This document shows, in pieces, positions 1 to 64,000 of a DNA stretch of 64,000 nucleotides (within the stretch, counting starts at the first letter, position 1; each line of letters begins with the position of its first letter). Origin of the DNA: Pontimicrobium sp. SW4 (GTDB lineage: Bacteria > Bacteroidota > Bacteroidia > Flavobacteriales > Flavobacteriaceae); the NCBI RefSeq assembly GCF_039954625.1, contig NZ_CP157199.1:2728001-2792000 (forward strand). The letters are read 5' to 3'. Made by a program: the position numbers and the translations under genes. The notes below the pieces were generated by a model. That model worked only from the letters and a program-made list of their open reading frames with translations. It did no database searches and was not told where the DNA came from.

Positions 1-1
1 T

Positions 2-286
2 ATTATAATTGGGCTTTTAGTACAAGTGTTATCTTCAGAGAAAAAGCTTTTTAAAAAATCTAGAATAAACCCTGCTATACTTGTGGCGTCACTTATGTTT
101 GGGTTTGGGCATGGTTTATTTTTAAACGACTCATTAGAAGTGACATTCTATGCCTATCCCTTTATTAGAACAACACTTATAGGTTACTTATATGGTTGGA
201 TAACAGTTAAGAGTGGAAGTATACTATTAGCTCTTGTATCGCATAACTTATTAAATTTTATAACATCTTTAATGAGAATGCTTTAA
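2..286 (+). CDS. CPBP family intramembrane glutamic protease, C-terminal part (5' end outside window)
   Basis: The frame is open from the first bases, so the gene starts upstream of the window. About 94 C-terminal residues are visible. They hold hydrophobic segments and two family motifs: FGFGH (second motif, FxxxH) and HNLLN (third motif, HxxxN). The first motif, a glutamate pair, must lie outside the window. Known members of this family (Rce1/CAAX-like, formerly Abi) are multi-pass membrane proteases that cut substrates inside the membrane, and some act in bacteriocin maturation or self-immunity. Nothing nearby points to a substrate. The GTG at 26 is probably an internal valine, not the start. 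Confidence 0.8.
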   Translation: MIIGLLVQVLSSEKKLFKKSRINPAILVASLMFGFGHGLFLNDSLEVTFYAYPFIRTTLIGYLYGWITVKSGSILLALVSHNLLNFITSLMRML

Positions 287-308
287 TTTTTTACAATAAA
301 AATAAATA

Positions 309-419
309 ATGAAAAAGCTAATTACCCTTTTTTGTGCCTTATCCATAATTTTTTATATGTCTTGCAAAAGAAGTATCGAAAAGGAAGGTTTTGTAAATGT
401 CGAAGGTGGTAAGATTTAA
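309..419 (+). pseudogene. Truncated lipoprotein stub resembling the start of a formylglycine-generating-enzyme (SUMF1) family protein
   Basis: A 36-codon frame starts at ATG 309. It encodes a lipoprotein signal with lipobox YMSC, then a short linker ending GFVNVEGGKI and a stop. Proteins of the SUMF1/FGE-sulfatase superfamily, common as Bacteroidota lipoproteins, typically begin their domain with a phrase like FVxVEGGxF. The stub therefore looks like a signal peptide and domain start cut off by a stop codon. No further family motifs appear before the next gene at 481. This is inference from a short match; a genuine tiny lipoprotein is possible. Confidence 0.4.
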
Positions 420-480
420 AAAGTAAATACTATAACGTTTAAAACATAAACAGGGTTTTATAAAGTAATAATATATAATT

Positions 481-1410
481 ATGACAAAAAACACATTAAT
501 TGTAGCGTTGATTTTTACTTCAAATTTATTAATAGCTCAAAATAAAAATGATATCAAACAATTTGATAAATCACTAAATCAATTTCTCAATGTTCGAGAT
601 TTTTCTATTTCAAAAAACCACAAAGAAGCATTTTTTACAATTCAAAGTCCTGGTCAAGAAATTTCTCAAATAGCTTACATTAAAAAAGAAAATAACGAAT
701 GGTCAGAACCAAAGTTATTGCCTTTTTGCGACTCATATATGTATTTAGAACCCTTTTTGTCATTTAATGGAAATCGATTGTTATTTGTTTCTGATAGACC
801 ATTGAGCGATTCTGTTACTAATAAAAAGGATTTTGATATTTGGTATGTGGATAGAGATAGTAAAGATGATGATTGGTCAAAACCTAAGAATATTGGAAAA
901 CCAATCAATACAGACTTAGATGAATTTTACCCTTCAGTAAGTAAAAATAACAACCTATATTTTACAATGGACTCTCCAAATGGTTTTGGCAAAGATGATA
1001 TTTATTTTTGTGAGTGGAAAAATGGTAAGTATTCAACCCCAGTTTTATTAGGTGAAAACATTAATAGTGATGGTTATGAATTTAATGCTTTTATTTCAGA
1101 AGAGGAAGATTTCATATTGTATACAAGATATGGAGAAAAAGATGGTCAAGGGAGTGGTGATTTATACATTTCGAAAAAGGATGCAAATGGAAAATGGGGA
1201 AAGGCAACAAATTTAGGAATTCCCATCAATACAAAGTATATGGAATATTGCCCATTTTATGATGAAGAAAATCAAATCTTATATTTTACGAGTAAGAGAA
1301 ATAACATCAAATCAAAAAAGTTTGATACTATTTCAGAGTTTAAAAAACATACTGTTGAAAGTAATAACGGTTTGAGTAAAATTTATATGGTCTCTTTTAA
1401 AATAAATTAG
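481..1410 (+). CDS. Exported PD40/WD40-like beta-propeller protein
   Basis: The 309-residue protein starts with a signal peptide that probably ends after the AQ at residues 19-20. The rest contains repeated PD40-type blades with phrases such as YLEPFLSFNGNRLLFVSD, EFYPSVSKNNNLYFTMDS and EFNAFISEEEDFILYT, plus repeated W.KP/NLG linkers. This layout is typical of the periplasmic or outer-membrane TolB-like propellers abundant in Flavobacteriia, which are thought to bind proteins or peptidoglycan. No enzymatic motif is seen. It lies 6 bp upstream of the serine hydrolase at 1417, so the two are probably co-transcribed. Precise function unknown. Confidence 0.75.
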   Translation: MTKNTLIVALIFTSNLLIAQNKNDIKQFDKSLNQFLNVRDFSISKNHKEAFFTIQSPGQEISQIAYIKKENNEWSEPKLLPFCDSYMYLEPFLSFNGNRLLFVSDRPLSDSVTNKKDFDIWYVDRDSKDDDWSKPKNIGKPINTDLDEFYPSVSKNNNLYFTMDSPNGFGKDDIYFCEWKNGKYSTPVLLGENINSDGYEFNAFISEEEDFILYTRYGEKDGQGSGDLYISKKDANGKWGKATNLGIPINTKYMEYCPFYDEENQILYFTSKRNNIKSKKFDTISEFKKHTVESNNGLSKIYMVSFKIN

Positions 1411-1416
1411 CCAATA

Positions 1417-2487
1417 ATGAAATATTTACTTTCTCTTTTTATTACTTTTTTTTCCTGTTCAAATAGTAATGATGTTAATGAAAACACACAAAAGTCTGCG
1501 TTTAAATGGGAAGAAGCATTACCCAGTACAGTCGGGTTATCAAATAGTTTAATTGATGAGTTATCCTTACAAGCAAGTAATCTTCCTAATATTTATAGTT
1601 TTATCATTGTTAAAAACGGAAAATTAATTTCTGAAAATTACTATAATGGTAAAAACAAAGAATCACTGCTTCATATACGATCTATTACTAAAAGTGTTTC
1701 ATCAATCGTATTTGGTATTGCACAAAAAGAAGACCTTTTTCCTAGTACGGAAATAAAAATTGAAGATTATTTTCCTACTTACATTAATGAATCTTCAGAT
1801 GATAGACTCCAGGAATTATCAGTGCAACATATTTTAAATATGCAGTCAGGGTTTAACTGGAACGAAAACAATGAAGCAATAAATTGGTACACTCAAATTA
1901 CCAATCCTTTAGAATATCTTTTTTCAAAAGAGATTTTAGATAATCCAGGAGTTACATTTAACTATAATTCTGGGGCTGTGTCTTTGCTTGCTCATGTTTT
2001 GAATAAAGAATCTGAAATGAGTTATAGTGATTTTGCAAACACAAATTTATTCCAGAAAATAGGTGTTACTAATTACCATTGGGATAAAGACCCTCAGGGC
2101 ATTACAAGGTCAGATGCTGGACTAGTTTTAAGGGCTCGTGATTGTGCTAAGATTGGGTATTTATATTTAGAAGGCGGAATGTTTAAAGGAGACCAAATAG
2201 TAACAAATGATTGGGTTAATAACAGTTGGAATCAAAAAATAGACTTAAACGGTAATTACGGACCCATTGAAAATTTACATTATAGTAACTTATGGTGGAA
2301 TGGGACATATAATGGTAAGTCTGTATTTTTCGGGTTAGGCTATGGAGGGCAGTTATTGCTTTGTGTTCCTGAAGATGAACTTATCGTAGTAACCAATCAT
2401 GAGTTTCAATTAAACCCTACCCAAGCGGCTACGCATTCGAGTACATTTTTAAATACAATATTTAAAAAGCTTATGGATTCGTTATGA
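1417..2487 (+). CDS. Serine hydrolase, class C beta-lactamase/esterase family lipoprotein
   Basis: 356 residues with a lipoprotein signal (lipobox near Cys14, FFSC). The beta-lactamase-like fold is shown by the SxxK motif SITK (Ser89, Lys92), a Tyr motif YNS (Tyr183), and a glycine-rich FFGLGYGGQ near the C terminus where the third (HxG/KTG-like) motif normally lies. Family members (Pfam Beta-lactamase, PF00144) include esterases, D-aminopeptidases and penicillin-binding proteins, and most are not true beta-lactamases. It follows the propeller gene at 481 by 6 bp. The substrate cannot be inferred. Confidence 0.8.
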   Translation: MKYLLSLFITFFSCSNSNDVNENTQKSAFKWEEALPSTVGLSNSLIDELSLQASNLPNIYSFIIVKNGKLISENYYNGKNKESLLHIRSITKSVSSIVFGIAQKEDLFPSTEIKIEDYFPTYINESSDDRLQELSVQHILNMQSGFNWNENNEAINWYTQITNPLEYLFSKEILDNPGVTFNYNSGAVSLLAHVLNKESEMSYSDFANTNLFQKIGVTNYHWDKDPQGITRSDAGLVLRARDCAKIGYLYLEGGMFKGDQIVTNDWVNNSWNQKIDLNGNYGPIENLHYSNLWWNGTYNGKSVFFGLGYGGQLLLCVPEDELIVVTNHEFQLNPTQAATHSSTFLNTIFKKLMDSL

Positions 2488-2530
2488 TTCTATTCGATTC
2501 CCTATGAATTTTACAGTTAGAAGTGATGCA

Positions 2531-2680
2531 TAAAAATAATCTTCTTTGAAGCTAAAAGCTTAATTTATGATTCCAATAGCTTAAATATCACATTGGAAGT
2601 AATTCTTATTGATTTGAGAATGCCGAAAATTGATACTCTTAAAAAGTGTTTGCTATACTTTTGTTGTAACACATTTTGAT
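2531..2680 (+). repeat. Copy 1 of a ~130-150 bp diverged direct repeat
   Basis: This intergenic stretch matches 3730-3910 in the same orientation. Shared blocks include ATCTTCTTTGAAGC, TATTGATTTGA, ACTCTTAAAAAGT and TTGTAACACA. In one frame it reads as an open peptide containing ILIDLRMPKID, like the phosphoacceptor strand of a response-regulator receiver domain, but it is far too short for a domain. It ends with TACTTTTG (2656-2663), which fits the flavobacterial -7 box just ahead of the gene at 2714. The most likely reading is a duplicated promoter-proximal segment or gene remnant. Confidence 0.55.
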
Positions 2681-2713
2681 TAAATCCCTAAACTAATTAA
2701 ATTATTAAATTTA

Positions 2714-3675
2714 ATGAATTCAGCAACACTTCAATACCAATTAATTTGGAAATCAAAGGTTACAGTATTAATCATTTCTATTTTATTAACAAATTCAGCT
2801 AATTCTCAGATTTCTACCAATAATTATAATGAGCTTGCGAATACTGTTTTAAACTTATTCAATGAAAATCAAATAGTAGCATTAGGAGAGAATCACGGTA
2901 GGTTAAATGAATCTAATTTTAGATTAAGTTTAATTAAACATAGAAATTTTCCCCAAATAGTCGATGTAATTGTAGTAGAGTTTGCTAACCCATTATATCA
3001 AGATATTATCGATGATTATGTTAATGGCAAAAATATTCCTATTCAAAAATTAAGAAAAGTGTGGCAGAACACAACACAAGTTGGTGGTGTATGGGATTCT
3101 CCAGTATATGAGCAGTTTTTTTGGCTGTTCGAGAAGTGAATCAAAAATTCAACAACAAGAAAATTAGAGTTATTGCCGCAGATCCTCCAATAGATTGGAG
3201 TAAAGTTAATAGCTATAATGACTTTGAACCATTTTCAAATCGTGGTAGATATCCTATTAAGATAATTGAAAAAGAAATTTATGAAAAAAAACTCAAAGCG
3301 CTATTAATTTTTGGCTCTCAACATACTGAATTGTCAGGTAAGGGGTTCACTTCAGAATTATTAAAAAAACACCCAAAAAGTATAGCCATAATTATACCTC
3401 CTGCATTCGATAATAAAGAAATGCAATTGTTCAAAAAATATATTCATTCACCGAGACCAAAACTTATTGAGTTAAACAAAAGTAATATGGGAAATATTCC
3501 TTACAGAGAAATCCAACCGCATTTTAAATTCAATGGATTACTAAAAGATGCAGGTCACTTTATACTCTTTCTTGGCTTTGAAAAGGGCAAAGTAATGCAT
3601 ATTCCTGAATCTATAAAAAGGGATACTATATATCAGAAAGAGAGAAAACGTAGGTTAAGGGTTCTTTCCATGTAG
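2714..3675 (+). pseudogene. Frameshifted GENHG-family exported protein (erythromycin-esterase/ChaN-like hypothetical)
   Basis: Two reading frames together make one protein. Frame 1 (2714-3139) carries a signal-like N terminus, IVALGENHGRLNES and a continuous domain up to SPVYEQFF. Frame 2 continues from about 3121 with AVREVNQKF, IRVIAADPPIDWSKV, LLIFGSQHTE and a C terminus near 3675. The switch falls in a run of seven T (3116-3122). One extra T would restore EQFFLAVREVN and a single protein of about 320 residues. The GENHG and GSQH motifs recall EreA/ChaN/TIKI-type proteins, but the family is otherwise unknown to me. It may be a pseudogene, a phase-variable gene or a sequencing error. Confidence 0.65.
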
Positions 3676-3736
3676 TATTGCACAAAATAAATCTATTATG
3701 GCTTTTGGTGAAACACATGGCCATTCAGCCACGTAA
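3662..3736 (+). pseudogene. Remnant of a second GENHG-family copy
   Basis: Directly after the stop of the frameshifted gene, another frame reads IAQNKSIMAFGETHGHSAT and then stops. It parallels ENQIVALGENHGRLNES of the upstream gene (residues about 50-66), including the glycine-glutamate and histidine-glycine positions. It therefore looks like a scrap of a tandem paralogue. The match is only about 15 residues, so this is tentative. Confidence 0.35.
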
Positions 3737-3910
3737 AATCATCTTCTTTGAAGCCTAGTGCTTGAATCATGATTTAAAGACCAAAAATAATACATTAGGA
3801 GTGGTTTTTATTGATTTGAAAATAGCAAAAATCGAAACTCTTAAAAAGTACTTGCTATATATTTGATATATCAAATATATAATTAATCGATTGTAACACA
3901 TATTCTAATC
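3730..3910 (+). repeat. Copy 2 of the diverged direct repeat, with an inserted palindrome
   Basis: This copy matches 2531-2680, with the same order of shared blocks and the same terminal TTGTACACA-like segment (TTGTAACACA at 3891-3900). It contains TATATTTG (3858-3865), again a -7-like box at the corresponding place. It differs from copy 1 by a perfect 26-bp AT-rich palindrome at 3856-3881. The 412-bp gap from 3676 to 4087 is otherwise filled only by the remnant at 3662 and a doubtful small frame at 3918. Confidence 0.5.
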
Positions 3911-3917
3911 AAAAAAC

Positions 3918-4037
3918 ATGAATAAACTCAACCCATATAATAATCATAAAATTAAAATAATAATTGTTAATGATATAGGACATGAACCATTTAAATTACT
4001 CAAAGCAGTACATAAAGAAATTGGGTTAATTAGGTAA
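3918..4037 (+). CDS. Doubtful 39-residue small protein
   Basis: An ATG frame of 39 codons lies just downstream of repeat copy 2 and its -7-like box. The peptide contains HKIKIIIVNDIGHEPFKLLK and ends VHKEIGLIR. The pattern vaguely recalls the C-terminal domain of ribosomal protein L7/L12 (hydrophobic strand, then K..KAV.E.TGL), cut short before the conserved glycine-leucine-lysine stretch. It could be a further gene remnant. No ribosome-binding site is evident, which is normal in this phylum. Confidence 0.2.
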   Translation: MNKLNPYNNHKIKIIIVNDIGHEPFKLLKAVHKEIGLIR

Positions 4038-4087
4038 TTAGATGCTTGTTAGAATCGCTATTAATTTTATAACCAAGGGAAATTTTA

Positions 4088-6250
4088 TTATTTAGCTTTA
4101 AAACCAGGTTTATAGGCTTTTATTGCATTTTCTTTTACTTCTTTTAAAGTTAGATACGCTCTTTTATAATTACCCTGTGTATATCTTTTAGCTTGGTCAA
4201 AATAATGTGGTGAGGATGGATTGCCACTAGCACCAAAATAATGTAATGACTCAGCCTTTACATTGTTTTTGGCAAACTCAATAATGCTCACATAACTATT
4301 TCCTCCAATACCATAACGCTTTTTAGTATCGTCTGTAGCTTGTGTCCAAAAGGTAAATGTTGCTCCAGTCCAAGAAGGTACGCCTGCAATAGGTAAACTT
4401 GGTAGCGAATCGTTAAATTGTAGTTTATTGTCTCCTTTGTCTAAAAATCTTTGATGGCGATTAATATCGCCCCAAGCTACTTTCCATGTATTCCATTTTG
4501 TCTCTAGTTTGCTCATGGCGTTTTGTAAAGCAATTAAATCTACATACTCCATATTTTTATCCAGTTGTCTTCTTTCTTCGTTCCAATGAATATAGATGGT
4601 TGTAGCAACTGATGCTATCGTGCTTTTATAATCCCAATTTTGTAATAAAGAAATGGCTTCGTCTATTTTAGGTGTTTTTAAAAGGCTATTGTTACAATTT
4701 TGCCAACTTTTGAATAAGGATGGTAATTGCTTTTCGGCACTTAATAGATAGGTTGAATATGAGAGTTCACGTAAACTATCAAAATTAAACATAGTGGTTT
4801 CATAAAGAATTCTACGAGATTGCTCACTACGCATATTGTCGTTTTCAACTACCATATATGAAGGAAAATCACTAGGATTAGGATTATCGTTAAGTGTTGC
4901 TAAAAAAGGAGTGCCATTGCAATTCTGAATCCAGCCAGAGGATGGATTAATTACTTTAGGAAGTTCATCAAACGTATGATAACCTAACCATTCAGTGTCT
5001 GATGTACTACCATCAACAGGTTGTGTCCAATCATATTTTTCTGAGCGTTTTGGTACCGCAGCATTATACACGTACATAATATTGCCATCTACATCTGCAT
5101 ACGTGTAATTACCAAATTGCACTTCTAATGTAGAAGCTGCTTTTTTAAATTCCTCAAAATTTTGTGCTTTGGTCATCCAATACCATTGAGACAACCAACC
5201 AGGAGTTTCATATTTTGCCATTCTCACAGCCAGAAATTGATTGTTTTGTGTACTAATTAGTGGACCATGGTGTGTTTTATAAAAAGTAAACTCTTTTATA
5301 GTTTCCTTTTCTCCATCTTTAATTTTTAGTGTTTCTTTCCAGCTCTTAAGAGGTTTTGATTCTCCTTCATATTGATACGTTATATTTTCAGAAGCAAAAT
5401 CTATTTGTTCAATATATGCATCAACTAAATCAGCATTATTATCGGTACTAGACCATCCAATATTTTCTCCAAAACCTACATAAGGAAACGGAAAACCAAA
5501 TCGTGTGTATCCAGTAAAATTCCAACCAGATTTACTCATAATATGTGCTTCGTAAACTTGTGAATTTCCAAAAAATCCTAAATGCGGATTTATAAATAAT
5601 AGTGCATTACCAGATTCACTCTTTTCACCATTTATTGCCCAAGTATTTGACCCTTCACTTTCATTTTTCTTATTGTTGAAGTCTAAATTTGCGATATTTA
5701 GGCTTTTAGAACCATTCAATTTTTGAAAAGCATCTTTGAACCCAGCCTCAGGCAAATTAGAATAGTGAACCAATAATACCTTTTGATAGTATAAATAGTT
5801 AATAAATGCCACTATATGCCATGGTTCAAAATGATTAAGGAGCTTTGGTTTAACATCAGGATTTTTTTCTAAATAATAATTTAAACCGCTAGAGTAACCA
5901 TCACATATAGCTTTTACTTCTGGTGAAAAAGAGTCGTATTCTAATTTGGCATATTTTACAATCTCCAACGATCTGTTTAACCAGTCATCCAAGATTCCAT
6001 CATTGCCTATAACCTCTGTACTTCTACCAAGGGCGTCAATGTAGTTGTCCTCAATAATTGGAAAATTATCTTCAGCTTGAGCATAGGCAAATCCAAAAGC
6101 AGCACTTTTATCATCTTCTCCATATACATGGGGTACACCAAACTCATCTCTAAAAATGGTTACTGAGTCAGCAAGTTGTGTTGTATTTGTGATGCTTTTA
6201 TTTTGGCAAGAAACGAAAGGCAGTAGTAGTAATAGATAATAAGATTTCAT
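4088..6250 (-). CDS. Penicillin acylase family (S45, Ntn-hydrolase) lipoprotein
   Basis: A 720-residue precursor if begun at the ATG that gives a clean lipoprotein signal (lipobox FVSC, Cys15); an upstream start at 6283 would bury that signal. The S45 layout is clear: an alpha-chain (residues about 30-195), then EGSNTWAI with the predicted autocatalytic nucleophile Ser201, then the beta-chain with NPHLGF, GFGENIGWSSTDNNAD and YTYADVDGNIMYVYN. Family members hydrolyse amide bonds of penicillins, N-acyl-homoserine lactones or other N-acyl compounds after self-cleavage. It is distantly paralogous to the S45 gene at 8877. It is probably monocistronic. The actual substrate is not readable from sequence. 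Confidence 0.88.
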   Translation of the reverse strand: MKSYYLLLLLPFVSCQNKSITNTTQLADSVTIFRDEFGVPHVYGEDDKSAAFGFAYAQAEDNFPIIEDNYIDALGRSTEVIGNDGILDDWLNRSLEIVKYAKLEYDSFSPEVKAICDGYSSGLNYYLEKNPDVKPKLLNHFEPWHIVAFINYLYYQKVLLVHYSNLPEAGFKDAFQKLNGSKSLNIANLDFNNKKNESEGSNTWAINGEKSESGNALLFINPHLGFFGNSQVYEAHIMSKSGWNFTGYTRFGFPFPYVGFGENIGWSSTDNNADLVDAYIEQIDFASENITYQYEGESKPLKSWKETLKIKDGEKETIKEFTFYKTHHGPLISTQNNQFLAVRMAKYETPGWLSQWYWMTKAQNFEEFKKAASTLEVQFGNYTYADVDGNIMYVYNAAVPKRSEKYDWTQPVDGSTSDTEWLGYHTFDELPKVINPSSGWIQNCNGTPFLATLNDNPNPSDFPSYMVVENDNMRSEQSRRILYETTMFNFDSLRELSYSTYLLSAEKQLPSLFKSWQNCNNSLLKTPKIDEAISLLQNWDYKSTIASVATTIYIHWNEERRQLDKNMEYVDLIALQNAMSKLETKWNTWKVAWGDINRHQRFLDKGDNKLQFNDSLPSLPIAGVPSWTGATFTFWTQATDDTKKRYGIGGNSYVSIIEFAKNNVKAESLHYFGASGNPSSPHYFDQAKRYTQGNYKRAYLTLKEVKENAIKAYKPGFKAK

Positions 6251-6497
6251 TATTTGATGTGTTACTTTGTTTATACAAACCAAAATTAATTAGAATATTG
6301 TTGGCTTGATTTTAAAATTTGCACATATTAAAGTTATCAAAAACCTTTTTGCTTTAGTGTAAATGAGTTGAATGTTTTTAAATTTGATATGAATAACCCT
6401 AATAACGATGTATACATATATATAAATTGAGATAAAATGATGTACCTTTATTTAAAGGTTAGTATAATTGAATTTAATACTAATATTATTGAAATTT

Positions 6498-7421
6498 ATG
6501 ATTAAAAATATACTATATCATCACTTTAGACCAAAAACAGTAAACATTATTGTTTTATTAAATCTGTTATTATGTTCTTCTTTTTATGGACAAGAAACTA
6601 GTAACTATGGAGCGCCATCATGGTCTCCCGATGGCAATCAATTTGCTTATATTTTGGAATCTAATGATAAAAGTGATTTATATGTTTTTGATTTAAAAAC
6701 AAAATCTAATGTACAAATAACAACTACAGATAAGCCTGAATATACACCGTCATGGTCTCCAGATGGAAAAAAAATAGCATTTACAACTGGCGAGCCAGGA
6801 GATATAGAAGTGTATGTGTATAATGTAGAAACCAAAGTTATTAAGAAAATAACTAATTATGATGTTGATTCTGTAACTCCTTCTTGGCTGCCAGATTCTC
6901 AGTCTATTGTTTATAGTCAATTTAACAAACCAACAAAATCTAGAAGAGTATTTATTACTGATTTAAATGGAAAAACGAATAATGAATTAGTTATTGATTC
7001 GTCTATGAATTATGTGTATCCAAGAATAGCTTCTAATGGAATCGAGTTGCTTTTTGCTGCTAAATCTAAATTAAAAAAAGATAAATTTCATGTATCTATC
7101 TTTAATATGAATAATAAAAAGATTATACCTATTGAGAATTTAGAAGTTGTATCATATAACCCTAGTTGGTCTAGTGATGGTAAGAAAATTATTTTTGTTA
7201 ATCAAGCTACTAAGGACATCAATAGTTCTTCCATTTATTTAGTTAATAAAGATGGTAGTAACCTAAAGAAAATTATTGAATGTGAAGGAGGTTGTTTTCA
7301 GCCTAGGTTTTCTCCAAACGGGAAGCAAATCATCTATAAAAATGGTTGGGTTAAAAATCATAAAGGAATCTATCTATTTAATTTAAAAAAGAAAACAACA
7401 ACTAAATTGATAGGCATATAA
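6498..7421 (+). CDS. TolB-like PD40 beta-propeller protein, exported
   Basis: About 307 residues from ATG 6498; a TTG at 6468 would only add a poorly conserved extension. A hydrophobic N-terminal segment ending LCSSFYGQ is probably a signal peptide. At least five blades follow, with the PD40 signature: PSWSPDGNQFAYI, PSWSPDGKKIAFT, PSWLPDSQSIVYS, PSWSSDGKKIIFV and PRFSPNGKQIIYK. Blades of this kind occur in TolB and in many flavobacterial periplasmic proteins. It lies between two S45 acylase genes, divergent from the first. The role is unknown; binding or scaffolding in the periplasm is an inference. Confidence 0.78.
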   Translation: MIKNILYHHFRPKTVNIIVLLNLLLCSSFYGQETSNYGAPSWSPDGNQFAYILESNDKSDLYVFDLKTKSNVQITTTDKPEYTPSWSPDGKKIAFTTGEPGDIEVYVYNVETKVIKKITNYDVDSVTPSWLPDSQSIVYSQFNKPTKSRRVFITDLNGKTNNELVIDSSMNYVYPRIASNGIELLFAAKSKLKKDKFHVSIFNMNNKKIIPIENLEVVSYNPSWSSDGKKIIFVNQATKDINSSSIYLVNKDGSNLKKIIECEGGCFQPRFSPNGKQIIYKNGWVKNHKGIYLFNLKKKTTTKLIGI

Positions 7422-7700
7422 ATAACAATATTTCTTCATTTTTTGAATTTTATGTTAAGAATCGTAAATATTTTTAAAATAGTAATTTGGGAACCTGGAC
7501 CCTAATCTCACCACACATTAAAGTTGCCAAAACTATTTAATTAGTAACATGAATTAATTGCATTAAATAAGATTTGAAATCTTATAATTATGGTATATAA
7601 TAAACATTAATAATATTAGTTAAGCTTAATTATATATTTTGTAATGCATAGTTTTTCATTTAGCAAAAAGAACATACTTTTACAATAAGTAGTTTATTAA
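7422..7700. other. 279-bp intergenic region without a recognisable feature
   Basis: AT-rich spacer between the PD40 gene and the AraC-type regulator. I see no hairpin terminator, no frame longer than about 17 codons from an ATG, and only a weak -7-like sequence (TACTTTTA, 7676-7683) ahead of the regulator. A 22-base segment near 7512 loosely resembles one near 6321, upstream of the PD40 gene; the similarity is too short to interpret. Confidence 0.5.
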
Positions 7701-8783
7701 ATGAAAATAGAATCTATCAATATCATTCATAGTTTAATAATTTGGCAAAGTTTGCTATTTGCAATTGTATTGATTACTCCTAAATACAATAAAAAAAAAG
7801 AAAATAAATTTTTGGCAGGTTTTTTATTCGTATTAGGAGTACATTTTATTTATAATGTACTACTATCTAATAGTTTATATTTAAATGTTTTGCCAAAATA
7901 TAGCTGTGTTTATGGGTTTCTCTATGGGCCTTTATTATTTTTATATATAAAATCTCATCTACGTAAAAACTTTGTTATAAAATTATTAGAATCACTTCAC
8001 TCTTTGCCCTTTTTAACAATTGTAATGCTTACCTTATTTGGGGTTGCCATTTGTAATACAGCTAAATTACTAATTGTTCCAGTAATGCTTTTTTATTGCT
8101 TTCTTGGTTTTTTTGAAGTTGAAAAGTATAAAAAGGTGATGCTTCAAGTGTCTTCAAATATTAATCATTCGGAAATAAAATGGATTAACACCCTTTTGAT
8201 TAGTATGGTTATTGTTTTAGTATTAAATCTTGTTCAAATGCAACTAAACCAATTGTCTATTATTGGGTTAACCATAAAATTAGAGCATGTTGTTCAAGTT
8301 TGCATATTAATGCTTGTAAACCTTATTATATATCAAGGTTTAAAAAACCCTCTTTTCTTTCAAAAAATTTCAGAAGATGATTTTAATTTGGTTAAAAAAG
8401 ATAAGCTTATTGCCAAATCCAATAATCAAGTTAATGAGGTCCATACGGTTTTAGCTAACAATCTAGAAATCTACATGAAGAACAAGAAACCATATTTAGA
8501 TTCTGAATTAGACCTAACTACTTTAGCTCAGTCAATGGATACTCACCCTAAAACTTTATCATTGGTCATAAATCATATTCTGAACAGCTCCTTTTCTGAG
8601 TATGTTAATTCCTTTAGAATTAAATCAGCCATAGATTTAATAGAAAATAATTCAGATGACCAATTAACCATTATGGAAGTCATGTATGATGTTGGATTCA
8701 ATTCTCGATCAGTTTTTAATACAACTTTTAAAAAGAAAACAGGTTATACTCCGACTCAGTATAAACAAAAACTTCTAAGATAA
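7701..8783 (+). CDS. Membrane-anchored AraC-family transcriptional regulator
   Basis: 360 residues. Residues 1 to about 225 form six or seven hydrophobic helices. The C-terminal 100 residues are an AraC/XylS double helix-turn-helix domain: YLDSELDLTTLAQSM, then FSEYVNSFRIKSAIDLI and MYDVGFNSRSVFNTTFKKKT, ending in GYTPTQYKQ. This architecture is common in Flavobacteriia, where the membrane part is presumed to sense a ligand or envelope state. It sits 93 bp upstream of the S45 acylase at 8877 on the same strand, so that acylase is the natural candidate target. That link is inference from position only. Confidence 0.88.
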   Translation: MKIESINIIHSLIIWQSLLFAIVLITPKYNKKKENKFLAGFLFVLGVHFIYNVLLSNSLYLNVLPKYSCVYGFLYGPLLFLYIKSHLRKNFVIKLLESLHSLPFLTIVMLTLFGVAICNTAKLLIVPVMLFYCFLGFFEVEKYKKVMLQVSSNINHSEIKWINTLLISMVIVLVLNLVQMQLNQLSIIGLTIKLEHVVQVCILMLVNLIIYQGLKNPLFFQKISEDDFNLVKKDKLIAKSNNQVNEVHTVLANNLEIYMKNKKPYLDSELDLTTLAQSMDTHPKTLSLVINHILNSSFSEYVNSFRIKSAIDLIENNSDDQLTIMEVMYDVGFNSRSVFNTTFKKKTGYTPTQYKQKLLR

Positions 8784-8842
8784 TTTTATTATAAATGTGT
8801 TCGAGATTACGATTCGCGAACATTAAACAGTTCTTGTGCCCT

Positions 8843-8850
8843 TAATTTTG
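8843..8850 (+). promoter_or_regulatory. Possible -7 box (TAATTTTG) of the S45 acylase gene
   Basis: TAATTTTG fits the Bacteroidota -7 consensus TAnnTTTG and would place transcription start near 8857, about 20 bases before the ATG. No TTG is found at the expected distance upstream, so this would be a weak or activator-dependent promoter. That would suit control by the neighbouring AraC-type protein. Confidence 0.35.
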
Positions 8851-8876
8851 CATTGTAATTCATTAAATCAAATACA

Positions 8877-10943
8877 ATGACAATTTTTAAGATTAGTAAG
8901 ATTCTCGTGCTTTTATTAATAATAAATATGAGCGCTTGCGCACAAGATTCCAAACAAACTGAAATAAAATGGGATACTTGGGGAGTTCCACATATATCCG
9001 CTCAAAATGAAGAAGATGCTTATTATGCTTTTGGTTGGGCACAAATGAAAGCACACGGAGATCTTATTTTGCAATCGTATGCAAAAGCCAGAGGACGTTC
9101 AGCTGAATATTGGGGAGGTAAGCAAAACCTTGAAAGTGATAAACTAATAAATAGACTTAATATTCCTAATAGAGCTCAACAATGGTATGATGTTCAAAAT
9201 GAAGACACAAAAAAAATGCTAATAAACTTTGTAGCAGGGATGAATGATTTTTATAAGAACAATCCAAATCAAATAAGCGACAAGCTTAAAGCAGTTTTTC
9301 CTTTAAATCATATCGATCCACTGGCACAACTTCAAGTGTCATATCATTTAAGTGTTGGCGCTTTTGCTATGCAGCCACAAGCTTCCCAATGGAAAACGGC
9401 AGGGTCAAATGCTTGGGCTATAGGACCTTCAAAATCTGAAACTGGCAATGCGCTATTACTTACTCAACCACATCCACCTTGGTTTCCAGATTATTTGTTT
9501 TTTGAGGCTCATTTAATAAGTGAAAACCTAAATATTTATGGAATAGCTTTAGTAGGAAGCCCTAGTATCGCGATGGGATTTAATGAAAATTTAGGATGGG
9601 CACTTACATTCAATCAAGCAGATACTATGGATTTAATTGAGTTAGAAATTGAGGATGACAAATATTTAATTGAAGGAAGTTGGAAACCTATTGAGTTAAC
9701 AGAAAAAATCATAAAAGTAAAAAAGAAAGACAGCATTTCATTTGAAACTATTCAAGTCAAAAAATCAGATTTTGGCTATATAATAGAAGAAAAAAATGGA
9801 AAAGCACTCGCTTTAAGACTATCTGGATTTGACCGTCCATTTTTTATGCAACAATTTAATGAGATGGCCAAGGCAAAGAATTTAAATGAATTTAAAACAG
9901 CCACAAAAAAACTACAATTACCACTACAAAATATTATTTATGCTGATAAAACAGGAGATATATTCTATTTATACAATGGAATAATCCCAAAACGTCCTGA
10001 AGGTAATTTAAATGAATGGTCTAAAATAATTCCATCGAATAAGCTAGGTGCACTAGTAACAGAATATGTGTTATACAGTGATTTGCCAAAATTCACTAAT
10101 CCAAAATCTGGTTTTGTAGCAAACTCAAATAATGATCCTTGGACAAGTACCTACCCATACGAAATCTTCCCTAAAGATTATGCATCCTATATTACCGATA
10201 AACCATTTATGAATTTCGATAATAGAAGCAGAAATTCTCTTAAAATGATTGTTAAAGAAGATAAACTTAGCTTTGATGAAATAGTAAAGCTTCAGTCTTC
10301 TACTTACGCTGAATTAACAGATAGAACACTTCCTGAATTAGTGGAATTTGCAGAAACATCTACAGACTCGTTATTAAATAAAGCTGCAGCAGTTTTAAAA
10401 AAATGGGATAAAACCTTAGATGCGTCTAGCAAAGGCTCGGTTCTTTATGTAAATTGGTTTAACTCATTAAAGAAAACTAAGGTGTTTGAAGTTGAATTTA
10501 CAAAGGAAGACCCTCTTAACACTCCAAATACACTTACTAAAGAAGCCAAAAGACTACTTTTAAAAGCAGTTGAAAAAACAAAAGAGAAATACAGTAAACT
10601 TGATATATCTTGGGGAGAAGTATACGAAACTAATTATGCTAACAAGAATTTTAAAGGAGGGCTAGGATTGAGTGAAGTTGGTAGCTTTAATGCTGGTTTT
10701 TACCGTCCTATGTCTAAAACAAAATATACTTTATTAGGTGGTTCGGCCTTTACCTCTGTTGTTGAATTCAGCGATAAAATTAGGGCAAAGGGTGTTTTGA
10801 GCTATGGAAATGCATCCCAAAAAGATTCTCCCTTTAATGGAGACCAGTTAGAGTTATTAATAGACGGAAAACTTAGGGATATTTGGTTTTATCCAAACGA
10901 TATAGACAAACATCTATATTTAAAGGAAATAGTAAAAAATTAA
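8877..10943 (+). CDS. Penicillin acylase family (S45, Ntn-hydrolase) lipoprotein, second copy
   Basis: 688 residues with a lipoprotein signal (lipobox MSAC, Cys21). It has the S45 layout: WDTWGVPHI near the start of the alpha-chain, the nucleophile motif AGSNAWAIG (Ser177), then QPHPPW, GFNENLGWALTFNQAD and IIYADKTGDIFYLYNG in the beta-chain. It is as long as known acyl-homoserine-lactone and penicillin acylases. The closest family resemblance by motif is to the aculeacin/AHL acylase branch, but I cannot assign a substrate. Its regulator is probably the AraC protein just upstream. A strong terminator follows. Together with 4088-6250 it gives two S45 enzymes within 7 kb. Confidence 0.88.
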   Translation: MTIFKISKILVLLLIINMSACAQDSKQTEIKWDTWGVPHISAQNEEDAYYAFGWAQMKAHGDLILQSYAKARGRSAEYWGGKQNLESDKLINRLNIPNRAQQWYDVQNEDTKKMLINFVAGMNDFYKNNPNQISDKLKAVFPLNHIDPLAQLQVSYHLSVGAFAMQPQASQWKTAGSNAWAIGPSKSETGNALLLTQPHPPWFPDYLFFEAHLISENLNIYGIALVGSPSIAMGFNENLGWALTFNQADTMDLIELEIEDDKYLIEGSWKPIELTEKIIKVKKKDSISFETIQVKKSDFGYIIEEKNGKALALRLSGFDRPFFMQQFNEMAKAKNLNEFKTATKKLQLPLQNIIYADKTGDIFYLYNGIIPKRPEGNLNEWSKIIPSNKLGALVTEYVLYSDLPKFTNPKSGFVANSNNDPWTSTYPYEIFPKDYASYITDKPFMNFDNRSRNSLKMIVKEDKLSFDEIVKLQSSTYAELTDRTLPELVEFAETSTDSLLNKAAAVLKKWDKTLDASSKGSVLYVNWFNSLKKTKVFEVEFTKEDPLNTPNTLTKEAKRLLLKAVEKTKEKYSKLDISWGEVYETNYANKNFKGGLGLSEVGSFNAGFYRPMSKTKYTLLGGSAFTSVVEFSDKIRAKGVLSYGNASQKDSPFNGDQLELLIDGKLRDIWFYPNDIDKHLYLKEIVKN

Positions 10944-10960
10944 ATACAATTTATTTTTAG

Positions 10961-10991
10961 AAAAGCCTCAACTTAATTGAGGCTTTTTTTT
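10961..10991 (+). terminator. Rho-independent terminator after the S45 acylase gene
   Basis: An 11-bp perfect stem, AAAAGCCTCAA with TTGAGGCTTTT, encloses a 5-base loop (CTTAA) and runs into a T tract. It sits 18 bases after the stop codon. The A tract on the other side means it can also end the convergent gene at 11022. Confidence 0.9.
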
Positions 10992-11021
10992 AATAAATAG
11001 AACTCTCCAACCATATTCTAC

Positions 11022-12461
11022 TTATTTTTTAACAGCTATTTTTTTAGTTGCTTTCCCTTTATTTGTAATAATTTCTACATAATAAAGCCCATCAGCAAAA
11101 TTAGAGGCTCTTATTACAGGTTTGGTTTCGGTAGCAACTAACTGACCTAAATTATTATAAACATTTGCTTTTTGTAACTCTAAACCGTCTTTAAGTTCAA
11201 TGTTAAATTGACTTTTTACTGGGTTTGGGTACATGCTAAATTTTGACAATACATACTCATTTGACGATAATATGACTCCACTAACATCAAACACATAAGC
11301 ACTACCTTTACCTCCAAGATTACTTGGGGCACCAAAAGCAACTTTAGAACCATCATTTGATAGACTTACTGAAGTGCCCGCTGATGAAGCATTAACATCT
11401 ATATTTGATCCAGCTTTAGACCACACACCCCCAATATATTGAAACACTTGAACATAATTATCACCAGATGGAGCGCCAGTAGCTACAATAGATCCATTGG
11501 CTGATATAGCTACAAATTCACCTAAACGACTATCTGCTGCTTCACCATCTATATCTCCTCCCAATTGTGACCAACTACCACCGCTATATTGAAAAACTCG
11601 CACACTACCTGATGCGTTACCGTTTCCATCATTAAGAAAAGAGCCTACAGCCACAATATTTCCATCGCTTGAAATACTCACAGATCCAGATCTATCATTT
11701 GCTGCTTCACCATCTATATCGTCACCTAATTGTGACCAAGTACCACCGCTGTATCTATAAATTCTTACATGCCCAGCATCAATTCCATTACCATCATTAT
11801 ATAAAGCTCCAATAACAACTGTAGAGCCATCATTACTTAGGCTTACAGAAGCACCTGATAAATCACCTGCTGTTTCACCGTCAATATCACCTCCTAATTT
11901 TGACCATGTGCCACCATTGTATTGATATACTCTTACATGACCAGAATTAGTTCCATTTCCATCATCTGAATTCGCTCCAATAGCTACTATAGTTCCATCA
12001 CCAGACATACTAATTGAATCACCTGATGAACTGTCTGATACGCCATCTATATCTACCCCCAGCTGTGACCAACTACCGCCACTAAATTGGTATACGCGTA
12101 CATGACCTGATTTAGTGCCATTACCATCATTAAAAGGTGTTCCAATTGCTACCGTGAAGCCATCATTAGATAAGCTTACTGCTCGACCAGATTGATCACT
12201 CGGTGCTTCTCCATCAATATCACTACCCAATTGTAACCATGCACCACCACTAAATTGAAATACTCGAACATGACCTGATGCTGCCCCGTTACCTCCGTTA
12301 TTAGAAGCGCCTATTGCAACAACAGTTCCATCACCTGATATAGAGGCTGAACTTCCAAATCGGTCCTCCCAATTTTCACCATCAATATTAATACCTAATT
12401 GTGTTTGGCTAAAAATAGCTAATGGTAAAATAAATACTAATAATTGTAATTGTTTTTTCAT
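11022..12461 (-). CDS. Repeat-rich surface/secreted protein with T9SS type A sorting domain
   Basis: About 479 residues from ATG 12461, which gives a clean signal peptide ending IFSQ; the start at 12485 would precede it. The body has seven FG-GAP-like repeats of about 55 residues, each built around GHVRVFQ.SGG.W.QLG.DIDGE, then S.S.DG..VAIGA and NDGNG. The last about 75 residues form a T9SS C-terminal domain (MYPNPVKSQF, YNNLGQLV, FADGLYYVEI, ending in lysines). The protein should be exported by SecYEG, moved across the outer membrane by the Por machinery and attached or released there. Repeat number may vary among strains. Binding partner unknown. Confidence 0.85.
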   Translation of the reverse strand: MKKQLQLLVFILPLAIFSQTQLGINIDGENWEDRFGSSASISGDGTVVAIGASNNGGNGAASGHVRVFQFSGGAWLQLGSDIDGEAPSDQSGRAVSLSNDGFTVAIGTPFNDGNGTKSGHVRVYQFSGGSWSQLGVDIDGVSDSSSGDSISMSGDGTIVAIGANSDDGNGTNSGHVRVYQYNGGTWSKLGGDIDGETAGDLSGASVSLSNDGSTVVIGALYNDGNGIDAGHVRIYRYSGGTWSQLGDDIDGEAANDRSGSVSISSDGNIVAVGSFLNDGNGNASGSVRVFQYSGGSWSQLGGDIDGEAADSRLGEFVAISANGSIVATGAPSGDNYVQVFQYIGGVWSKAGSNIDVNASSAGTSVSLSNDGSKVAFGAPSNLGGKGSAYVFDVSGVILSSNEYVLSKFSMYPNPVKSQFNIELKDGLELQKANVYNNLGQLVATETKPVIRASNFADGLYYVEIITNKGKATKKIAVKK

Positions 12462-12762
12462 GTCAAATATTGTTTTGTTGTACAAAACAAGCTATTAAAC
12501 TGGTTGAGATTTTAAAAAATGATGTGTAAGTAATGAATTATGATTTTAAGAGTTAATATGGATAGGCAAACCTATTGTTAATTGTAAGTAATAAATAATT
12601 AAGCGTTATTTTAAACAAGACTTTTGCTCAATATTTATCCCATTTGCATCCATTGAATGAATTGGAGTTACTACATTTACTCGGACAGAAATTAGTAGAA
12701 TATTATAGGAGATAAAAACAAACGATTAAATCTAATTTGTTGTACCTATGTTGTACCTGAAT
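12462..12762. other. Intergenic region beside the tRNA pair, with a short orphan frame and a TTGTACCT repeat
   Basis: This ~300-bp stretch has no complete gene. A frame from 12614 to 12715 (33 codons then stop, no start codon) reads like a protein tail with leucine-rich helix character (ELELLHLLGQKLVEYYRR). Just beyond it, TTGTACCT occurs twice 11 bases apart (12740 and 12751), close to the 3' end of tRNA-Leu. This could be the scar of an element once integrated at the tRNA gene, but I recognise no integrase sequence. Confidence 0.3.
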
Positions 12763-12800
12763 AAAAAAAGCCTTTATAAGAAATCTTACAAAGGCTTTTG
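12763..12800 (-). terminator. Terminator of the tRNA-Gly/tRNA-Leu transcript
   Basis: Read on the minus strand, an imperfect stem (AAAAGCCTTTGTAAG against CTTATAAAGGCTTTT) ends in a run of T. It starts one base beyond the mature 3' end of tRNA-Leu, as expected for a tRNA operon terminator. Confidence 0.8.
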
Positions 12801-12884
12801 TACTGAAGGCGGGACTTGAACCCGCACGGACTAATGTCCATTGGATTTTAAGTCCAACGTGTCTACCAATTCCACCACTTCAGC
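12801..12884 (-). tRNA. tRNA-Leu (anticodon UAA)
   Basis: The minus strand folds into a class II tRNA. The acceptor stem is GCTGAAG with CTTCAGT, followed by discriminator A. The anticodon stem TTGGA/TCCAA holds loop CTTAAAA with anticodon TAA. A long variable arm precedes the T arm GCGGGTTCAAGTCCCGC. CCA is not encoded. It is the second gene of a two-tRNA transcript with tRNA-Gly upstream. Confidence 0.96.
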
Positions 12885-12907
12885 ATTGGTATATTTTTAT
12901 AGTGTAG

Positions 12908-12979
12908 AGCGAAAGACGGGATTTGAACCCGCGACCCTCACCTTGGCAAGGTGATGCTCTACCCCTGAGCTACTTTCGC
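12908..12979 (-). tRNA. tRNA-Gly (anticodon GCC)
   Basis: The minus strand gives a standard cloverleaf. The acceptor stem is GCGAAAG with CTTTCGC and discriminator T. The D arm is AGCTCAGGGGTAGAGC. The anticodon loop is TTGCCAA (anticodon GCC), and the T arm is GCGGGTTCAAATCCCGT. CCA is not encoded. The gap to tRNA-Leu is 23 bp. Confidence 0.97.
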
Positions 12980-13016
12980 AGTTTTTAATGAACGTACAAT
13001 CCTATGATTGCGGATG

Positions 13017-13046
13017 CAAATTTAAAACAATTCTAATAATAGCAAA
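13017..13046 (-). promoter_or_regulatory. Flavobacterial sigma-A promoter of the tRNA-Gly/tRNA-Leu operon
   Basis: On the minus strand TTTG (13043-13046) is followed, after 18 bases, by TAAATTTG (13017-13024). This matches the Bacteroidota consensus TTTG-N17/19-TAnnTTTG. The predicted start is near 13010, about 30 bases before the mature tRNA-Gly. It lies between the end of mutS and the tRNA pair, so the tRNAs need not depend on read-through from mutS. Confidence 0.75.
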
Positions 13047-13062
13047 GGCTTTTTTATAATTT

Positions 13063-15672
13063 TTATGCTCTTTTCTTTTTTTGCAACATTCGCTTTATTT
13101 CATTAAGCTTCATTAAAGCTTCAACAGGTGTTAGCGTATTAATATCGATGTGCAAAATCTCATCTTTAATTTCCTCTAAAAGAGGGTCATCCAAATTAAA
13201 AAAGCTTAACTGCATTTCATCATTTAGCGACTTTACTTTATCTGTTAACTCTTCACTAGAATGTGATTTTTCTAATTGCTTCAATATTTTGTTTGCTCTA
13301 TGGATTACTTGCTGTGGCATTCCTGCCATTTTTGCTACATGTATCCCAAAACTATGCTGACTTCCACCTTCAACCAGTTTTCTTAAAAACAATACATTGT
13401 CCTTAAGTTCTTTAATAGAAACATTATAGTTTTTAATGCGCTCAAAGGTTTCGGTCATTTCATTGAGCTCATGATAATGCGTTGCAAATAAGGTTTTTGC
13501 TTTAGATGGATGCTCGTGTAAATATTCGCTAATTGCCCAAGCAATAGAAATCCCATCGTAAGTACTCGTACCTCGACCAATCTCATCTAATAACACTAAA
13601 CTACGCTCAGAAATGTTATTTAGAATAGAAGCTGTCTCATTCATTTCAACCATAAACGTTGATTCTCCCATAGAGATATTATCACTTGCTCCTACTCTCG
13701 TAAATATTTTATCTACCAAACCAATTCTAGCACTTTCAGCTGGTACAAAACTTCCTATTTGAGCTAGTAGTACGATTAAAGCTGTTTGACGTAAAATAGC
13801 TGATTTACCAGACATGTTAGGTCCAGTTATCATAATGATTTGTTGTGAAGTCCTATCTAAAAATAAATCGTTAGCAATGTAGGGCTCGCCTATTGGCAAT
13901 TGTTTTTCAATAACTGGATGGCGTCCATTTTTAATATCCAAATCGAACGATTCATCCATTGTTGGATACACATAATTATTTTCTTTTGCCAATTGCGTAA
14001 AACCACATAAACAATCTAATTGACCAATTAAACTGGCATTTTGTTGAACTGGTTTGATGTATTGATTCATCCAAGCAACTAACTCATTAAATAATTGCTG
14101 TTCTATGGCTAAAATGCGTTCTTCAGCTCCTAATATTTTCGATTCGTATTCCTTTAATTCTTCGGTAATGTAGCGCTCCGCATTTACCAAGGTTTGTTTA
14201 CGAATCCACTCTTCTGGGACTTTATCTTTATGCGTATTTCTTACTTCAATATAATATCCAAACACATTATTAGATGCTATTTTAAGTGACGTAATTCCTG
14301 TACGCTCACTTTCTCGCTCTAACATTTTATTTAGGTAATCTTTACCTGAAAAAGCTAAATCACGAAGTTCTTTTAATTCAGAAGAAAAATCAGAAGAAAT
14401 AGAGTTTCCTTTCAATATGTTTACTGGCGCATCTTCGTTTAAAGTCTCCTTAATTTTTTCTCGAAGTAGGTCGCAGCTTTGAATATTGTCTCCAATAATT
14501 TTTAGTGCTTCATTAGCACAATTACTAGCGAGTGCCTTTATTGGAACAATCGCTTCTAAAGAATTTTTAAGCTGAATAACCTCTCTAGGATTCACTTTTC
14601 CTGTCGCTATTTTAGATATTAAACGCTCAATATCTCCTATATGCTTTATCTGATGCTGTACTTTATGTAATACGGCATCATTATCCAGTAAATATTGTAT
14701 AACCTCATGTCTATTCTTGATTTTTTTAGCATTCTTTAAAGGCAATGCTAACCAACGCTTAAGCATACGTGCTCCCATTGGAGAAATCGTTTTGTCTATG
14801 ACATTAATTAACGTAACAGCATTTACATTTGTTGAATTATAGAGCTCAAGATTTCTAATAGTAAACTTATCCATCCAAACATAGGCATCTTCAGCAATAC
14901 GCTGTATAGATGTAATATGTTGCAATTTATGATGCTGTGTTTCGCCTAAATAATGCATAATCGCACCAGAAGCTACAATGCCTTCGTATAAATCTTCAAT
15001 TCCAAAACCTTTTAATGACTTTGTTTGAAAGTGATTATTCAAGGTTTCATTGGCATAATCGTCTTGAAACACCCAATCTTCCATATAAAATGTATGAAAA
15101 TCGTTGCCAAATGTTTCAGAAAACGTTGTCCGTTTTTGCTTTTCAATTAAGACCTCACTAGGATTAAAATTTTGAAGCAGTTTATCTATATATTCAGCAT
15201 TCCCTTGAGAGGTTAAAAACTCTCCTGTGGAGACATCCAAAAACGATACGCCAATATATTTACCAAAATATACTGATGCTAAAAAGTTATTAGATTTTGA
15301 GCTTAACACCTCATCATTCAAGGCAACTCCAGGAGTGACCAATTCTGTCACACCACGTTTTACAATAGTTTTAGTTTGCTTTGGATCTTCCAACTGGTCG
15401 CAAATAGCAACACGCTCACCTGCTTTTACTAGCTTTGGCAAATAAGTGTTTAATGAATGATGCGGAAATCCAGCAAGTTCAGTTTCACTTTCACTTCCTG
15501 CACCTCGCTTGGTAAGAATAATATCTAAAATTTTAGATGCTTTTACAGCGTCACCACCAAAAGTTTCATAAAAATCTCCTACTCTAAAAAGCAACAACGC
15601 ATCAGGATACTTTACCTTTATGGCATTGTATTGTTTCATTAATGGTGTTACCTTTTTTGCTTTTTTAGCCAA
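13063..15672 (-). CDS. mutS: DNA mismatch repair protein MutS
   Basis: 869 residues, the normal MutS length. MutS binds mismatches and small loops as a clamp and recruits MutL. Visible motifs: the mismatch-reading phenylalanine loop in [13 protein letters not shown] (residues about 28-40), the ATPase P-loop GPNMSGKS near residue 615, [12 protein letters not shown] near 695 and FATHYHEL shortly after. The proposed start is a TTG, giving [16 protein letters not shown]; the in-frame ATG at 15639 would remove 11 residues but keep the mismatch-binding domain whole. It is single and lies upstream of the tRNA pair on the same strand. Confidence 0.97.
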
Positions 15673-15992
15673 TTTTAAGTGATTTTTATATGTTACTTTT
15701 GCATTAGAAATGATTCTCGATACTTTTTGAATGCTATCAAAATACTCGAATTGATATTTCTAATTATTTTACGTCAGTTTGAGTGATTTACCTTTGGCAA
15801 ATTGTATCGAAAACAAGTAAAATTAAGAATGCTAATGTAACTAATATTTCATGTTTTGTGAAGGCTTAACATTATAAGTTATTTACAATTATTGGGAGAT
15901 TTTAACAACAGTTGATAGTCATTTTGAACAAGGTAAAGAATCTTCACTAAAAAGATGCTTCGACTGCGCTCAGCATGACAAAAAAAATTTTG
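15673..15992. other. 320-bp divergent intergenic region between mutS and the methyltransferase gene
   Basis: The region separates mutS (minus) from the SpoU-type gene (plus). It holds the short dispersed repeat at 15918-15980 and a plus-strand TACCTTTG (15789-15796), a possible -7 box without a TTG at the right distance. No other coding frame or hairpin stands out. Confidence 0.5.
15918..15980. repeat. Short dispersed intergenic repeat with inverted ends
   Basis: The unit opens GTCATTTTGAAC and closes GCTCAGCATGAC, so the ends are imperfect inverted repeats. The inner part TGCTTCGACTGCGCTCAG belongs to a repeat type that I recall as widespread between genes in flavobacterial genomes. The last bases supply an ATG in frame with the next gene, which makes an over-long start at 15975 look attractive but unlikely. 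Confidence 0.55.
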
Positions 15993-16520
15993 ATGCGGAA
16001 ACTAAAAAATAGCGAACTAGATAGATTGTCCATTGATGAGTTTAAGGAATCTAAAAAAACGCCTCTAATTGTGATTTTAGACAACATTAGAAGTCTCAAT
16101 AATATTGGGAGTGTCTTTCGAACAAGTGATGCATTTTTAATTGAGAAAATTTATTTATGCGGCATTACTGCTAAACCACCACATAAGGATATTCATAAAA
16201 CAGCGTTGGGAAGTACCGAAACTGTTGATTGGGAATATGTTGAAAGTACGTTAACGCTAGTTGAAAAATTAAAAAGAAACAACATTAAAATTATTTCAAT
16301 CGAACAAGCCGAAAATTCTACAATGCTTAATGACTTTATGCCTGAAGAAGAAACAAGATATGCGATTGTTTTTGGCAATGAAGTGAAAGGTGTACAACAA
16401 GAGGTTGTTAATGCTAGTGATGTGGTGATTGAAATTCCACAATATGGCACCAAGCATTCGTTGAATATTTCGGTGAGTTGTGGTGTTGTGATTTGGGATA
16501 TGTTTTGTAAGCTAACTTAG
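15993..16520 (+). CDS. SpoU/TrmH-family RNA 2'-O-methyltransferase
   Basis: About 175 residues, starting MRKLKNSELDRL. SPOUT-fold motifs are present in order: LDNIRSLNNIGSVFRTSDAF (motif 1, with the conserved Asn and Arg), IVFGNEVKGVQQEV (motif 2) and IPQYGTKHSLNISVSCGVVIWD (motif 3, knot and SAM-binding loop). Such enzymes methylate ribose in tRNA or rRNA. It is shorter than TrmH or RlmB, lacking their extra N-terminal domain, so the target RNA is uncertain. The upstream ATG at 15975 lies within a dispersed repeat and was not chosen. Confidence 0.88.
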   Translation: MRKLKNSELDRLSIDEFKESKKTPLIVILDNIRSLNNIGSVFRTSDAFLIEKIYLCGITAKPPHKDIHKTALGSTETVDWEYVESTLTLVEKLKRNNIKIISIEQAENSTMLNDFMPEEETRYAIVFGNEVKGVQQEVVNASDVVIEIPQYGTKHSLNISVSCGVVIWDMFCKLT

Positions 16521-16577
16521 CTTAACGTCTGATATTAACAGCTAAAAAATCAAACCATAACTTTGGATGCCATTATT

Positions 16578-17012
16578 ATGAAAAGTCTATTCAGAAAACG
16601 AGATAAACCATTAAAGAAGAGATTTTTAACGTTTTCTGATAATAATTTAACAATACCAGAAAGATTCTTTAAGTGGATTAATATGATAGAATCCGAGAAT
16701 TCACCAAATGAAAGTATAAAAGCATTGAATTTCGGATTATTTGAAACTACTAATTCTTATATGATGTATTTAATGGGAGCTGAGAAATTTGATGAAAATG
16801 ATGAGAATTGGGCTTGTAAGGTTGATTATGAACCAAAATATAAATATTTGGATTTAAATGATTCAAAACTTAACGAATCTGGTTGGGAATATGTATTAGA
16901 CTTTAGCGTTTCTTTGATATCAAAATATTTAAAAGAGAATAAAAGTTTCTTAACAAAGATTGAGAATATTACCGCTGGATTCGATGATGGAAATTTAACA
17001 AAAATAAAATAA
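16578..17012 (+). CDS. Hypothetical protein, 144 residues
   Basis: I do not recognise the family. The ATG at 16578 gives MKSLFRKRDKPLKKR, a basic start without a signal peptide, followed by a mixed acidic, aromatic-rich soluble protein (YMMYLMGAEKFDEND, DENWACKVDYEPKYKYLDL). The composition and small size resemble immunity or cytosolic accessory proteins of Bacteroidota, but that is only an impression. It is isolated between the methyltransferase and a convergent operon, and dispersed repeats lie on both sides (15918 and 17049), a setting common for recently acquired genes. Confidence 0.6.
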   Translation: MKSLFRKRDKPLKKRFLTFSDNNLTIPERFFKWINMIESENSPNESIKALNFGLFETTNSYMMYLMGAEKFDENDENWACKVDYEPKYKYLDLNDSKLNESGWEYVLDFSVSLISKYLKENKSFLTKIENITAGFDDGNLTKIK

Positions 17013-17048
17013 TTAATGAGTACCTATCGAAGTTATAAGTAATTTACT

Positions 17049-17074
17049 GGATTCCGCATCAAGTGCGGAATGAC
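17049..17074. repeat. Short palindromic repeat (ATTCCGCA-TCAAG-TGCGGAAT)
   Basis: An 8-bp perfect stem with a 5-base loop is followed by GACA. This is the short REP-like type that I recall between flavobacterial genes. No T tract follows, so a terminator role is doubtful. It lies between the convergent ends of the hypothetical gene at 16578 and the GyrI-like gene. Confidence 0.5.
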
Positions 17075-17082
17075 AAATATTC

Positions 17083-17562
17083 TCAAACCACAGGAATCCA
17101 AATTTCTTCCTCATTTACAGCATTTATTGGACTATAACTTGGGCCTAGCTTTTCAAAATGTGGCCTGTTATCTAGTTTAAATTCAGAATTTGGTAACCAT
17201 TGTGAATGTATATAATGCCAATTTTTTACAAACTCTTGCATAGAATCTTTAAAATCGATTACTAAATAATTTCCAGGATTAATAGTAAGTATTTCCATTC
17301 CAATCGGGACATTATTAAAATTAGTAACCTCAATACCAACCCATTTTTCGAAAGTCATAATTGGTGACACTTTACTAAAATTAAAATCATCATAATTTTG
17401 AAGCGACAATGTATAATCATCTACTCGGTTATTAATTTCTTTTAATCTTGGCATAAATTGCCTTGCTAACTTCCCTGTTTCTTCACTAATCGCTTCAAAA
17501 GACATGTTAGCTTTCATGCCAACAATTAAAATCTCAGGTGATTGAATAATTCTATGCATCAT
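17083..17562 (-). CDS. GyrI-like small-molecule-binding domain protein (AraC effector-binding fold)
   Basis: About 159 residues from the ATG at 17562. A GTG at 17568 would add two residues and the next ATG would remove one. The sequence follows the single-domain GyrI-like/SOUL pattern: ILIVGMKANMSF at the first strand, KWVGIEVTN, PIGMEILTINPGNYLVIDF in the middle and LGPSYSPINAVNEEEIWIPV at the end. Related proteins bind hydrophobic ligands or inhibit gyrase; no DNA-binding domain is present. The start overlaps the 3' end of the folK-dNK gene by about 11 bases, so the two are probably translated from one mRNA. Confidence 0.75.
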   Translation of the reverse strand: MMHRIIQSPEILIVGMKANMSFEAISEETGKLARQFMPRLKEINNRVDDYTLSLQNYDDFNFSKVSPIMTFEKWVGIEVTNFNNVPIGMEILTINPGNYLVIDFKDSMQEFVKNWHYIHSQWLPNSEFKLDNRPHFEKLGPSYSPINAVNEEEIWIPVV

Positions 17563-18688
17563 CTTCACAAATCTGATTTAATAGCCATAAGTAATCTGCT
17601 CTATTCTTAATAAAATCCATATCCGAAATATCGATGATTTTAACTTTAATTTCTGTCTGATTTTTCAAAAATTCTAAATACCCAGAGTTAATCTTTTCTA
17701 AGTAACCATTTTCAATATTCTGCTCATAATCACGTCCGCGTTTTTTTATATTAGCCTGTAAGCGCTCAATATTTTGATGTAAATACACATACAAATCTGG
17801 CTTCGCAATGTCTTTATACATTAAATAGAATAGCTTTCGGTATAGGATAAATTCATCTTCTGGTAAGGTGATTTTAGAAAAAATAAGCGACTTAAACACA
17901 TCATAATCACTTACAATAAAATCTTTAAATAAATCCAGTTGTGATAAATCGTCACTTATTTGTTGGTATCTATCAGCCAAAAAAGACATTTCTAAAGCAA
18001 ACGCATAACGCTGTGGTTCTTTATAAAATTTTGGTAAAAAGGCATTATCTGCAAAACGCTCTAACACCAATTTAGCATTAAAATCTTGTGATATTTTTGT
18101 TGCCAAACTTGTTTTTCCTGCACCAATATTTCCTTCAATAGCAATATAGTTATGCTTAGAAAAATTAAATACTTTACTTGGATTCTTAAGCCAAATATTA
18201 ATGCCTTCCAATTCACTACCATCCTCACATTCTTCTAAAAGTAAACTCGCAGACTTATTAAGTTCTGGATGCTCAACTTTTGGAGCAATATTATTTAAAG
18301 GACGTAATACAAAACGTCTTTTATGCATTTCAGGATGAGGAACTTTAAGCGTTTTCGTGTTGATTACTTCATCATCAATTAGCAAAATATCTAGATCAAT
18401 AGTTCGTGCTTCGTAACCATTTTTTTGACTTCTCACTCTGCCTAAACTTTTCTCAATCGACAATAATTCTTGCATCACCTTTTTAGGTTTCAAATAGGTC
18501 GATACATGAAGACAAGCATTATAAAAATCGTCTCCTTGAAAACCAAAAGCTGGTGAATTATAAACCTTAGAAATTATTTTTACAGTTCCAATTCCAACAT
18601 GAATAAGATCAATGGCTTCTTGAAGGTTTTTAAACCTGTCGCCTTTATTACTTCCTAACGATATATAAACTTGCTGTGGTTGGTTCAT
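17552..18688 (-). CDS. folK: HPPK-deoxynucleoside kinase fusion (FolK + dNK)
   Basis: 378 residues from the ATG at 18688; TTG 18700 would add four. Residues about 1-160 are 6-hydroxymethyl-7,8-dihydropterin pyrophosphokinase (VYISLGSNKGDR, RTIDLDILLID, VPHPEMHKRRFVLRPL), a folate-synthesis enzyme. Residues about 180-378 are a deoxynucleoside kinase: P-loop GNIGAGKT (186-193), VLERFADN, the DRYQQ segment and a lid region KKRGRDYEQ. The kinase part is the dCK/dGK type, phosphorylating salvaged deoxynucleosides. This fusion is a known Bacteroidota arrangement; deoxyadenosine is the likely substrate by family, not by anything seen here. No frameshift or junction damage is visible. Confidence 0.92.
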   Translation of the reverse strand: MNQPQQVYISLGSNKGDRFKNLQEAIDLIHVGIGTVKIISKVYNSPAFGFQGDDFYNACLHVSTYLKPKKVMQELLSIEKSLGRVRSQKNGYEARTIDLDILLIDDEVINTKTLKVPHPEMHKRRFVLRPLNNIAPKVEHPELNKSASLLLEECEDGSELEGINIWLKNPSKVFNFSKHNYIAIEGNIGAGKTSLATKISQDFNAKLVLERFADNAFLPKFYKEPQRYAFALEMSFLADRYQQISDDLSQLDLFKDFIVSDYDVFKSLIFSKITLPEDEFILYRKLFYLMYKDIAKPDLYVYLHQNIERLQANIKKRGRDYEQNIENGYLEKINSGYLEFLKNQTEIKVKIIDISDMDFIKNRADYLWLLNQICEDDA

Positions 18689-18782
18689 AAGCAATGGCAA
18701 ATTAACTAAAAGAAAATTTATTAGTTTATATTTACTGTAACGATTTATTCACAAAAACATCTTGTGTGTAAATTAACACTAT

Positions 18783-18890
18783 ATGTCACTTCGAGTGATT
18801 CCTATATTTCATCGGAATTGTGTTGAGAAGATTTATTCTAATCAATAACTCTTGATACATTTCGCTAAAGCGAAATATTCGAACTGACAG
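18783..18890. repeat. Degenerate copy of the nested inverted repeat
   Basis: The element opens TGTCACTTCGAGTG and closes TTCGAACTGACAG, with an inner CTTGATACATTTCGCT segment. The outer ends and the inner GATACA block match the better-preserved element at 45074-45169. It fills most of the space between divergent folK-dNK and the transporter gene. Confidence 0.6.
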
Positions 18891-18913
18891 AAAAATTATT
18901 AATAGCTATTTAA

Positions 18914-19618
18914 ATGACACTAAAAGACAAACTTCTAGCGCAACGTATTTACATGCTACTAGGAGCTTTATTTATCACGTCGTTAGTAGTGTCTAACCTA
19001 ATTTTTCAAAAGTTTTTTTATTGGCATCCTTTAGATATAGAAATTTTTGGAGCTAATTTATTTGAAATTTCCGTTGGTATTTTACCTTATCCAATAACTT
19101 TTTTAATAACCGATTTAATAAGTGAGATTTATGGCAAAAAGCGTGCTAATCAAGTAGTGGTTACAGGAATTTTTGCTTCGGTGTTTTCACTACTCATTAT
19201 TTTAGTTGCTGATAATGTTCCAGCAATAGAAAACTCTCCTGTTGATGATGCCTTGTTTACCAAAGTTTTTGGACAATCAGCTATCGCAGTATTTGCTAGT
19301 ATGACCGCTTATTTGTTTGCGCAGTTTATCGATATTCAAATTTATCATTTCTGGAAACGCCTAACCAAAGGTAGACATTTATGGTTGCGAAATAATTTTT
19401 CCACTTGGTTTTCACAATTTATTGATACCTTTTCCATCCTTACCTTATTATGCACTTTTGAAGTGCTGCCATGGGAAAGCTTTAAAGGCTTACTAATTAG
19501 TGGATTTTTATTTAAAGTTATGATCGCAGCTATTGACACCCCTTTCTTGTATTTAGGTGTCTATTTGTTTAGAAAACGTTTTAAACTAAAGGTTAACGAA
19601 GAAATTTCGTTGCTTTAA
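18914..19618 (+). CDS. yhhQ: Queuosine precursor transporter (YhhQ/VUT family)
   Basis: 234 residues with six predicted membrane helices. Family marks are the early GALFITSLVVSNLI, the motif PITFLITDLISEIYGKKRANQVV, a long helix around FASMTAYLFAQFIDIQIYHFWKR, and FSTWFSQFIDTFSILTLL. YhhQ imports preQ0/preQ1, the precursors of the queuosine modification in tRNA. No preQ1 riboswitch is recognisable upstream. It is followed by the AsmA gene after 59 bp; the two products have no obvious link. Confidence 0.9.
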   Translation: MTLKDKLLAQRIYMLLGALFITSLVVSNLIFQKFFYWHPLDIEIFGANLFEISVGILPYPITFLITDLISEIYGKKRANQVVVTGIFASVFSLLIILVADNVPAIENSPVDDALFTKVFGQSAIAVFASMTAYLFAQFIDIQIYHFWKRLTKGRHLWLRNNFSTWFSQFIDTFSILTLLCTFEVLPWESFKGLLISGFLFKVMIAAIDTPFLYLGVYLFRKRFKLKVNEEISLL

Positions 19619-19677
19619 TAGTTTGTTAAGACTTATTTTCTAATTTTAATCGTATATATTCCTACAAACAATCATTT

Positions 19678-22335
19678 ATGAAGAAAATATTTAAGATTAT
19701 TGGTATTATATTATTAATTTTTGTAGTGATTTTAGCAGCAATTCCTTTTGTTTTAGAATCTAAAATTGATGCTATCGTTCAAGCTTACGTAGATGAAAAC
19801 ATAAATGCCAAAGTAGAATTTGACGATGTTAGTTTGAGCTTGCTTAGTAGTTTCCCAAATGCCAAAGTGACTATTGATAATCTTACCATTACCAATAACG
19901 CTCCGTTTAAAGATGAAACTTTTACAACGGCTAAATCTATTGGCTTAAAAATGGCTATAAAAGAGCTTTTTAAAAATCAAAATGATGAGCCTATTGTTAT
20001 TACTAGTGTTACTATTGACGAGACGTTAATCACTTTAAAAGAAAGTACTACTGAGGCAACCAACTGGGATATTTTTAAAACCGAAACCAATGAAAGCACG
20101 AATACTGCTTCAACAGAAAGTAATGGTTTTAAAATTAATATTGAAGATTACAGCATTACTAATAGTGCACTAACTTATATTGACGAAGTTTCAAATACTA
20201 CAGTATATGTAACGCGTTTAAATCATTCCGGAAATGCACAATTTACTGATGTTATTTCTGAGTTAGACACCAAATCTGAAGCCAATGTTAGCTTAAACAT
20301 TGATAGTACTTCTTACCTAGAAAACAATCATATTACTTTAGATGCTTTAATAGATTTAAATCTAAAAAGCAACACCTACACCTTTAAAGAAAATAAAGGA
20401 TTCATCAATCAATTACCTTTAGAATTTGATGGTTATGTACAACTCAAAGACGAAGGACAATTAATTGACATCACTTTTAAGAACCCTGAATCGTCGTTTA
20501 AAGGTTTTCTAGCTGTCATGCCTGAGCGTTATGCTAAAAACCTTGATGATGTAGAAACCTCAGGCGATTTTAAAGTAGAAGGAATTATTAAAGGCTTAGT
20601 GTCCAACAAAACCATTCCTACAATAGATATAAAGATGGTGTCGAATAACGCATCGTTTAAGTATCCTAATCTTCCTAAACGAGTTGAAAATATTAATATT
20701 AATGCCTCAGTAAAAAATGATAATGGAAATCCTGATGATACTTATGTAGATTTGAGTACGCTTAACTTTAAAATAGATCAAGATATTTTTAAGTCTTCAG
20801 CTATCTTAAAAAACTTAGGAAACAATACGCAAGTAGATGCCAATTTGGACGGAACACTTAACCTTGCGAACATTTCAAAAGCATATCCTATTGAATTAGA
20901 CAAAGAGCTTAGTGGTATTTTAAAAGGGAAACTAAATACGTCTTTCGACATGAATGCTATTGAAACCAATTCATATAATCGTATTAAAAATAATGGCTCA
21001 GTAAGTATTACCGATTTTATTTTCTCTTCAGAAGATATTGTAAATCCAATTCATATTTCAAAGGCAGATTTAACTTTTAAACCAGGAATCATTTCGCTGA
21101 ATAATTTTGCTGCTAAAACAGGCGAAAGTGACATTAATGCCACTGGAACTATTAAAAATTTGATTGGTTTTTTAATGCAGAAAAATAAATTGCAAGGTGA
21201 TTTTATAGTAACATCGAACGTATTTGCGGTGAACGATTTTATGGTTGCACAAGATGACACTGCTGAAGAAAACAAGACCACTTCTAATACAGAATCGCTC
21301 AAAATTCCTGAGTTTTTAGATTGCAATATCACGGCTGATGTCAATACTGTTATTTATGACAATTTAAATTTAAAAGATGTTAGTGGTTCATTATCTATTA
21401 ATAACCAGCAAGCCAATTTAAAAGGCTTGACCTCAAAGCTATTTGAAGGTATTTTAGCAATTACTGGAAATGTATCAACCCAAGAAGCAATACCAACATT
21501 TAATATCAACTTAGGAGTTGATAATTTTGATATCGCAAAGTCTTTTAACGGTTTAGAGTTGTTTCAAAGTTTAGCTCCTATTGCTACTGCATTACAAGGA
21601 AAACTAAACTCTACTATTAACTTAAAAGGCAATTTAAACGAGTCGTTCACTCCCGAATTGGCATCGGTTTCTGGAAACACCTTTGCACAGCTTTTTGTAA
21701 GCTCTGTAAATTCAGAAAAGTTAAAAGTACTTGGAAAGCTAGAAGAAAGCTTAAATTTTATCGATTTTGACAAACTAAATCTAAACGATTTAAAAACCAA
21801 TCTATCTTTTGAAAACGGCTTAGTAAATGTAAAACCTTTCAGCGTTAAGTATAAAGACATTAATATTCAAGTATCAGGCTCTCATGGTTTTGACACCTCT
21901 TTAAACTACAAAGCCATACTTGATGTACCAGCAAAGTATTTAGGTGGAGAAGTTAATAGATTAATTGGTAGAATTAACGATAACGAAGTCAACAAAATAA
22001 CCATTCCAGTCACTGCAAACATTTCTGGTACATATGCTAGTCCGCAAGTATCAACCGATTTAACAAGTGGGGTCGCAAACTTAACTAAGCAACTTATCGA
22101 GATTGAAAAACAAAAGCTTTTAAACTCTGGAAAAGATAAATTGAAGAATTTACTAGATGGTGTTTTAAACAACAAGAAAAAGCCAACTGATAGCACAAAA
22201 GCGAAAATACAAACTAAAAAAGATAGTACAAATATAAAAAACGATAGCACTAAAACTAAAACAGAAGAAACTGTTAAAAGTATTTTAGGTGATTTATTAA
22301 AAAAGCGAAAAAAGAAAAAAGATACCATAAATTAG
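19678..22335 (+). CDS. AsmA family envelope protein
   Basis: 885 residues. One N-terminal membrane helix (IFKIIGIILLIFVVILAAIPFVL) anchors a long periplasmic beta-rich part. The AsmA domain start VQAYVDENINAKVEFDDVSLSLLSSFPNA is typical. The C-terminal AsmA_2-like region lies around SGNTFAQLFVSS and the GLVNVKPFSVKYKDINIQVSGS segment. The last about 60 residues are lysine- and threonine-rich and low in complexity. AsmA-like proteins (relatives of TamB and YhdP) are thought to bridge the periplasm and help move phospholipids to the outer membrane. The role here is assigned by family only. Confidence 0.85.
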   Translation: MKKIFKIIGIILLIFVVILAAIPFVLESKIDAIVQAYVDENINAKVEFDDVSLSLLSSFPNAKVTIDNLTITNNAPFKDETFTTAKSIGLKMAIKELFKNQNDEPIVITSVTIDETLITLKESTTEATNWDIFKTETNESTNTASTESNGFKINIEDYSITNSALTYIDEVSNTTVYVTRLNHSGNAQFTDVISELDTKSEANVSLNIDSTSYLENNHITLDALIDLNLKSNTYTFKENKGFINQLPLEFDGYVQLKDEGQLIDITFKNPESSFKGFLAVMPERYAKNLDDVETSGDFKVEGIIKGLVSNKTIPTIDIKMVSNNASFKYPNLPKRVENININASVKNDNGNPDDTYVDLSTLNFKIDQDIFKSSAILKNLGNNTQVDANLDGTLNLANISKAYPIELDKELSGILKGKLNTSFDMNAIETNSYNRIKNNGSVSITDFIFSSEDIVNPIHISKADLTFKPGIISLNNFAAKTGESDINATGTIKNLIGFLMQKNKLQGDFIVTSNVFAVNDFMVAQDDTAEENKTTSNTESLKIPEFLDCNITADVNTVIYDNLNLKDVSGSLSINNQQANLKGLTSKLFEGILAITGNVSTQEAIPTFNINLGVDNFDIAKSFNGLELFQSLAPIATALQGKLNSTINLKGNLNESFTPELASVSGNTFAQLFVSSVNSEKLKVLGKLEESLNFIDFDKLNLNDLKTNLSFENGLVNVKPFSVKYKDINIQVSGSHGFDTSLNYKAILDVPAKYLGGEVNRLIGRINDNEVNKITIPVTANISGTYASPQVSTDLTSGVANLTKQLIEIEKQKLLNSGKDKLKNLLDGVLNNKKKPTDSTKAKIQTKKDSTNIKNDSTKTKTEETVKSILGDLLKKRKKKKDTIN

Positions 22336-22439
22336 CTTCTTTTTTGTAGTTTTTGTAATAAAACAGCTCATTTATTAGGTTTTTTGAATAAAAACGTTAA
22401 GTTAAGAAGATATAACACTTTAAACTTTTAAACTAATAT

Positions 22440-23303
22440 ATGAGGCAATTAAAAATTACGAAACAAGTTACCAATAGAGAATCCAAATCACTTGATAAAT
22501 ACCTACAAGACATAAGTAAAATTGATTTAATTACTGCTGATGAAGAAGTAGAATTAGCACAAAGAATACGTGCTGGAGATCAAGTTGCTTTAGATAAGCT
22601 CGCAACAGCTAACTTACGTTTTGTTGTTTCTGTCTCTAAACAATACCAAAATCAAGGATTATCATTACCAGATTTGATTAATGAAGGTAATGCTGGTTTA
22701 GTTAAGGCTGCAAAACGCTTTGACGAAACAAGAGGTTTTAAGTTTATATCGTATGCTGTTTGGTGGATTAGACAAGCCATTTTACAAGCATTAGCTGAGC
22801 AATCTCGAATAGTTAGACTCCCTTTAAATAAAATTGGAGCTATTAATAAAATAAACAAAGCGTATTCCTTTTTAGAGCAAACTCATGAAAGAGCACCCAG
22901 TGCTGAAGAAATCGCGAATAATCTAGATCTTTCTGTTAGCAATGTAAAACAGTCTATGAAAATTTCTGGAAGACACGTTTCGATGGATGCACCTTTAAAA
23001 GAAGGTGAAAATTCAACACTTTACGATGTTGTAAATTCTAATGAGTCACCAAAACCTGATGCCGATTTAATGAGAGGTTCATTAATTATTGAAATAAATC
23101 GCGCATTAGACACACTATCAGAAAAAGAAGCCGTAGTTTTGCGCCATTATTACGGGATTGACAAAAAACAACCTATGAGCCTTCAAGAAATAGGCGACTC
23201 TTTTGGATTGACACGAGAACGTGTTAGACAAATAAAAGAAAAAGGAATTCGCAGATTACGACATACATCAAAAAGTAAAGTATTAAAAACATATTTAGGA
23301 TAA
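22440..23303 (+). CDS. rpoD: Primary RNA polymerase sigma factor RpoD (sigma-A)
   Basis: 287 residues, the short form without region 1.1 that is usual in Bacteroidota. Regions in order: 1.2 ([20 protein letters not shown]), 2 ([55 protein letters not shown]), 3 ([15 protein letters not shown]) and 4 ([20 protein letters not shown] and [20 protein letters not shown]). It directs core transcription from TTTG/TAnnTTTG promoters such as those marked in this window. rpsU begins 31 bp after its stop, so the two are probably co-transcribed. Confidence 0.96.
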
Positions 23304-23334
23304 GCCTAAAAGTAAAACATTAATAAAAATATAT

Positions 23335-23529
23335 ATGTTAAAAATTATTATCAAAGAAGGTGAAAATATAGAGCGTGCTTTAAAACGTTACAAACGAAAG
23401 CACAGAAATATTAAGGTGATGCAAAATTTAAGAGAAAACCAATTTTTTACAAAGCCTTCAGTTAAAAGACGTCGTGAAATCCAAAAAGCTTCTTATATAC
23501 AAGGCCTAAGAGATCAAGAGGAAATTTAG
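23335..23529 (+). CDS. rpsU: 30S ribosomal protein bS21
   Basis: 64 residues, highly basic, with the bS21 pattern: IIKEGENIERALKRYKRK, then a run of Arg/Lys and FTKPSVKRRREIQKASYIQ. bS21 sits near the anti-Shine-Dalgarno end of 16S rRNA. The 30 bases before ATG 23335 show no purine-rich Shine-Dalgarno sequence. It follows rpoD by 31 bp. A strong inverted repeat at 23643 lies downstream. Confidence 0.96.
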   Translation: MLKIIIKEGENIERALKRYKRKHRNIKVMQNLRENQFFTKPSVKRRREIQKASYIQGLRDQEEI

Positions 23530-23642
23530 TATTTCATGTGTTTATATTTATTGTTTTTCTAATGTCACATGCGACATCCATTTAATCATTTCCTTAGGTA
23601 TCAAAATATAGTTATGGATGTTTCATAAAATAGAAAATATCC

Positions 23643-23676
23643 ATCCCATTTAAAACTAGTTTTAAATGGGATTTTT
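23643..23676. terminator. Bidirectional terminator between rpsU and the DUF2797 gene
   Basis: A perfect 30-base inverted repeat (ATCCCATTTAAAACT with AGTTTTAAATGGGAT) is followed by TTTT. It sits between the convergent ends of rpsU and the minus-strand gene, touching the latter's stop codon. It can serve both strands. Confidence 0.8.
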
Positions 23677-24470
23677 CAATTAATCGTTAGACTAACTACC
23701 AATCCTTCATTTGCTCTAACATTAAAAACAGTTTCGTCTTCAAAAATTAAATATTGTCCTTTGACGCCTACTAGTTTACCAATATACTCTTGAGATTTAA
23801 TTAAATTCAAACTCGAAGGCTTTTTAGGATACTTAAGTACTGGAAAATCCATATTAGTTTCGGCATTACTTGCTATGTAATATTCTTTTGCTTCATCTGG
23901 AATATAATTTTTAAGTCTTTCGCGCCAATCCACTAAGTTTTCATCTTCAATATCATTTTTAAGCATTTTTCGCCAATTGGTTTTATCAGCCACATGGTCT
24001 TTTAAAGCGACTTCAGTAATTCCTGCTAAATAACGATTTGGCACTTCAACAATTTCAATAGCCTCATGTGCGCCTTGGTCTATCCAACGTGTTGGCACTT
24101 GACTTTTTCTAGTAACTCCAACTTTTACATTACTTGAATTAGCTAAATAGACTATATGTGGTTGCAACTGTACTTTTTTCTCGTACTCCAGGTCTCTATC
24201 CTCTTTATTTAAATGTGCAGTACTTAATTCTGGACGCATAATCCAGTCAGCAGCTTGTGGAATATCAAAAAAGCAACTTTTACAAAAACCCTGTCTATAA
24301 ATGGTTTTATCTAAACCACAATTAAGGCATTGATACTTTACAAAACTGATTTTTAGCGTTTTATTAAGAAGCTGATTCATGTTTATAAAATCCGATTCAA
24401 ACACTAAATAATAATTAATTGGACTGCTAAATTCAGTTTCCATTTTTGTTAACACACCTTGGTACTGCAT
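23676..24470 (-). CDS. DUF2797 domain protein with zinc-ribbon cysteines
   Basis: 264 residues, starting MQYQGVLTKME. Two CxxC pairs (YQCLNCGL and FCKSCFF) near residues 48-70 suggest a zinc ribbon. The central IVYLANSSNVKVGVTRKSQVPTRWIDQGA resembles the core of GIY-YIG-like nuclease domains and is typical of DUF2797. The C terminus (LVGVKGQYLIFEDETVFNVRANEG) is the conserved DUF2797 end. No function has been shown to my knowledge. It is divergent from the GH3 gene 44 bp away. Confidence 0.82.
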   Translation of the reverse strand: MQYQGVLTKMETEFSSPINYYLVFESDFINMNQLLNKTLKISFVKYQCLNCGLDKTIYRQGFCKSCFFDIPQAADWIMRPELSTAHLNKEDRDLEYEKKVQLQPHIVYLANSSNVKVGVTRKSQVPTRWIDQGAHEAIEIVEVPNRYLAGITEVALKDHVADKTNWRKMLKNDIEDENLVDWRERLKNYIPDEAKEYYIASNAETNMDFPVLKYPKKPSSLNLIKSQEYIGKLVGVKGQYLIFEDETVFNVRANEGLVVSLTIN

Positions 24471-24514
24471 AAAAAGATTTTTCCTATTTTAGACCTCGTA
24501 AAGATAACCAATAT

Positions 24515-26029
24515 ATGCCAATTCCCTTAGTAAATTCTATTGCTTCATGGTTTTTAAAAAAACGATTTCATCAAATCGAATTGTTTTTAAAATACCCTAA
24601 TGAAGTTCAAAATGAGCTGCTTTTTTCACTTTTAGACACTGCCAAAGACACGCAAATAGGGAAACAATATGATTTTGCTTCTATTAAAAACTATAAAACG
24701 TTTAGCGAAAGAATTCCTATTGTATCATATGAAGATATTCAGAATGTTATTGAAGAATCTCGACAAGGAAAACAAAATATTTTTTGGCCAACACCAATAA
24801 AATGGTTTGCAAAATCAAGCGGAACAACCAATGCGAAGAGTAAATTTATTCCAGTAAGTGTGGAGTCTCTGGAAGATTGTCATTATGCAGCAGGTAAAGA
24901 TTTGCTTTGTATGTATTTAAATAACAACGAAAACTCTCAATTGTTTACTGGTAAAAGTTTAAGGTTAGGAGGTAGTAAAGAATTATATCAAGAGAATGGT
25001 ACTGTATTTGGAGATTTATCGGCCATTTTAATAGACAATATGCCTTTTTGGGCAGAGTTTAGCAGTACACCTAGTAGCAGAGTGTCTTTAATGAGTGATT
25101 GGGAGTATAAAATGCAAGCGATTGTTGACGAAACTATTAACGAAAATGTAACAAGTTTAGCAGGAGTGCCTTCTTGGATGTTAGTATTACTTAATAGTGT
25201 TTTAGAAACTACAGGAAAAGAAAATATATTTGATATTTGGCCAAATTTAGAAGCCTATTTTCATGGAGGTGTAAGTTTTGTGCCTTATATGAATCAATAT
25301 AAATCTATTTTACCTCGAAAAGATTTTAAATATTACGAAATCTATAATGCCTCTGAAGGCTTTTTTGCCATTCAAGATCAAAATAATTCCAGTGAATTAT
25401 TACTGATGTTGGATTATGGTATTTTTTATGAGTTTATAGATATGTCTACCTATGGAACTCCTAAAGAAAAAGTAATTCCTTTAAGCGAAGTTGAAAAGGA
25501 TACCAATTATGCAGTTATAATTACGACTAACGCTGGGTTATGGCGTTATAAAATTGGAGATACTATTCGATTTACTTCGTTAAATCCATATCGAATTAAG
25601 GTTTCTGGACGAACCAAACATCATATTAACGTATTTGGAGAAGAACTCATTATAGAAAATGCCGAAGATGCTTTAAAAGATGTATGCAAAAAAACCAATG
25701 CTGAAATTATTGACTATACAGCTGCTCCAGTTTTTATGAAAGGAAAAGAAAAAGGAGCCCATGAATGGCTTATTGAGTTTAAAACACCTCCTAACGATAT
25801 GAAACATTTTAATGTATTACTAGACGATGCCTTAAAATCTTTAAACTCCGATTATGAAGCTAAACGCTATAACAACATTACACTTAATCAGCCTAAAATA
25901 AACATTGCACGACCACAATTATTTTACGATTGGTTAAAAGAAAAAGATAAACTTGGTGGTCAGCATAAAATTCCAAGGCTTTCTAATTCTAGAGATTATT
26001 TGGAGGAGTTGTTGAGATTGAATAGTTAA
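24515..26029 (+). CDS. GH3 family adenylate-forming protein
   Basis: 504 residues. The GH3 fold is an ANL-type acyl-adenylating enzyme known from plant auxin amidosynthetases. Visible motifs: WFAKSSGTTNAKSKFIPVS (ATP phosphate-binding loop, residues about 95-115), YYEIYNASEGFFAIQ (adenine-binding) and WRYKIGDTIRFTS with GRTKHHINVFGEEL (hinge and C-terminal cap). Bacterial homologues are common in Bacteroidota, but the acid and amine substrates are not known. The coding region is intact and of usual length. It stands alone, with a terminator about 180 bp downstream. Confidence 0.9.
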   Translation: MPIPLVNSIASWFLKKRFHQIELFLKYPNEVQNELLFSLLDTAKDTQIGKQYDFASIKNYKTFSERIPIVSYEDIQNVIEESRQGKQNIFWPTPIKWFAKSSGTTNAKSKFIPVSVESLEDCHYAAGKDLLCMYLNNNENSQLFTGKSLRLGGSKELYQENGTVFGDLSAILIDNMPFWAEFSSTPSSRVSLMSDWEYKMQAIVDETINENVTSLAGVPSWMLVLLNSVLETTGKENIFDIWPNLEAYFHGGVSFVPYMNQYKSILPRKDFKYYEIYNASEGFFAIQDQNNSSELLLMLDYGIFYEFIDMSTYGTPKEKVIPLSEVEKDTNYAVIITTNAGLWRYKIGDTIRFTSLNPYRIKVSGRTKHHINVFGEELIIENAEDALKDVCKKTNAEIIDYTAAPVFMKGKEKGAHEWLIEFKTPPNDMKHFNVLLDDALKSLNSDYEAKRYNNITLNQPKINIARPQLFYDWLKEKDKLGGQHKIPRLSNSRDYLEELLRLNS

Positions 26030-26210
26030 GAATACTATTACTCTTCATCGGTAAAAAAGACCTTCTTTTTTCTTTAAACGAATATACACTTGTATTCATC
26101 TAAAAATAGACACTCACTTTTTTTTCTCTCAATTATAATGCTACTTTTAAACTGTAATTAAGAAAAAGATATTAAAAACCCTACAGCAGACATTAATTAT
26201 AATCCAAGAT

Positions 26211-26239
26211 AAAAACCACTTGTTTCGAGTGGTTTTTTT
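26211..26239 (+). terminator. Rho-independent terminator downstream of the GH3 gene
   Basis: Stem AAAAACCACT with AGTGGTTTTT, loop TGTTTCG, then a T tract. The stem and loop are nearly identical to the clpX terminator at 29944. The 294-bp gap from 26030 to 26323 otherwise holds no credible gene. Confidence 0.85.
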
Positions 26240-26323
26240 ATTTCAAAAAGTCATTTAATCTAACTTTAATAGCTTATGCCTTATAAAACTTGAATTTTAC
26301 TTATAAATTCATACATTTAGAAA

Positions 26324-29050
26324 GTGAAAAAGAAGATTGTAGTAATATGTATGCTATTTACTACCATATTGTTTTCCCAAAACGAAGCTAACAACTGGTT
26401 TTTTGGTGAAAACATGGGATTGCGATTTAATAGAAACTCGCCTAGACCAACAGTACAGCAAGGTAGTTTAAATACATTAGAAGGTTGTGCATCAATATCT
26501 GATGCGAATGGAAGACTTTTGTTTTATTCGGATGGTTCAACTGCGTGGACTAGAACGCATCAACCTATGCCAAACGGCACCGATTTACTAGGAGATGAAT
26601 CTAGTACACAATCTGCTATTATAGTTCCTAATCCAACATATCTAAATATCTATTATTTGTTTACTGTTGGCTCCACAATAGAACCCTCAGGCTATCATTA
26701 TTATACTGTAGATTTATCACTCAATAATGGCTTAGGAGATATTTCAGGAGCTGCTACAGATTTATCTGGAAGTAGCGATGGAGGATTCTGGTCAGAAAAA
26801 ATTACAGCAGTAGAAACTGAGAATTGTGATGGTTATTGGGTAATTTCGTTAGTTGATAATTTATTTTACTCATATAAAGTAACCGAAAATGGGGTAAATC
26901 CAACTCCTGTTATTTCTCAGGTAAATTTTATGTCAAGACAATCCAGAGGTTACTTAAAAATTTCACCTAATGGAAAAAAGTTAGCTGTAGCGCATCAAGG
27001 ATTAACTTCAAGTACTAGTGGGCTTCTATTATACAGTTTTAATAATAGCACTGGTGTTGTATCCAATGATGGCGACATGATATTTAACTCTGGTGGTGTA
27101 GAAGCTCCTTATGGTATTGAATTCTCTTCGAGTGGTAATATGTTATATGCATCTACATTAGATAGTGATACATATAAACTTTATCAGTTCGATCTTAAAG
27201 ATACTAATCTTAGAACTAGAATGACACTTCTGCATTCTGAGTTAGCTTATAGAGGTGCATTACAATTAGGTCCAGATTTAAAAATATATGTCACAATTCC
27301 TGAAGAATATACAGTGGGGACACAATACTTAGATGTAATTCACAATCCTGAATTAAAAGGTGATGATTGTAATTTGGAATTAGATTATATTGACTTTGGT
27401 AACGGCAGGCAAGTAATGCAAGGACTACCTCCTTTTATTCAATCCTTTTTTATTATAAACGACTTTAATATTGTAAATCCTAACGAGGAAGTTACTGAAA
27501 CTAGTGCGGATCTTGCTATCTGTTACGATAGCACTTATACACTTAACGGACCTAACATTCCTGGAGCTGAATATTTTTGGGCGTTTAATGATGGTACTAC
27601 AACTACTAATATCCCAACGCCTTCTCCTCCTCATCAATTAATCATAAATAGTGATGGTTCGAATACTATAGGTACTTATTCGCTTTTTGTTGATTCTCAT
27701 GATAACTGTGACAACAAATATGAAGGCTTTGCAAATATTACATTTAACTTACCTCCAAATATTAATTCTAACGTAATGCTAGATAAATGTGATTTATTTG
27801 ATAATGATTCGCAAGATGGTCTAACTACATTTGATTTAAGAAACAGTATCGATTTAATAACCAGTAATCGATCTAGTAATTTTAATGTTTATTTCTATTT
27901 AAACGTTTCTGATGCAGCATCAGACCCTTTAAATCAAAACTCATTAGATCCTATTTTTTCGAATACAATTGCAAATCAAATTGTTATAGCTAAAGTTTAT
28001 GAAATTGGGAATGACTGCTATAGTTTAAGTGAAATTGAATTAATAGCAACACCAAGTACTGCATTATTAGCAGCAAATGAATATGGTTGTAATCTGGGAG
28101 ATGATACTGCTTTATTTAAACTATCCGATATTAAAAATAACATCATTAATTCACTTAACCCAGCTGGCACATATACTGTTACTTTATATGATTCTCTTGA
28201 AAATGCTATAAATGACAATGAAATTTCTGAAAACAATTATGCAACAGAAGAAACAACCTTGTTTTTTAAAGTTGAAGACAATGGAAACTGTTATGGGTCT
28301 GGACAAGTAAATTTGCTCATTAGTACATTTCCTGAGTTTGATTCTCAGGAAACCATCATTATTTGCAATAACTCATTCCCTATCACTTTAACCGCTCCAA
28401 TACCTACTAATATACAAAATAACTATAGCTATTATTGGAGTACAAATGATACAGGTTATCAAATATCAATACCTAGCTCTCAAACAGTGATTCTTACAAT
28501 TGTTGATAATGTTTCAGATTGTGAAAAGCAAAAAACTTTTAAAGTATTAAGCTCAACTACACCTATTTTAAACGGTATTACTGTTGATGTAGGAGATAGC
28601 AATACTGTAACTGTATCAGCCGCACATAATAGCGATAATCTTTACGCATTAAACAATATAGATGATGTTTTTACATTTAATTACCAATCTGAAAACACTT
28701 TTAAAAATGTACCTCCAGGAACTTACGATGTATATATTAATAATGTTTGTGGCACAGTGGTGCAAAGAATTTTTGTTTTTGGTTTTCAAAAATTCTTGAC
28801 ACCTAATAATGATGGCTATCATGATACTTGGAGAGTAAAAGGATTAGATCATGATAATTTTACCTTCTCAGATATTAATATATTCGACAGGTATGGGAAA
28901 TTGCTTAATATTTTAAATCCAAACTCCGGTTGGGATGGTACTTTTAATGGAAAAAAATTACCATCAAGTGATTATTGGTTTACTATAAGTGTTAATGACC
29001 TAAACAATAACTTGGTTACTTATAAGGGTCATTTTAGCTTAGTATACTAA
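26324..29050 (+). CDS. Large secreted protein with T9SS type B (CHU_C/gliding-type) sorting domain
   Basis: 908 residues from a GTG start, with a signal peptide ending ILFSQ. The first about 370 residues read as a seven-bladed-propeller-like part (NNWFFGENMGLRFN; GYLKISPNGKKLAVAH; YGIEFSSSGNMLYAS). The middle carries adhesin/PKD-like modules rich in cysteine pairs, including a FGNGRQVMQGLPPFIQSFF stretch. The last about 90 residues are the type B sorting domain (FLTPNNDGYHDTWRVKG, FDRYGKLL, GWDGTFNGKKLPSSDYWF). Such proteins are exported by T9SS and often act in adhesion or gliding, as SprB-like cargo paired with PorP/SprF. Cargo role here is inferred. Confidence 0.88.
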   Translation: MKKKIVVICMLFTTILFSQNEANNWFFGENMGLRFNRNSPRPTVQQGSLNTLEGCASISDANGRLLFYSDGSTAWTRTHQPMPNGTDLLGDESSTQSAIIVPNPTYLNIYYLFTVGSTIEPSGYHYYTVDLSLNNGLGDISGAATDLSGSSDGGFWSEKITAVETENCDGYWVISLVDNLFYSYKVTENGVNPTPVISQVNFMSRQSRGYLKISPNGKKLAVAHQGLTSSTSGLLLYSFNNSTGVVSNDGDMIFNSGGVEAPYGIEFSSSGNMLYASTLDSDTYKLYQFDLKDTNLRTRMTLLHSELAYRGALQLGPDLKIYVTIPEEYTVGTQYLDVIHNPELKGDDCNLELDYIDFGNGRQVMQGLPPFIQSFFIINDFNIVNPNEEVTETSADLAICYDSTYTLNGPNIPGAEYFWAFNDGTTTTNIPTPSPPHQLIINSDGSNTIGTYSLFVDSHDNCDNKYEGFANITFNLPPNINSNVMLDKCDLFDNDSQDGLTTFDLRNSIDLITSNRSSNFNVYFYLNVSDAASDPLNQNSLDPIFSNTIANQIVIAKVYEIGNDCYSLSEIELIATPSTALLAANEYGCNLGDDTALFKLSDIKNNIINSLNPAGTYTVTLYDSLENAINDNEISENNYATEETTLFFKVEDNGNCYGSGQVNLLISTFPEFDSQETIIICNNSFPITLTAPIPTNIQNNYSYYWSTNDTGYQISIPSSQTVILTIVDNVSDCEKQKTFKVLSSTTPILNGITVDVGDSNTVTVSAAHNSDNLYALNNIDDVFTFNYQSENTFKNVPPGTYDVYINNVCGTVVQRIFVFGFQKFLTPNNDGYHDTWRVKGLDHDNFTFSDINIFDRYGKLLNILNPNSGWDGTFNGKKLPSSDYWFTISVNDLNNNLVTYKGHFSLVY

Positions 29051-29053
29051 AAA

Positions 29054-29848
29054 TCAATTCCAAACTTCAGTTTGAACCCAAGTGGCAGCATCAGCTAAAT
29101 AGCTTGCATAATCACATACATCCAAATGTGATAGTCCTGGTGCTACTACAAACTCTATGCTTGAGCCAGCATTTCTGGATTTGTTTACAAAAGCTTCCGT
29201 TGCTTCTACTGGAAATAATTCGTCATCTTCCCCATGAATAACATACAATGGCACATCTATTTCTGGAACTTCACCAGATGCTCTTTCTGGATCATATGAG
29301 CTTGCCATAGGAATTGCAGCTGAAAAAAGTTCTGGATAATAATCTGCATAAAACCAACTTCCATTGCCTCCATTACTATAACCAGTAATAATAACTTGAC
29401 TAGGGTTTATATACCAATTAGACTTTGCTAAATCTATTAATGCTAGTACTTGTTGCTGGTTTGAAGAATCGTACCATTCATCAAAACCTGCATTAGGGCT
29501 AATAATGAACGCATTTAAAATTTGTAATCCATCTTCTACATAACATTCTGTATTTTTATGTGCTGAAGGACTTCCTCCTGAAGCTCCGTGTAAATCAATA
29601 ACCAACGGTCTTAAATTATCAATTGACGCATCTGCTGGCGCTACAACTCTAAAATTCCAGTACTTATCACTGACTAATGTCTCTAATGCAAAATCATTAA
29701 TCCCTGGCTGTACATCAAGATTTTGGAAATCTTCTATAACATCTTCGGCCGTTCGAACTTCAGGAGTTGGAGCTGATTCTTTCTTACTACAACTTAATAT
29801 TGTAGAAACTGTTACTAATAATACTAATACTTTTTTTAACTTTTTCAT
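29054..29848 (-). CDS. Alpha/beta-hydrolase lipoprotein (PHB depolymerase/LpqC-like esterase)
   Basis: 264 residues with a lipoprotein signal (lipobox ILSC). The hydrolase core shows an HGASGG oxyanion loop, nucleophile elbow GYSNGG, a region VIHGEDDELFP that supplies the acid residue, and a late histidine in LSHLDVCDYASY. This pattern fits the secreted esterase group that includes polyhydroxybutyrate depolymerases and feruloyl esterases. The gene ends 4 bp from the convergent T9SS gene at 26324. Substrate unknown. Confidence 0.82.
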   Translation of the reverse strand: MKKLKKVLVLLVTVSTILSCSKKESAPTPEVRTAEDVIEDFQNLDVQPGINDFALETLVSDKYWNFRVVAPADASIDNLRPLVIDLHGASGGSPSAHKNTECYVEDGLQILNAFIISPNAGFDEWYDSSNQQQVLALIDLAKSNWYINPSQVIITGYSNGGNGSWFYADYYPELFSAAIPMASSYDPERASGEVPEIDVPLYVIHGEDDELFPVEATEAFVNKSRNAGSSIEFVVAPGLSHLDVCDYASYLADAATWVQTEVWN

Positions 29849-29943
29849 GAGTGCTTTTTCTCAAATTTAAAAAAAATTATTGTAGAAGCTCTTATATAAT
29901 AGAATTTATAATTTTTAGACGTTTAATAAAAAGACATTCAACG

Positions 29944-29974
29944 AAAAAACCACTCGTTTCGAGTGGTTTTTTTA
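29944..29974 (-). terminator. Terminator of clpX
   Basis: A 13-bp perfect stem (AAAAAACCACTCG with CGAGTGGTTTTTT) encloses loop TTT. It lies 23 bases beyond the clpX stop codon. The sequence repeats that of the GH3 terminator at 26211. Confidence 0.88.
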
Positions 29975-29996
29975 TTTATTTTAAAAGCTTAAAAAA

Positions 29997-31229
29997 CTAA
30001 GAAACTGCCTTTAATTTTTTAAGTCTTGTTTTTGTTAGTTTCCCTTCAGCATAGGCCTTAGTAACATTTAATTTAGTTTCATTACTACTTGGTAAATTAA
30101 ACATAGCGTCAGTTAAAATTTCTTCACAAAGCGATCTTAAGCCACGTGCTCCAAGCTTATACTCAACTGCCTTTTCTACAATAAAATCCAACGCTCCATC
30201 AGTTATTGACAGCTCTATTTCATCCATAGCAAACAATTTCTTGTATTGTTTTACTATAGCATTTTTTGGTTCCGTCAAGATTGCTCTAAGGGTATTAGCA
30301 TCTAAGGGATTCATATATGTTAATACTGGGAGGCGTCCAATAATTTCTGGAATTAAACCAAAGTCTTTAAGATCCTTAGGGATAATATATTGCAAAATAT
30401 TATCCTTATCTATTATTTCTCCTTCATGTGACGCTTTATAACCAATAGATGACATATTTAAACGTTTGGAAATATGACGCTCAATACCATCAAAAGCACC
30501 TCCTGCTATAAATAAGATATTTTCGGTATTTACTTCAATAAATTTTTGATCTGGATGCTTTCTACCTCCTTTTGGTGGTACATTAACAACTGTTCCTTCA
30601 AGCAATTTTAATAATGCTTGTTGTACACCTTCGCCAGATACATCTCTGGTAATTGAAGGGTTATCACTTTTACGTGCAATTTTATCTATTTCGTCAATAA
30701 ATACAATACCTCGTTCTGCTTTTTCTAGATTATAATCAGCTGCTTGCAATAAACGTGTTAAAATACTCTCTACATCTTCACCGACATACCCAGCTTCAGT
30801 AAGTACTGTAGCATCTACAATTGCCAAAGGCACATTGAGCATTTTGGCAATAGTTTTTGCCATTAACGTTTTACCTGTTCCTGTTTGACCAACCATCATG
30901 ATATTTGATTTTTGAATCTCAATATCATCATCGGTAGGTGATTGCAATAAACGTTTATAATGATTATACACAGCTACAGACATTACTTTTTTAGTATGCT
31001 CTTGACCTATGATATATTCGTCTAAAAATCCTTTAATTTGTTGAGGTTTGCGTAACATTAATTCTGCAGACAAATCTCCTGAATCCATTTGTTTTGATTC
31101 CTCAATAACAATTCCATGAGCTTGCTCAATACAACGATCACAAATGTGTGCATCTAAGCCAGCTATTAATAAATTGGTTTCTGGTTTTTTTCTACCGCAA
31201 AACGAACATTCTAATTCTTCCTTCGCCAT
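29997..31229 (-). CDS. clpX: ClpX, ATP-dependent unfoldase subunit of ClpXP
   Basis: 410 residues. It has the N-terminal zinc-binding domain with Cys8, Cys11, Cys30 and Cys33, Walker A GQTGTGKT (114-121), Walker [12 protein letters not shown] (about 173-183), an IGF-like loop region around the mid-protein and the arginine-bearing [12 protein letters not shown] sensor 2. ClpX forms a hexamer that unfolds tagged proteins and feeds them to ClpP. clpP starts 94 bp upstream on the same strand, so the two are probably linked in expression. Confidence 0.97.
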
Positions 31230-31323
31230 TCTTTAAAGTTAAAAGTGATTAGTTAAAAGTGAAAACCTTTTGATCAAACTTTTCAAAATGTTTCTAAACC
31301 AACACACTATTCATATTATTTTT

Positions 31324-31998
31324 CTAGTTACGAGACAGTATCTCGTCTATCATTCCATATTCTAAAGCCTTATCAGATTTCATCCAATAATCACGATCAC
31401 TATCAGCATATACTTTGTCGTAATCTTGTCCAGAATGCTTACTTATTATTTTATACAACTCTTCTTTAAGTATTAATATTTCACGAGCAGTAATTTCAAT
31501 ATCACTAGCTTGCCCTTGTGCACCTCCTAAAGGTTGGTGAATCATAACTCTAGAATGTGTTAACCCACTTCGTTTTCCTTTTTCTCCTGCACATAATAGT
31601 ACTGCTCCCATTGATGCTGCCATTCCTGTACAAATAGTTGCTACATCTGGTTTAATTAATTGCATAGTATCATAAATACCTAAACCTGCGTACACACTTC
31701 CTCCAGGAGAGTTAATATATATTTGAATGTCTTTTGTAGAATCTGTACTCTCCAAAAATAATAGTTGCGCTTGAATAATATTTGCTACTTGATCGTTAAT
31801 TGCAGTTCCCATAAAAATGATACGATCCATCATTAATCTTGAAAACACATCAAAAATAGCAATGTTCATTTGTCGCTCTTCAATAATATTTGGTGTTAAA
31901 TTAGTTGGATACATACTACTAATAATTTTATTGTAATAAGTACTACTAATGCCTTGATCTTTTATAGCGAATTTTTCGAATTCTTTTCCGTAATCCAT
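31324..31998 (-). CDS. clpP: ClpP, ATP-dependent protease catalytic subunit
   Basis: 224 residues. The catalytic triad is visible: Ser129 in GMAASMGA, His154 in MIHQPLGG and Asp203 in DSDRDYWM. A short propeptide-like N terminus precedes the core (MDYGKEFEKFAIKDQG). Two heptameric rings form the chamber that cleaves proteins delivered by ClpX. The upstream gene on the strand is tig, but a terminator lies between them, so clpP should have its own promoter. Confidence 0.97.
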   Translation of the reverse strand: MDYGKEFEKFAIKDQGISSTYYNKIISSMYPTNLTPNIIEERQMNIAIFDVFSRLMMDRIIFMGTAINDQVANIIQAQLLFLESTDSTKDIQIYINSPGGSVYAGLGIYDTMQLIKPDVATICTGMAASMGAVLLCAGEKGKRSGLTHSRVMIHQPLGGAQGQASDIEITAREILILKEELYKIISKHSGQDYDKVYADSDRDYWMKSDKALEYGMIDEILSRN

Positions 31999-32028
31999 AG
32001 TTATTTTAAGTAATATAATTGATAATAA

Positions 32029-32062
32029 AAAAAGCGTTGAATCCTTATGAATTCAACGCCTA
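32029..32062 (-). terminator. Terminator between tig and clpP
   Basis: On the minus strand a 9-bp stem (GCGTTGAAT with ATTCAACGC) ends in seven T. It lies about 20 bases after the tig stop and before the clpP start, so most tig transcripts should stop here. Confidence 0.85.
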
Positions 32063-32082
32063 AATATAGTGATTTTTTAAAA

Positions 32083-33408
32083 CTATGAACCGTAAACTTC
32101 TTTAACAAATTTGTCGTAAGACAATTCTTTAGCTTTAAGATTTGCATTTTCTTTATAGAATGCTAATAATTTTTGACTTGTTAATTGTTCAGACAAACGC
32201 TTAACTTCATCTTGATTTGATAATATTCTAGCCGAAATATCATCCAACTCTTTTTCAGATGGATTCATTTGTCCAAACTGCGCCATTTGACCTTTAATCA
32301 TCTCGTGCGTATAAGCTTTTAGATCGTCAAAGTTTATTTGAAGGTTATTCTCTACAATTAACTTACTTTCTATTAACTGATAACGCATTGCTTTTTCAGA
32401 CTTTTCGTATTCCTCTTTAGCTTGCACCTCATCTAATTGCTCTTCTCCTGCTGTTTGAATCCACTTTTGTAAAAACTCAGCTGGCAAATCAAATTTTGTG
32501 TTTTCTACTAAATATTCTGTCACATCGTTTAATAATTTTTGATCAGATTGCTGAACGAATTGCTTTTCGGCATCTTCTTTAATCTTCTCTTTCAACTCAG
32601 TTGCAGATGTTACGTTGCCTTTTCCAAATAATTTATCGAATAACTCTTGATCTAAATCAGCAAGTTCTCTAGAGTTAACTTCGGTAATTGTAAAATCTAC
32701 ATTAATATTTAAACCATGAGCATCACCATGAGGTACTTTTAAGTAGTTCATTAAATCATGATCGTCACTAAAAAGCCCTTTTGTTTTTAAGGTAATAACA
32801 TCGCCTACTTTAGCGCCAATAAACTTTTTAGCGTTTACCTTACCTTTTAGTTTATCTAAAGTTAAAGTTGTGGTGTTATTAATCTCTTTTTCTTCGTTTA
32901 CAAAAGTTCCTGTGATTTCGTCATTTTCTTCAACTTCGTTTTTAGAAATGATTTTACCGTATTGCTTCTGAATATTTTCAACTTGATCATCAATCATTTT
33001 ATCATCAGCAACAATGTTGTAATGCGTAATAGCTTTTTTTCCTTTAAGTTTTACTTCGAACTCTGGAGTTAAGCCTAATTCAAACTCAAAAGTAAAATCA
33101 TCGGCATCCCAATTTAAATCGTCTTGTGCTTTTGGCAACGGATTTCCAAGAACATCAAGCTTTTCTTCGGTTAAGTATTTATGCAACGCATCTTGAAGTA
33201 ATTTATTTACCTCATCTACCAATACAGCCTTTCCATATTGCTTTTTAACCATTCCCATTGGAACATGTCCTTTTCTAAATCCTGGAATGTTTGCAGTTTT
33301 ACGATAATCGGATAAAATTTTCTCTACTTTATCTGCATAATCGCCTTTTTCAATATCTACTTTTACTACTGCATTTAATGCATCGATATTTTCTCTTGTA
33401 ATATTCAT
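32083..33408 (-). CDS. tig: Trigger factor, ribosome-associated chaperone
   Basis: 441 residues, full length for trigger factor. The N-terminal ribosome-binding domain has the signature IPGFRKGHVPMGMVKKQYG (residues about 38-56), which corresponds to the GFRxGxxP loop that touches L23. A PPIase-like middle domain follows (DEITGTFVNEEKEIN, KFIGAKVGDVITLK), then a helical C-terminal chaperone domain. The protein shields nascent chains at the ribosome exit. A canonical flavobacterial promoter lies upstream and a terminator downstream, so it is probably a single-gene transcript. Confidence 0.95.
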   Translation of the reverse strand: MNITRENIDALNAVVKVDIEKGDYADKVEKILSDYRKTANIPGFRKGHVPMGMVKKQYGKAVLVDEVNKLLQDALHKYLTEEKLDVLGNPLPKAQDDLNWDADDFTFEFELGLTPEFEVKLKGKKAITHYNIVADDKMIDDQVENIQKQYGKIISKNEVEENDEITGTFVNEEKEINNTTTLTLDKLKGKVNAKKFIGAKVGDVITLKTKGLFSDDHDLMNYLKVPHGDAHGLNINVDFTITEVNSRELADLDQELFDKLFGKGNVTSATELKEKIKEDAEKQFVQQSDQKLLNDVTEYLVENTKFDLPAEFLQKWIQTAGEEQLDEVQAKEEYEKSEKAMRYQLIESKLIVENNLQINFDDLKAYTHEMIKGQMAQFGQMNPSEKELDDISARILSNQDEVKRLSEQLTSQKLLAFYKENANLKAKELSYDKFVKEVYGS

Positions 33409-33431
33409 TTTGCCTAAATAAAATTTGGCTG

Positions 33432-33462
33432 CAAAAGTACGATATTTTTGAGATTGAACAAA
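33432..33462 (-). promoter_or_regulatory. Flavobacterial sigma-A promoter of tig
   Basis: On the minus strand TTTG (33459-33462) is followed after 19 bases by TACTTTTG (33432-33439), a full match to TTTG-N19-TAnnTTTG. Transcription should start near 33426, giving a leader of about 18 bases before the tig ATG at 33408. Confidence 0.85.
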
Positions 33463-33486
33463 GTTTTTAATTGACTGAAATTCAGT

Positions 33487-33837
33487 CTATTTTTTATCTT
33501 CTTTTAATACAGAATATAAGATGGATTGTAAAAACGAAAGCAACAAGCTAAACAGAATAGCTGTCCATATACTAGACACTTGGAAACCATCAATTAACTT
33601 ATCAGCCAATAATATAATTAAAGCGTTTACTACTAACAAAAATAACCCTAAGGTTAGGATGGTAATAGGCAAGGTTAAAATAATTAATATTGGTTTTACC
33701 AACACATTTAATATTGCTAAAACTAAAGCAACAATTAAAGGTGTAGTAAATGAGTCATCGAGTGATACTCCAGGAAGCAATTTTGCCAAAATAACTACAG
33801 CAATAGCACTTAAAACAAGTTTCATTAATAGTTTCAT
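33487..33837 (-). CDS. Phage holin family / DUF360-type membrane protein
   Basis: 116 residues with four predicted membrane helices and few charges until the tail (SVLKEDKK). The pattern IVALVLAILNVLVKPILIILTLPITILTLGLFLLVVNALIILL is the mark of the widespread PF04020 family, named after mycobacteriophage holins but found as a single chromosomal gene in many bacteria. A lytic role is not implied and no phage genes are nearby. It sits between tig and an alpha/beta-hydrolase on the same strand. Confidence 0.85.
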   Translation of the reverse strand: MKLLMKLVLSAIAVVILAKLLPGVSLDDSFTTPLIVALVLAILNVLVKPILIILTLPITILTLGLFLLVVNALIILLADKLIDGFQVSSIWTAILFSLLLSFLQSILYSVLKEDKK

Positions 33838-33879
33838 ATATCTAATTTTTATTTGATTGAAGATACGAAATATTCCTTT

Positions 33880-34650
33880 TTAGGTTATGAATTCTATAAC
33901 GAATTGATAAAACTCTTTAGGGTTTTCGGCATGTAACCAATGTCCTGCCTTATTTACAGTAGCAATCGAAGCATTTGGAAATTGCATTTTTATTAGTCGC
34001 TCATCATTAGCTCCAATATATTCTGATCGATCTCCACGAAGAAACAAAGTGCTTTTTTCAAACTTTAAATGTATAGGTAAAGCTTCGCCTACTTCGGATA
34101 TATTTTTAGTTAGAACTTCTAGATTCACTCTAAGGCCTAACTGTCCTTTTTCTACCCAAAATAAATTTTTTAATAAGAACTGTCTTATTCCAAATTCTGA
34201 AACATATTTTGAAAGTACTTCATCTGCTTCAGTTCTAGACGAAATCTCATTAAAATCTAATGCCGCTAATCCTTTTAAAATAGTATCATGATGTATTGGA
34301 TAAAAACGCGGAGAAATATCAGCAACAATTAATTTTTCTACTTTTTCTGGATATTTAGCCGCGAAAAGCATAGCTGTTTTTCCTCCCATAGAATGTCCAA
34401 GTAGAATAATATTCTCTAATTCATGATAGTCGCAGTACTTTTTTAGGTCTTCAGCCAAAATATCGTAATCAAAATCTTCCTCATGAAAACTACGTCCATG
34501 ATTACGTTGATCTACTAAATGTACTTCATAACCCTGCTCACTGAATTGCTTTCCAAGCGTTTTCCAGTTGTCACCCATTCCCAAAAAACCATGAAGGATC
34601 ACAAATGGTTTACCTTCTCCTATTATATTTGAATGTAATACTTTTTCCAT
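33880..34650 (-). CDS. Alpha/beta-fold hydrolase (YbfF-like)
   Basis: 256 residues without a signal peptide. Visible: the oxyanion segment LHGFLGMGDNW, the DQRNHGRS strand, nucleophile elbow LLGHSMGGKTA (Ser near residue 88), a FLRGDRSEYI acid region and a C-terminal NKAGHWLHAENP histidine. This set is typical of the YbfF/esterase group of cytoplasmic hydrolases that act on short-chain acyl esters or thioesters. The next gene on the strand, an SDR, ends 6 bp upstream, so the two are co-transcribed with pdxJ. Confidence 0.87.
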   Translation of the reverse strand: MEKVLHSNIIGEGKPFVILHGFLGMGDNWKTLGKQFSEQGYEVHLVDQRNHGRSFHEEDFDYDILAEDLKKYCDYHELENIILLGHSMGGKTAMLFAAKYPEKVEKLIVADISPRFYPIHHDTILKGLAALDFNEISSRTEADEVLSKYVSEFGIRQFLLKNLFWVEKGQLGLRVNLEVLTKNISEVGEALPIHLKFEKSTLFLRGDRSEYIGANDERLIKMQFPNASIATVNKAGHWLHAENPKEFYQFVIEFIT

Positions 34651-34656
34651 ACAGAT

Positions 34657-35325
34657 TTACCAACTTATTTTACTATGAGTTTCAACATCCCAATATACTC
34701 CGTTGTCAAAATCACGATTAATAAAATTATAAATTCTCTTAGCTGATTCTTCTGAAGTCAATCGAGCATTTTCGTTACTGTTTTCTGAAATTGTTGTTTT
34801 TACCCAACCTGGATGAACTGCTGCTACATTTATTTTATCTTTCAGCCTATTAGTTAAAATTTTGGTATACATATTTATACCGCTTTTAGATATTCTATAA
34901 GCTACAGAGTCTGTATTCGAATTCATACTTACTGAACCCATTTTAGAAGATATATTAATTACTTTTTTCTTAATAAAATTTATAATAGACTCAGTAAAGA
35001 AAACTGTTCCAGTTAAATTAACATTAAGTGTTAAGTTAAAACTATCCAACTCTGGGTATTCCATATCTAAATCGGGACCAATCCCAGCATTGTTTACTAA
35101 TATGTCTATTGGTTTGAATTGTTTTAAAATCGTATCGCTTGCTATGTTAATGCTTGAAACATCAGATAAATCTAGTTTTATTACTGTAAAATCTTTACTG
35201 AAAACATCTTTAATTTTTCCATCTCTAGATGTACCAATAACATAAAAACCTTCTTCTAAAAACTTTTTTGCAAGGGCAAATCCTATACCTTTACTAGCCC
35301 CAGTTATTAAAACTGTTTTTTTCAT
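34657..35325 (-). CDS. Short-chain dehydrogenase/reductase (SDR)
   Basis: 222 residues. The Rossmann motif TGASKGIG (residues 7-14), the NNAG motif (LVNNAGIG) and the catalytic YRISK (Tyr and Lys) with ISSKMGS serine are all present. SDRs oxidise or reduce alcohols, ketones and sugars with NAD(P)H. No substrate clue is visible. Its start codon touches the pdxJ stop (35325/35326), which means tight translational coupling in the pdxJ-SDR-hydrolase operon. Confidence 0.9.
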   Translation of the reverse strand: MKKTVLITGASKGIGFALAKKFLEEGFYVIGTSRDGKIKDVFSKDFTVIKLDLSDVSSINIASDTILKQFKPIDILVNNAGIGPDLDMEYPELDSFNLTLNVNLTGTVFFTESIINFIKKKVINISSKMGSVSMNSNTDSVAYRISKSGINMYTKILTNRLKDKINVAAVHPGWVKTTISENSNENARLTSEESAKRIYNFINRDFDNGVYWDVETHSKISW

Positions 35326-36039
35326 TTACTTCAATTTATTCAAATACATTTGTACAACATTTTCAACTCCTAAATACAAACTTTCGGAAATTAATGCGTG
35401 GCCAATAGATACTTCCAAAAGGTTAGGTATGTTTTCTTTAAAAAATTGAATATTATCAAGTGACAAATCGTGACCTGCGTTTATACCTAAGCCTAATTCA
35501 CTGCATCTAACTGCGCATTTTGCATATGGTTCAACAGCCTTTTTATTTCCTAAGCTGTATTGATGTGCAAAAGCTTCAGTATATAATTCAATTCTATCTG
35601 TTCCTGTTTCTTTGGCACCATCCACTTGTTCAACAACAGGGTCTAAAAAAATTGAGGTTCTAATTCCGTTATTTTTAAATTCCTTAATAATTTCAGTTAA
35701 AAACCCTTTATGCTTAATTGTGTTCCAGCCAGCGTTGCTTGTTAATACATCTACAGCATCAGGCACCAGAGTGACTTGAGTTGGTTTAATAGCTAAAACC
35801 ATATCCACAAACTTTGGAATTGGATTCCCTTCAATATTATATTCAGTATAAACAACTGGTTTTAAATCGTAAGCGTCTTGATATCGTATATGGCGTTCGT
35901 CTGGACGTGGATGGATTGTCACGCCTTCAGCTCCAAATTCTTGAACATCTTTAGCAAATTGCACAACATTTGGTGTATTTCCCCCTCTTGAGTTTCGCAA
36001 CGTTGCTATCTTATTAATGTTTACACTTAACTTTGTCAT
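35326..36039 (-). CDS. pdxJ: Pyridoxine 5'-phosphate synthase PdxJ
   Basis: 237 residues from the ATG at 36039 (MTKLSVNINKIATLRN), which is where PdxJ proteins normally begin; the longer frame to 36057 is less likely. Motifs: NINKIATLRNSRGGNTP, HPRPDERHI, QVTLVPD, FLDPV and the LGINAGHDLSLDN glycine/histidine segment. PdxJ makes pyridoxine 5'-phosphate from 3-amino-2-oxopropyl phosphate and deoxyxylulose 5-phosphate in the DXP-dependent vitamin B6 pathway. It leads an operon with an SDR and a hydrolase and is divergent from the CBS gene. Confidence 0.95.
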   Translation of the reverse strand: MTKLSVNINKIATLRNSRGGNTPNVVQFAKDVQEFGAEGVTIHPRPDERHIRYQDAYDLKPVVYTEYNIEGNPIPKFVDMVLAIKPTQVTLVPDAVDVLTSNAGWNTIKHKGFLTEIIKEFKNNGIRTSIFLDPVVEQVDGAKETGTDRIELYTEAFAHQYSLGNKKAVEPYAKCAVRCSELGLGINAGHDLSLDNIQFFKENIPNLLEVSIGHALISESLYLGVENVVQMYLNKLK

Positions 36040-36127
36040 CAGTAAAATTTTAAACACAAAAATACAAAGTAAGTTACGCTTATTGTATTTATTTTTGATT
36101 ATTTTGCAATAGATAACACATCCTATT

Positions 36128-36784
36128 ATGCCTTTAAACGAGTATATAATTAATGATATTAAACCTCTAAAAGTTACCAGTAATATTGGTGAGGCTCAAC
36201 AGCTTTTCAATCAGCTAACGTATTCTCATATTCCCGTTCAAAAAGATGGAGTTTATATTGGCTGTATCTCTGAAACTGATGCACATTGCTTTGATTCGGA
36301 TAAATCTATAGCTGAACATTTATACACTCTTGAAGGTTTTTTTGTTAGAAAATCTACCCTTTGGCTGGATATTTTAGAAGCTTTCGCTCAAAAGGACACA
36401 AATGTTATGCCTGTTTTAGGAGATAACAATGAGTATTTGGGTTACTATGAGCTTAATGATATTATCTCTATGTTCAATCAAACACCTTTTTTCTCAGAAC
36501 CAGGTGGCATCTTAATTGTAGAAAAAGGGTATAATGATTATTCGTTTAGTGAAGTTTGCCAAATAGCCGAATCTAATAACGGTAAGCTATTGGGTGCTTT
36601 TATTTCTAAAATTGAAAACGATATGGTGCAAATTACACTCAAAATAGGAAATACTGGGCTTAATGATATTATTCAAAGTTTTAGACGCTATAGCTATAAC
36701 ATTATTTCTGGTCATGAGGACGATACTTTTGTTCAAAACCTTAAAGAAAGATCAGATTATTTAAATAAATACTTAAACCTATAG
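36128..36784 (+). CDS. CBS-domain protein upstream of NAD kinase
   Basis: 218 residues. Two CBS motifs (residues about 8-120; ..YSHIPVQKDGVYIGCISE and VMPVLGDNNEYLGYYELND) are followed by an ACT-like alpha/beta segment (GGILIVEKGYNDYSFSEVCQIAES.. up to the end). CBS pairs bind adenine nucleotides and regulate an attached or partner protein. It is 3 bp from nadK, so it may modulate NAD kinase or the envelope operon; that is inference from position. Confidence 0.82.
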   Translation: MPLNEYIINDIKPLKVTSNIGEAQQLFNQLTYSHIPVQKDGVYIGCISETDAHCFDSDKSIAEHLYTLEGFFVRKSTLWLDILEAFAQKDTNVMPVLGDNNEYLGYYELNDIISMFNQTPFFSEPGGILIVEKGYNDYSFSEVCQIAESNNGKLLGAFISKIENDMVQITLKIGNTGLNDIIQSFRRYSYNIISGHEDDTFVQNLKERSDYLNKYLNL

Positions 36785-36787
36785 TAT

Positions 36788-37672
36788 ATGAAAGTTGCTA
36801 TTTACGGTCAAGTATATCAGAGGGATTCATTAATTCCTATTGAAAGTCTTATTCAAATTTGCCATAAAAAATCTTTTGATGTTCATATTGAAGCCTCCTT
36901 TTTTGAATCTATCGAGCAAGAAGAAAGTATCCGAGAAATCATCAAAGGTTTTAATACTTTTAAATTATTAGATAGCACTTTTGAGCTCCTTATAAGTATT
37001 GGTGGTGATGGAACAATATTAAGAGCCACTACTTATATACGTGATTTAAATATTCCTATTATAGGCATTAATACTGGTCGTTTAGGTTTTTTGGCAACTA
37101 TCCAAAAGAATAATATTGCAAAAGCTATAGATGATATTGTAAAAGGGAATTATAGAATTTCTGAAAGAAGTCTACTCACCATACGCACTGAGCCTGAGAA
37201 TGAATCGTTATTCGACTTTAACGTAGCATTAAATGAAATTGCTGTGAGTAGAAAAAATACTACTTCAATGATTACTGTCGAAACCTATCTAAACAATGAA
37301 TATCTAACATCATATTGGGCAGATGGACTCATAATATCTACGCCAACTGGGTCTACTGGATATTCTTTAAGTTGCGGAGGACCTGTTATTATGCCTGAAT
37401 CAGATAGCATTACCTTAACACCCATTGCACCTCATAATTTAAATGCTAGACCTTTAGTAATCCAAAATTCTACCGAAATAAAACTAAGAGTTAGCGGTAG
37501 AGAGGATAGCTATTTAGTATCTCTTGATTCTAGAATTGCGACGCTAGACAATAACGCAACCGTAATTATAAAATTAGCTGACTTCAAAATTAAAATGATT
37601 GAACTTTCTAGCGAAAGTTTTTTAAGCACACTTCGCAATAAACTTCTTTGGGGTGAAGATAAACGGAATTAG
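36788..37672 (+). CDS. nadK: NAD kinase
   Basis: 294 residues, typical length. The signatures are GGDGTILRA (NAD-kinase GGDG motif, Asp about 76), NTGRLGFLA, a TEPE..FDFNVALNE region with the NE motif, and TPTGSTGYSLSCGGPV. NadK phosphorylates NAD to NADP, the supply for reductive biosynthesis. It is preceded by a CBS-domain gene (3 bp gap) and followed by DUF6089, uppS and bamA in the same direction after a 97-bp gap. Confidence 0.96.
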   Translation: MKVAIYGQVYQRDSLIPIESLIQICHKKSFDVHIEASFFESIEQEESIREIIKGFNTFKLLDSTFELLISIGGDGTILRATTYIRDLNIPIIGINTGRLGFLATIQKNNIAKAIDDIVKGNYRISERSLLTIRTEPENESLFDFNVALNEIAVSRKNTTSMITVETYLNNEYLTSYWADGLIISTPTGSTGYSLSCGGPVIMPESDSITLTPIAPHNLNARPLVIQNSTEIKLRVSGREDSYLVSLDSRIATLDNNATVIIKLADFKIKMIELSSESFLSTLRNKLLWGEDKRN

Positions 37673-37744
37673 ACAATAAATTTTCTTAATTAGTGTTTAT
37701 CTGTAATACTAAACAACAAATTATAATAGGCTCATCATATTTAT

Positions 37745-37752
37745 TATATTTG
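37745..37752 (+). promoter_or_regulatory. Possible -7 box (TATATTTG) ahead of the DUF6089-uppS-bamA run
   Basis: TATATTTG fits TAnnTTTG and would start a transcript near 37758, about 12 bases before the ATG. No TTG lies at the expected distance upstream, so the assignment is tentative. Confidence 0.4.
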
Positions 37753-37769
37753 CAAACTTTTGAACATCT

Positions 37770-38456
37770 ATGAGGTATTTAACCGTTTTTATTATATGCT
37801 TTTTAAACAGCCAATTAAATTATGCCCAAATTTATGAAGTTGGTGTTTTTGCTGGTGGAAGTAATTTAATTGGAGATGTAGGTTCGAGTAGATATATTGC
37901 TCCTAATCAACCAGCATTTGGAGGTGTTTTTAAATGGAATAGAAGCCCTAGACATTCTTATAGGCTGTCTGTGATTTTTACTGACTTAGATGCAAAAGAT
38001 TCAAAATCAGACGATCCAAGAAGAATAGATAGAGATTATTCTTTTAATGGTAATTTGTTAGAGGTTGCATTAGGTATGGAATTTACTTTTTTTGATTTTA
38101 ACCTTCATGGTGATGGAAACAAATCTACGCCGTATATTTATACAGGTATTTCTTTTGCAAAACATGACAATTATTACTTTAGAAATGGGGTTCAAACTTC
38201 TGAAAACACATCAAGTTGGGCCACTGGAATACCAATGGCATTAGGCTATAAAACAACTTTAACCAATCACATACTTATTGCTGCCGAAATAGGGGCTCGC
38301 TATACATTTTCTGATGAGCTAGATGGTAATTTTCCAGAAAGATCATCGCTTTTTAATTATAGTTTTGGGAATTTAAATAATAATGATTGGTATATGTTTA
38401 CAGGTATTACTTTAACTTATACCTTTGCACGAAAACCTTGTTACTGCGATTTTTAA
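37770..38456 (+). CDS. DUF6089 family outer-membrane beta-barrel-like protein
   Basis: 228 residues with a signal peptide ending NYAQ. The mature part resembles a small outer-membrane barrel with alternating strands: VGVFAGGSNLIGDVGSSRYI, EVALGMEFTFFDF, PYIYTGISFAKHD and MFTGITLTYTFARKPCYC. DUF6089 genes are commonly found directly before uppS and bamA in Flavobacteriia, so a link to outer-membrane assembly is plausible but unproven. The uppS start lies just 1 base after its stop. Confidence 0.82.
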   Translation: MRYLTVFIICFLNSQLNYAQIYEVGVFAGGSNLIGDVGSSRYIAPNQPAFGGVFKWNRSPRHSYRLSVIFTDLDAKDSKSDDPRRIDRDYSFNGNLLEVALGMEFTFFDFNLHGDGNKSTPYIYTGISFAKHDNYYFRNGVQTSENTSSWATGIPMALGYKTTLTNHILIAAEIGARYTFSDELDGNFPERSSLFNYSFGNLNNNDWYMFTGITLTYTFARKPCYCDF

Positions 38457-38457
38457 C

Positions 38458-39198
38458 GTGGATAAAAAAGATCAAATTCATATTGACCAATTACCGCAAC
38501 ACATTGCCATTATTATGGATGGTAATGGTCGTTGGGCTAAAGAAAAGGGGAAATTACGTTTATTTGGTCACGAAAAAGGAAGTAAAGCTGTAAAGCAAGT
38601 TGTAGAAGGTTGTGCAGAACTTGGTGTTAAAAATTTAACACTATATGCGTTCTCAACCGAGAACTGGAACAGACCAAAATTAGAGGTGCAAACCCTTATG
38701 AAGTTACTAATTTCATCTTTAAAGAAAGAAATAAAAACACTTCAAAAAAACAATATAAAACTTAACGCTATAGGAAACCTTAAGGCATTGCCATCTAAGG
38801 TATATACTGAACTTATAGATGTTATGGAGTTAACAAAAGCTAACAGTCATTTAACCCTAACCCTTGCATTAAGTTATGGTTCTAGAGACGAATTGGTAAA
38901 TACTGTTAAACAAATAAGTATTAAAGTTAAAAATAATATAATTTCGCCAGAAAAAATTGATGAATCCGTAATTAATGAGCATCTTTACACGCAAAATTTG
39001 CCAGACGTAGATTTATTAATTAGAACTAGTGGCGAACAACGTATAAGTAATTTCTTATTATGGCAAATTGCTTATGCTGAATTATATTTTACAAATGTGT
39101 TTTGGCCAGATTTTACAAAGCAACATTTGTATGAAGCCATAATAAACTATCAACAAAGAGAAAGACGATTTGGAAAAACGAGTGAACAACTTAGCTAA
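38458..39198 (+). CDS. uppS: Isoprenyl transferase / undecaprenyl diphosphate synthase
   Basis: 246 residues when begun at GTG 38458, one base after the DUF6089 stop; a longer frame would overlap that gene and lacks conserved sequence. Motifs of cis-prenyltransferases are present: HIAIIMDGNGRWAKEKG (catalytic Asp), LYAFSTENWNRPK, LALSYGSRDEL and DLLIRTSGEQRISNFLLWQIAYAELYF. It makes the C55 lipid carrier for peptidoglycan and other wall polymers. Its end overlaps the start of bamA. Confidence 0.95.
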   Translation: MDKKDQIHIDQLPQHIAIIMDGNGRWAKEKGKLRLFGHEKGSKAVKQVVEGCAELGVKNLTLYAFSTENWNRPKLEVQTLMKLLISSLKKEIKTLQKNNIKLNAIGNLKALPSKVYTELIDVMELTKANSHLTLTLALSYGSRDELVNTVKQISIKVKNNIISPEKIDESVINEHLYTQNLPDVDLLIRTSGEQRISNFLLWQIAYAELYFTNVFWPDFTKQHLYEAIINYQQRERRFGKTSEQLS

Positions 39199-41794
39199 TA
39201 TTAAACTATTGAAAGCATACATTACTAGACTTTTATTTATTGCCTTTATATTTAGCAGCATAACCTTATCTGCACAAATAGACAATACAGAAAACTCAAA
39301 AACTTATACCATTGGCGAAATTACTGTTACTGGAAGTACAAGTTTTAATGCTGAATCTGTAATAACCTATTCAGGATTAAGAAAAGGACAAGAAATTACT
39401 ATCCCAACAACTTCATTATCAAAAATTGGTGAAGCGGTAAAAAAGCTATGGAAACTAAATGTATTTAGCAGTATAGATATTTACATAAGTAATATTGAGG
39501 GCAATGTGGCGAATCTCGAGATTGAGCTTAAAGATCTTCCCGAGTTAAAAGACGTAGTAATTGAAGGTGTCAAGAAATCGAAATTTGACGATATTATTAA
39601 AGACAATAAACTTATACCTGGTGTTAAAGTTACCGAAAACTTAATTACTACTACCGAAAATTATTTAGAAAACTCTTACCAAAAGAAAGGTTTTTTAAAA
39701 GCTAAAGTTACTGTTATTCCTTCTGAAGTAACAGACACTATAGAGAAGCAAAGAGTTAATTTAAAGCTTAATATAGACAAAGGTGACAAAGTAAAAATAA
39801 AAGACATTGTATTTATTGGCAGCGAAAAACTTAGTGCAAAAAAGCTTAGAAAAGCCATGAAAAACACTAAGAAGAAAAATCCTATAAGAATTTTAAAACG
39901 CTCAAAATATATTGAAGCAGACTTTAACGAAGATTTAACCAGTATTATTGACAAGTACAAAGAAAATGGCTACAGAGATGCGCGTATAATCTCAGATTCG
40001 TTAATCTACAATTCGGATAATACAATTACTTTAAACATACAGTTAGAAGAAGGTGAAAAATACACTTATGGAGATATTAAATTCTTAGGAAATACTGTTT
40101 ATACAGACAAACAATTAAATAGTATTCTTAGAATTGATAAAGGAGACACTTATAATGGCGTTGAACTAGAAAAAAGAATTCAAGACGAAACAAAGCCAGA
40201 TGGTAATGATTTAGCAAACCTTTATCAAAATAGCGGCTATTTATTCTCTAACATTACTCCTGTTGAAACAAGTGCAGATGGTAATGTAATTGACATGGAA
40301 ATTAGAATTGTTGAAGGTAAAGTAGCTTACTTTAATAAAATATCTGTCGTTGGAAACGACAAAACAAACGATCATGTTATCTATAGAGAAATTAGAACAC
40401 GTCCAGGGCAAAGGTATAACAAAGCAGATGTTATACGTACAATTCGTGAGCTTGGACAATTAGGCTTTTTTGATGCACAACAAATATCTCCAGATTTTAA
40501 AAATGTAAATGCTAATGATGGAACCTTAGATATGGAATACTCTGTTGTTGAGCGTGGTTCTAGTCAAATAGAATTACAAGGTGGTTATGGTGGAGGTGGC
40601 TTTATTGGTACTTTAGGACTATCGTTTAATAACTTCTCTATAAAAGACATCTTTAAAAAAGAAGCTTATCAACCAATTCCTATGGGAGATGGTCAAAAAT
40701 TAGCACTTCGTTTACAAGCAAGTAGATTTTACCAAACTTATAGTTTTTCATTTTCTGAACCTTGGTTTGGTGGTAAAAAACCTGTGAGTTTTTCTACATC
40801 TATATCTCACACGAAGCAGTTTTTATATAATCCTCAAACACGAAATGCCGACAAAGACCGTCGCTTTAATATCACAGGGCTTTCAGTTGGGCTAGCCAAA
40901 AGACTATCTGTACCAGATGATTATTTTATTTTATCCCAAGCTTTAAGCTTTCAGCATTATGATTTAAAAAATTACAATACAGGTTTATTTACTTTTGGTG
41001 ACGGATCAGCTAACAACTTAGCATACACTATTGGACTTAGTAGAGATAATACTAATTTTGACCCTATTTATCCAACTGGTGGTTCTAAGTTTGGAGTTAC
41101 AGCAAAATTATCTTTGCCATATTCAGCATTTAATAATGTAGATTACAAAGCATTAAAAGAAGAAAGAATCGACCAAACTGATATTCAAAATAATACATCT
41201 AACTCTAATTCAGTTAGAACTGCAGCAGCTAATAGAATTGCTGAAATAGATCAAGAACGTTTTAAGTGGTTAGAGTTCTATAAAGTAAAGTTTAATGGTG
41301 AATGGTATACAAGAGTTGTTGGAGATATGGTGCTACGCCCTAAAATTGAATTTGGTTTCTTAGGTGCTTACAATAACGATAGAGGCGTTATTCCTTTTGA
41401 GCGTTATTTTCTTGGTGGCGACGGTATGGGAACTTATAGTCTAGATGGTAGAGAAGCCATTGCATTGAGAGGCTATCCAAACCAATCATTATCATCACAA
41501 GATGGTGGTACTATTTACAACAAGTTTTCTTTAGAATTAAGATACCCTATAACCTTAAAATCACAACAAGCTAAGATTTATGCATTAGCCTTTTTAGAAG
41601 CTGGAGCATCGTATGATAATTTTAGAGATTATAATCCTTTTGCTTTAAAACGATCTGCTGGTTTAGGTATTAGATTATTTATGCCTGCATTTGGTTTATT
41701 AGGTATTGATTTCGGACATGGTTTCGATCCTTTACCAGGACAAACTATTAAGCATGGATGGGAGACACACTTTATAATTGGGCAGCAATTTTAA
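39182..41794 (+). CDS. bamA: Outer membrane protein assembly factor BamA
   Basis: 870 residues from GTG 39182; a TTG at 39170 is an alternative, and the start overlaps uppS. A signal peptide ends near TLSAQ. Five POTRA repeats follow (for example YTIGEITVTGSTSFNAES, KIKDIVFIGSEKLSAKKLRK, YTYGDIKFLGNTVYTDKQL, AYFNKISVVGNDKTNDHVI). The C-terminal Omp85 barrel includes YGGGGFIGTLGLSFNNF, FLGGDGMGTYSLDGREAIALRGY with the RGY lid-lock motif, and ends FIIGQQF. BamA inserts barrel proteins into the outer membrane, and here sits with uppS and the Skp-like chaperones. Confidence 0.95.
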   Translation: MNNLANIKLLKAYITRLLFIAFIFSSITLSAQIDNTENSKTYTIGEITVTGSTSFNAESVITYSGLRKGQEITIPTTSLSKIGEAVKKLWKLNVFSSIDIYISNIEGNVANLEIELKDLPELKDVVIEGVKKSKFDDIIKDNKLIPGVKVTENLITTTENYLENSYQKKGFLKAKVTVIPSEVTDTIEKQRVNLKLNIDKGDKVKIKDIVFIGSEKLSAKKLRKAMKNTKKKNPIRILKRSKYIEADFNEDLTSIIDKYKENGYRDARIISDSLIYNSDNTITLNIQLEEGEKYTYGDIKFLGNTVYTDKQLNSILRIDKGDTYNGVELEKRIQDETKPDGNDLANLYQNSGYLFSNITPVETSADGNVIDMEIRIVEGKVAYFNKISVVGNDKTNDHVIYREIRTRPGQRYNKADVIRTIRELGQLGFFDAQQISPDFKNVNANDGTLDMEYSVVERGSSQIELQGGYGGGGFIGTLGLSFNNFSIKDIFKKEAYQPIPMGDGQKLALRLQASRFYQTYSFSFSEPWFGGKKPVSFSTSISHTKQFLYNPQTRNADKDRRFNITGLSVGLAKRLSVPDDYFILSQALSFQHYDLKNYNTGLFTFGDGSANNLAYTIGLSRDNTNFDPIYPTGGSKFGVTAKLSLPYSAFNNVDYKALKEERIDQTDIQNNTSNSNSVRTAAANRIAEIDQERFKWLEFYKVKFNGEWYTRVVGDMVLRPKIEFGFLGAYNNDRGVIPFERYFLGGDGMGTYSLDGREAIALRGYPNQSLSSQDGGTIYNKFSLELRYPITLKSQQAKIYALAFLEAGASYDNFRDYNPFALKRSAGLGIRLFMPAFGLLGIDFGHGFDPLPGQTIKHGWETHFIIGQQF

Positions 41795-41962
41795 GTTTGG
41801 CACGATATTTTCTATGTACAGTTTAACGATTTAATTAGCTCGTTAAAATTTTTCAAAATATATTTCGTTTATTTGATAAATATTAACGCTGCATCCAAAT
41901 CTAAAAATTGTCTGTTAGTGTTATATTTTAAAGAAATAAACAATTATTTAAAACATATACGG

Positions 41963-43132
41963 ATGAAAACAAAAGTTCTTTTTTTACTGGCAATAGCATC
42001 CTTTATTAGTCTATCTACTTTTGCACAAAAAAGTGTACGAATTGGTTATATAGATACTGAGTATATTTTACAAAATGTCCCTGAATACCAAAGCGCTTCA
42101 ACTCAATTAGATACTAAGGTTGATAAATGGAAAAAAGAAATCGAAAAACGTTTAAGTGAAATAGATCAAAAGAAGAAGCAATTATCTTCTGAAAGTGTTC
42201 TATTAACACCCGAATTAATTCAGGAACGTCAAGAAGACATTAACATTGAAGAGAATGAAGTTCTTGATTATCAACAAAAGCGTTTTGGCCCAAATGGCGA
42301 TTTAATGATTCAAAGAAAACAATTAATGCAACCAATTCAAGATCAAATTTTTACAGCAGTACAAGAAATTGCGACCAGTAAAAATTATGATTTTGTTTTT
42401 GATAAATCAGCAGATGTTGTAATGCTATATTCGGCAGATAGATATGATATAAGCGACCAAATATTGCGTACCATAACTAGAACAGCCAAACGTACGCAAG
42501 CTCAAAATCGTAAGGAGAAAAAAACTGCAGAAGCAGAAGAAATTGTTCCTGAAATAAATGAAAGTCAAGAAGCAAGAGCACAAGCTTTAGCTGACAAAAA
42601 AGCGGAACGAGAAAAGGATATTGAAGATAAGCGTGCAAAACAGCAAGCTGATCGTGAAGCTAAGAAAAAAGCTCTTGAAGATAAAAGACAACAAATTCTT
42701 GAAGAACGTGCTAAGGCAAGACAAGAGAAACTAGATGCACGCAACAATACTAGTAATAAAGCGGACAATGTTAAAGAGGAAGCTACAAAAACAGTAGATA
42801 ATACAGAGAAAACTGCAGAAGTAGTTAAAACAGAAACGAAAAAAGCTGAAGAACCTAAGTTAAGTGCTGCCGAAAAAAGAAAGAAAGCACTAGAAGATAA
42901 GAAAAAGAAGATTTTAGCTGATAGACAAGCAAAGATTGATGCAAAAAATGCCGAAAATAAAGTAGCTAAAAAAACAACAGATAGTACAGGAGCTAAAAAA
43001 TTAAGCCCTAAAGAAGCTCGTAAAAAAGCATTAGAAGATAAGAAAAAGAAAATATTAGCCGATAGAAAAGCAAAACTTGAAGCAAAAAGAGTTCAAGATA
43101 GCATTACTAAAGCTAAAAAGAAAAATAATTAA
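41963..43132 (+). CDS. OmpH/Skp-family periplasmic chaperone with long Lys/Ala-rich repeat tail
   Basis: 389 residues from ATG 41963, which gives a signal peptide ending STFAQ; the longer frame to 41873 only adds leader sequence. Residues 22 to about 175 are a Skp-like helical domain (VRIGYIDTEYILQNVPEYQ, a coiled coil, FDKSADVVMLYS). The rest is a highly charged tail with at least three related units (KALEDKRQQILEERAKAR, KALEDKKKKILADRQAKI, KALEDKKKKILADRKAKL). Skp-type proteins carry unfolded outer-membrane proteins to BamA. The tail is not part of ordinary Skp and may bind nucleotides, proteins or wall; that is unknown. A 168-bp gap separates it from bamA. Confidence 0.85.
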   Translation: MKTKVLFLLAIASFISLSTFAQKSVRIGYIDTEYILQNVPEYQSASTQLDTKVDKWKKEIEKRLSEIDQKKKQLSSESVLLTPELIQERQEDINIEENEVLDYQQKRFGPNGDLMIQRKQLMQPIQDQIFTAVQEIATSKNYDFVFDKSADVVMLYSADRYDISDQILRTITRTAKRTQAQNRKEKKTAEAEEIVPEINESQEARAQALADKKAEREKDIEDKRAKQQADREAKKKALEDKRQQILEERAKARQEKLDARNNTSNKADNVKEEATKTVDNTEKTAEVVKTETKKAEEPKLSAAEKRKKALEDKKKKILADRQAKIDAKNAENKVAKKTTDSTGAKKLSPKEARKKALEDKKKKILADRKAKLEAKRVQDSITKAKKKNN

Positions 43133-43164
43133 TAGACAACAACTTATAACACAATTTATTTAAA

Positions 43165-43674
43165 ATGAAACACTTAAAAACCTTAGTATTAGCAGCATTA
43201 TTTTTATTTGGGAGTACAAGTATTATGAATGCGCAAAGTAAAGTTGCTCATATTAACACGCAGGAGTTAATAGCTGCGATGCCTGATTATAAAGCAGCTC
43301 AAGCAGAAATGGAAAAATTGGGTAAAACTTATGAAGCAGATATTCAATCAATGGGAAAGGAATATGAAAACAAGGTAAAGCAATATGATGCTGAAGCATC
43401 TGCTCAAACTCAAGAAACAAATCAAAAAAGAATGCAAGAAGTTGCAGCTATGGAGCAAAATATCCGCCAATATCAAAGTAATGCGCAACAAGAAATGCAA
43501 AAGAAAGAATTTGACTTATTAAAGCCTATTACCGAAAAAGCTAAAGCAGCTATTATTAAAGTTGCTAAAGCTCAAGGATTTCAATATGTATTGGATTCAA
43601 CACAAGGGCAAGGTGTAATTTTAGCCGATGGTAAAGACTTAATGGCAGATGTTAAGAAAGAACTAGGATTCTAA
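43165..43674 (+). CDS. OmpH/Skp-family periplasmic chaperone
   Basis: 169 residues with a signal peptide ending IMNAQ. The mature protein is a standard OmpH: SKVAHINTQELIAAMPDYKAAQ, a long charged coiled coil (glutamine- and lysine-rich, residues about 50-120), then AKAQGFQYVLDSTQGQGVILADG. It starts 32 bp after the longer paralogue at 41963, so the two form a tandem pair behind bamA. It should act as a trimeric holdase for barrel proteins. A terminator follows. Confidence 0.92.
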   Translation: MKHLKTLVLAALFLFGSTSIMNAQSKVAHINTQELIAAMPDYKAAQAEMEKLGKTYEADIQSMGKEYENKVKQYDAEASAQTQETNQKRMQEVAAMEQNIRQYQSNAQQEMQKKEFDLLKPITEKAKAAIIKVAKAQGFQYVLDSTQGQGVILADGKDLMADVKKELGF

Positions 43675-43702
43675 AAAACTACTTTTTCTTAAATAACAAT
43701 TT

Positions 43703-43733
43703 TAAAAGCTGTCTGAATAAGACAGCTTTTTTA
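43703..43733 (+). terminator. Terminator after the OmpH pair
   Basis: Stem AAAAGCTGTCT with AGACAGCTTTT and loop GAATA, followed by T. It ends the bamA-OmpH run just before murI, whose possible -7 box (TATTTTTG, 43732-43739) overlaps the T tract. Confidence 0.88.
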
Positions 43734-43746
43734 TTTTTGTAATAAC

Positions 43747-44526
43747 ATGAATAAACAACCTATTGGTATTTTTGACTCTGGCGTTGGAGGGACTTCTATT
43801 TGGAGAGAAATCCATACATTACTACCTTTTGAAAGCGCTATCTATCTGGCAGATAGTATTAATGCTCCTTATGGTCCAAAAGGGGAAGAGCGTATTAAAG
43901 AACTTTGTATAAAAAATACAGAGCTTCTATTAGACAAAAACTGTAAACTAATTGTTGTTGCTTGTAACACAGCTACAACCAATGCCATTGATTATTTACG
44001 TGCTAACTATACTATTCCTTTTATTGGTATTGAACCAGCTATAAAACCAGCTGCATTACAAACTAAAACCAATGCTATTGGTATTTTGGCAACAAAAGGT
44101 ACACTTTCAAGTAAGCTTTTTCATAAAACCACCAACCTATTTGGGAATGGCATTAATATCATAGAACAAAAGGGTGAAGGTATTGTAGAGCTTATTGAAA
44201 CTGGGAAATTATATTCCGATGAAATGAAAGGGTTGCTAAACATCTATTTAAAACCTATGATAGAAGCCAATATAGATCATTTAGTGCTTGGTTGCACACA
44301 TTACCCATACTTAATGCCAATATTACTTGAAATACTCCCAAAACATGTTAAAATAATCGATTCTGGTGAGGCAGTTGCTAAACAAACTAAGGCCGTTTTA
44401 GAAAAACATCAATTACTTAATACAAATAAAGTAAAAGCTAAACATACATTTTTTACAAATGGAAATACTAAGGTTTTGAATGAACTTATAGGCGATGGTT
44501 TTAAGGTTGAACATTTGGAGTTCTAA
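43747..44526 (+). CDS. murI: Glutamate racemase
   Basis: 259 residues. Motifs: GIFDSGVGGTSIW (residues 6-18), YLADSINAPYG, VVACNTATTNAI with the first catalytic Cys, and LVLGCTHYPYL with the second catalytic Cys. MurI makes D-glutamate for peptidoglycan in the cytoplasm. It follows the envelope run bamA-OmpH and probably has its own promoter after the terminator at 43703. It converges on the gamma-carbonic anhydrase gene, whose stop is 2 bp away. Confidence 0.96.
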   Translation: MNKQPIGIFDSGVGGTSIWREIHTLLPFESAIYLADSINAPYGPKGEERIKELCIKNTELLLDKNCKLIVVACNTATTNAIDYLRANYTIPFIGIEPAIKPAALQTKTNAIGILATKGTLSSKLFHKTTNLFGNGINIIEQKGEGIVELIETGKLYSDEMKGLLNIYLKPMIEANIDHLVLGCTHYPYLMPILLEILPKHVKIIDSGEAVAKQTKAVLEKHQLLNTNKVKAKHTFFTNGNTKVLNELIGDGFKVEHLEF

Positions 44527-44527
44527 A

Positions 44528-45043
44528 TTACTCCTTAAACCAACTGGAATATTTCACATAATTATCTGCAATTCTGTTGATTTCTCCTGAAATAAGTTCC
44601 TTGCTAATATCTTTTATTTTTTTTGCAGGAGTTCCAGCATAAATACTACCTGCTTCCACTCTAGTATTTTTAGTAACAACAGCGCCTGCAGCTATAATAC
44701 TATTGCTTTCAACCACACAATCATCCATCACTATACTTCCCATACCTATAAGTACATTATCTTGAATAGTACAACCATGTACAATGGCATTATGACCAAT
44801 AGACACATTATTTCCAATGGTTGTTGGTGAGGTTTTATAAGTTGCATGAATCACTGCTCCATCTTGTACGTTTACTTTATTCCCTAGCTTTATGTAATGC
44901 ACATCACCACGAATTACTGCATTAAACCAAATACTGCATTGGTTTCCCATAGTGACTTCACCCACAATAGTTGCGTTTTCCGCGATGTAACAATCGTTTG
45001 GTATGTTTGGTGATTTTCCTTTTACTGGTTTTATTATTGGCAT
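44528..45043 (-). CDS. Gamma-carbonic anhydrase family protein (left-handed beta-helix)
   Basis: 171 residues made mostly of hexapeptide repeats, such as GEVTMGNQCSIWFNAVIRGD, IGNNVSIGHNAIVHGC, IQDNVLIGMGSIVMDD and IIAAGAVVTKNTRV. The histidines that bind metal in gamma carbonic anhydrases are seen in GDVHYI, GHNAIVHG. The family also includes PaaY/CaiE acyl-CoA thioesterase-like proteins, so catalysis of CO2 hydration is not certain. It stands alone, with a dispersed repeat upstream. Confidence 0.85.
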   Translation of the reverse strand: MPIIKPVKGKSPNIPNDCYIAENATIVGEVTMGNQCSIWFNAVIRGDVHYIKLGNKVNVQDGAVIHATYKTSPTTIGNNVSIGHNAIVHGCTIQDNVLIGMGSIVMDDCVVESNSIIAAGAVVTKNTRVEAGSIYAGTPAKKIKDISKELISGEINRIADNYVKYSSWFKE

Positions 45044-45073
45044 GTGTTATTGTTTAGTTATTGATTTGTTTGT

Positions 45074-45169
45074 TGTCAGTTCGAGTGTTTTCTGAAAGAA
45101 AATGTATCGAGAACTATGTTTCATGTCTTCTCGATACAATTTCGCTATGTGAAATCACTCGAACTGACA
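45074..45169. repeat. Nested inverted repeat (dispersed intergenic element)
   Basis: Outer arms GTCAGTTCGAGTG and CACTCGAACTGAC are perfect inverse complements. Inner arms TGTATCGAGAA and TTCTCGATACA also pair. The RNA or single strand could form a two-step hairpin of nearly 100 bases. A degenerate relative lies at 18783-18890. It lies between the carbonic anhydrase start and the LytTR gene end on the same strand. Confidence 0.75.
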
Positions 45170-45177
45170 TCCTTTTT

Positions 45178-45912
45178 TTATTTAAAATATGATAATAAAT
45201 CTGATTTTTTAGAGGCTGAGACCATAATCTCTTTTCCGTTACTTAACATAACACTCCCTCCTTTTCCTTTTATGTATTTAACAACTTCATTGACATTTAC
45301 CAAGTAACTTTTATGCACTCTAGCAAATCCTGAATCTGTTAACGCATCTTCAAAATACTTAAGCGTTTTACTAACTAGCTTCTTTTTGTTGTTGTTTAAA
45401 TAAATCTCGGTATAATTATCGTCGGCTTTACAATATAAAATATTGGCAGTTTCCAATACCTCAAATCCATCTTGTTGCGGAATAGTTATTTTACCGTTTA
45501 CATTATTTGTTTTAGGAATTAATACTTGGTCTTGCAAAGCGTCTTCTTTCGTTTTAATTTCAACGACGTAATCTACTGCTTTTATAAGTTCGTCAATAGA
45601 AATGGGTTTCATTAAATAATAACTCGCATGTGCATTTAAAGCGTCAATTGCATAATGGTTATAGGCAGTTACAAACACTGTTTCAAAATCTCTATCACCA
45701 ACTTTTTCCAGTAAATCAAATGCATTACCAAATGGCATTTCTACATCTAAAAACACGAGATCTAATTCATTATTTCTTATAAGTAATAACGCTTCGTCAA
45801 CATTAGCAGCTTCGGCTAGCACCTCAACATTAGGACAATATTTTTTAAGATAATTTTTTAAAATTTCTCTGCTTGTTTCTTCGTCTTCTACTATGATAGA
45901 TTTTAGTTTCAT
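45178..45912 (-). CDS. LytTR-family response regulator
   Basis: 244 residues. An N-terminal receiver domain (SIIVEDEETSREIL; phosphoacceptor Asp56 in VFLDVEMP; YLMKP lysine) is joined to a C-terminal LytTR DNA-binding domain (residues about 140-244; ILYCKADDNYTEIYL, FARVHKSYLVNVNEV, LSNGKEIMVSASKK). LytTR proteins bind paired direct repeats about 21 bp apart. The start overlaps the end of the sensor kinase gene by 4 bp (ATGA), so they form one translation unit. A candidate operator of the right geometry is at 48172-48226, ahead of the operon. Confidence 0.94.
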   Translation of the reverse strand: MKLKSIIVEDEETSREILKNYLKKYCPNVEVLAEAANVDEALLLIRNNELDLVFLDVEMPFGNAFDLLEKVGDRDFETVFVTAYNHYAIDALNAHASYYLMKPISIDELIKAVDYVVEIKTKEDALQDQVLIPKTNNVNGKITIPQQDGFEVLETANILYCKADDNYTEIYLNNNKKKLVSKTLKYFEDALTDSGFARVHKSYLVNVNEVVKYIKGKGGSVMLSNGKEIMVSASKKSDLLSYFK

Positions 45913-48077
45913 TTAATCTTTTTTAAGGTTACCACAACTTTAGTTCCTGAATCTTCGGTATCTAAATAATCGTCAATAAATACATCGACTTTATCTTTAT
46001 ACATCTCGTTTAAAATAGCCACACGTTTTTTAATATTCCCCAATCCTTTAGATCTGTGCTTTTTTTGATTTTCGGTTTTCATGGCTTTGGATTTATCGCG
46101 TCCAATACCATCATCTGTGATACTTATTTTTAATTCATCTTTATCGACTTGAGAGATATTGATGTTTAATTGTCCTTTCTCTGTTTTATACCTTAATCCA
46201 TGCCACACAGCATTCTCAATATATGGTTGCAATAACATAGGTGGTATTTGGAACTCGTTTACTTTTACATTCTCATCAATAATAATATCGTAATCAAACT
46301 TATCTTTAAATCTAAAATGCTCTAATTTGGTGTAAAGTTTAAGTAATTCTATTTCCTTTTCTAAGGGAATAAAATCTTCTTCGCTGTTTTCCAATACTGC
46401 GCGCATCAAGAGTGAAAAATCAGATAAATATTTATTAGCAGTACGTTCATCATTGTTTGCGATAAAACTATTAACAGAGTTTAATGCATTAAATATAAAA
46501 TGCGGATTCATTTGACTACGTAGCGATTTTAATGCTAAAAGATTATTATTTAACTTTTGCTGTTTCATGTTTTTTAACATTGAATATACTGCAATAAGCA
46601 ATAACAACAAACCTCCTATTAATGAATAAATAATAAGCTTTTGACGCTTATTTCGCTCTATTGTTAATTGGTATTTACTTTCGGATAATGCACGATCACT
46701 TTCAAGGCTTGTAATACGATTTTGTTTTATTGCTAAATCTTTTGCTAAACGTGCTGCCTGCGATATTTCTTGTTCTTTTTTTATATAAAGCTCGTCTACT
46801 AATCGTTCATAGATTCTTGTTGTTGAAATAGCTTTATCAATATCTCCGTCATCTCTAAAGACTTCAGCAAGTTTTCTAGTAGCATCTTTCTGCACTACTA
46901 AATCTTCCTTGTTATTTGCTTCTTCAATACTCTTTTCAAGGTATTGAATGGCATTAGGAAAATCTTTTTGTATGGCGTACGCACTTCCTATTTTATAATT
47001 CTGTTTTTGAGGCGTAATGGCACTTTCGTTATTAAAAATGGAATCTCTTTCAATATCATTTATTTCAACAAGTGCTTGCTTCCTAAGTTCAATTTCTTTA
47101 CCATATTCTTTATTCTTACTTTCAAAATCAGCAACTTTTACTTTTTCTTCAACTGCTCTTTTTTTGTTTTCTTTGGAAGCAAGTTCAAGAGAGTTTTGAA
47201 AATACCCTTCAGCTTTTTTAATAGCTCCAGAAGCATTATATGCTTCGGCTATTTTTGAATTTAAATCAGTAATTTTGGGAGTTATTAAATGTTTTTGAGC
47301 TACTTGAAGACCTTCCTTGTAAGCATTAATGGCAGCAACAAAATCTTGAGTAACCACATAGACATCTCCTAAACCTTCATAAAGGCTGGTTAATTGCCAA
47401 TTGGATAAATCGTCTTTATTTATTGATAGATATTCATCAATACTTTCCTGATAATTTTCATTGAATTGAAATGATTTAGCAAGTTTTAACCTCACACCAT
47501 TTTCATCAATATTTTGAAGGCTTATTCGGTAATTTGAAATAGCTAAATCATATTGCTTCCACTCGAAATATACATCACCTAAAGTTTCATAAACTTCAGC
47601 ATTTTCTTTTACAGTACTAGATACAGTCAAAGCATCGGTAATAAATTGGATACTTTTTTCTGCATCTTTTTTTAAATAGGTATCTGCAGAATCTATTAAA
47701 GATTTAAAAGCACCAGCATCTCTTTTAGAAATTTTGCTGATAAAGTTTTTTGAGTCATTATGCTCTACCTCAACTCTAATACGCTCGTTATCTTGAATAA
47801 TATAGTAAATGGTTTCAAAATCATTATGTTTTATAATGAGTTCATCACCTTTAGATGCATTAATTTTGAATTCTCCAAGCGAATTAGTGGTAGTATAAGC
47901 ACCTCCATTTACTAGAATATTTACTTTCGGGATAGGTTTATAAGTACTTTTTTCTAACACCGACCCTCTTACTACAAATATTTCTTTTACCGCTTCGTTA
48001 TTTACTTCTTGAGCAAGCATTGAGCTTGAAAACAACAGTACAAGTAGTATAGTAATATGTCGAGCTAGTTTTATCAT
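45909..48077 (-). CDS. LytS-type sensor histidine kinase with beta-sandwich and TPR sensor region
   Basis: 722 residues. A signal peptide (ends MLAQ) is followed by a carboxypeptidase-regulatory-like beta-sandwich (residues about 35-95), then TPR repeats (about 125-430; for example YETLGDVYFEWKQYDLAISNY, SLYEGLGDVYVVTQDFVAAI, AYAIQKDFPNAIQYLEKS) and one membrane helix (481-500). The cytoplasmic His_kinase domain has SQMNPHFIFNALNSV (His526) and HATPase motifs (MLLQPYIENAVWHG, GRD, KGLGNIKKR). The sensing part should be periplasmic. It is co-translated with the LytTR regulator. What it senses is unknown. Confidence 0.92.
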   Translation of the reverse strand: MIKLARHITILLVLLFSSSMLAQEVNNEAVKEIFVVRGSVLEKSTYKPIPKVNILVNGGAYTTTNSLGEFKINASKGDELIIKHNDFETIYYIIQDNERIRVEVEHNDSKNFISKISKRDAGAFKSLIDSADTYLKKDAEKSIQFITDALTVSSTVKENAEVYETLGDVYFEWKQYDLAISNYRISLQNIDENGVRLKLAKSFQFNENYQESIDEYLSINKDDLSNWQLTSLYEGLGDVYVVTQDFVAAINAYKEGLQVAQKHLITPKITDLNSKIAEAYNASGAIKKAEGYFQNSLELASKENKKRAVEEKVKVADFESKNKEYGKEIELRKQALVEINDIERDSIFNNESAITPQKQNYKIGSAYAIQKDFPNAIQYLEKSIEEANNKEDLVVQKDATRKLAEVFRDDGDIDKAISTTRIYERLVDELYIKKEQEISQAARLAKDLAIKQNRITSLESDRALSESKYQLTIERNKRQKLIIYSLIGGLLLLLIAVYSMLKNMKQQKLNNNLLALKSLRSQMNPHFIFNALNSVNSFIANNDERTANKYLSDFSLLMRAVLENSEEDFIPLEKEIELLKLYTKLEHFRFKDKFDYDIIIDENVKVNEFQIPPMLLQPYIENAVWHGLRYKTEKGQLNINISQVDKDELKISITDDGIGRDKSKAMKTENQKKHRSKGLGNIKKRVAILNEMYKDKVDVFIDDYLDTEDSGTKVVVTLKKIK

Positions 48078-48171
48078 TTTTATTTCTTGAAAGGTAAACT
48101 TACATACTTTACTTGGTAAAATAAAATGCCTTTTAGTGTATAAAAGTTAGTTTAACTTACAAATTGACCAC

Positions 48172-48226
48172 TTTACTCATTCAAAAAGTGGCTACACTCA
48201 TTAACCTTTCGTGTTTACTCATTCTG
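48172..48226. promoter_or_regulatory. Triple 21-bp-spaced direct repeat, candidate LytTR operator
   Basis: ACTCATT occurs at 48175, 48196 and 48217, exactly 21 bp apart; copies 1 and 3 share TTTACTCATTC. On the minus strand the unit reads AATGAGTAAA. LytTR-domain regulators are known to bind two or more direct repeats of about 9 bp with a 12-bp spacer, that is a 21-bp period on one helix face. The site lies between the LytS/LytTR operon (start 48077) and the divergent vWA gene (start 48284). Operator function is inference. Confidence 0.6.
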
Positions 48227-48283
48227 GTTTTTTTAGCAAAAAAATTGGTTCTAAGTTTATGTCATCAATAAAAATCGAATATT

Positions 48284-49426
48284 ATGAAAACACTGTTAAA
48301 ACTAGGTTTTACATTGACCTTAATGATTGGCTTTATTACCACAAATGCCACAAACAAACACTATGAGAATCAGAAACCTCATACTGAGAAAAACAAGCAA
48401 TTTATTAAAGTTGCCCTATTATTAGATACTAGTAATAGTATGGATGGATTAATAGACCAGGCAAAAGCGCAACTTTGGAGTATTGTAAATGAGTTGTCGT
48501 ATGCTAAGTGTAATGATGAGCGTCCTAGCCTTCAAATTGCATTATACGAATATGGAAATGACAATTTAAGTTCGCATGAAGGTTATATTAGACAAGTTTT
48601 AGGTTTTACCAACGACTTGGATGATATCTCTAAAGAACTCTTCTCTTTAACAACTAATGGAGGTAGTGAGTTTTGCGGTCAAGTTATTCAATCGTCATTA
48701 AATCAATTAGATTGGGGAAACAACCAAGACGATTTAAAACTCGTTTTTATTGCTGGAAACGAACCATTTAACCAAGGGAAAATCAACTATAAACATGCAG
48801 CAACTAATGCCAATGAAAAAGATGTAACGATTAACACTATTTATTGTGGCAACTATCAACAAGGGGTTTCTACCTTTTGGAAAGATGGTGCTATTCTAAC
48901 CAATGGAGACTATTTAGCTATAGACCATAACCAGAAAACAGTTCATATAGCTTCACCTTATGACGATGCTATTTTAGAGTTAAACAAGAGACTTAACAAC
49001 ACTTATATCGCTTATGGAAAGCGTGGAGCAGCCAAAGTATCTATGCAAATGGCTCAAGATAACGAAGCTGAAAGCTATAGTAAAGCAAATGCAGTAGGCC
49101 GAACGGTTAGTAAAAGCTCGCATTTCTACAAAAATTCAAAATGGGATTTGGTCGATGCTCTTGAAGAAAAAGTTGTTGAAGTGGAAAAATTGGATGATTC
49201 TGCATTACCAGATACATTAAAAGGGAAATCTATAAAAGAAATAAGAGCTTATGTTACTAAAAAAAGTAAAGAGCGATTACAAATTCAAAAAGAAATACAG
49301 GAATTGAATACTAAACGAAGAACCTATATAGCTTCAAAGCAAAAAGACACTAAAAATGGTTTGGAAAATGCTATGATACAAGCCATAAAAACACAAGCGA
49401 AAAAGAAAAATTACCAATGGAATTAA
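48284..49426 (+). CDS. Exported von Willebrand factor A-domain protein
   Basis: 380 residues with a signal peptide (ends about TTNAT). The vWA domain shows the MIDAS motif VALLLDTSNSM (Asp48, Ser50, Ser52) and FIAGNEPF; the middle strand/helix pattern follows to about residue 230. The C-terminal part is lysine- and glutamate-rich, with predicted helices (KGKSIKEIRAYVTKKSKERLQIQK). vWA proteins bind ligands through a divalent metal. It is divergent from the LytS/LytTR operon across the 21-bp repeat array, so it may be controlled by that system. A terminator follows. Confidence 0.85.
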   Translation: MKTLLKLGFTLTLMIGFITTNATNKHYENQKPHTEKNKQFIKVALLLDTSNSMDGLIDQAKAQLWSIVNELSYAKCNDERPSLQIALYEYGNDNLSSHEGYIRQVLGFTNDLDDISKELFSLTTNGGSEFCGQVIQSSLNQLDWGNNQDDLKLVFIAGNEPFNQGKINYKHAATNANEKDVTINTIYCGNYQQGVSTFWKDGAILTNGDYLAIDHNQKTVHIASPYDDAILELNKRLNNTYIAYGKRGAAKVSMQMAQDNEAESYSKANAVGRTVSKSSHFYKNSKWDLVDALEEKVVEVEKLDDSALPDTLKGKSIKEIRAYVTKKSKERLQIQKEIQELNTKRRTYIASKQKDTKNGLENAMIQAIKTQAKKKNYQWN

Positions 49427-49430
49427 AAAG

Positions 49431-49459
49431 AAAAGCCTTGAAATAATCAAGGCTTTTTA
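49431..49459 (+). terminator. Terminator after the vWA gene
   Basis: Stem AAAAGCCTTG with CAAGGCTTTT, loop AAATAAT, then TT. It lies between the vWA gene and the convergent porP/sprF gene and may serve both. Confidence 0.82.
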
Positions 49460-49462
49460 ATA

Positions 49463-50470
49463 TTAGTTTATTGCTGGACATTTACATTCGTACTTCTCTC
49501 GCCTACAGCCAAAGTTGATTCCTAACGTGATTTGGTGAAAACCTCCATTATTAAAAACCACTGAGTTTGCTTGATAAGAATACGTATAGGCGAAGACAAA
49601 GTTTTTATAATTAACACCAACTAATGGCGTAATATATTGTAGTTTTTGACTGCTTACGCCTGTGCCATTTAAAAACTCGGCACCATCTAAGCTTGTTCTA
49701 TAGGATAATCCAGCCCAAAACTTTCCAAATTCAACCTCCTTATACACTTTCATGTTTAAGTCTATTAAAGATTCTTTAGTAGCATCACGGTGCATAAACA
49801 TAATAGAAGGTTCGTAACTCCATTCGCTACCTAGACGGCTAAATACATTTCCAGCAGAAAACAAAAAAGTTCTTAAGTTGTTATAACTAAGTCCTTGTTC
49901 GTTAAAATTTATACCATCGTTAGCTAGAACATTCTTGACAGTTGCATGTGCATAGAAGTCTAGAAAGAAATATGAGAACCCAAAATCAATATTAAAATTG
50001 GTCGCACTTTGTTCTATTCCAGAAATAATAGGGTCGAAACCATCAGCTAAAAAAGAAGTTTCATCTAATTTATATTGAATCATTCCTGCGCTTAACCCAA
50101 ATGATAGCATATTTAAATCGATTGGATTTCTAGAAAACATTAAATGGTGTGCATAAGTCAAATAAGCTCCAGTTTGTGAATGATACCCATTTTTATCATT
50201 AAAGACAATGGCTCCATAAGCTGAAGGTGTTTCTCCAAAACGACCATTAACGCTTAACGTTTGTAAACTTGGTGCATTAGATTGCCCTAACCATTGCTGA
50301 CGACCAGTTAACCTTACTTTATTACAATTTGCTGCTCCAGCCATAGATGGGTGGATTAAGTAATAGTTATCTGTTAAGTAATCAGAGTATATTGGCAATC
50401 CTTCTTGTGCTTTGGAAAATTGCGCTAAAAAAAGCACAACGAAGAGTAACGAAAGTTTTTTCAATTTCAT
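49463..50470 (-). CDS. PorP/SprF family type IX secretion system outer-membrane protein
   Basis: 335 residues with a signal peptide ending SKAQ. The family pattern is clear: GLPIYSDYLTDNYYLIHPSMAGAANCNKVRLTGRQQW near the start, barrel strands through the middle and VFAYTYSYQANS ... HQITLGINFGCRR at the end. PorP/SprF proteins are needed for secretion or attachment of T9SS cargo with type B sorting domains. A cargo gene is usually next to the paralogue that serves it; here the nearest type B protein is about 20 kb away (26324). It is a single gene between two strong boundaries. Confidence 0.92.
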   Translation of the reverse strand: MKLKKLSLLFVVLFLAQFSKAQEGLPIYSDYLTDNYYLIHPSMAGAANCNKVRLTGRQQWLGQSNAPSLQTLSVNGRFGETPSAYGAIVFNDKNGYHSQTGAYLTYAHHLMFSRNPIDLNMLSFGLSAGMIQYKLDETSFLADGFDPIISGIEQSATNFNIDFGFSYFFLDFYAHATVKNVLANDGINFNEQGLSYNNLRTFLFSAGNVFSRLGSEWSYEPSIMFMHRDATKESLIDLNMKVYKEVEFGKFWAGLSYRTSLDGAEFLNGTGVSSQKLQYITPLVGVNYKNFVFAYTYSYQANSVVFNNGGFHQITLGINFGCRREKYECKCPAIN

Positions 50471-50591
50471 ATAATTTTATATTTCAAAGTAACTGGGGCT
50501 TTATAAGTCACCTTACATCATTTAGCAAAAATGATTACTAAATTTAGGTTAATGATTACCAAATATATATATAACTCGACATTTCTTTTAT

Positions 50592-50599
50592 TATTTTTG
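50592..50599 (+). promoter_or_regulatory. Possible -7 box (TATTTTTG) of the Nfu-like gene
   Basis: TATTTTTG fits the flavobacterial -7 consensus. Predicted start is near 50606, 11 bases before the ATG. No TTG at the right distance upstream, so confidence is modest. A second match (50607-50614) is too close to the ATG to use. Confidence 0.35.
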
Positions 50600-50616
50600 C
50601 AAAAAATATATTTGCA

Positions 50617-51519
50617 ATGAAAAAAATTGAGGTCTCTATACAAGAAACAAACAATCCAACCATACTTAAATTTGAAGCTAATTCTTTTTTAACTCAATAC
50701 GAAAGCTTTGAGTTTAATAACATTGATGATGCTAAAAATTCTCCTTTAGCCCAACAACTATTTTATCTACCATTTGTTAAAAAAGTATATATATCTGGCA
50801 ATTTTGTTGCTATTGAGCGTTTTGACATAGTCACCTGGAATGATGTTCAAAATGAAGTAAGAGAACAAATAGAAAATTATTTAAATAGCGATGGTGTTGT
50901 TGTTGCTCCTACAGAAACAAAGAAAAAAACTGCTGTAACAGTATATGCCGAAAGCACGCCAAATCCAGCAGTTACGAAATTTGTTGCCAATAAAAATTTA
51001 ACACCCTTTATGTTAGAATTCACTTCAATAGACGAAGCAAAAACATCGCCTTTTGCTACAGAATTGTTTCATTTTCCATTCGTTAAAAGTGTTTTTATTG
51101 ACAAAAACTACGTATCTATTACCAAATATGACGTTGCTGAATGGAACGACATTACTATGGAGTTGAGAGAATTTATTAGAACCTACATTGAAAATGGGAA
51201 AGCTATAGTCACAGATGATGCTCCTGAAATAACTAAAAACACTGAAGTTGCTAAAGAAGAGCAATTTGAAACATTAGACGATGTTTCAAAAGAAATTGTA
51301 AATATTTTAGAGGAATATGTAAAACCTGCTGTTGCAAGTGATGGTGGAAATATTCAATTTGAATCTTATGACCCACAAACAAAAAAAGTGAAAGTTATTT
51401 TACAAGGAGCCTGCAGTGGTTGCCCATCATCAACCTTTACATTAAAAAATGGTATTGAAAATATGCTAAAAGAAATGTTACAAGGTAAAGTTGAAACTGT
51501 TGAGGCAATAAACGGTTAA
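50617..51519 (+). CDS. Nfu/NifU-type Fe-S cluster carrier with two tandem N-terminal domains
   Basis: 300 residues. Two Nfu N-terminal domains in tandem (residues about 2-90 and 107-195) share the pattern TxNPxxxKFxAN, F.SIDEAK.SPFA..LF.FPFVK.VFI. The C-terminal NifU domain (about 222-298) carries the cluster ligands Cys266 and Cys269 in GACSGCPSS. Nfu proteins bind a [4Fe-4S] cluster and hand it to client enzymes. The doubled N domain is known from other Bacteroidota proteins, but its purpose is not settled. Single gene; dodecin follows after 77 bp. Confidence 0.92.
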   Translation: MKKIEVSIQETNNPTILKFEANSFLTQYESFEFNNIDDAKNSPLAQQLFYLPFVKKVYISGNFVAIERFDIVTWNDVQNEVREQIENYLNSDGVVVAPTETKKKTAVTVYAESTPNPAVTKFVANKNLTPFMLEFTSIDEAKTSPFATELFHFPFVKSVFIDKNYVSITKYDVAEWNDITMELREFIRTYIENGKAIVTDDAPEITKNTEVAKEEQFETLDDVSKEIVNILEEYVKPAVASDGGNIQFESYDPQTKKVKVILQGACSGCPSSTFTLKNGIENMLKEMLQGKVETVEAING

Positions 51520-51596
51520 AGAACATTAGTAATGTTGTGACTTTATTTATTTTTTTGTTTCTTATACATAAGATTAATCTATAAAAATATATAATC

Positions 51597-51797
51597 ATGG
51601 CAGTAATGAAAGTAATTGAAGTATTAGCAAATTCAGATAAAAGTTGGGAAGACGCAACAAAAAAAGCTGTTAAGCAAGCTTCAAAAAGCGTAAAGAATAT
51701 TAAATCGGCATTTGTACAATCGCAAAGCGTAGTTGTTAATGATGATGAAGTGACTGAGTTTAGAGTGAACTTGAAAATTACTTTTGAAGTTAATTAA
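51597..51797 (+). CDS. Dodecin family flavin-binding protein
   Basis: 66 residues with the dodecin pattern: VIEVLANSDKSWEDATKKAVKQASKSVKNI, then a strand VQSQSVVVNDDEVTEFRVNLKITFEV. Dodecins form hollow dodecamers that bind and buffer flavins or coenzyme A. The aromatic residue that stacks on flavin in archaeal dodecins (Trp36 there) does not have an obvious counterpart at the same place here, but W17 of the SWEDA motif is kept. A terminator follows directly. Confidence 0.9.
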   Translation: MAVMKVIEVLANSDKSWEDATKKAVKQASKSVKNIKSAFVQSQSVVVNDDEVTEFRVNLKITFEVN

Positions 51798-51818
51798 ACC
51801 ATTTTCAAAACACATTAT

Positions 51819-51846
51819 AAAGCGTTCTAAAAGGAACGCTTTTTTT
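51819..51846 (+). terminator. Terminator of the dodecin gene
   Basis: Stem AAAGCGTTC with GAACGCTTT, loop TAAAAG, followed by a T tract. It starts 21 bases after the dodecin stop. Confidence 0.9.
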
Positions 51847-51857
51847 ATGCTTTTTTG

Positions 51858-51865
51858 TAACTTTG
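51858..51865 (+). promoter_or_regulatory. Possible -7 box (TAACTTTG) of the YyaL-like gene
   Basis: TAACTTTG matches the flavobacterial -7 consensus and lies just after the dodecin terminator. The predicted start is near 51872, about 60 bases before the ATG at 51934. No clear TTG at the right distance. Confidence 0.4.
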
Positions 51866-51933
51866 AATTAATCTCGAAATGGTTTCTAATAATATTAATC
51901 ATCTCTCCTTAATCGATATATTATTAAGAACAA

Positions 51934-53967
51934 ATGACATATAAACACACCAACGAGCTAATTAATGAAACAAGTCCTTATTTGTTGCAGCATGCTCATA
52001 ATCCAATACATTGGAAAGCATGGAACGATAATACCTTAGCCGAAGCGAAAGAAAAAAACAGACTTATTATTATTAGTGTTGGATATGCTGCTTGCCATTG
52101 GTGTCATGTTATGGAACATGAAAGTTTTGAAGATATTGAGGTCGCTCAAGTAATGAACGATAATTACATTAACATTAAAGTTGATAGAGAAGAACGTCCA
52201 GATATTGACCAAGTTTATATGAATGCTGTACAACTACTAACTGGAAGTGGTGGTTGGCCATTAAATGTAGTGACTTTGCCTGATGGAAGACCAGTTTGGG
52301 GAGGCACCTATTTTAGAAAAAAACAATGGATAAATACATTGAACCAAATAGCAGATTTATATAACTCAAATCCAGAAAAATTATATGAATACGCTACAAA
52401 ATTAGAAGCTGGTATAAAAGCATTAGATATTGTAAACTTAAACACAAATGAGGCAAAGTTTGAAAAAACCACTATTAACAACGCTATAAATAGTTGGTCA
52501 CAAAGCTTCGATTATGAAAAAGGAGGCACTAATCGTGCACCAAAATTTATGATGCCTAACAACCTACTCTTTTTACTAAGAGAGGCCTATCAAAATAACC
52601 ATATAGAGCTTCAAAAGTATGTAAACATCACCCTAACCAAAATTGCTTATGGTGGTATTTTCGATCATGTTGGTGGTGGGTTTTCACGTTATTCAGTAGA
52701 TGATAAATGGCATATACCACATTTTGAAAAAATGCTTTATGATAATGCGCAATTGGTCAGTTTATATAGCGATGCTTACTTAGCAACTAAAAATCCGCTT
52801 TATAAAGAAGTTGTTTACGAGACTTTAGATTTTGTAGAGCGTGAACTTACAAATACTGATGGAACATTTTATTCGTCATTAGATGCAGATAGTATCAATC
52901 GTAAAGGTGAATTAGAAGAAGGTGCTTTTTATGTTTGGACTGAAAAAGAATTAAAAATTTTGCTAAATGAAGATTTTGAATTGTTTTCAGATTATTATTC
53001 AATCAATGATTATGGCTTTTGGGAACATGATAATTATGTACTAATTAGAAAAGATTCAGATGAGATTATCACTAAGAAACATAATATCACTTCTAAATAT
53101 TTAAAAGAAAAAATTAAACAATGGAAATCTTTGCTATTAGAAGAAAGAGAAAAACGACACAGACCTAGACTAGATGATAAAATACTAACATCATGGAATG
53201 CCTTAATGACTAAAGGCTATATAGATGCCTATCGTGTTTTTAATGAAGAACGATTTTTAAATCCCGCAAAAAAAAATGCGCACTTTATTATAAAGACTCA
53301 ATCTAAAGAGGATGGAGGTTTAAATCATAACTACAAAGAAGGGAAAAGTACTATTAATGGATATCTTGAAGATTATGCAACAACAATTGAGGCATTTATA
53401 GCACTTTACGAAAACACTTTAAATGAAAAATGGCTGCATCACTCACGAAATTTAACCAACTATACACTCGATCATTTTTTTGATGAGACTAGTAAAATGT
53501 TCTTTTTTACTTCAAACCAAGACACTTCATTAGTATCCAGAACTATAGAATATAGAGACAATGTAATTCCTGCAAGTAATTCCATAATGGCAAAAAACCT
53601 ATTTAAGTTATCGCATTATTATAACAATGCCTCTTATGAAAGAATAGCTATAATAATGTTAAACAATATGTTGCCTGAGTTAGAGAAATACCCTTCTGCT
53701 TTTTCAAATTGGATGGATTTAATGCTAAACTATACCAGTAATTATTATGAAGTTGCCATTGTTGGGAAACATGCTGAAGAAAAAGTAAATACTTTAAATA
53801 AAACATACCTTCCAAATAAACTCATTGCTGGTAGTTATAGTGAAAATGATTTACCTTTATTAAAAAGTAGATACTCTCAAGATAAAACACTTATATATGT
53901 TTGTGTTAACAAGGCTTGTAAACTACCTGTATCTAGAGTTGACCAGGCAATTGATTTAATTAAATAA
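51934..53967 (+). CDS. DUF255/YyaL-type thioredoxin-domain and (alpha/alpha)6 protein
   Basis: 677 residues. The N-terminal thioredoxin-like domain (DUF255) has the redox motif GYAACHWCHVMEHESF (CxxC, residues about 50-53), followed by VKVDREERPDID and TGSGGWPLNVVTLPDG. The rest is an (alpha/alpha)6-barrel-like region (GGIFDHVGGGFSRYSVDDKWHIPHFEKMLYDNAQL; SWNALMTKGYIDA) that resembles glycoside hydrolases of the N-acylglucosamine 2-epimerase type. The human homologue is SPATA20; the bacterial function is not known. Cytoplasmic, no signal peptide. Confidence 0.88.
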   Translation: MTYKHTNELINETSPYLLQHAHNPIHWKAWNDNTLAEAKEKNRLIIISVGYAACHWCHVMEHESFEDIEVAQVMNDNYINIKVDREERPDIDQVYMNAVQLLTGSGGWPLNVVTLPDGRPVWGGTYFRKKQWINTLNQIADLYNSNPEKLYEYATKLEAGIKALDIVNLNTNEAKFEKTTINNAINSWSQSFDYEKGGTNRAPKFMMPNNLLFLLREAYQNNHIELQKYVNITLTKIAYGGIFDHVGGGFSRYSVDDKWHIPHFEKMLYDNAQLVSLYSDAYLATKNPLYKEVVYETLDFVERELTNTDGTFYSSLDADSINRKGELEEGAFYVWTEKELKILLNEDFELFSDYYSINDYGFWEHDNYVLIRKDSDEIITKKHNITSKYLKEKIKQWKSLLLEEREKRHRPRLDDKILTSWNALMTKGYIDAYRVFNEERFLNPAKKNAHFIIKTQSKEDGGLNHNYKEGKSTINGYLEDYATTIEAFIALYENTLNEKWLHHSRNLTNYTLDHFFDETSKMFFFTSNQDTSLVSRTIEYRDNVIPASNSIMAKNLFKLSHYYNNASYERIAIIMLNNMLPELEKYPSAFSNWMDLMLNYTSNYYEVAIVGKHAEEKVNTLNKTYLPNKLIAGSYSENDLPLLKSRYSQDKTLIYVCVNKACKLPVSRVDQAIDLIK

Positions 53968-53977
53968 CTTTTTCAAA

Positions 53978-54337
53978 ATGGATACTCTAATTATAGTTTT
54001 AATATGTATCGTAGCAATCGAACATATTTACTTCCTGATTTTAGAAATGTTTCTTTGGGCTAAACCAAAAGGCATAAAAACCTTTGGATTAAAATCTAAA
54101 GAATTTGCTGAAGACACAAAGGTCTTAGCTGCAAATCAAGGTTTATATAATGGGTTTTTAGCAGCTGGGTTAATTTATAGTTTAATTGTTGACAACATGA
54201 GCACTTCTATTTTGTTTCTTATTTTTGTGACTATTGCAGGAATTTATGGGTCTTACTCAACAAAGAACATTCGTTTGTTTTTTGTGCAAAGCATTCCTGC
54301 TATTTTAGCACTTACAATAATTCTAATCAACAATTAA
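53978..54337 (+). CDS. DUF1304 family membrane protein
   Basis: 119 residues with four predicted helices. The family segments are ICIVAIEHIYFLILEMFLW, KVLAANQGLYNGFLAAGLIYSL and the C-terminal FFVQSIPAILALTIILI. Function is unknown in bacteria. It starts 10 bp after the YyaL-like gene and is followed by an MscS gene 18 bp further on, so the three are probably co-transcribed. Confidence 0.85.
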   Translation: MDTLIIVLICIVAIEHIYFLILEMFLWAKPKGIKTFGLKSKEFAEDTKVLAANQGLYNGFLAAGLIYSLIVDNMSTSILFLIFVTIAGIYGSYSTKNIRLFFVQSIPAILALTIILINN

Positions 54338-54355
54338 CAAAAAAAATCAGATTAA

Positions 54356-55168
54356 ATGAATTTTGAAAACATCTTAGAAAAATTAATAGACTTTGCTTCG
54401 GTTTATGGTATTAAAGTAATTGGAGCCATCATAATATGGATTATTGGTTCTTGGGTTATTAAAAAAATAATGAAAGGCATTAAAAAAATAATGTCTAAAC
54501 GTGATTATGATGAAAGTCTTCAAAAATTTCTATTAAACCTCATCAGTTGGGTTTTAAAAATCCTATTAATAATTGCTATTTTAGGTCAATTAGGTGTTGA
54601 AACAACATCTTTTGCGGCGATTTTAGCAGCGGCTGGTTTAGCAATTGGGATGGCATTACAAGGAAGCTTGGGCAATTTTGCTGGAGGTGTTTTACTAATG
54701 ATATTTAAACCTATAAAAATTGGCGATCTTATTGAGGCTCAAGGCGAAGTTGGTGTGGTTAAGGAAATAGAAATTTTTACTACCAAACTTACTGGACTCT
54801 CAAATAGAGAGATTATCATCCCAAATGGTGCTTTATCTAACGGAAATATCATTAATTATACAACTGAGGGGACACGTCGTGTGGATTTAACTTTCGGTGT
54901 TGGATACGATTCGGATATTAAGAAAACTAAAGATGTACTAATGAATGTTCTTACCTCAAATCCGTTAGTTTTAGAAGATCCTAAACCAACTGTAAATGTT
55001 TCTGAATTAGCTGACAGTTCTGTAAATTTTGCTGTAAGACCTTGGTGTAAGTCTGAACATTACTGGGATGTGTACTTTGGTGTCACAGAACAAACTAAAG
55101 AAGCCTTAGATGCTGCAGGTATTGAAATTCCATACCCTCATCAAGTTGAAATACATAAGGAAAATTAA
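54356..55168 (+). CDS. mscS: Small-conductance mechanosensitive channel MscS
   Basis: 270 residues. Three N-terminal helices lead into the pore-lining TM3 (ETTSFAAILAAAGLAIGMALQGSLGNFAGG) and the beta domain (PIKIGDLIEAQGEVGVVKEIEIFTTKLTG, IIIPNGALSNGNIINYT), followed by the C-terminal MscS cage. MscS opens when the membrane is stretched and releases solutes in osmotic downshock. The end overlaps the convergent tsaB stop by a few bases. Confidence 0.95.
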   Translation: MNFENILEKLIDFASVYGIKVIGAIIIWIIGSWVIKKIMKGIKKIMSKRDYDESLQKFLLNLISWVLKILLIIAILGQLGVETTSFAAILAAAGLAIGMALQGSLGNFAGGVLLMIFKPIKIGDLIEAQGEVGVVKEIEIFTTKLTGLSNREIIIPNGALSNGNIINYTTEGTRRVDLTFGVGYDSDIKKTKDVLMNVLTSNPLVLEDPKPTVNVSELADSSVNFAVRPWCKSEHYWDVYFGVTEQTKEALDAAGIEIPYPHQVEIHKEN

Positions 55169-55839
55169 GATTTAGGCTTAATAGCAATAAAATCTTTTAA
55201 ATAATAAGGTTCAAAATAGGCGACATCTTCGATGTCGCTTTTTTTATACTTCTGGTAAGCTAATTGACTCAATTCATTTGCCGAAGGCAATTTATCCTCA
55301 ACAAAAACAGCATTGACATGTTTTATTAGCTCTTTTGTTTTAGCAGCTCCATTACCTATAAAATATACTTTTCCTATTTCTAAATACTCCATAAAAGAAT
55401 TTTCATCAAGTATTTGAGCTTCTGTTTCCCTAATTTGATTATGGTTAACATCAAAAACCGCTGAATATACTTCCATACGTCTAGCATCCAACATTGGAAC
55501 TATTACACCTCCTGATTCAGTTTTTATTTGATGCGCTAAAGATTCTAAAGTTGGAATTGAAATCAAAGGGACATCTAAAGCAAAACAAAGTCCCTTAGCT
55601 GCCGAAACACCAATACGAAGTCCTGTATAAGATCCAGGGCCTTTACTAATGGCTATAGCTTCTAAATCGCTTAATGATATATTAGCTTCGTTTAACACTT
55701 CATCAATATAGACATGTAATCTTTCGGCATGCGAGTAATTATTATTGTAATCTTCTTTTAAAATAACAGTCTCTCCTTTGTTTGAAAGAGAGACTGAACA
55801 ATTTGTCGTTGCGGTTTCTATGTTAAGTATGTAAGCCAA
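55165..55839 (-). CDS. tsaB: TsaB, tRNA threonylcarbamoyladenosine biosynthesis subunit
   Basis: 224 residues from a TTG start (MAYILNIETATTNCSVSLS), which fits the known TsaB N terminus better than any later ATG. ASKHA-like motifs: ILNIETAT, ISKGPGSYTGLRIGVSAAKGL and YFIGNGAAKT. TsaB is the scaffold partner of TsaD in making t6A37 in tRNAs that read ANN codons. It is followed by no gene on the strand; upstream, the TolC-like gene ends 2 bp before, so both are in one transcript despite unrelated functions. Confidence 0.93.
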   Translation of the reverse strand: MAYILNIETATTNCSVSLSNKGETVILKEDYNNNYSHAERLHVYIDEVLNEANISLSDLEAIAISKGPGSYTGLRIGVSAAKGLCFALDVPLISIPTLESLAHQIKTESGGVIVPMLDARRMEVYSAVFDVNHNQIRETEAQILDENSFMEYLEIGKVYFIGNGAAKTKELIKHVNAVFVEDKLPSANELSQLAYQKYKKSDIEDVAYFEPYYLKDFIAIKPKS

Positions 55840-55841
55840 CC

Positions 55842-57161
55842 TTATAAAACTATTGTTTTCCCAAGGAAAAAGTCTAACACTTTTGTTTTGAAAACAAAAT
55901 CATACTTTGCATTAATTAATGACGATTCAGCATTAATTAATCTAATTCTCGCTTGTTCTAATTCAAAAGCATTCATATTACCTAAATTATATCGCTCTTG
56001 TGTATTAGAGAAAGATAAATTTTGTGCTTCTAATGATTTTTGTGCAGCAACATACGTTTTAAGCGCAGCCTGTGCATCTGTAAAGGCTCTTTGAATATTA
56101 GACTCTAAAGTTAATTTTGCTTGATCTAAATCTAATTTTGAGTTCTCTTGTCTAATTTTTGATTTAGCAACTGCCGTTTTATTTTGGAATCTTGAAAAGA
56201 TTGGAATATTAACGCTTAATCTAAAACTATGTCCTTTATTATCGTTTAATTGATTAAAAAAACTTTCTTCAGTACTACTTAGGTTAGTGTAAAATGCATT
56301 AGTACCAAGTCCATAACTTGCACTTACGTTTGGCATAAATCCACTTTTAGAAATTTCAGTGCTTAATTCTGCATTTTCTATATTCTTTTCAGCTACTTTA
56401 ATTTCATTTCTGTTCTCAAAAGCATAGTTTAAAATAGGCTTAATATCGTTATACATAATTTCAGCCGAAGGCGTATCTATTTCTATAATTTCAACATTAA
56501 ATCCTTCAAAGGGTACTTGAAGCAATTGAGATAAATTTAATAATGACATAGTATAGTTGTTTTCGGCAACTGTTACACTTTGTTCATCACCACTCAAAGT
56601 AGCTTCAGCATCATATATATTTGCACGAGGTTGCACTCCAGCATCAACAAGATCTTTAACTTGTTGTAATTGTTTACTCGAAAAATCGTACTGAGCTCTT
56701 GCTGTTTCTAGTCTTTCTTTATTAAACAACACATTTAGATAAGAGTTTGCTACATTAAGAGATATGTCGTCTCTTATTCTATTTAACTCCAATTGATTAG
56801 TTTCTAAATTTAATTGTGCTTGTTTATATAAATTGATAGTTCTAAAACCATTAAAAATGTTTTGAGAAACACTTACACTCATGCTTGTAGAGTGACTCGT
56901 TCTATTAACAAACGATCCAGGGAATAGTTCTTGCTGACCAAAACTAAGGCCTTGAGACATATTTGCACCAACTGATGGCAAGAAATTACCTTTTGCTCCT
57001 TTAATATCTTCCTCATTAATCAATAACGTGTTTTCTCCTCTTTGTATAGTAATATTATTCTCTAAAGCATGAGTTACACATTCTTGAAGGGTCCATACTT
57101 TGTTTTGTGCTGTAATTGAAAACCCCACAAAAAGGGTAAATATTAAATAGATATACTTCAT
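55842..57161 (-). CDS. TolC-family outer membrane efflux channel protein
   Basis: 439 residues from ATG 57161, which gives the signal peptide MKYIYLIFTLFVGFSITAQ; the frame upstream is only overlap with the adaptor gene. The protein shows the two TolC/OEP repeats with long coiled helices (WTLQECVTHALENNITIQ; ELNRIRDDISLNVANSYLNVLFNKERLETA; SGFMPNVSASYGLGTNAFY; RYNLGNMNAFELEQARIRLINAESSLINAKYDF). It forms the trimeric outer-membrane duct for the adaptor and permeases encoded next to it. Start of the TolC-adaptor-permease-permease-ATPase operon's downstream half. Confidence 0.92.
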   Translation of the reverse strand: MKYIYLIFTLFVGFSITAQNKVWTLQECVTHALENNITIQRGENTLLINEEDIKGAKGNFLPSVGANMSQGLSFGQQELFPGSFVNRTSHSTSMSVSVSQNIFNGFRTINLYKQAQLNLETNQLELNRIRDDISLNVANSYLNVLFNKERLETARAQYDFSSKQLQQVKDLVDAGVQPRANIYDAEATLSGDEQSVTVAENNYTMSLLNLSQLLQVPFEGFNVEIIEIDTPSAEIMYNDIKPILNYAFENRNEIKVAEKNIENAELSTEISKSGFMPNVSASYGLGTNAFYTNLSSTEESFFNQLNDNKGHSFRLSVNIPIFSRFQNKTAVAKSKIRQENSKLDLDQAKLTLESNIQRAFTDAQAALKTYVAAQKSLEAQNLSFSNTQERYNLGNMNAFELEQARIRLINAESSLINAKYDFVFKTKVLDFFLGKTIVL

Positions 57162-57183
57162 ATTATGTATACTGGTCGATTGA

Positions 57184-58302
57184 TTAGTTATCTTCTTCAT
57201 CTTCATCATCTTCTTTAGCTTTATTCCAAACTTTAATTTTGTCTCCTTCTTTAACACCTTCAGTAATTTCAACATTAATTCCATCAGATAAACCAATTAC
57301 AACATCTACTTTCTTAAACTTCCCGTCTTCTTGCTGTATTTCTACAAAAGGTTTTTCGGTAATTCTATTAAACTGCAACAACGCTTCCTTTATACATAAA
57401 ATGCTATCCTTACTTTCTAGTTCGATTTGTGCATTTGCACTATAACCTGCTCTAATATTAGTAGACTGTTCTACCTCTACATCTGCTTTTATTGTAAATT
57501 GGACTGCTCCATTTGTTTCAATTCCCTTAGGTGCTACAAATGTTAATTTTGCTGGAAACTCTTTCTCGTTAATTGCGCCTAGAATAACTTTTATGTCTTT
57601 ACCCTCTTCTAACTTTCCTACCTCTGACTCATCTACTTTTCCTTCGAAAATCATAATACTCATATCTGCAATTGTTGCTATTGTAGTACCTGCATTAAAC
57701 GTATTACTTTCAATAACTTGATCGCCTTCTCTAACAGGAATCTCTAGTATCGTTCCCGAAATTTGAGCTACAATATTAGTATTGGCAGAACTTCCGCCAG
57801 ATAATGATCCTCGCTTAATAATTTGGTAATCATTTTGCGCTTGAGTTAAACTTTGTACAGCTTGATTTAAGGATAATTCACTATTCTCAAAATCTTGCTT
57901 AGAAATCACTCCTTTTTCAAAAAGTGCTTTATTTCTATCATACAACGTTTGTGCATTATCTTTAGATAGTTTAGCAGTTTGAATTCTACTATTAGCACTA
58001 ACCAAACTTTGCTCGTTTGGTACGACTCTAATTTTTGCAATTAAGTCTCCCTTTTTTATAATATCACCTTCTTCAACTAAAATTTTATCTACAATTCCAG
58101 ATATTTGAGGTTTTAATTCAATTTCTTCTTCTGGATTTAGTTTTCCTGTAGCTACAATTTTAGTTTTTATAGATGTATAGTATGGCTCTTTTACTTTAAA
58201 CTCTTCAACTTCTGCCGTGTTAGATTTTTTAAAATACGCTAATACCCAAACTAACAGTATTAATAATACGATTCCTAAAATAATTTTTACTGCTTTTTTC
58301 AT
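57184..58302 (-). CDS. Periplasmic adaptor protein, HlyD/MacA family
   Basis: 372 residues. One N-terminal helix (VKIILGIVLLILLVWVLAYF), a lipoyl half (GIVDKILVEEGDIIKKGDLIAKI), a coiled-coil hairpin with SANSRIQTAKLSKDNAQTLYDRNKALFEKGVIS and KQDFENSELSLNQAVQSLTQAQNDYQII, the second lipoyl half (GTILEIPVREGDQVI) and a barrel and membrane-proximal part to the end. MacA-type adaptors link ABC permeases to TolC. It is flanked by the matching permeases and channel. Confidence 0.93.
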   Translation of the reverse strand: MKKAVKIILGIVLLILLVWVLAYFKKSNTAEVEEFKVKEPYYTSIKTKIVATGKLNPEEEIELKPQISGIVDKILVEEGDIIKKGDLIAKIRVVPNEQSLVSANSRIQTAKLSKDNAQTLYDRNKALFEKGVISKQDFENSELSLNQAVQSLTQAQNDYQIIKRGSLSGGSSANTNIVAQISGTILEIPVREGDQVIESNTFNAGTTIATIADMSIMIFEGKVDESEVGKLEEGKDIKVILGAINEKEFPAKLTFVAPKGIETNGAVQFTIKADVEVEQSTNIRAGYSANAQIELESKDSILCIKEALLQFNRITEKPFVEIQQEDGKFKKVDVVIGLSDGINVEITEGVKEGDKIKVWNKAKEDDEDEEDN

Positions 58303-58329
58303 TTCTTACTTTATCAAATTGTTGGTTTT

Positions 58330-59574
58330 TTATTCTTCTCTTAATGCTTCTATTGGTTTAATACTTGTGGCTTTAAACGCTGGTATTAATCCTATAAGTG
58401 TACCTAATGTTACTAATATTAATAATGCTAAAAATACTACTGCTATTGAAACTGATGCGTTAACTAAAGTGGCGTCTGGACCTTGACCAAAAGCAGAATC
58501 TAACAAAATTAGTATCCAGCCTCCTGATAAAATTCCAAATAATCCAGCTATAAGTGTTAAAAAGACTGCCTCAACAACAATCTGTCTTTTCACTTCAAAA
58601 GGTGTGGCGCCTAAAGCACGTCTTACTCCTATTTCTTTAGTACGTTCTTTAACGGTAATTAATAATATATTTCCAATAGCAAAAACACCAGCTATTAATG
58701 TAGCTATACCAATAAACCAAGTTAAGAACTGCATCCCTTTTAAGAAACCTGTTAACTTTCCAAAAGCTTCTCCTAAATTAAAACTACCAAATGCACGTTT
58801 ATCTTCAGGATGTACTCTATTTAAGTTTTTAAGTAGCAACTTAGTATCACTTTCTATTTGATTAATATCATATTCAGGTTTTCCTGTAATCATCATCCAA
58901 CCAATTTGTTCTCCTTGATTATAAATTTGTTGAAATGTTGTAAAAGGGATATGCATATCGTTTGAAGGTCCCATGGAGATATCTCCTTCATCAAAAACAC
59001 CAATGACTGAAAAATTTAAGCCATTAATAGTTACTAATTCTCCTATGGCTTCTTCATCTTTCTCAAATAGTTGTTTATAAACATCTTCTGTTATAACTAC
59101 TACCTTTTTATTATTATCTATATCGTTTTGGTTTATAAATCGACCACTAATAAGCTTTTTCTTTTGTACAACATCTAATAAAGGATAATCTCCTGCTATA
59201 CTAAAATTACCTGATAACATTTTTCTATTAACAAACCCTTGATTTAAATTTCTAGGGACAACAAACTCAATGCCTTCAATATTATCTTGTACTTTTTGTG
59301 CATGTGTTAGTGTTAATCGAATTGATTTTCCTTCTTGAAATCCTTTAAATGGTTTACTTGTATTTTGCCCCCAAATAAAAACACTGTTCGTTGCAAAATC
59401 TCCAAATAAGCGATTAAATGAGTTTTCAACTCCACGAGCAGAGCCTAACAATCCAATAAGTAACAATATTCCCCACCAGACACCTACCATGGTAATAACA
59501 GTTCTAAGCTTGTTCTTGCTCATACTATCATACACTTCTTGCCAAGTATCTCTATCAAATAAAAATTTAAACAT
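58330..59574 (-). CDS. ABC transporter permease, MacB/FtsX family
   Basis: 414 residues. An N-terminal helix (TVITMVGVWWGILLLIGLLGSARGV), a large periplasmic MacB_PCD domain (residues about 50-260), then three C-terminal helices carrying the FtsX core (WFIGIATLIAGVFAIGNILLITVKERTKEIGVRRALGATPFEVKRQIVVEAV). MacB-type systems push molecules from the periplasm through TolC by mechanotransmission. It is paired with a second permease at 59577, 2 bp away. Confidence 0.93.
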   Translation of the reverse strand: MFKFLFDRDTWQEVYDSMSKNKLRTVITMVGVWWGILLLIGLLGSARGVENSFNRLFGDFATNSVFIWGQNTSKPFKGFQEGKSIRLTLTHAQKVQDNIEGIEFVVPRNLNQGFVNRKMLSGNFSIAGDYPLLDVVQKKKLISGRFINQNDIDNNKKVVVITEDVYKQLFEKDEEAIGELVTINGLNFSVIGVFDEGDISMGPSNDMHIPFTTFQQIYNQGEQIGWMMITGKPEYDINQIESDTKLLLKNLNRVHPEDKRAFGSFNLGEAFGKLTGFLKGMQFLTWFIGIATLIAGVFAIGNILLITVKERTKEIGVRRALGATPFEVKRQIVVEAVFLTLIAGLFGILSGGWILILLDSAFGQGPDATLVNASVSIAVVFLALLILVTLGTLIGLIPAFKATSIKPIEALREE

Positions 59575-59576
59575 AA

Positions 59577-60806
59577 TTAATCGTCTCTTAGTGCTACAAT
59601 AGGTTTAATTCGTGATGCCTTTTTAGCAGGTAAATAGCCAGCTAAAGCTCCTGCCATAACTAAAGTAATAGTTGCCGATATTACAAGAGAGGTTTGTACA
59701 CTAGGGTCTTTTATAAAATACTCTTCTAAACTTGGTCCTGCAGCTTCTAACACTCCTGTTCCAATTAATAAGCCTATATAACCAGCAATAGCTGTAATTA
59801 AAATGGATTCTATCATTATCAGAGAAATAATAGATCTAGGTTGTGCTCCTAATGCTTTACGTATACCTATTTCTTTTGTGCGTTCCTTAACAATAAAAAT
59901 CATTATATTACTAATACCCACAATTCCTGCTATTAATGTTCCTAAGCCAATTACAAGTACAAGAATTCCTAAAACTACCATCATTTGATTTACATTTTTG
60001 GTCGCTTCAGCCATATTTCTAACTCTTACTGCGCTTTGATCTAAAGGTGCAATACTAAATCGTTCTTTTAATTTCTTCTCTATACTATTGCTAAAAGCAA
60101 TGGCTTGATCGAAGTCCATTTTAGGATTATAACTTAAATTAATTTGGTCGACATACTCATTATTACCATATACTTGTTGTGCAGTAGTAACTGGCATATA
60201 AATCATACGTTCTTCATTATCATTTCCTTCATCTGAAAACGTCCCTACAATCTTATATTGTATACCACTTAAATTAAGATATTTACCAATAGCCTTTGTT
60301 TTAAGAAACAAATCTTCTTCTACTAATCTTCCAATAATAATAACTTTTGTTTCTTCATCGATATCTCGTTGATTAATATAACGACCTTCATTCATTAATG
60401 TTTTTTCTAAAAACTGATGATCAGGATGTACAGCTCTTACCGAATAATTATTTTGTTCGTTTCTAAAAGTTGCAGTCACATTTTTATATATTCTAGCAGT
60501 AATAAATTCTACTTTATCACCATTCTCATCTTTAATATAATCTATGTCTTTATTTTCAAATTGAATACGTCTTCCTTCCTGTAGTCCCTTATAAGCTTTT
60601 GTTGTTCTTCCAGAATTGATAAATATGGCGTTTGTAGCATCGTCAGCGAATGCTTCTTTAAATGTATTTTTAAATCCATTTATTATCCCAAAAAGAATGG
60701 TAAATAACATGATAGCAAAAAGCACAGTAAACCCAGATAAAATAGTTCTAGTTCTATTTTTATTTATACTCTGAAGTATTTCGCGCCAAAGATCTAAATC
60801 AAACAT
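59577..60806 (-). CDS. ABC transporter permease, MacB/FtsX family
   Basis: 409 residues with the same layout as its neighbour: N-terminal helix (TRTILSGFTVLFAIMLFTILFGIING), periplasmic domain, then GLGTLIAGIVGISNIMIFIVKERTKEIGIRKALGAQPRSIISLIMIESI with the FtsX core. The two permeases are clear paralogues and probably form a heterodimer, with a single ATPase for both. Its end overlaps the ATPase gene by 8 bp (60799-60806). Confidence 0.93.
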   Translation of the reverse strand: MFDLDLWREILQSINKNRTRTILSGFTVLFAIMLFTILFGIINGFKNTFKEAFADDATNAIFINSGRTTKAYKGLQEGRRIQFENKDIDYIKDENGDKVEFITARIYKNVTATFRNEQNNYSVRAVHPDHQFLEKTLMNEGRYINQRDIDEETKVIIIGRLVEEDLFLKTKAIGKYLNLSGIQYKIVGTFSDEGNDNEERMIYMPVTTAQQVYGNNEYVDQINLSYNPKMDFDQAIAFSNSIEKKLKERFSIAPLDQSAVRVRNMAEATKNVNQMMVVLGILVLVIGLGTLIAGIVGISNIMIFIVKERTKEIGIRKALGAQPRSIISLIMIESILITAIAGYIGLLIGTGVLEAAGPSLEEYFIKDPSVQTSLVISATITLVMAGALAGYLPAKKASRIKPIVALRDD

Positions 60807-61500
60807 ACTGCGAAGCTCTTACTTGGTTCACTTTTTTATCTTCCATAATAACACCATCTCGCAAACGTACTATACGTTTGCACATTTCGGCAATATCTTC
60901 TTCGTGTGTTACAATTAAAATAGTTTTTCCTTCGTCATTTAATTGTTGAAGAAACTCCATAATTTCATATGAAGTCGTGGTATCTAATGCTCCTGTAGGT
61001 TCATCGGCTAATAATAGTTTTGGATTTGCAGCTAACGCTCTAGCAATTGCCACACGTTGTTTTTGTCCTCCAGAAAGCTCACTAGGCAAGTGGTGTGCCC
61101 AATCTAACAAGCCAACTTTGTTTAAATGAAACTTACCTTTCTCTTGTCGTTCTCTTCGTTTTAGCCCTTGATAATATAAAGGAAGTGCTACATTTTCTAA
61201 TGCATTTTTATAATTTATAAGGTTGAAAGATTGAAAGATAAACCCTAAAAACTTATTTCTGTATACTGCAGCTTTTTTTTCTGTAAGATTTTTAATTGGT
61301 ACTCCATCTAGAATATAATCGCCTGAATCAGCTTCATCTAGCATTCCAATAATGTTTAACAGTGTAGATTTACCAGAACCAGAAGAACCCATAATGGCTA
61401 CCATTTCTCCGCTATCTACATGCAAATCTATCCCTTTTAATACATGCAAACTGGAATCGCCTATTGGGTAAGACTTATGTAGTTGGTTGATTTTTAGCAT
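60799..61500 (-). CDS. ABC transporter ATP-binding protein (MacB/LolD type)
   Basis: 233 residues from ATG 61500 (MLKINQLHKSYPIGD), where LolD-type proteins begin; the longer frame to 61545 is not needed. Walker A GSSGSGKST (residues about 38-46), Q-loop FQSFNLI, signature LSGGQKQR, Walker B LLLADEPTGALD and the switch His in IVTHEEDI are all present. It powers the two FtsX-type permeases downstream. The set ATPase-permease-permease-adaptor-TolC is a complete tripartite exporter. Cargo unknown (peptide, lipid or drug). Confidence 0.95.
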   Translation of the reverse strand: MLKINQLHKSYPIGDSSLHVLKGIDLHVDSGEMVAIMGSSGSGKSTLLNIIGMLDEADSGDYILDGVPIKNLTEKKAAVYRNKFLGFIFQSFNLINYKNALENVALPLYYQGLKRRERQEKGKFHLNKVGLLDWAHHLPSELSGGQKQRVAIARALAANPKLLLADEPTGALDTTTSYEIMEFLQQLNDEGKTILIVTHEEDIAEMCKRIVRLRDGVIMEDKKVNQVRASQYV

Positions 61501-61600
61501 AGTTAGTGTTATTTTTAAGCTATATGAAAAACGATATAACAACAATTAGACTGCAAAAGTTCTTATTTGTTACATCAATAAGCCTAATTATATGTTAAAA

Positions 61601-61816
61601 TTATTTTTTACTAAGTTTTCTATAAATAACAAAACCTATTCCTCCAATTAGTATATATGGAATAAGCATTAAGTAAACAATCCCATTATTAATACCTTTA
61701 GCTGTCTTTTGTCCATCTTCACTCTCCAACACTGCTCTACACATAGCACATTGGGCATCAACATCTATAATGACAAATAACATAAGTATTATTAATATAA
61801 CGTGACTTTTCTTCAA
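61601..61816 (-). CDS. Small membrane protein with CxxC, oxidase-assembly neighbourhood
   Basis: 71 residues from a TTG start. Signal or first helix (VILIILMLFVIIDVDAQ), then CAMCRAVLES with a CxxC, and a second helix (GIVYLMLIPYILIGGIGFVIYRKLS). Similar small proteins are found beside SCO and DUF420 genes in many Bacteroidota. A copper- or haem-handling role for the cytochrome oxidase is plausible from context, but no function is known to me. It starts 4 bp after the DUF420 stop. Confidence 0.72.
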   Translation of the reverse strand: MKKSHVILIILMLFVIIDVDAQCAMCRAVLESEDGQKTAKGINNGIVYLMLIPYILIGGIGFVIYRKLSKK

Positions 61817-61820
61817 AGGT

Positions 61821-62348
61821 TTAATAATAAGGTGAAATCATTATGTAAACCACTACACCAGAGATAGCGACATATAACCATAATGGAAATGTGATTCTTG
61901 CTATTTTTTTATGCTGCTCGAAATTATTAGTGACTGCTCTAACATAGGTAATTAACACAAATGGTATCACAGCAACAGATAATATGATATGAGAAATTAA
62001 AACAATATAGTAGACATACTTTACTAGACCCTCGCCTCCAAACTTGGTTGATTCACTAGTCATGTGGTAGGCAACGTACATTGCCAAAAATACAACTGAT
62101 AGCGAAATAGCCAATTGCATTAATCGTTTGTGCAACTTTTGTTTTTTATTTATAATAGCTATAAAAGCACTTATTAAAACCAATGCTGTAAAAGCATTAA
62201 TAGTTGCATAAATTGGTGGTAAAAACGTAAGAGGTTCTACATTTGGTATTTTAATTCCGAATAACGCAGCGACAACTAATGGAATAGCTATTGACAAAAC
62301 AACTATCCACTTGTTATATTTTTTTTCTTTTGTTTTATCGCTTGTCAT
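61821..62348 (-). CDS. DUF420 membrane protein (cytochrome oxidase-associated)
   Basis: 175 residues with five helices and a family segment FTALVLISAFIAIINKKQKLHKRLMQLAISLSVVFLAMYVAYHMTSESTKFGGEG, in which the histidines may bind haem. DUF420 proteins (related to YozB/CtaM-like factors) are encoded with SCO and caa3-type oxidase genes and are thought to help in oxidase assembly. It overlaps neither neighbour but lies 1 bp after the SCO stop, so it is in the same operon. Confidence 0.88.
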   Translation of the reverse strand: MTSDKTKEKKYNKWIVVLSIAIPLVVAALFGIKIPNVEPLTFLPPIYATINAFTALVLISAFIAIINKKQKLHKRLMQLAISLSVVFLAMYVAYHMTSESTKFGGEGLVKYVYYIVLISHIILSVAVIPFVLITYVRAVTNNFEQHKKIARITFPLWLYVAISGVVVYIMISPYY

Positions 62349-62349
62349 A

Positions 62350-63090
62350 CTACTCTTTTAAAAGCTTTGTTATATCTTCTTTTAGCATGGTTATTTCTTC
62401 CTTAAAACCATCTTCATCATACTTTTCTTCTTCACTAATAATACCATTATAATATATTAACGGATTTCCATTAACTGTTCTAGATCGAATAAATCCGTTT
62501 TTATCAATAAGAGCAAAATTACCTGAATGTTCAAATCCACCTTCTACCGTTCCATCTTCAGCAGTGTATAAATTAAAACCTTCGTTAGCTAACGCATAAA
62601 TGGTGTCTTGATTTCCTGTCATTAAATGCCAATTAGGGTTCGTTATACCATACTTTTCGGCGTAGATTTTTAAAACTTCTGGTGTGTCGTTTTTAGGGTT
62701 AATAGTGAAAGAGGCTACTCCAAAATTTTCATAGCCAATAAAGTTATTTTGAATTTGCACTAAGTTTCTGCTCATTCTTGGGCAAATTGTTGGACAAGTA
62801 GTAAAAAAGAATTCTACCAAATATACTTTGCCTACGTAATCTTTATTTGTAATAGTATGTCCGTTTTGATCAGTAAAACTAAATGTTGGCACTTTTTTAG
62901 GTTCTCCATTTATTTCTAAAAAAGCCAAAGGTTCATCACTTGATACTTGAGTACTTGCCTTTTTGCTTCTGCTCTCTTCTCTAGTGATATCATCACTAGT
63001 AATTCTATCAATAATTCTTGGAATAAAAATGATTCCGAACACTAATATGATTAGCGCTATACCTACGTATGAATAATTAGTTTTCTTCAT
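62350..63090 (-). CDS. SCO family copper chaperone
   Basis: 246 residues from ATG 63090 (MKKTNYSYVG); a longer frame to 63138 would overlap further into the upstream gene. One N-terminal helix (IALIILVFGIIFIPRII), then a thioredoxin-like domain with the copper ligands Cys99 and Cys103 in FTTCPTICP and His188 in FEHSGNF. SCO proteins deliver copper to, or reduce, the CuA site of cytochrome oxidase subunit II. It lies in the gene cluster that follows the cytochrome oxidase subunit gene at the window edge. Confidence 0.94.
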   Translation of the reverse strand: MKKTNYSYVGIALIILVFGIIFIPRIIDRITSDDITREESRSKKASTQVSSDEPLAFLEINGEPKKVPTFSFTDQNGHTITNKDYVGKVYLVEFFFTTCPTICPRMSRNLVQIQNNFIGYENFGVASFTINPKNDTPEVLKIYAEKYGITNPNWHLMTGNQDTIYALANEGFNLYTAEDGTVEGGFEHSGNFALIDKNGFIRSRTVNGNPLIYYNGIISEEEKYDEDGFKEEITMLKEDITKLLKE

Positions 63091-63796
63091 TTGTTTTAAT
63101 ATCGTCGGCTCTTCTTGATGAAGAGTCAAAATTCCCATCTCTTTTTTGTCTATATTCCGTAAATAAAATCCGAATGTCTTCGCTCATCTTGTTTTTAAGT
63201 TCTGCAACTTCCACACAATCATAAGAAGTCATGCTATAAATAGCTTTGTTGGCTTCAATTTCATTTTCAGTTCTATCGTCAATTCTACCTCGTTGTTTCA
63301 ACTCATTATCAACTATAAAGACATGACTAGTTGCATAATTATCATTTAAAGAAGTTTCAGATTTCAAACTATTAAAAACGTTTAAAATATCTTGCGGATG
63401 GCCATAAGCAAAATGCCAATACTTTAACTCATCGTATTTTAAAAGCTCCTTCCTTAATTCTGCAATTTGTTCTTGTGAACCATCAGGAACTAAAATTAAT
63501 ATCTGGAAACGTTTAAAGCCTTTAAACTTATCATAGATTAGTTCTTTGAGATTTAAGGCTGTTGTGGTTTGTTGCATAGGTTCACTACCTAAAAACCCTA
63601 CAACTGTTATGTTGCCTTTAAAATTGATATCATTCCCTTCTTCATCCTTAAAACCGCTAACCTCTTCTATTTGGATTTTAACGACATCTAGAGGATTGTA
63701 ATTGTGTTTTGAAGGGTATAAAAACAATAAAAACAGTACTGGTAGAAAAAATAAAACCGATAGTATAATTGTTTTTTTAAGGCTCTTTTTTTGCAT
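63077..63796 (-). CDS. Membrane-anchored SCO-like protein lacking the copper ligands
   Basis: 239 residues. One N-terminal helix (IILSVLFFLPVLFLLFLY) leads into a thioredoxin-like part whose order of strands follows SCO: ITVVGFLGSEPMQQTTT where SCO has the CxxxC strand, then FQILILVPDGSQEQIAEL, HFAYGHPQDILNVFNSLKS and SHVFIVDNELKQRGRID. No CxxxC or ligand histidine is present; the only cysteine lies late in YDCVEV. It overlaps the start of the SCO gene by 14 bp, so the two are translated together. The resemblance is my own reading, not a database match. Confidence 0.65.
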   Translation of the reverse strand: MQKKSLKKTIILSVLFFLPVLFLLFLYPSKHNYNPLDVVKIQIEEVSGFKDEEGNDINFKGNITVVGFLGSEPMQQTTTALNLKELIYDKFKGFKRFQILILVPDGSQEQIAELRKELLKYDELKYWHFAYGHPQDILNVFNSLKSETSLNDNYATSHVFIVDNELKQRGRIDDRTENEIEANKAIYSMTSYDCVEVAELKNKMSEDIRILFTEYRQKRDGNFDSSSRRADDIKTNEEN

Positions 63797-63800
63797 GGTA

Positions 63801-63808
63801 CAAAAATA
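63801..63808 (-). promoter_or_regulatory. Possible -7 box (TATTTTTG) for the SCO-like/SCO operon
   Basis: On the minus strand TATTTTTG lies 4 bases before the ATG at 63796. A start just after it would give a nearly leaderless mRNA. No TTG at the right distance, and the box overlaps the terminator T tract, so this is tentative. Confidence 0.3.
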
Positions 63809-63835
63809 AAAAAGACGGTATTAATAACCGCCTTT
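63808..63835 (-). terminator. Terminator after the cytochrome oxidase subunit IV gene
   Basis: On the minus strand a stem (GGCGGT with ACCGTC, one G-U pair) with loop TATTAAT is followed by a T tract. It separates the oxidase subunit gene from the SCO-like gene. Confidence 0.7.
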
Positions 63836-63874
63836 ATCTATATGTTTTAACATATTACTATGTTGTTATTATAA

Positions 63875-64000
63875 TTAAAAATCTGTTTTTACAAATCCTT
63901 CTTTGTAAACATCAAAAACATAACCTCCTTCTAATAAAAGAATAAAAATTAGGTAACAAATAAGGAATACTGCTGTCCACACTACTACTCGACGTAAGCT
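63875..64000 (-). CDS. Cytochrome c oxidase subunit IV family protein, C-terminal part (cut by window)
   Basis: The last 41 codons of a minus-strand gene, still open at the window end. They encode a membrane helix and tail: SLRRVVVWTAVFLICYLIF, then ILLLEGGYVFDVYKEGF, ending VKTDF. I recognise this as the typical end of the Bacteroidota prokaryotic subunit IV of caa3-type oxidase, encoded after subunits III. The genes for SCO and DUF420 downstream fit this. The assignment comes from a short fragment. Confidence 0.7.
   Translation of the reverse strand, partial: SLRRVVVWTAVFLICYLIFILLLEGGYVFDVYKEGFVKTDF

Follow-up and report, generated by a model that had tools for sequence, protein, structure and literature searches.

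A conserved three-repeat array beside a LytS/LytTR-type system of Pontimicrobium sp. SW4 is its predicted operator

The window (the whole stretch of Pontimicrobium sp. SW4 DNA that was analyzed, 64,000 nucleotides) contains a short array of direct repeats in the intergenic region between a two-gene operon and a divergently transcribed gene. The features of this locus are as follows; positions relative to transcription refer to the predicted start of the vWA gene.

45178..45912, minus strand: receiver + LytTR response regulator gene, presumed to encode the DNA-binding protein, downstream of HK
45909..48077, minus strand: sensor histidine kinase gene (HK), TPR + His_kinase + HATPase_c
48172..48181, plus strand: repeat unit 1 (distal), TTTACTCATT, probably about -92 to -83
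48193..48202, plus strand: repeat unit 2 (middle), TACACTCATT, probably starting near -71
48214..48223, plus strand: repeat unit 3 (promoter-proximal), TTTACTCATT, probably about -50 to -41; the best conserved copy over CTCATT
48284..49426, plus strand: vWA protein gene, the predicted target, divergent from HK

The start of HK, at 48077, lies 95 bp from the array. Its product matches His_kinase, HATPase_c and several TPR models above the Pfam cut-offs, and CarbopepD_reg_2 below the cut-off (29.1 bits against 32.2; E of 1e-6). A His_kinase (PF06580)-type sensor thus adjoins a receiver + LytTR (PF04397) regulator, the pairing by which a LytS/LytTR two-component system is recognized. The N-terminus of the vWA protein resembles, by eye, a signal peptide. 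Gene calls and Pfam bear out the setting given in an earlier reading made from the sequence only, which had placed the repeats between a LytS/LytTR operon 95 bp away and a vWA gene. A PorP/SprF gene (type IX secretion) is convergent to the vWA gene at 49463-50470, and a PorP/SprF homologue adjoins vWA in 16 of 18 related loci (L003-L020).

Copies of ACTCATT start at 48175, 48196 and 48217, successive starts being exactly 21 bp apart, and copies 1 (48172-48182) and 3 (48214-48224) have the longer core TTTACTCATTC in common; both points agree with the sequence-only reading. The exact pair ACTCATT-N14-ACTCATT matched twice in the window, both times inside the array, and never in 100 dinucleotide shuffles. 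Across the whole genome (3.44 Mb) these two were the only matches, and the reversed control gave none. Written out in full, the unit is 10 nt long (TTnACTCATT) and is followed by an 11-nt spacer to give the 21-bp period. An excerpt of PMC4847170 defines LytTR sites as repeats of 9–11 nt with spacers of 11–13 nt and no common consensus. The array falls within that definition, with which the earlier proposal that a 21-bp period reflects LytTR geometry is also consistent.

Conservation was examined in 149 genomes of the family, each from a different genus, with an E of 1e-50 or better as the criterion for an HK orthologue. Orthologues were present in 81 of the 149, and in three of six genomes of the same genus. 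The regions upstream of 80 orthologues were compared (78 of the 81 family genomes plus two congeners; G015, G122 and G155 were excluded as partial or weak matches). A three-unit pattern with a 21-bp period, trained on these same regions, was found in 79 of the 80; the top score on shuffled regions was 2.8. One of the 79 (L154) scores just 10 and another locus (L155) fails, leaving two of the 80 without a convincing array. When spacing was left free between 11 and 32 bp and anchored on unit 3, 21 bp was picked between units 3 and 2 in 75 of 77 regions and between units 2 and 1 in 68 of 77 (three of the 80 scoring under 20 were omitted). In an alignment of 75 sequences, from which five scoring under 25 were omitted, the consensus of units 1, 2 and 3 is TTnACTCAnT, TTCACTCATT and TTnACTCATT, respectively. 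The spacers are variable apart from AAA immediately after units 1 and 2.

A sequence-only profile (R1) was built from HK-adjacent arrays; its E-values are rough. The second test set consisted of 80 titled loci encoding HK relatives, the best 80 of a longer list, and R1 matched before HK at an E of 6e-6 or better in 65. Once five loci letter-identical to training sequences were removed, 60 of 75 carried the array, a count in which close kin of the training genomes may remain. Winogradskyella, Algibacter, Aquimarina and Maribacter are among the array-bearing loci, and more distant arrays occur in two Bacteroidales assemblies (L426, L427), Reichenbachiella (L439) and a Bacteroidetes assembly (L442). 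The HK gene start, and hence the array distance, is approximate in L436, L439 and L442. A LytTR homologue is encoded in 77 and a vWA protein in 68 of the 80 loci. The 15 loci with no R1 match at 6e-6 are mainly distant relatives or contig ends, and include one Winogradskyella (L422, R1 E of 0.006).

The exact heptamer pair is a weak detector in relatives: it was found in 29 HK-positive and 8 HK-negative genomes, together 37 of the 149 in the family set, and the reversed control was found in 24 of them. The case rests on the conserved positions and the full profile, not on heptamer counts. A pair search allowing two mismatches in the Pontimicrobium genome gave 100 matches against 47 for the control; it was too noisy, and R1 was used instead. 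Head-to-tail arrays of the ACTCATT heptamer, unlike the 21-bp operator, were seen in G007 (L035) and G122 (C22 and C33), with near copies also in G122, so that raw motif counts are inflated. By the sequence-only reading, its proposal would fall if operon-bearing relatives had lost the repeats or their 21-bp period. The relatives do not show this pattern: the array stands in 79 of 80 regions of the trained set and at 60 of 75 non-identical loci, and the spacing was kept. The three-repeat array is a conserved element.

On the vWA side, unit 3 gives way to a T-tract, then to A-rich sequence and finally to a TAnnTTT box.

48228..48234, plus strand: conserved T-tract, consensus TTTTTT, at the site of the expected -33 element, its putative role
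48252..48259, plus strand: TAAGTTTA, vWA promoter -7 box of the flavobacterial TAnnTTTG type, at offset 80 (counted from the array start)

Sigma-A promoters of Bacteroidota also have a -33 element. By eye, no -33 TTG was seen at the expected place, where the T-tract stands instead. Unit 3 ends 28 bp before the -7 box and upstream of the -33 region, and this position, together with the missing -33 TTG, suits an activator-dependent promoter. A TAnnTTT box was found in 65 of the 80 HK loci; relative to the array start, 64 of them have it at an offset of exactly 80 bp and one at 74. By class, it was found in 48 of 52 loci with an adjacent vWA gene; where another ORF takes that place the figure is 13 of 15, and where no divergent ORF was found it is 4 of 13. 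The fixed distance upstream of a promoter that characterizes LytTR operators is thus seen at the HK loci (64 of 80). According to an extract of PMC9723704, the flavobacterial sigma-A -7 box is TAnnTTTG and spans -12 to -5. Flavobacterium sigma-A promoters as described there have a like box; what differs at the present locus is the T-tract at the expected -33 place and the repeat array before it. Taking the -7 box as -12 to -5 would put the vWA transcription start near 48264, 20 bases before the start codon, with the units beginning near -50, -71 and -92.

We consider it likely, with a probability of roughly three in four, that the array is the operator of the adjacent LytS/LytTR-type system, which would activate the vWA gene and a wider regulon and probably also regulate its own operon. 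In the mechanism we envisage, the phosphorylated LytTR protein would bind the units side by side on one face of the DNA and contact RNA polymerase from about -40 to -92. Bound at the array, it would activate vWA and the regulon, and the same array would raise or tune transcription of the HK-LytTR operon in the opposite direction.

The two halves of this prediction differ in support. The sequence-only reading had offered autoregulation, control of the vWA gene, or both; the vWA half is better supported, by the box at a fixed distance on that side, and autoregulation is plausible in light of six loci described below. It is quite possible that the array serves the divergent vWA side alone, and that its nearness to HK reflects a shared intergenic space with no autoregulation. 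The fixed box and T-tract both stand on the vWA side, units elsewhere in these genomes read toward the target gene, and the kinase has a conserved promoter stretch of its own:

48095..48102, minus strand: TAAGTTTA, kinase-promoter box of the -7 type, lying within a conserved stretch at about 48090-48130

In relatives this stretch reads, by eye, roughly ATTTTA..TA..CAAGTAAAGTGCGTAAGTTTA; its conservation was judged from 45 of 68 regions. Against a role confined to vWA, the array stays 90–116 bp from the HK start in six loci (L106, L108, L110, L117, L134 and L150) in which neither a divergent ORF (at least 70 residues, start within 400 bp) nor a box was found. L114 was omitted from this set since its contig ends there, as were L154 and L155, which have no convincing array. 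Moreover, the distance from array to HK start is 89–99 bp in 61 of 77 loci. The six loci and the narrow distance both favor, but do not prove, a function toward the kinase as well, and the array probably autoregulates the HK-LytTR operon.

R1 identified six sites in the Pontimicrobium genome at an E of 5e-5 or better, the next match being at 0.08. Five lie outside the window.

Site before a gene for a 688-residue CarbopepD + Plug + YfbK-type vWA protein
Site before a gene for a 2119-residue alpha-2-macroglobulin with a CarbopepD domain
Site before a gene for a small CarbopepD protein
Site before a gene for a protein with a sub-threshold receiver match
Site in L165 (C1:1934678), before a gene with an interrupted reading frame

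The frame of the last gene is open in a congener (G002, L317). Among the 149 family genomes, 103 have an R1 match at an E of 0.01 or better. A set of 82 distant sites was assembled from the five in Pontimicrobium and 77 others among the matches listed (E to 3.9e-7), away from HK and outside that genome. Their units read toward the target gene. An ORF of at least 70 residues lies downstream of 73 of the 82, and in 62 of the 82 the target ATG follows the site by 10–35 bp, compared with 67 of 1640 random placements. In 43 of the 82 a box stands 38 bp on from where the last unit begins, and in 29 none was found. The free-spacing procedure yielded no unit at 21 bp after the second in 57 of the 82, and not even a second in 20, which suggests that many distant sites are two-unit sites.

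The domain census covered 72 of the 73 ORF products, the Pontimicrobium macroglobulin being omitted; 30 of the 73 ORFs are cut short by the locus end. Raw counts among the 72 were 41 CarbopepD_reg_2, 18 TonB Plug, 14 vWF_A, 7 DUF4139, 7 DUF4140 (the MuiA domains), 4 VIT and 4 TonB_C. Sites in relatives precede genes for CarbopepD/TonB-plug proteins, YfbK-type vWA, MuiA, VIT, macroglobulin and TonB proteins. The earlier suggestion that the repeats would recur upstream of envelope genes was therefore right. Four target proteins are complete.

L462:603-2693, minus strand: MuiA, with CarbopepD_reg_2 + TonB Plug inside DUF4139
L464:429-2504, minus strand: MuiA, with CarbopepD_reg_2 + TonB Plug inside DUF4139
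L463:1384-4698, minus strand: VIT protein, with CarbopepD, Plug and DUF2135
L359:455-2518, minus strand: YfbK-type vWA protein of the Pontimicrobium genome, with CarbopepD_reg_2 + TonB Plug

Pfam found a barrel in none of these four (two MuiA, one VIT, one YfbK-vWA). Full-length matches to the Pontimicrobium YfbK-vWA gene were found solely in the three HK-positive congeners and in none of the HK-negative relatives.

Three of the targets lacking an ORF have a noncoding stretch in common, with a T-rich tail.

L256:354-528, plus strand: candidate structured small RNA, preceded by an operator of this kind
L259:1380-1554, minus strand: candidate structured small RNA, preceded by an operator of this kind
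L283:1430-1596, minus strand: candidate structured small RNA, preceded by an operator of this kind

The candidate has a long closing helix with paired changes and a conserved CTTCTGWTAGT hairpin. The joint fold, which is derived from three sequences only, contains 25 pairs; in 7 of these, both partners have changed in one or more of the three. The whole stretches are more stable than shuffles (z of -3.63, -3.45 and -2.97); a 108-base piece without the 3' arm is no more stable than its shuffles (z of -0.75). Rfam gave nothing above threshold for the six ORF-less targets, and a single match with an E of 0.25 was taken as chance. The loop word occurs in 3 of 461 loci, and a profile of the small RNA (R2) detected no further strong copy in 100 loci.

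Tentatively, these sites would outline an undescribed envelope regulon of the Flavobacteriaceae, and perhaps of Bacteroidota more widely, in which the kinase and the proteins under its control share a CarbopepD-like domain. Its targets would often carry a SusC-type TonB plug with no barrel, set within MuiA, VIT and YfbK-type vWA proteins, and would extend to a CarbopepD-only alpha-2-macroglobulin, a TonB protein and the structured small RNA. The plug modules would couple their carrier proteins to TonB. Taken as a whole, we regard this reading as possible rather than probable.

The sites may instead be the operator of a different or broader regulator, either another LytTR paralogue or an unrelated factor, with the adjacent system as a target or as one user among several. 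We judge this unlikely. Among the matches listed (E to 3.9e-7), 50 of 81 HK-positive genomes have strong distant sites, as against 1 of 68 HK-negative genomes, a comparison made with one genome per genus and uncorrected for kinship. At an E of 0.01 or better, R1 matches 79 of the 81 HK-positive genomes, mostly at the HK-adjacent sites used in training. Matches in 24 of the 68 HK-negative genomes, which favor a different regulator, are weak; the best are in G168 (7e-9) and G062 (5e-6), these E-values being rough. The vWA gene was found in 16 of 37 family genomes, all HK-positive, and HK in just 2 of the other 21; two vWA matches of 21–23% identity were left uncounted.

A further argument for another regulator comes from three congeners (G001, G003 and G004), where sites persist and neither HK, vWA nor a LytTR protein over 37% identity was found; matches to the kinase there are partial. 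At an E of 1e-4 or better these genomes have 1, 4 and 1 sites, respectively, versus 6, 5 and 6 in the three HK-bearing congeners. The macroglobulin site of the HK-less congeners is well kept, and G003 has a strong site (E of 2.9e-10) before a gene unlike the other targets. Their retention of sites means that another factor may also use the site and, with the matches in G062, G168 and the other HK-negative genomes, speaks against a one-to-one link between sites and HK. However, no LytTR paralogue above 34% identity was found in G001 or G003 at an E of 1e-20 or better, and the lower number of sites in the HK-less congeners fits decay after loss. Either decay following recent loss of the system or a second regulator would account for these sites. 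Nine genomes, most having sites but no HK, were searched for a replacement kinase, which gave just partial matches to the C-terminal half in eight, and an alignment by eye for a LytTR paralogue in G003 with matching DNA-contact residues revealed nothing convincing.

The array has counterparts among known LytTR systems. Three-copy operators exist for the LytTR one-component regulators RcoM1 and CoxC (an excerpt of PMC11347149), so the kind of operator proposed here is already known. The likeness lies in three direct repeats at a promoter, spaced by 12–13 bp and bound by a LytTR domain in those systems and predicted to be so bound here. In that account the RcoM1 and CoxC units differ from ours in being 8-bp TTCNNGCA-type repeats, found in proteobacteria at CO oxidation genes. 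In Escherichia coli YpdA/YpdB and staphylococcal AgrA, as described in parts of PMC4847170 and PMC4227749, a receiver-LytTR regulator is likewise combined with direct repeats upstream of a promoter. YpdA is described in the same sources as a LytS-type kinase. Those systems differ in having two units of unrelated sequence and other targets, and the sensor encoded here, unlike theirs, combines TPR repeats with a weak CarbopepD match.

Repression rather than activation by the LytTR protein at these sites seems rather improbable. The precedent for it is CoxC, which represses from three repeats in an operator overlapping -35 (PMC11347149, in the portion concerned). Here, by contrast, the spacing of the proximal unit from the -7 box, its place upstream of -33 and the lack, by eye, of a -33 TTG point away from such an arrangement. 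Chance repeats or a functionless tandem-repeat relic, which the head-to-tail heptamer arrays and near copies in G007 and G122 might call to mind, can be dismissed with near certainty, being refuted by the 0 of 100 shuffles and by conservation over many genera at a fixed period.

The array unit is not known to resemble any LytTR motif, a point against the operator reading, although LytTR sites have no common consensus (PMC4847170). In searches of the open-licence literature we found no description of the unit sequence, the kinase type or the regulon, and nothing relevant on MuiA, macroglobulin, TonB and von Willebrand proteins together. If the activator reading and the proposed regulon are right, they would supply the DNA motif of a LytTR regulator from a phylum where those searches turned up none, and one site would define a regulon common to many flavobacterial genera. 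It would provide the first functional link among orphan envelope families (barrel-less TonB-plug, MuiA, VIT, YfbK and alpha-2-macroglobulin proteins) and would name a regulator common to them, through whose deletion they could be tested together.
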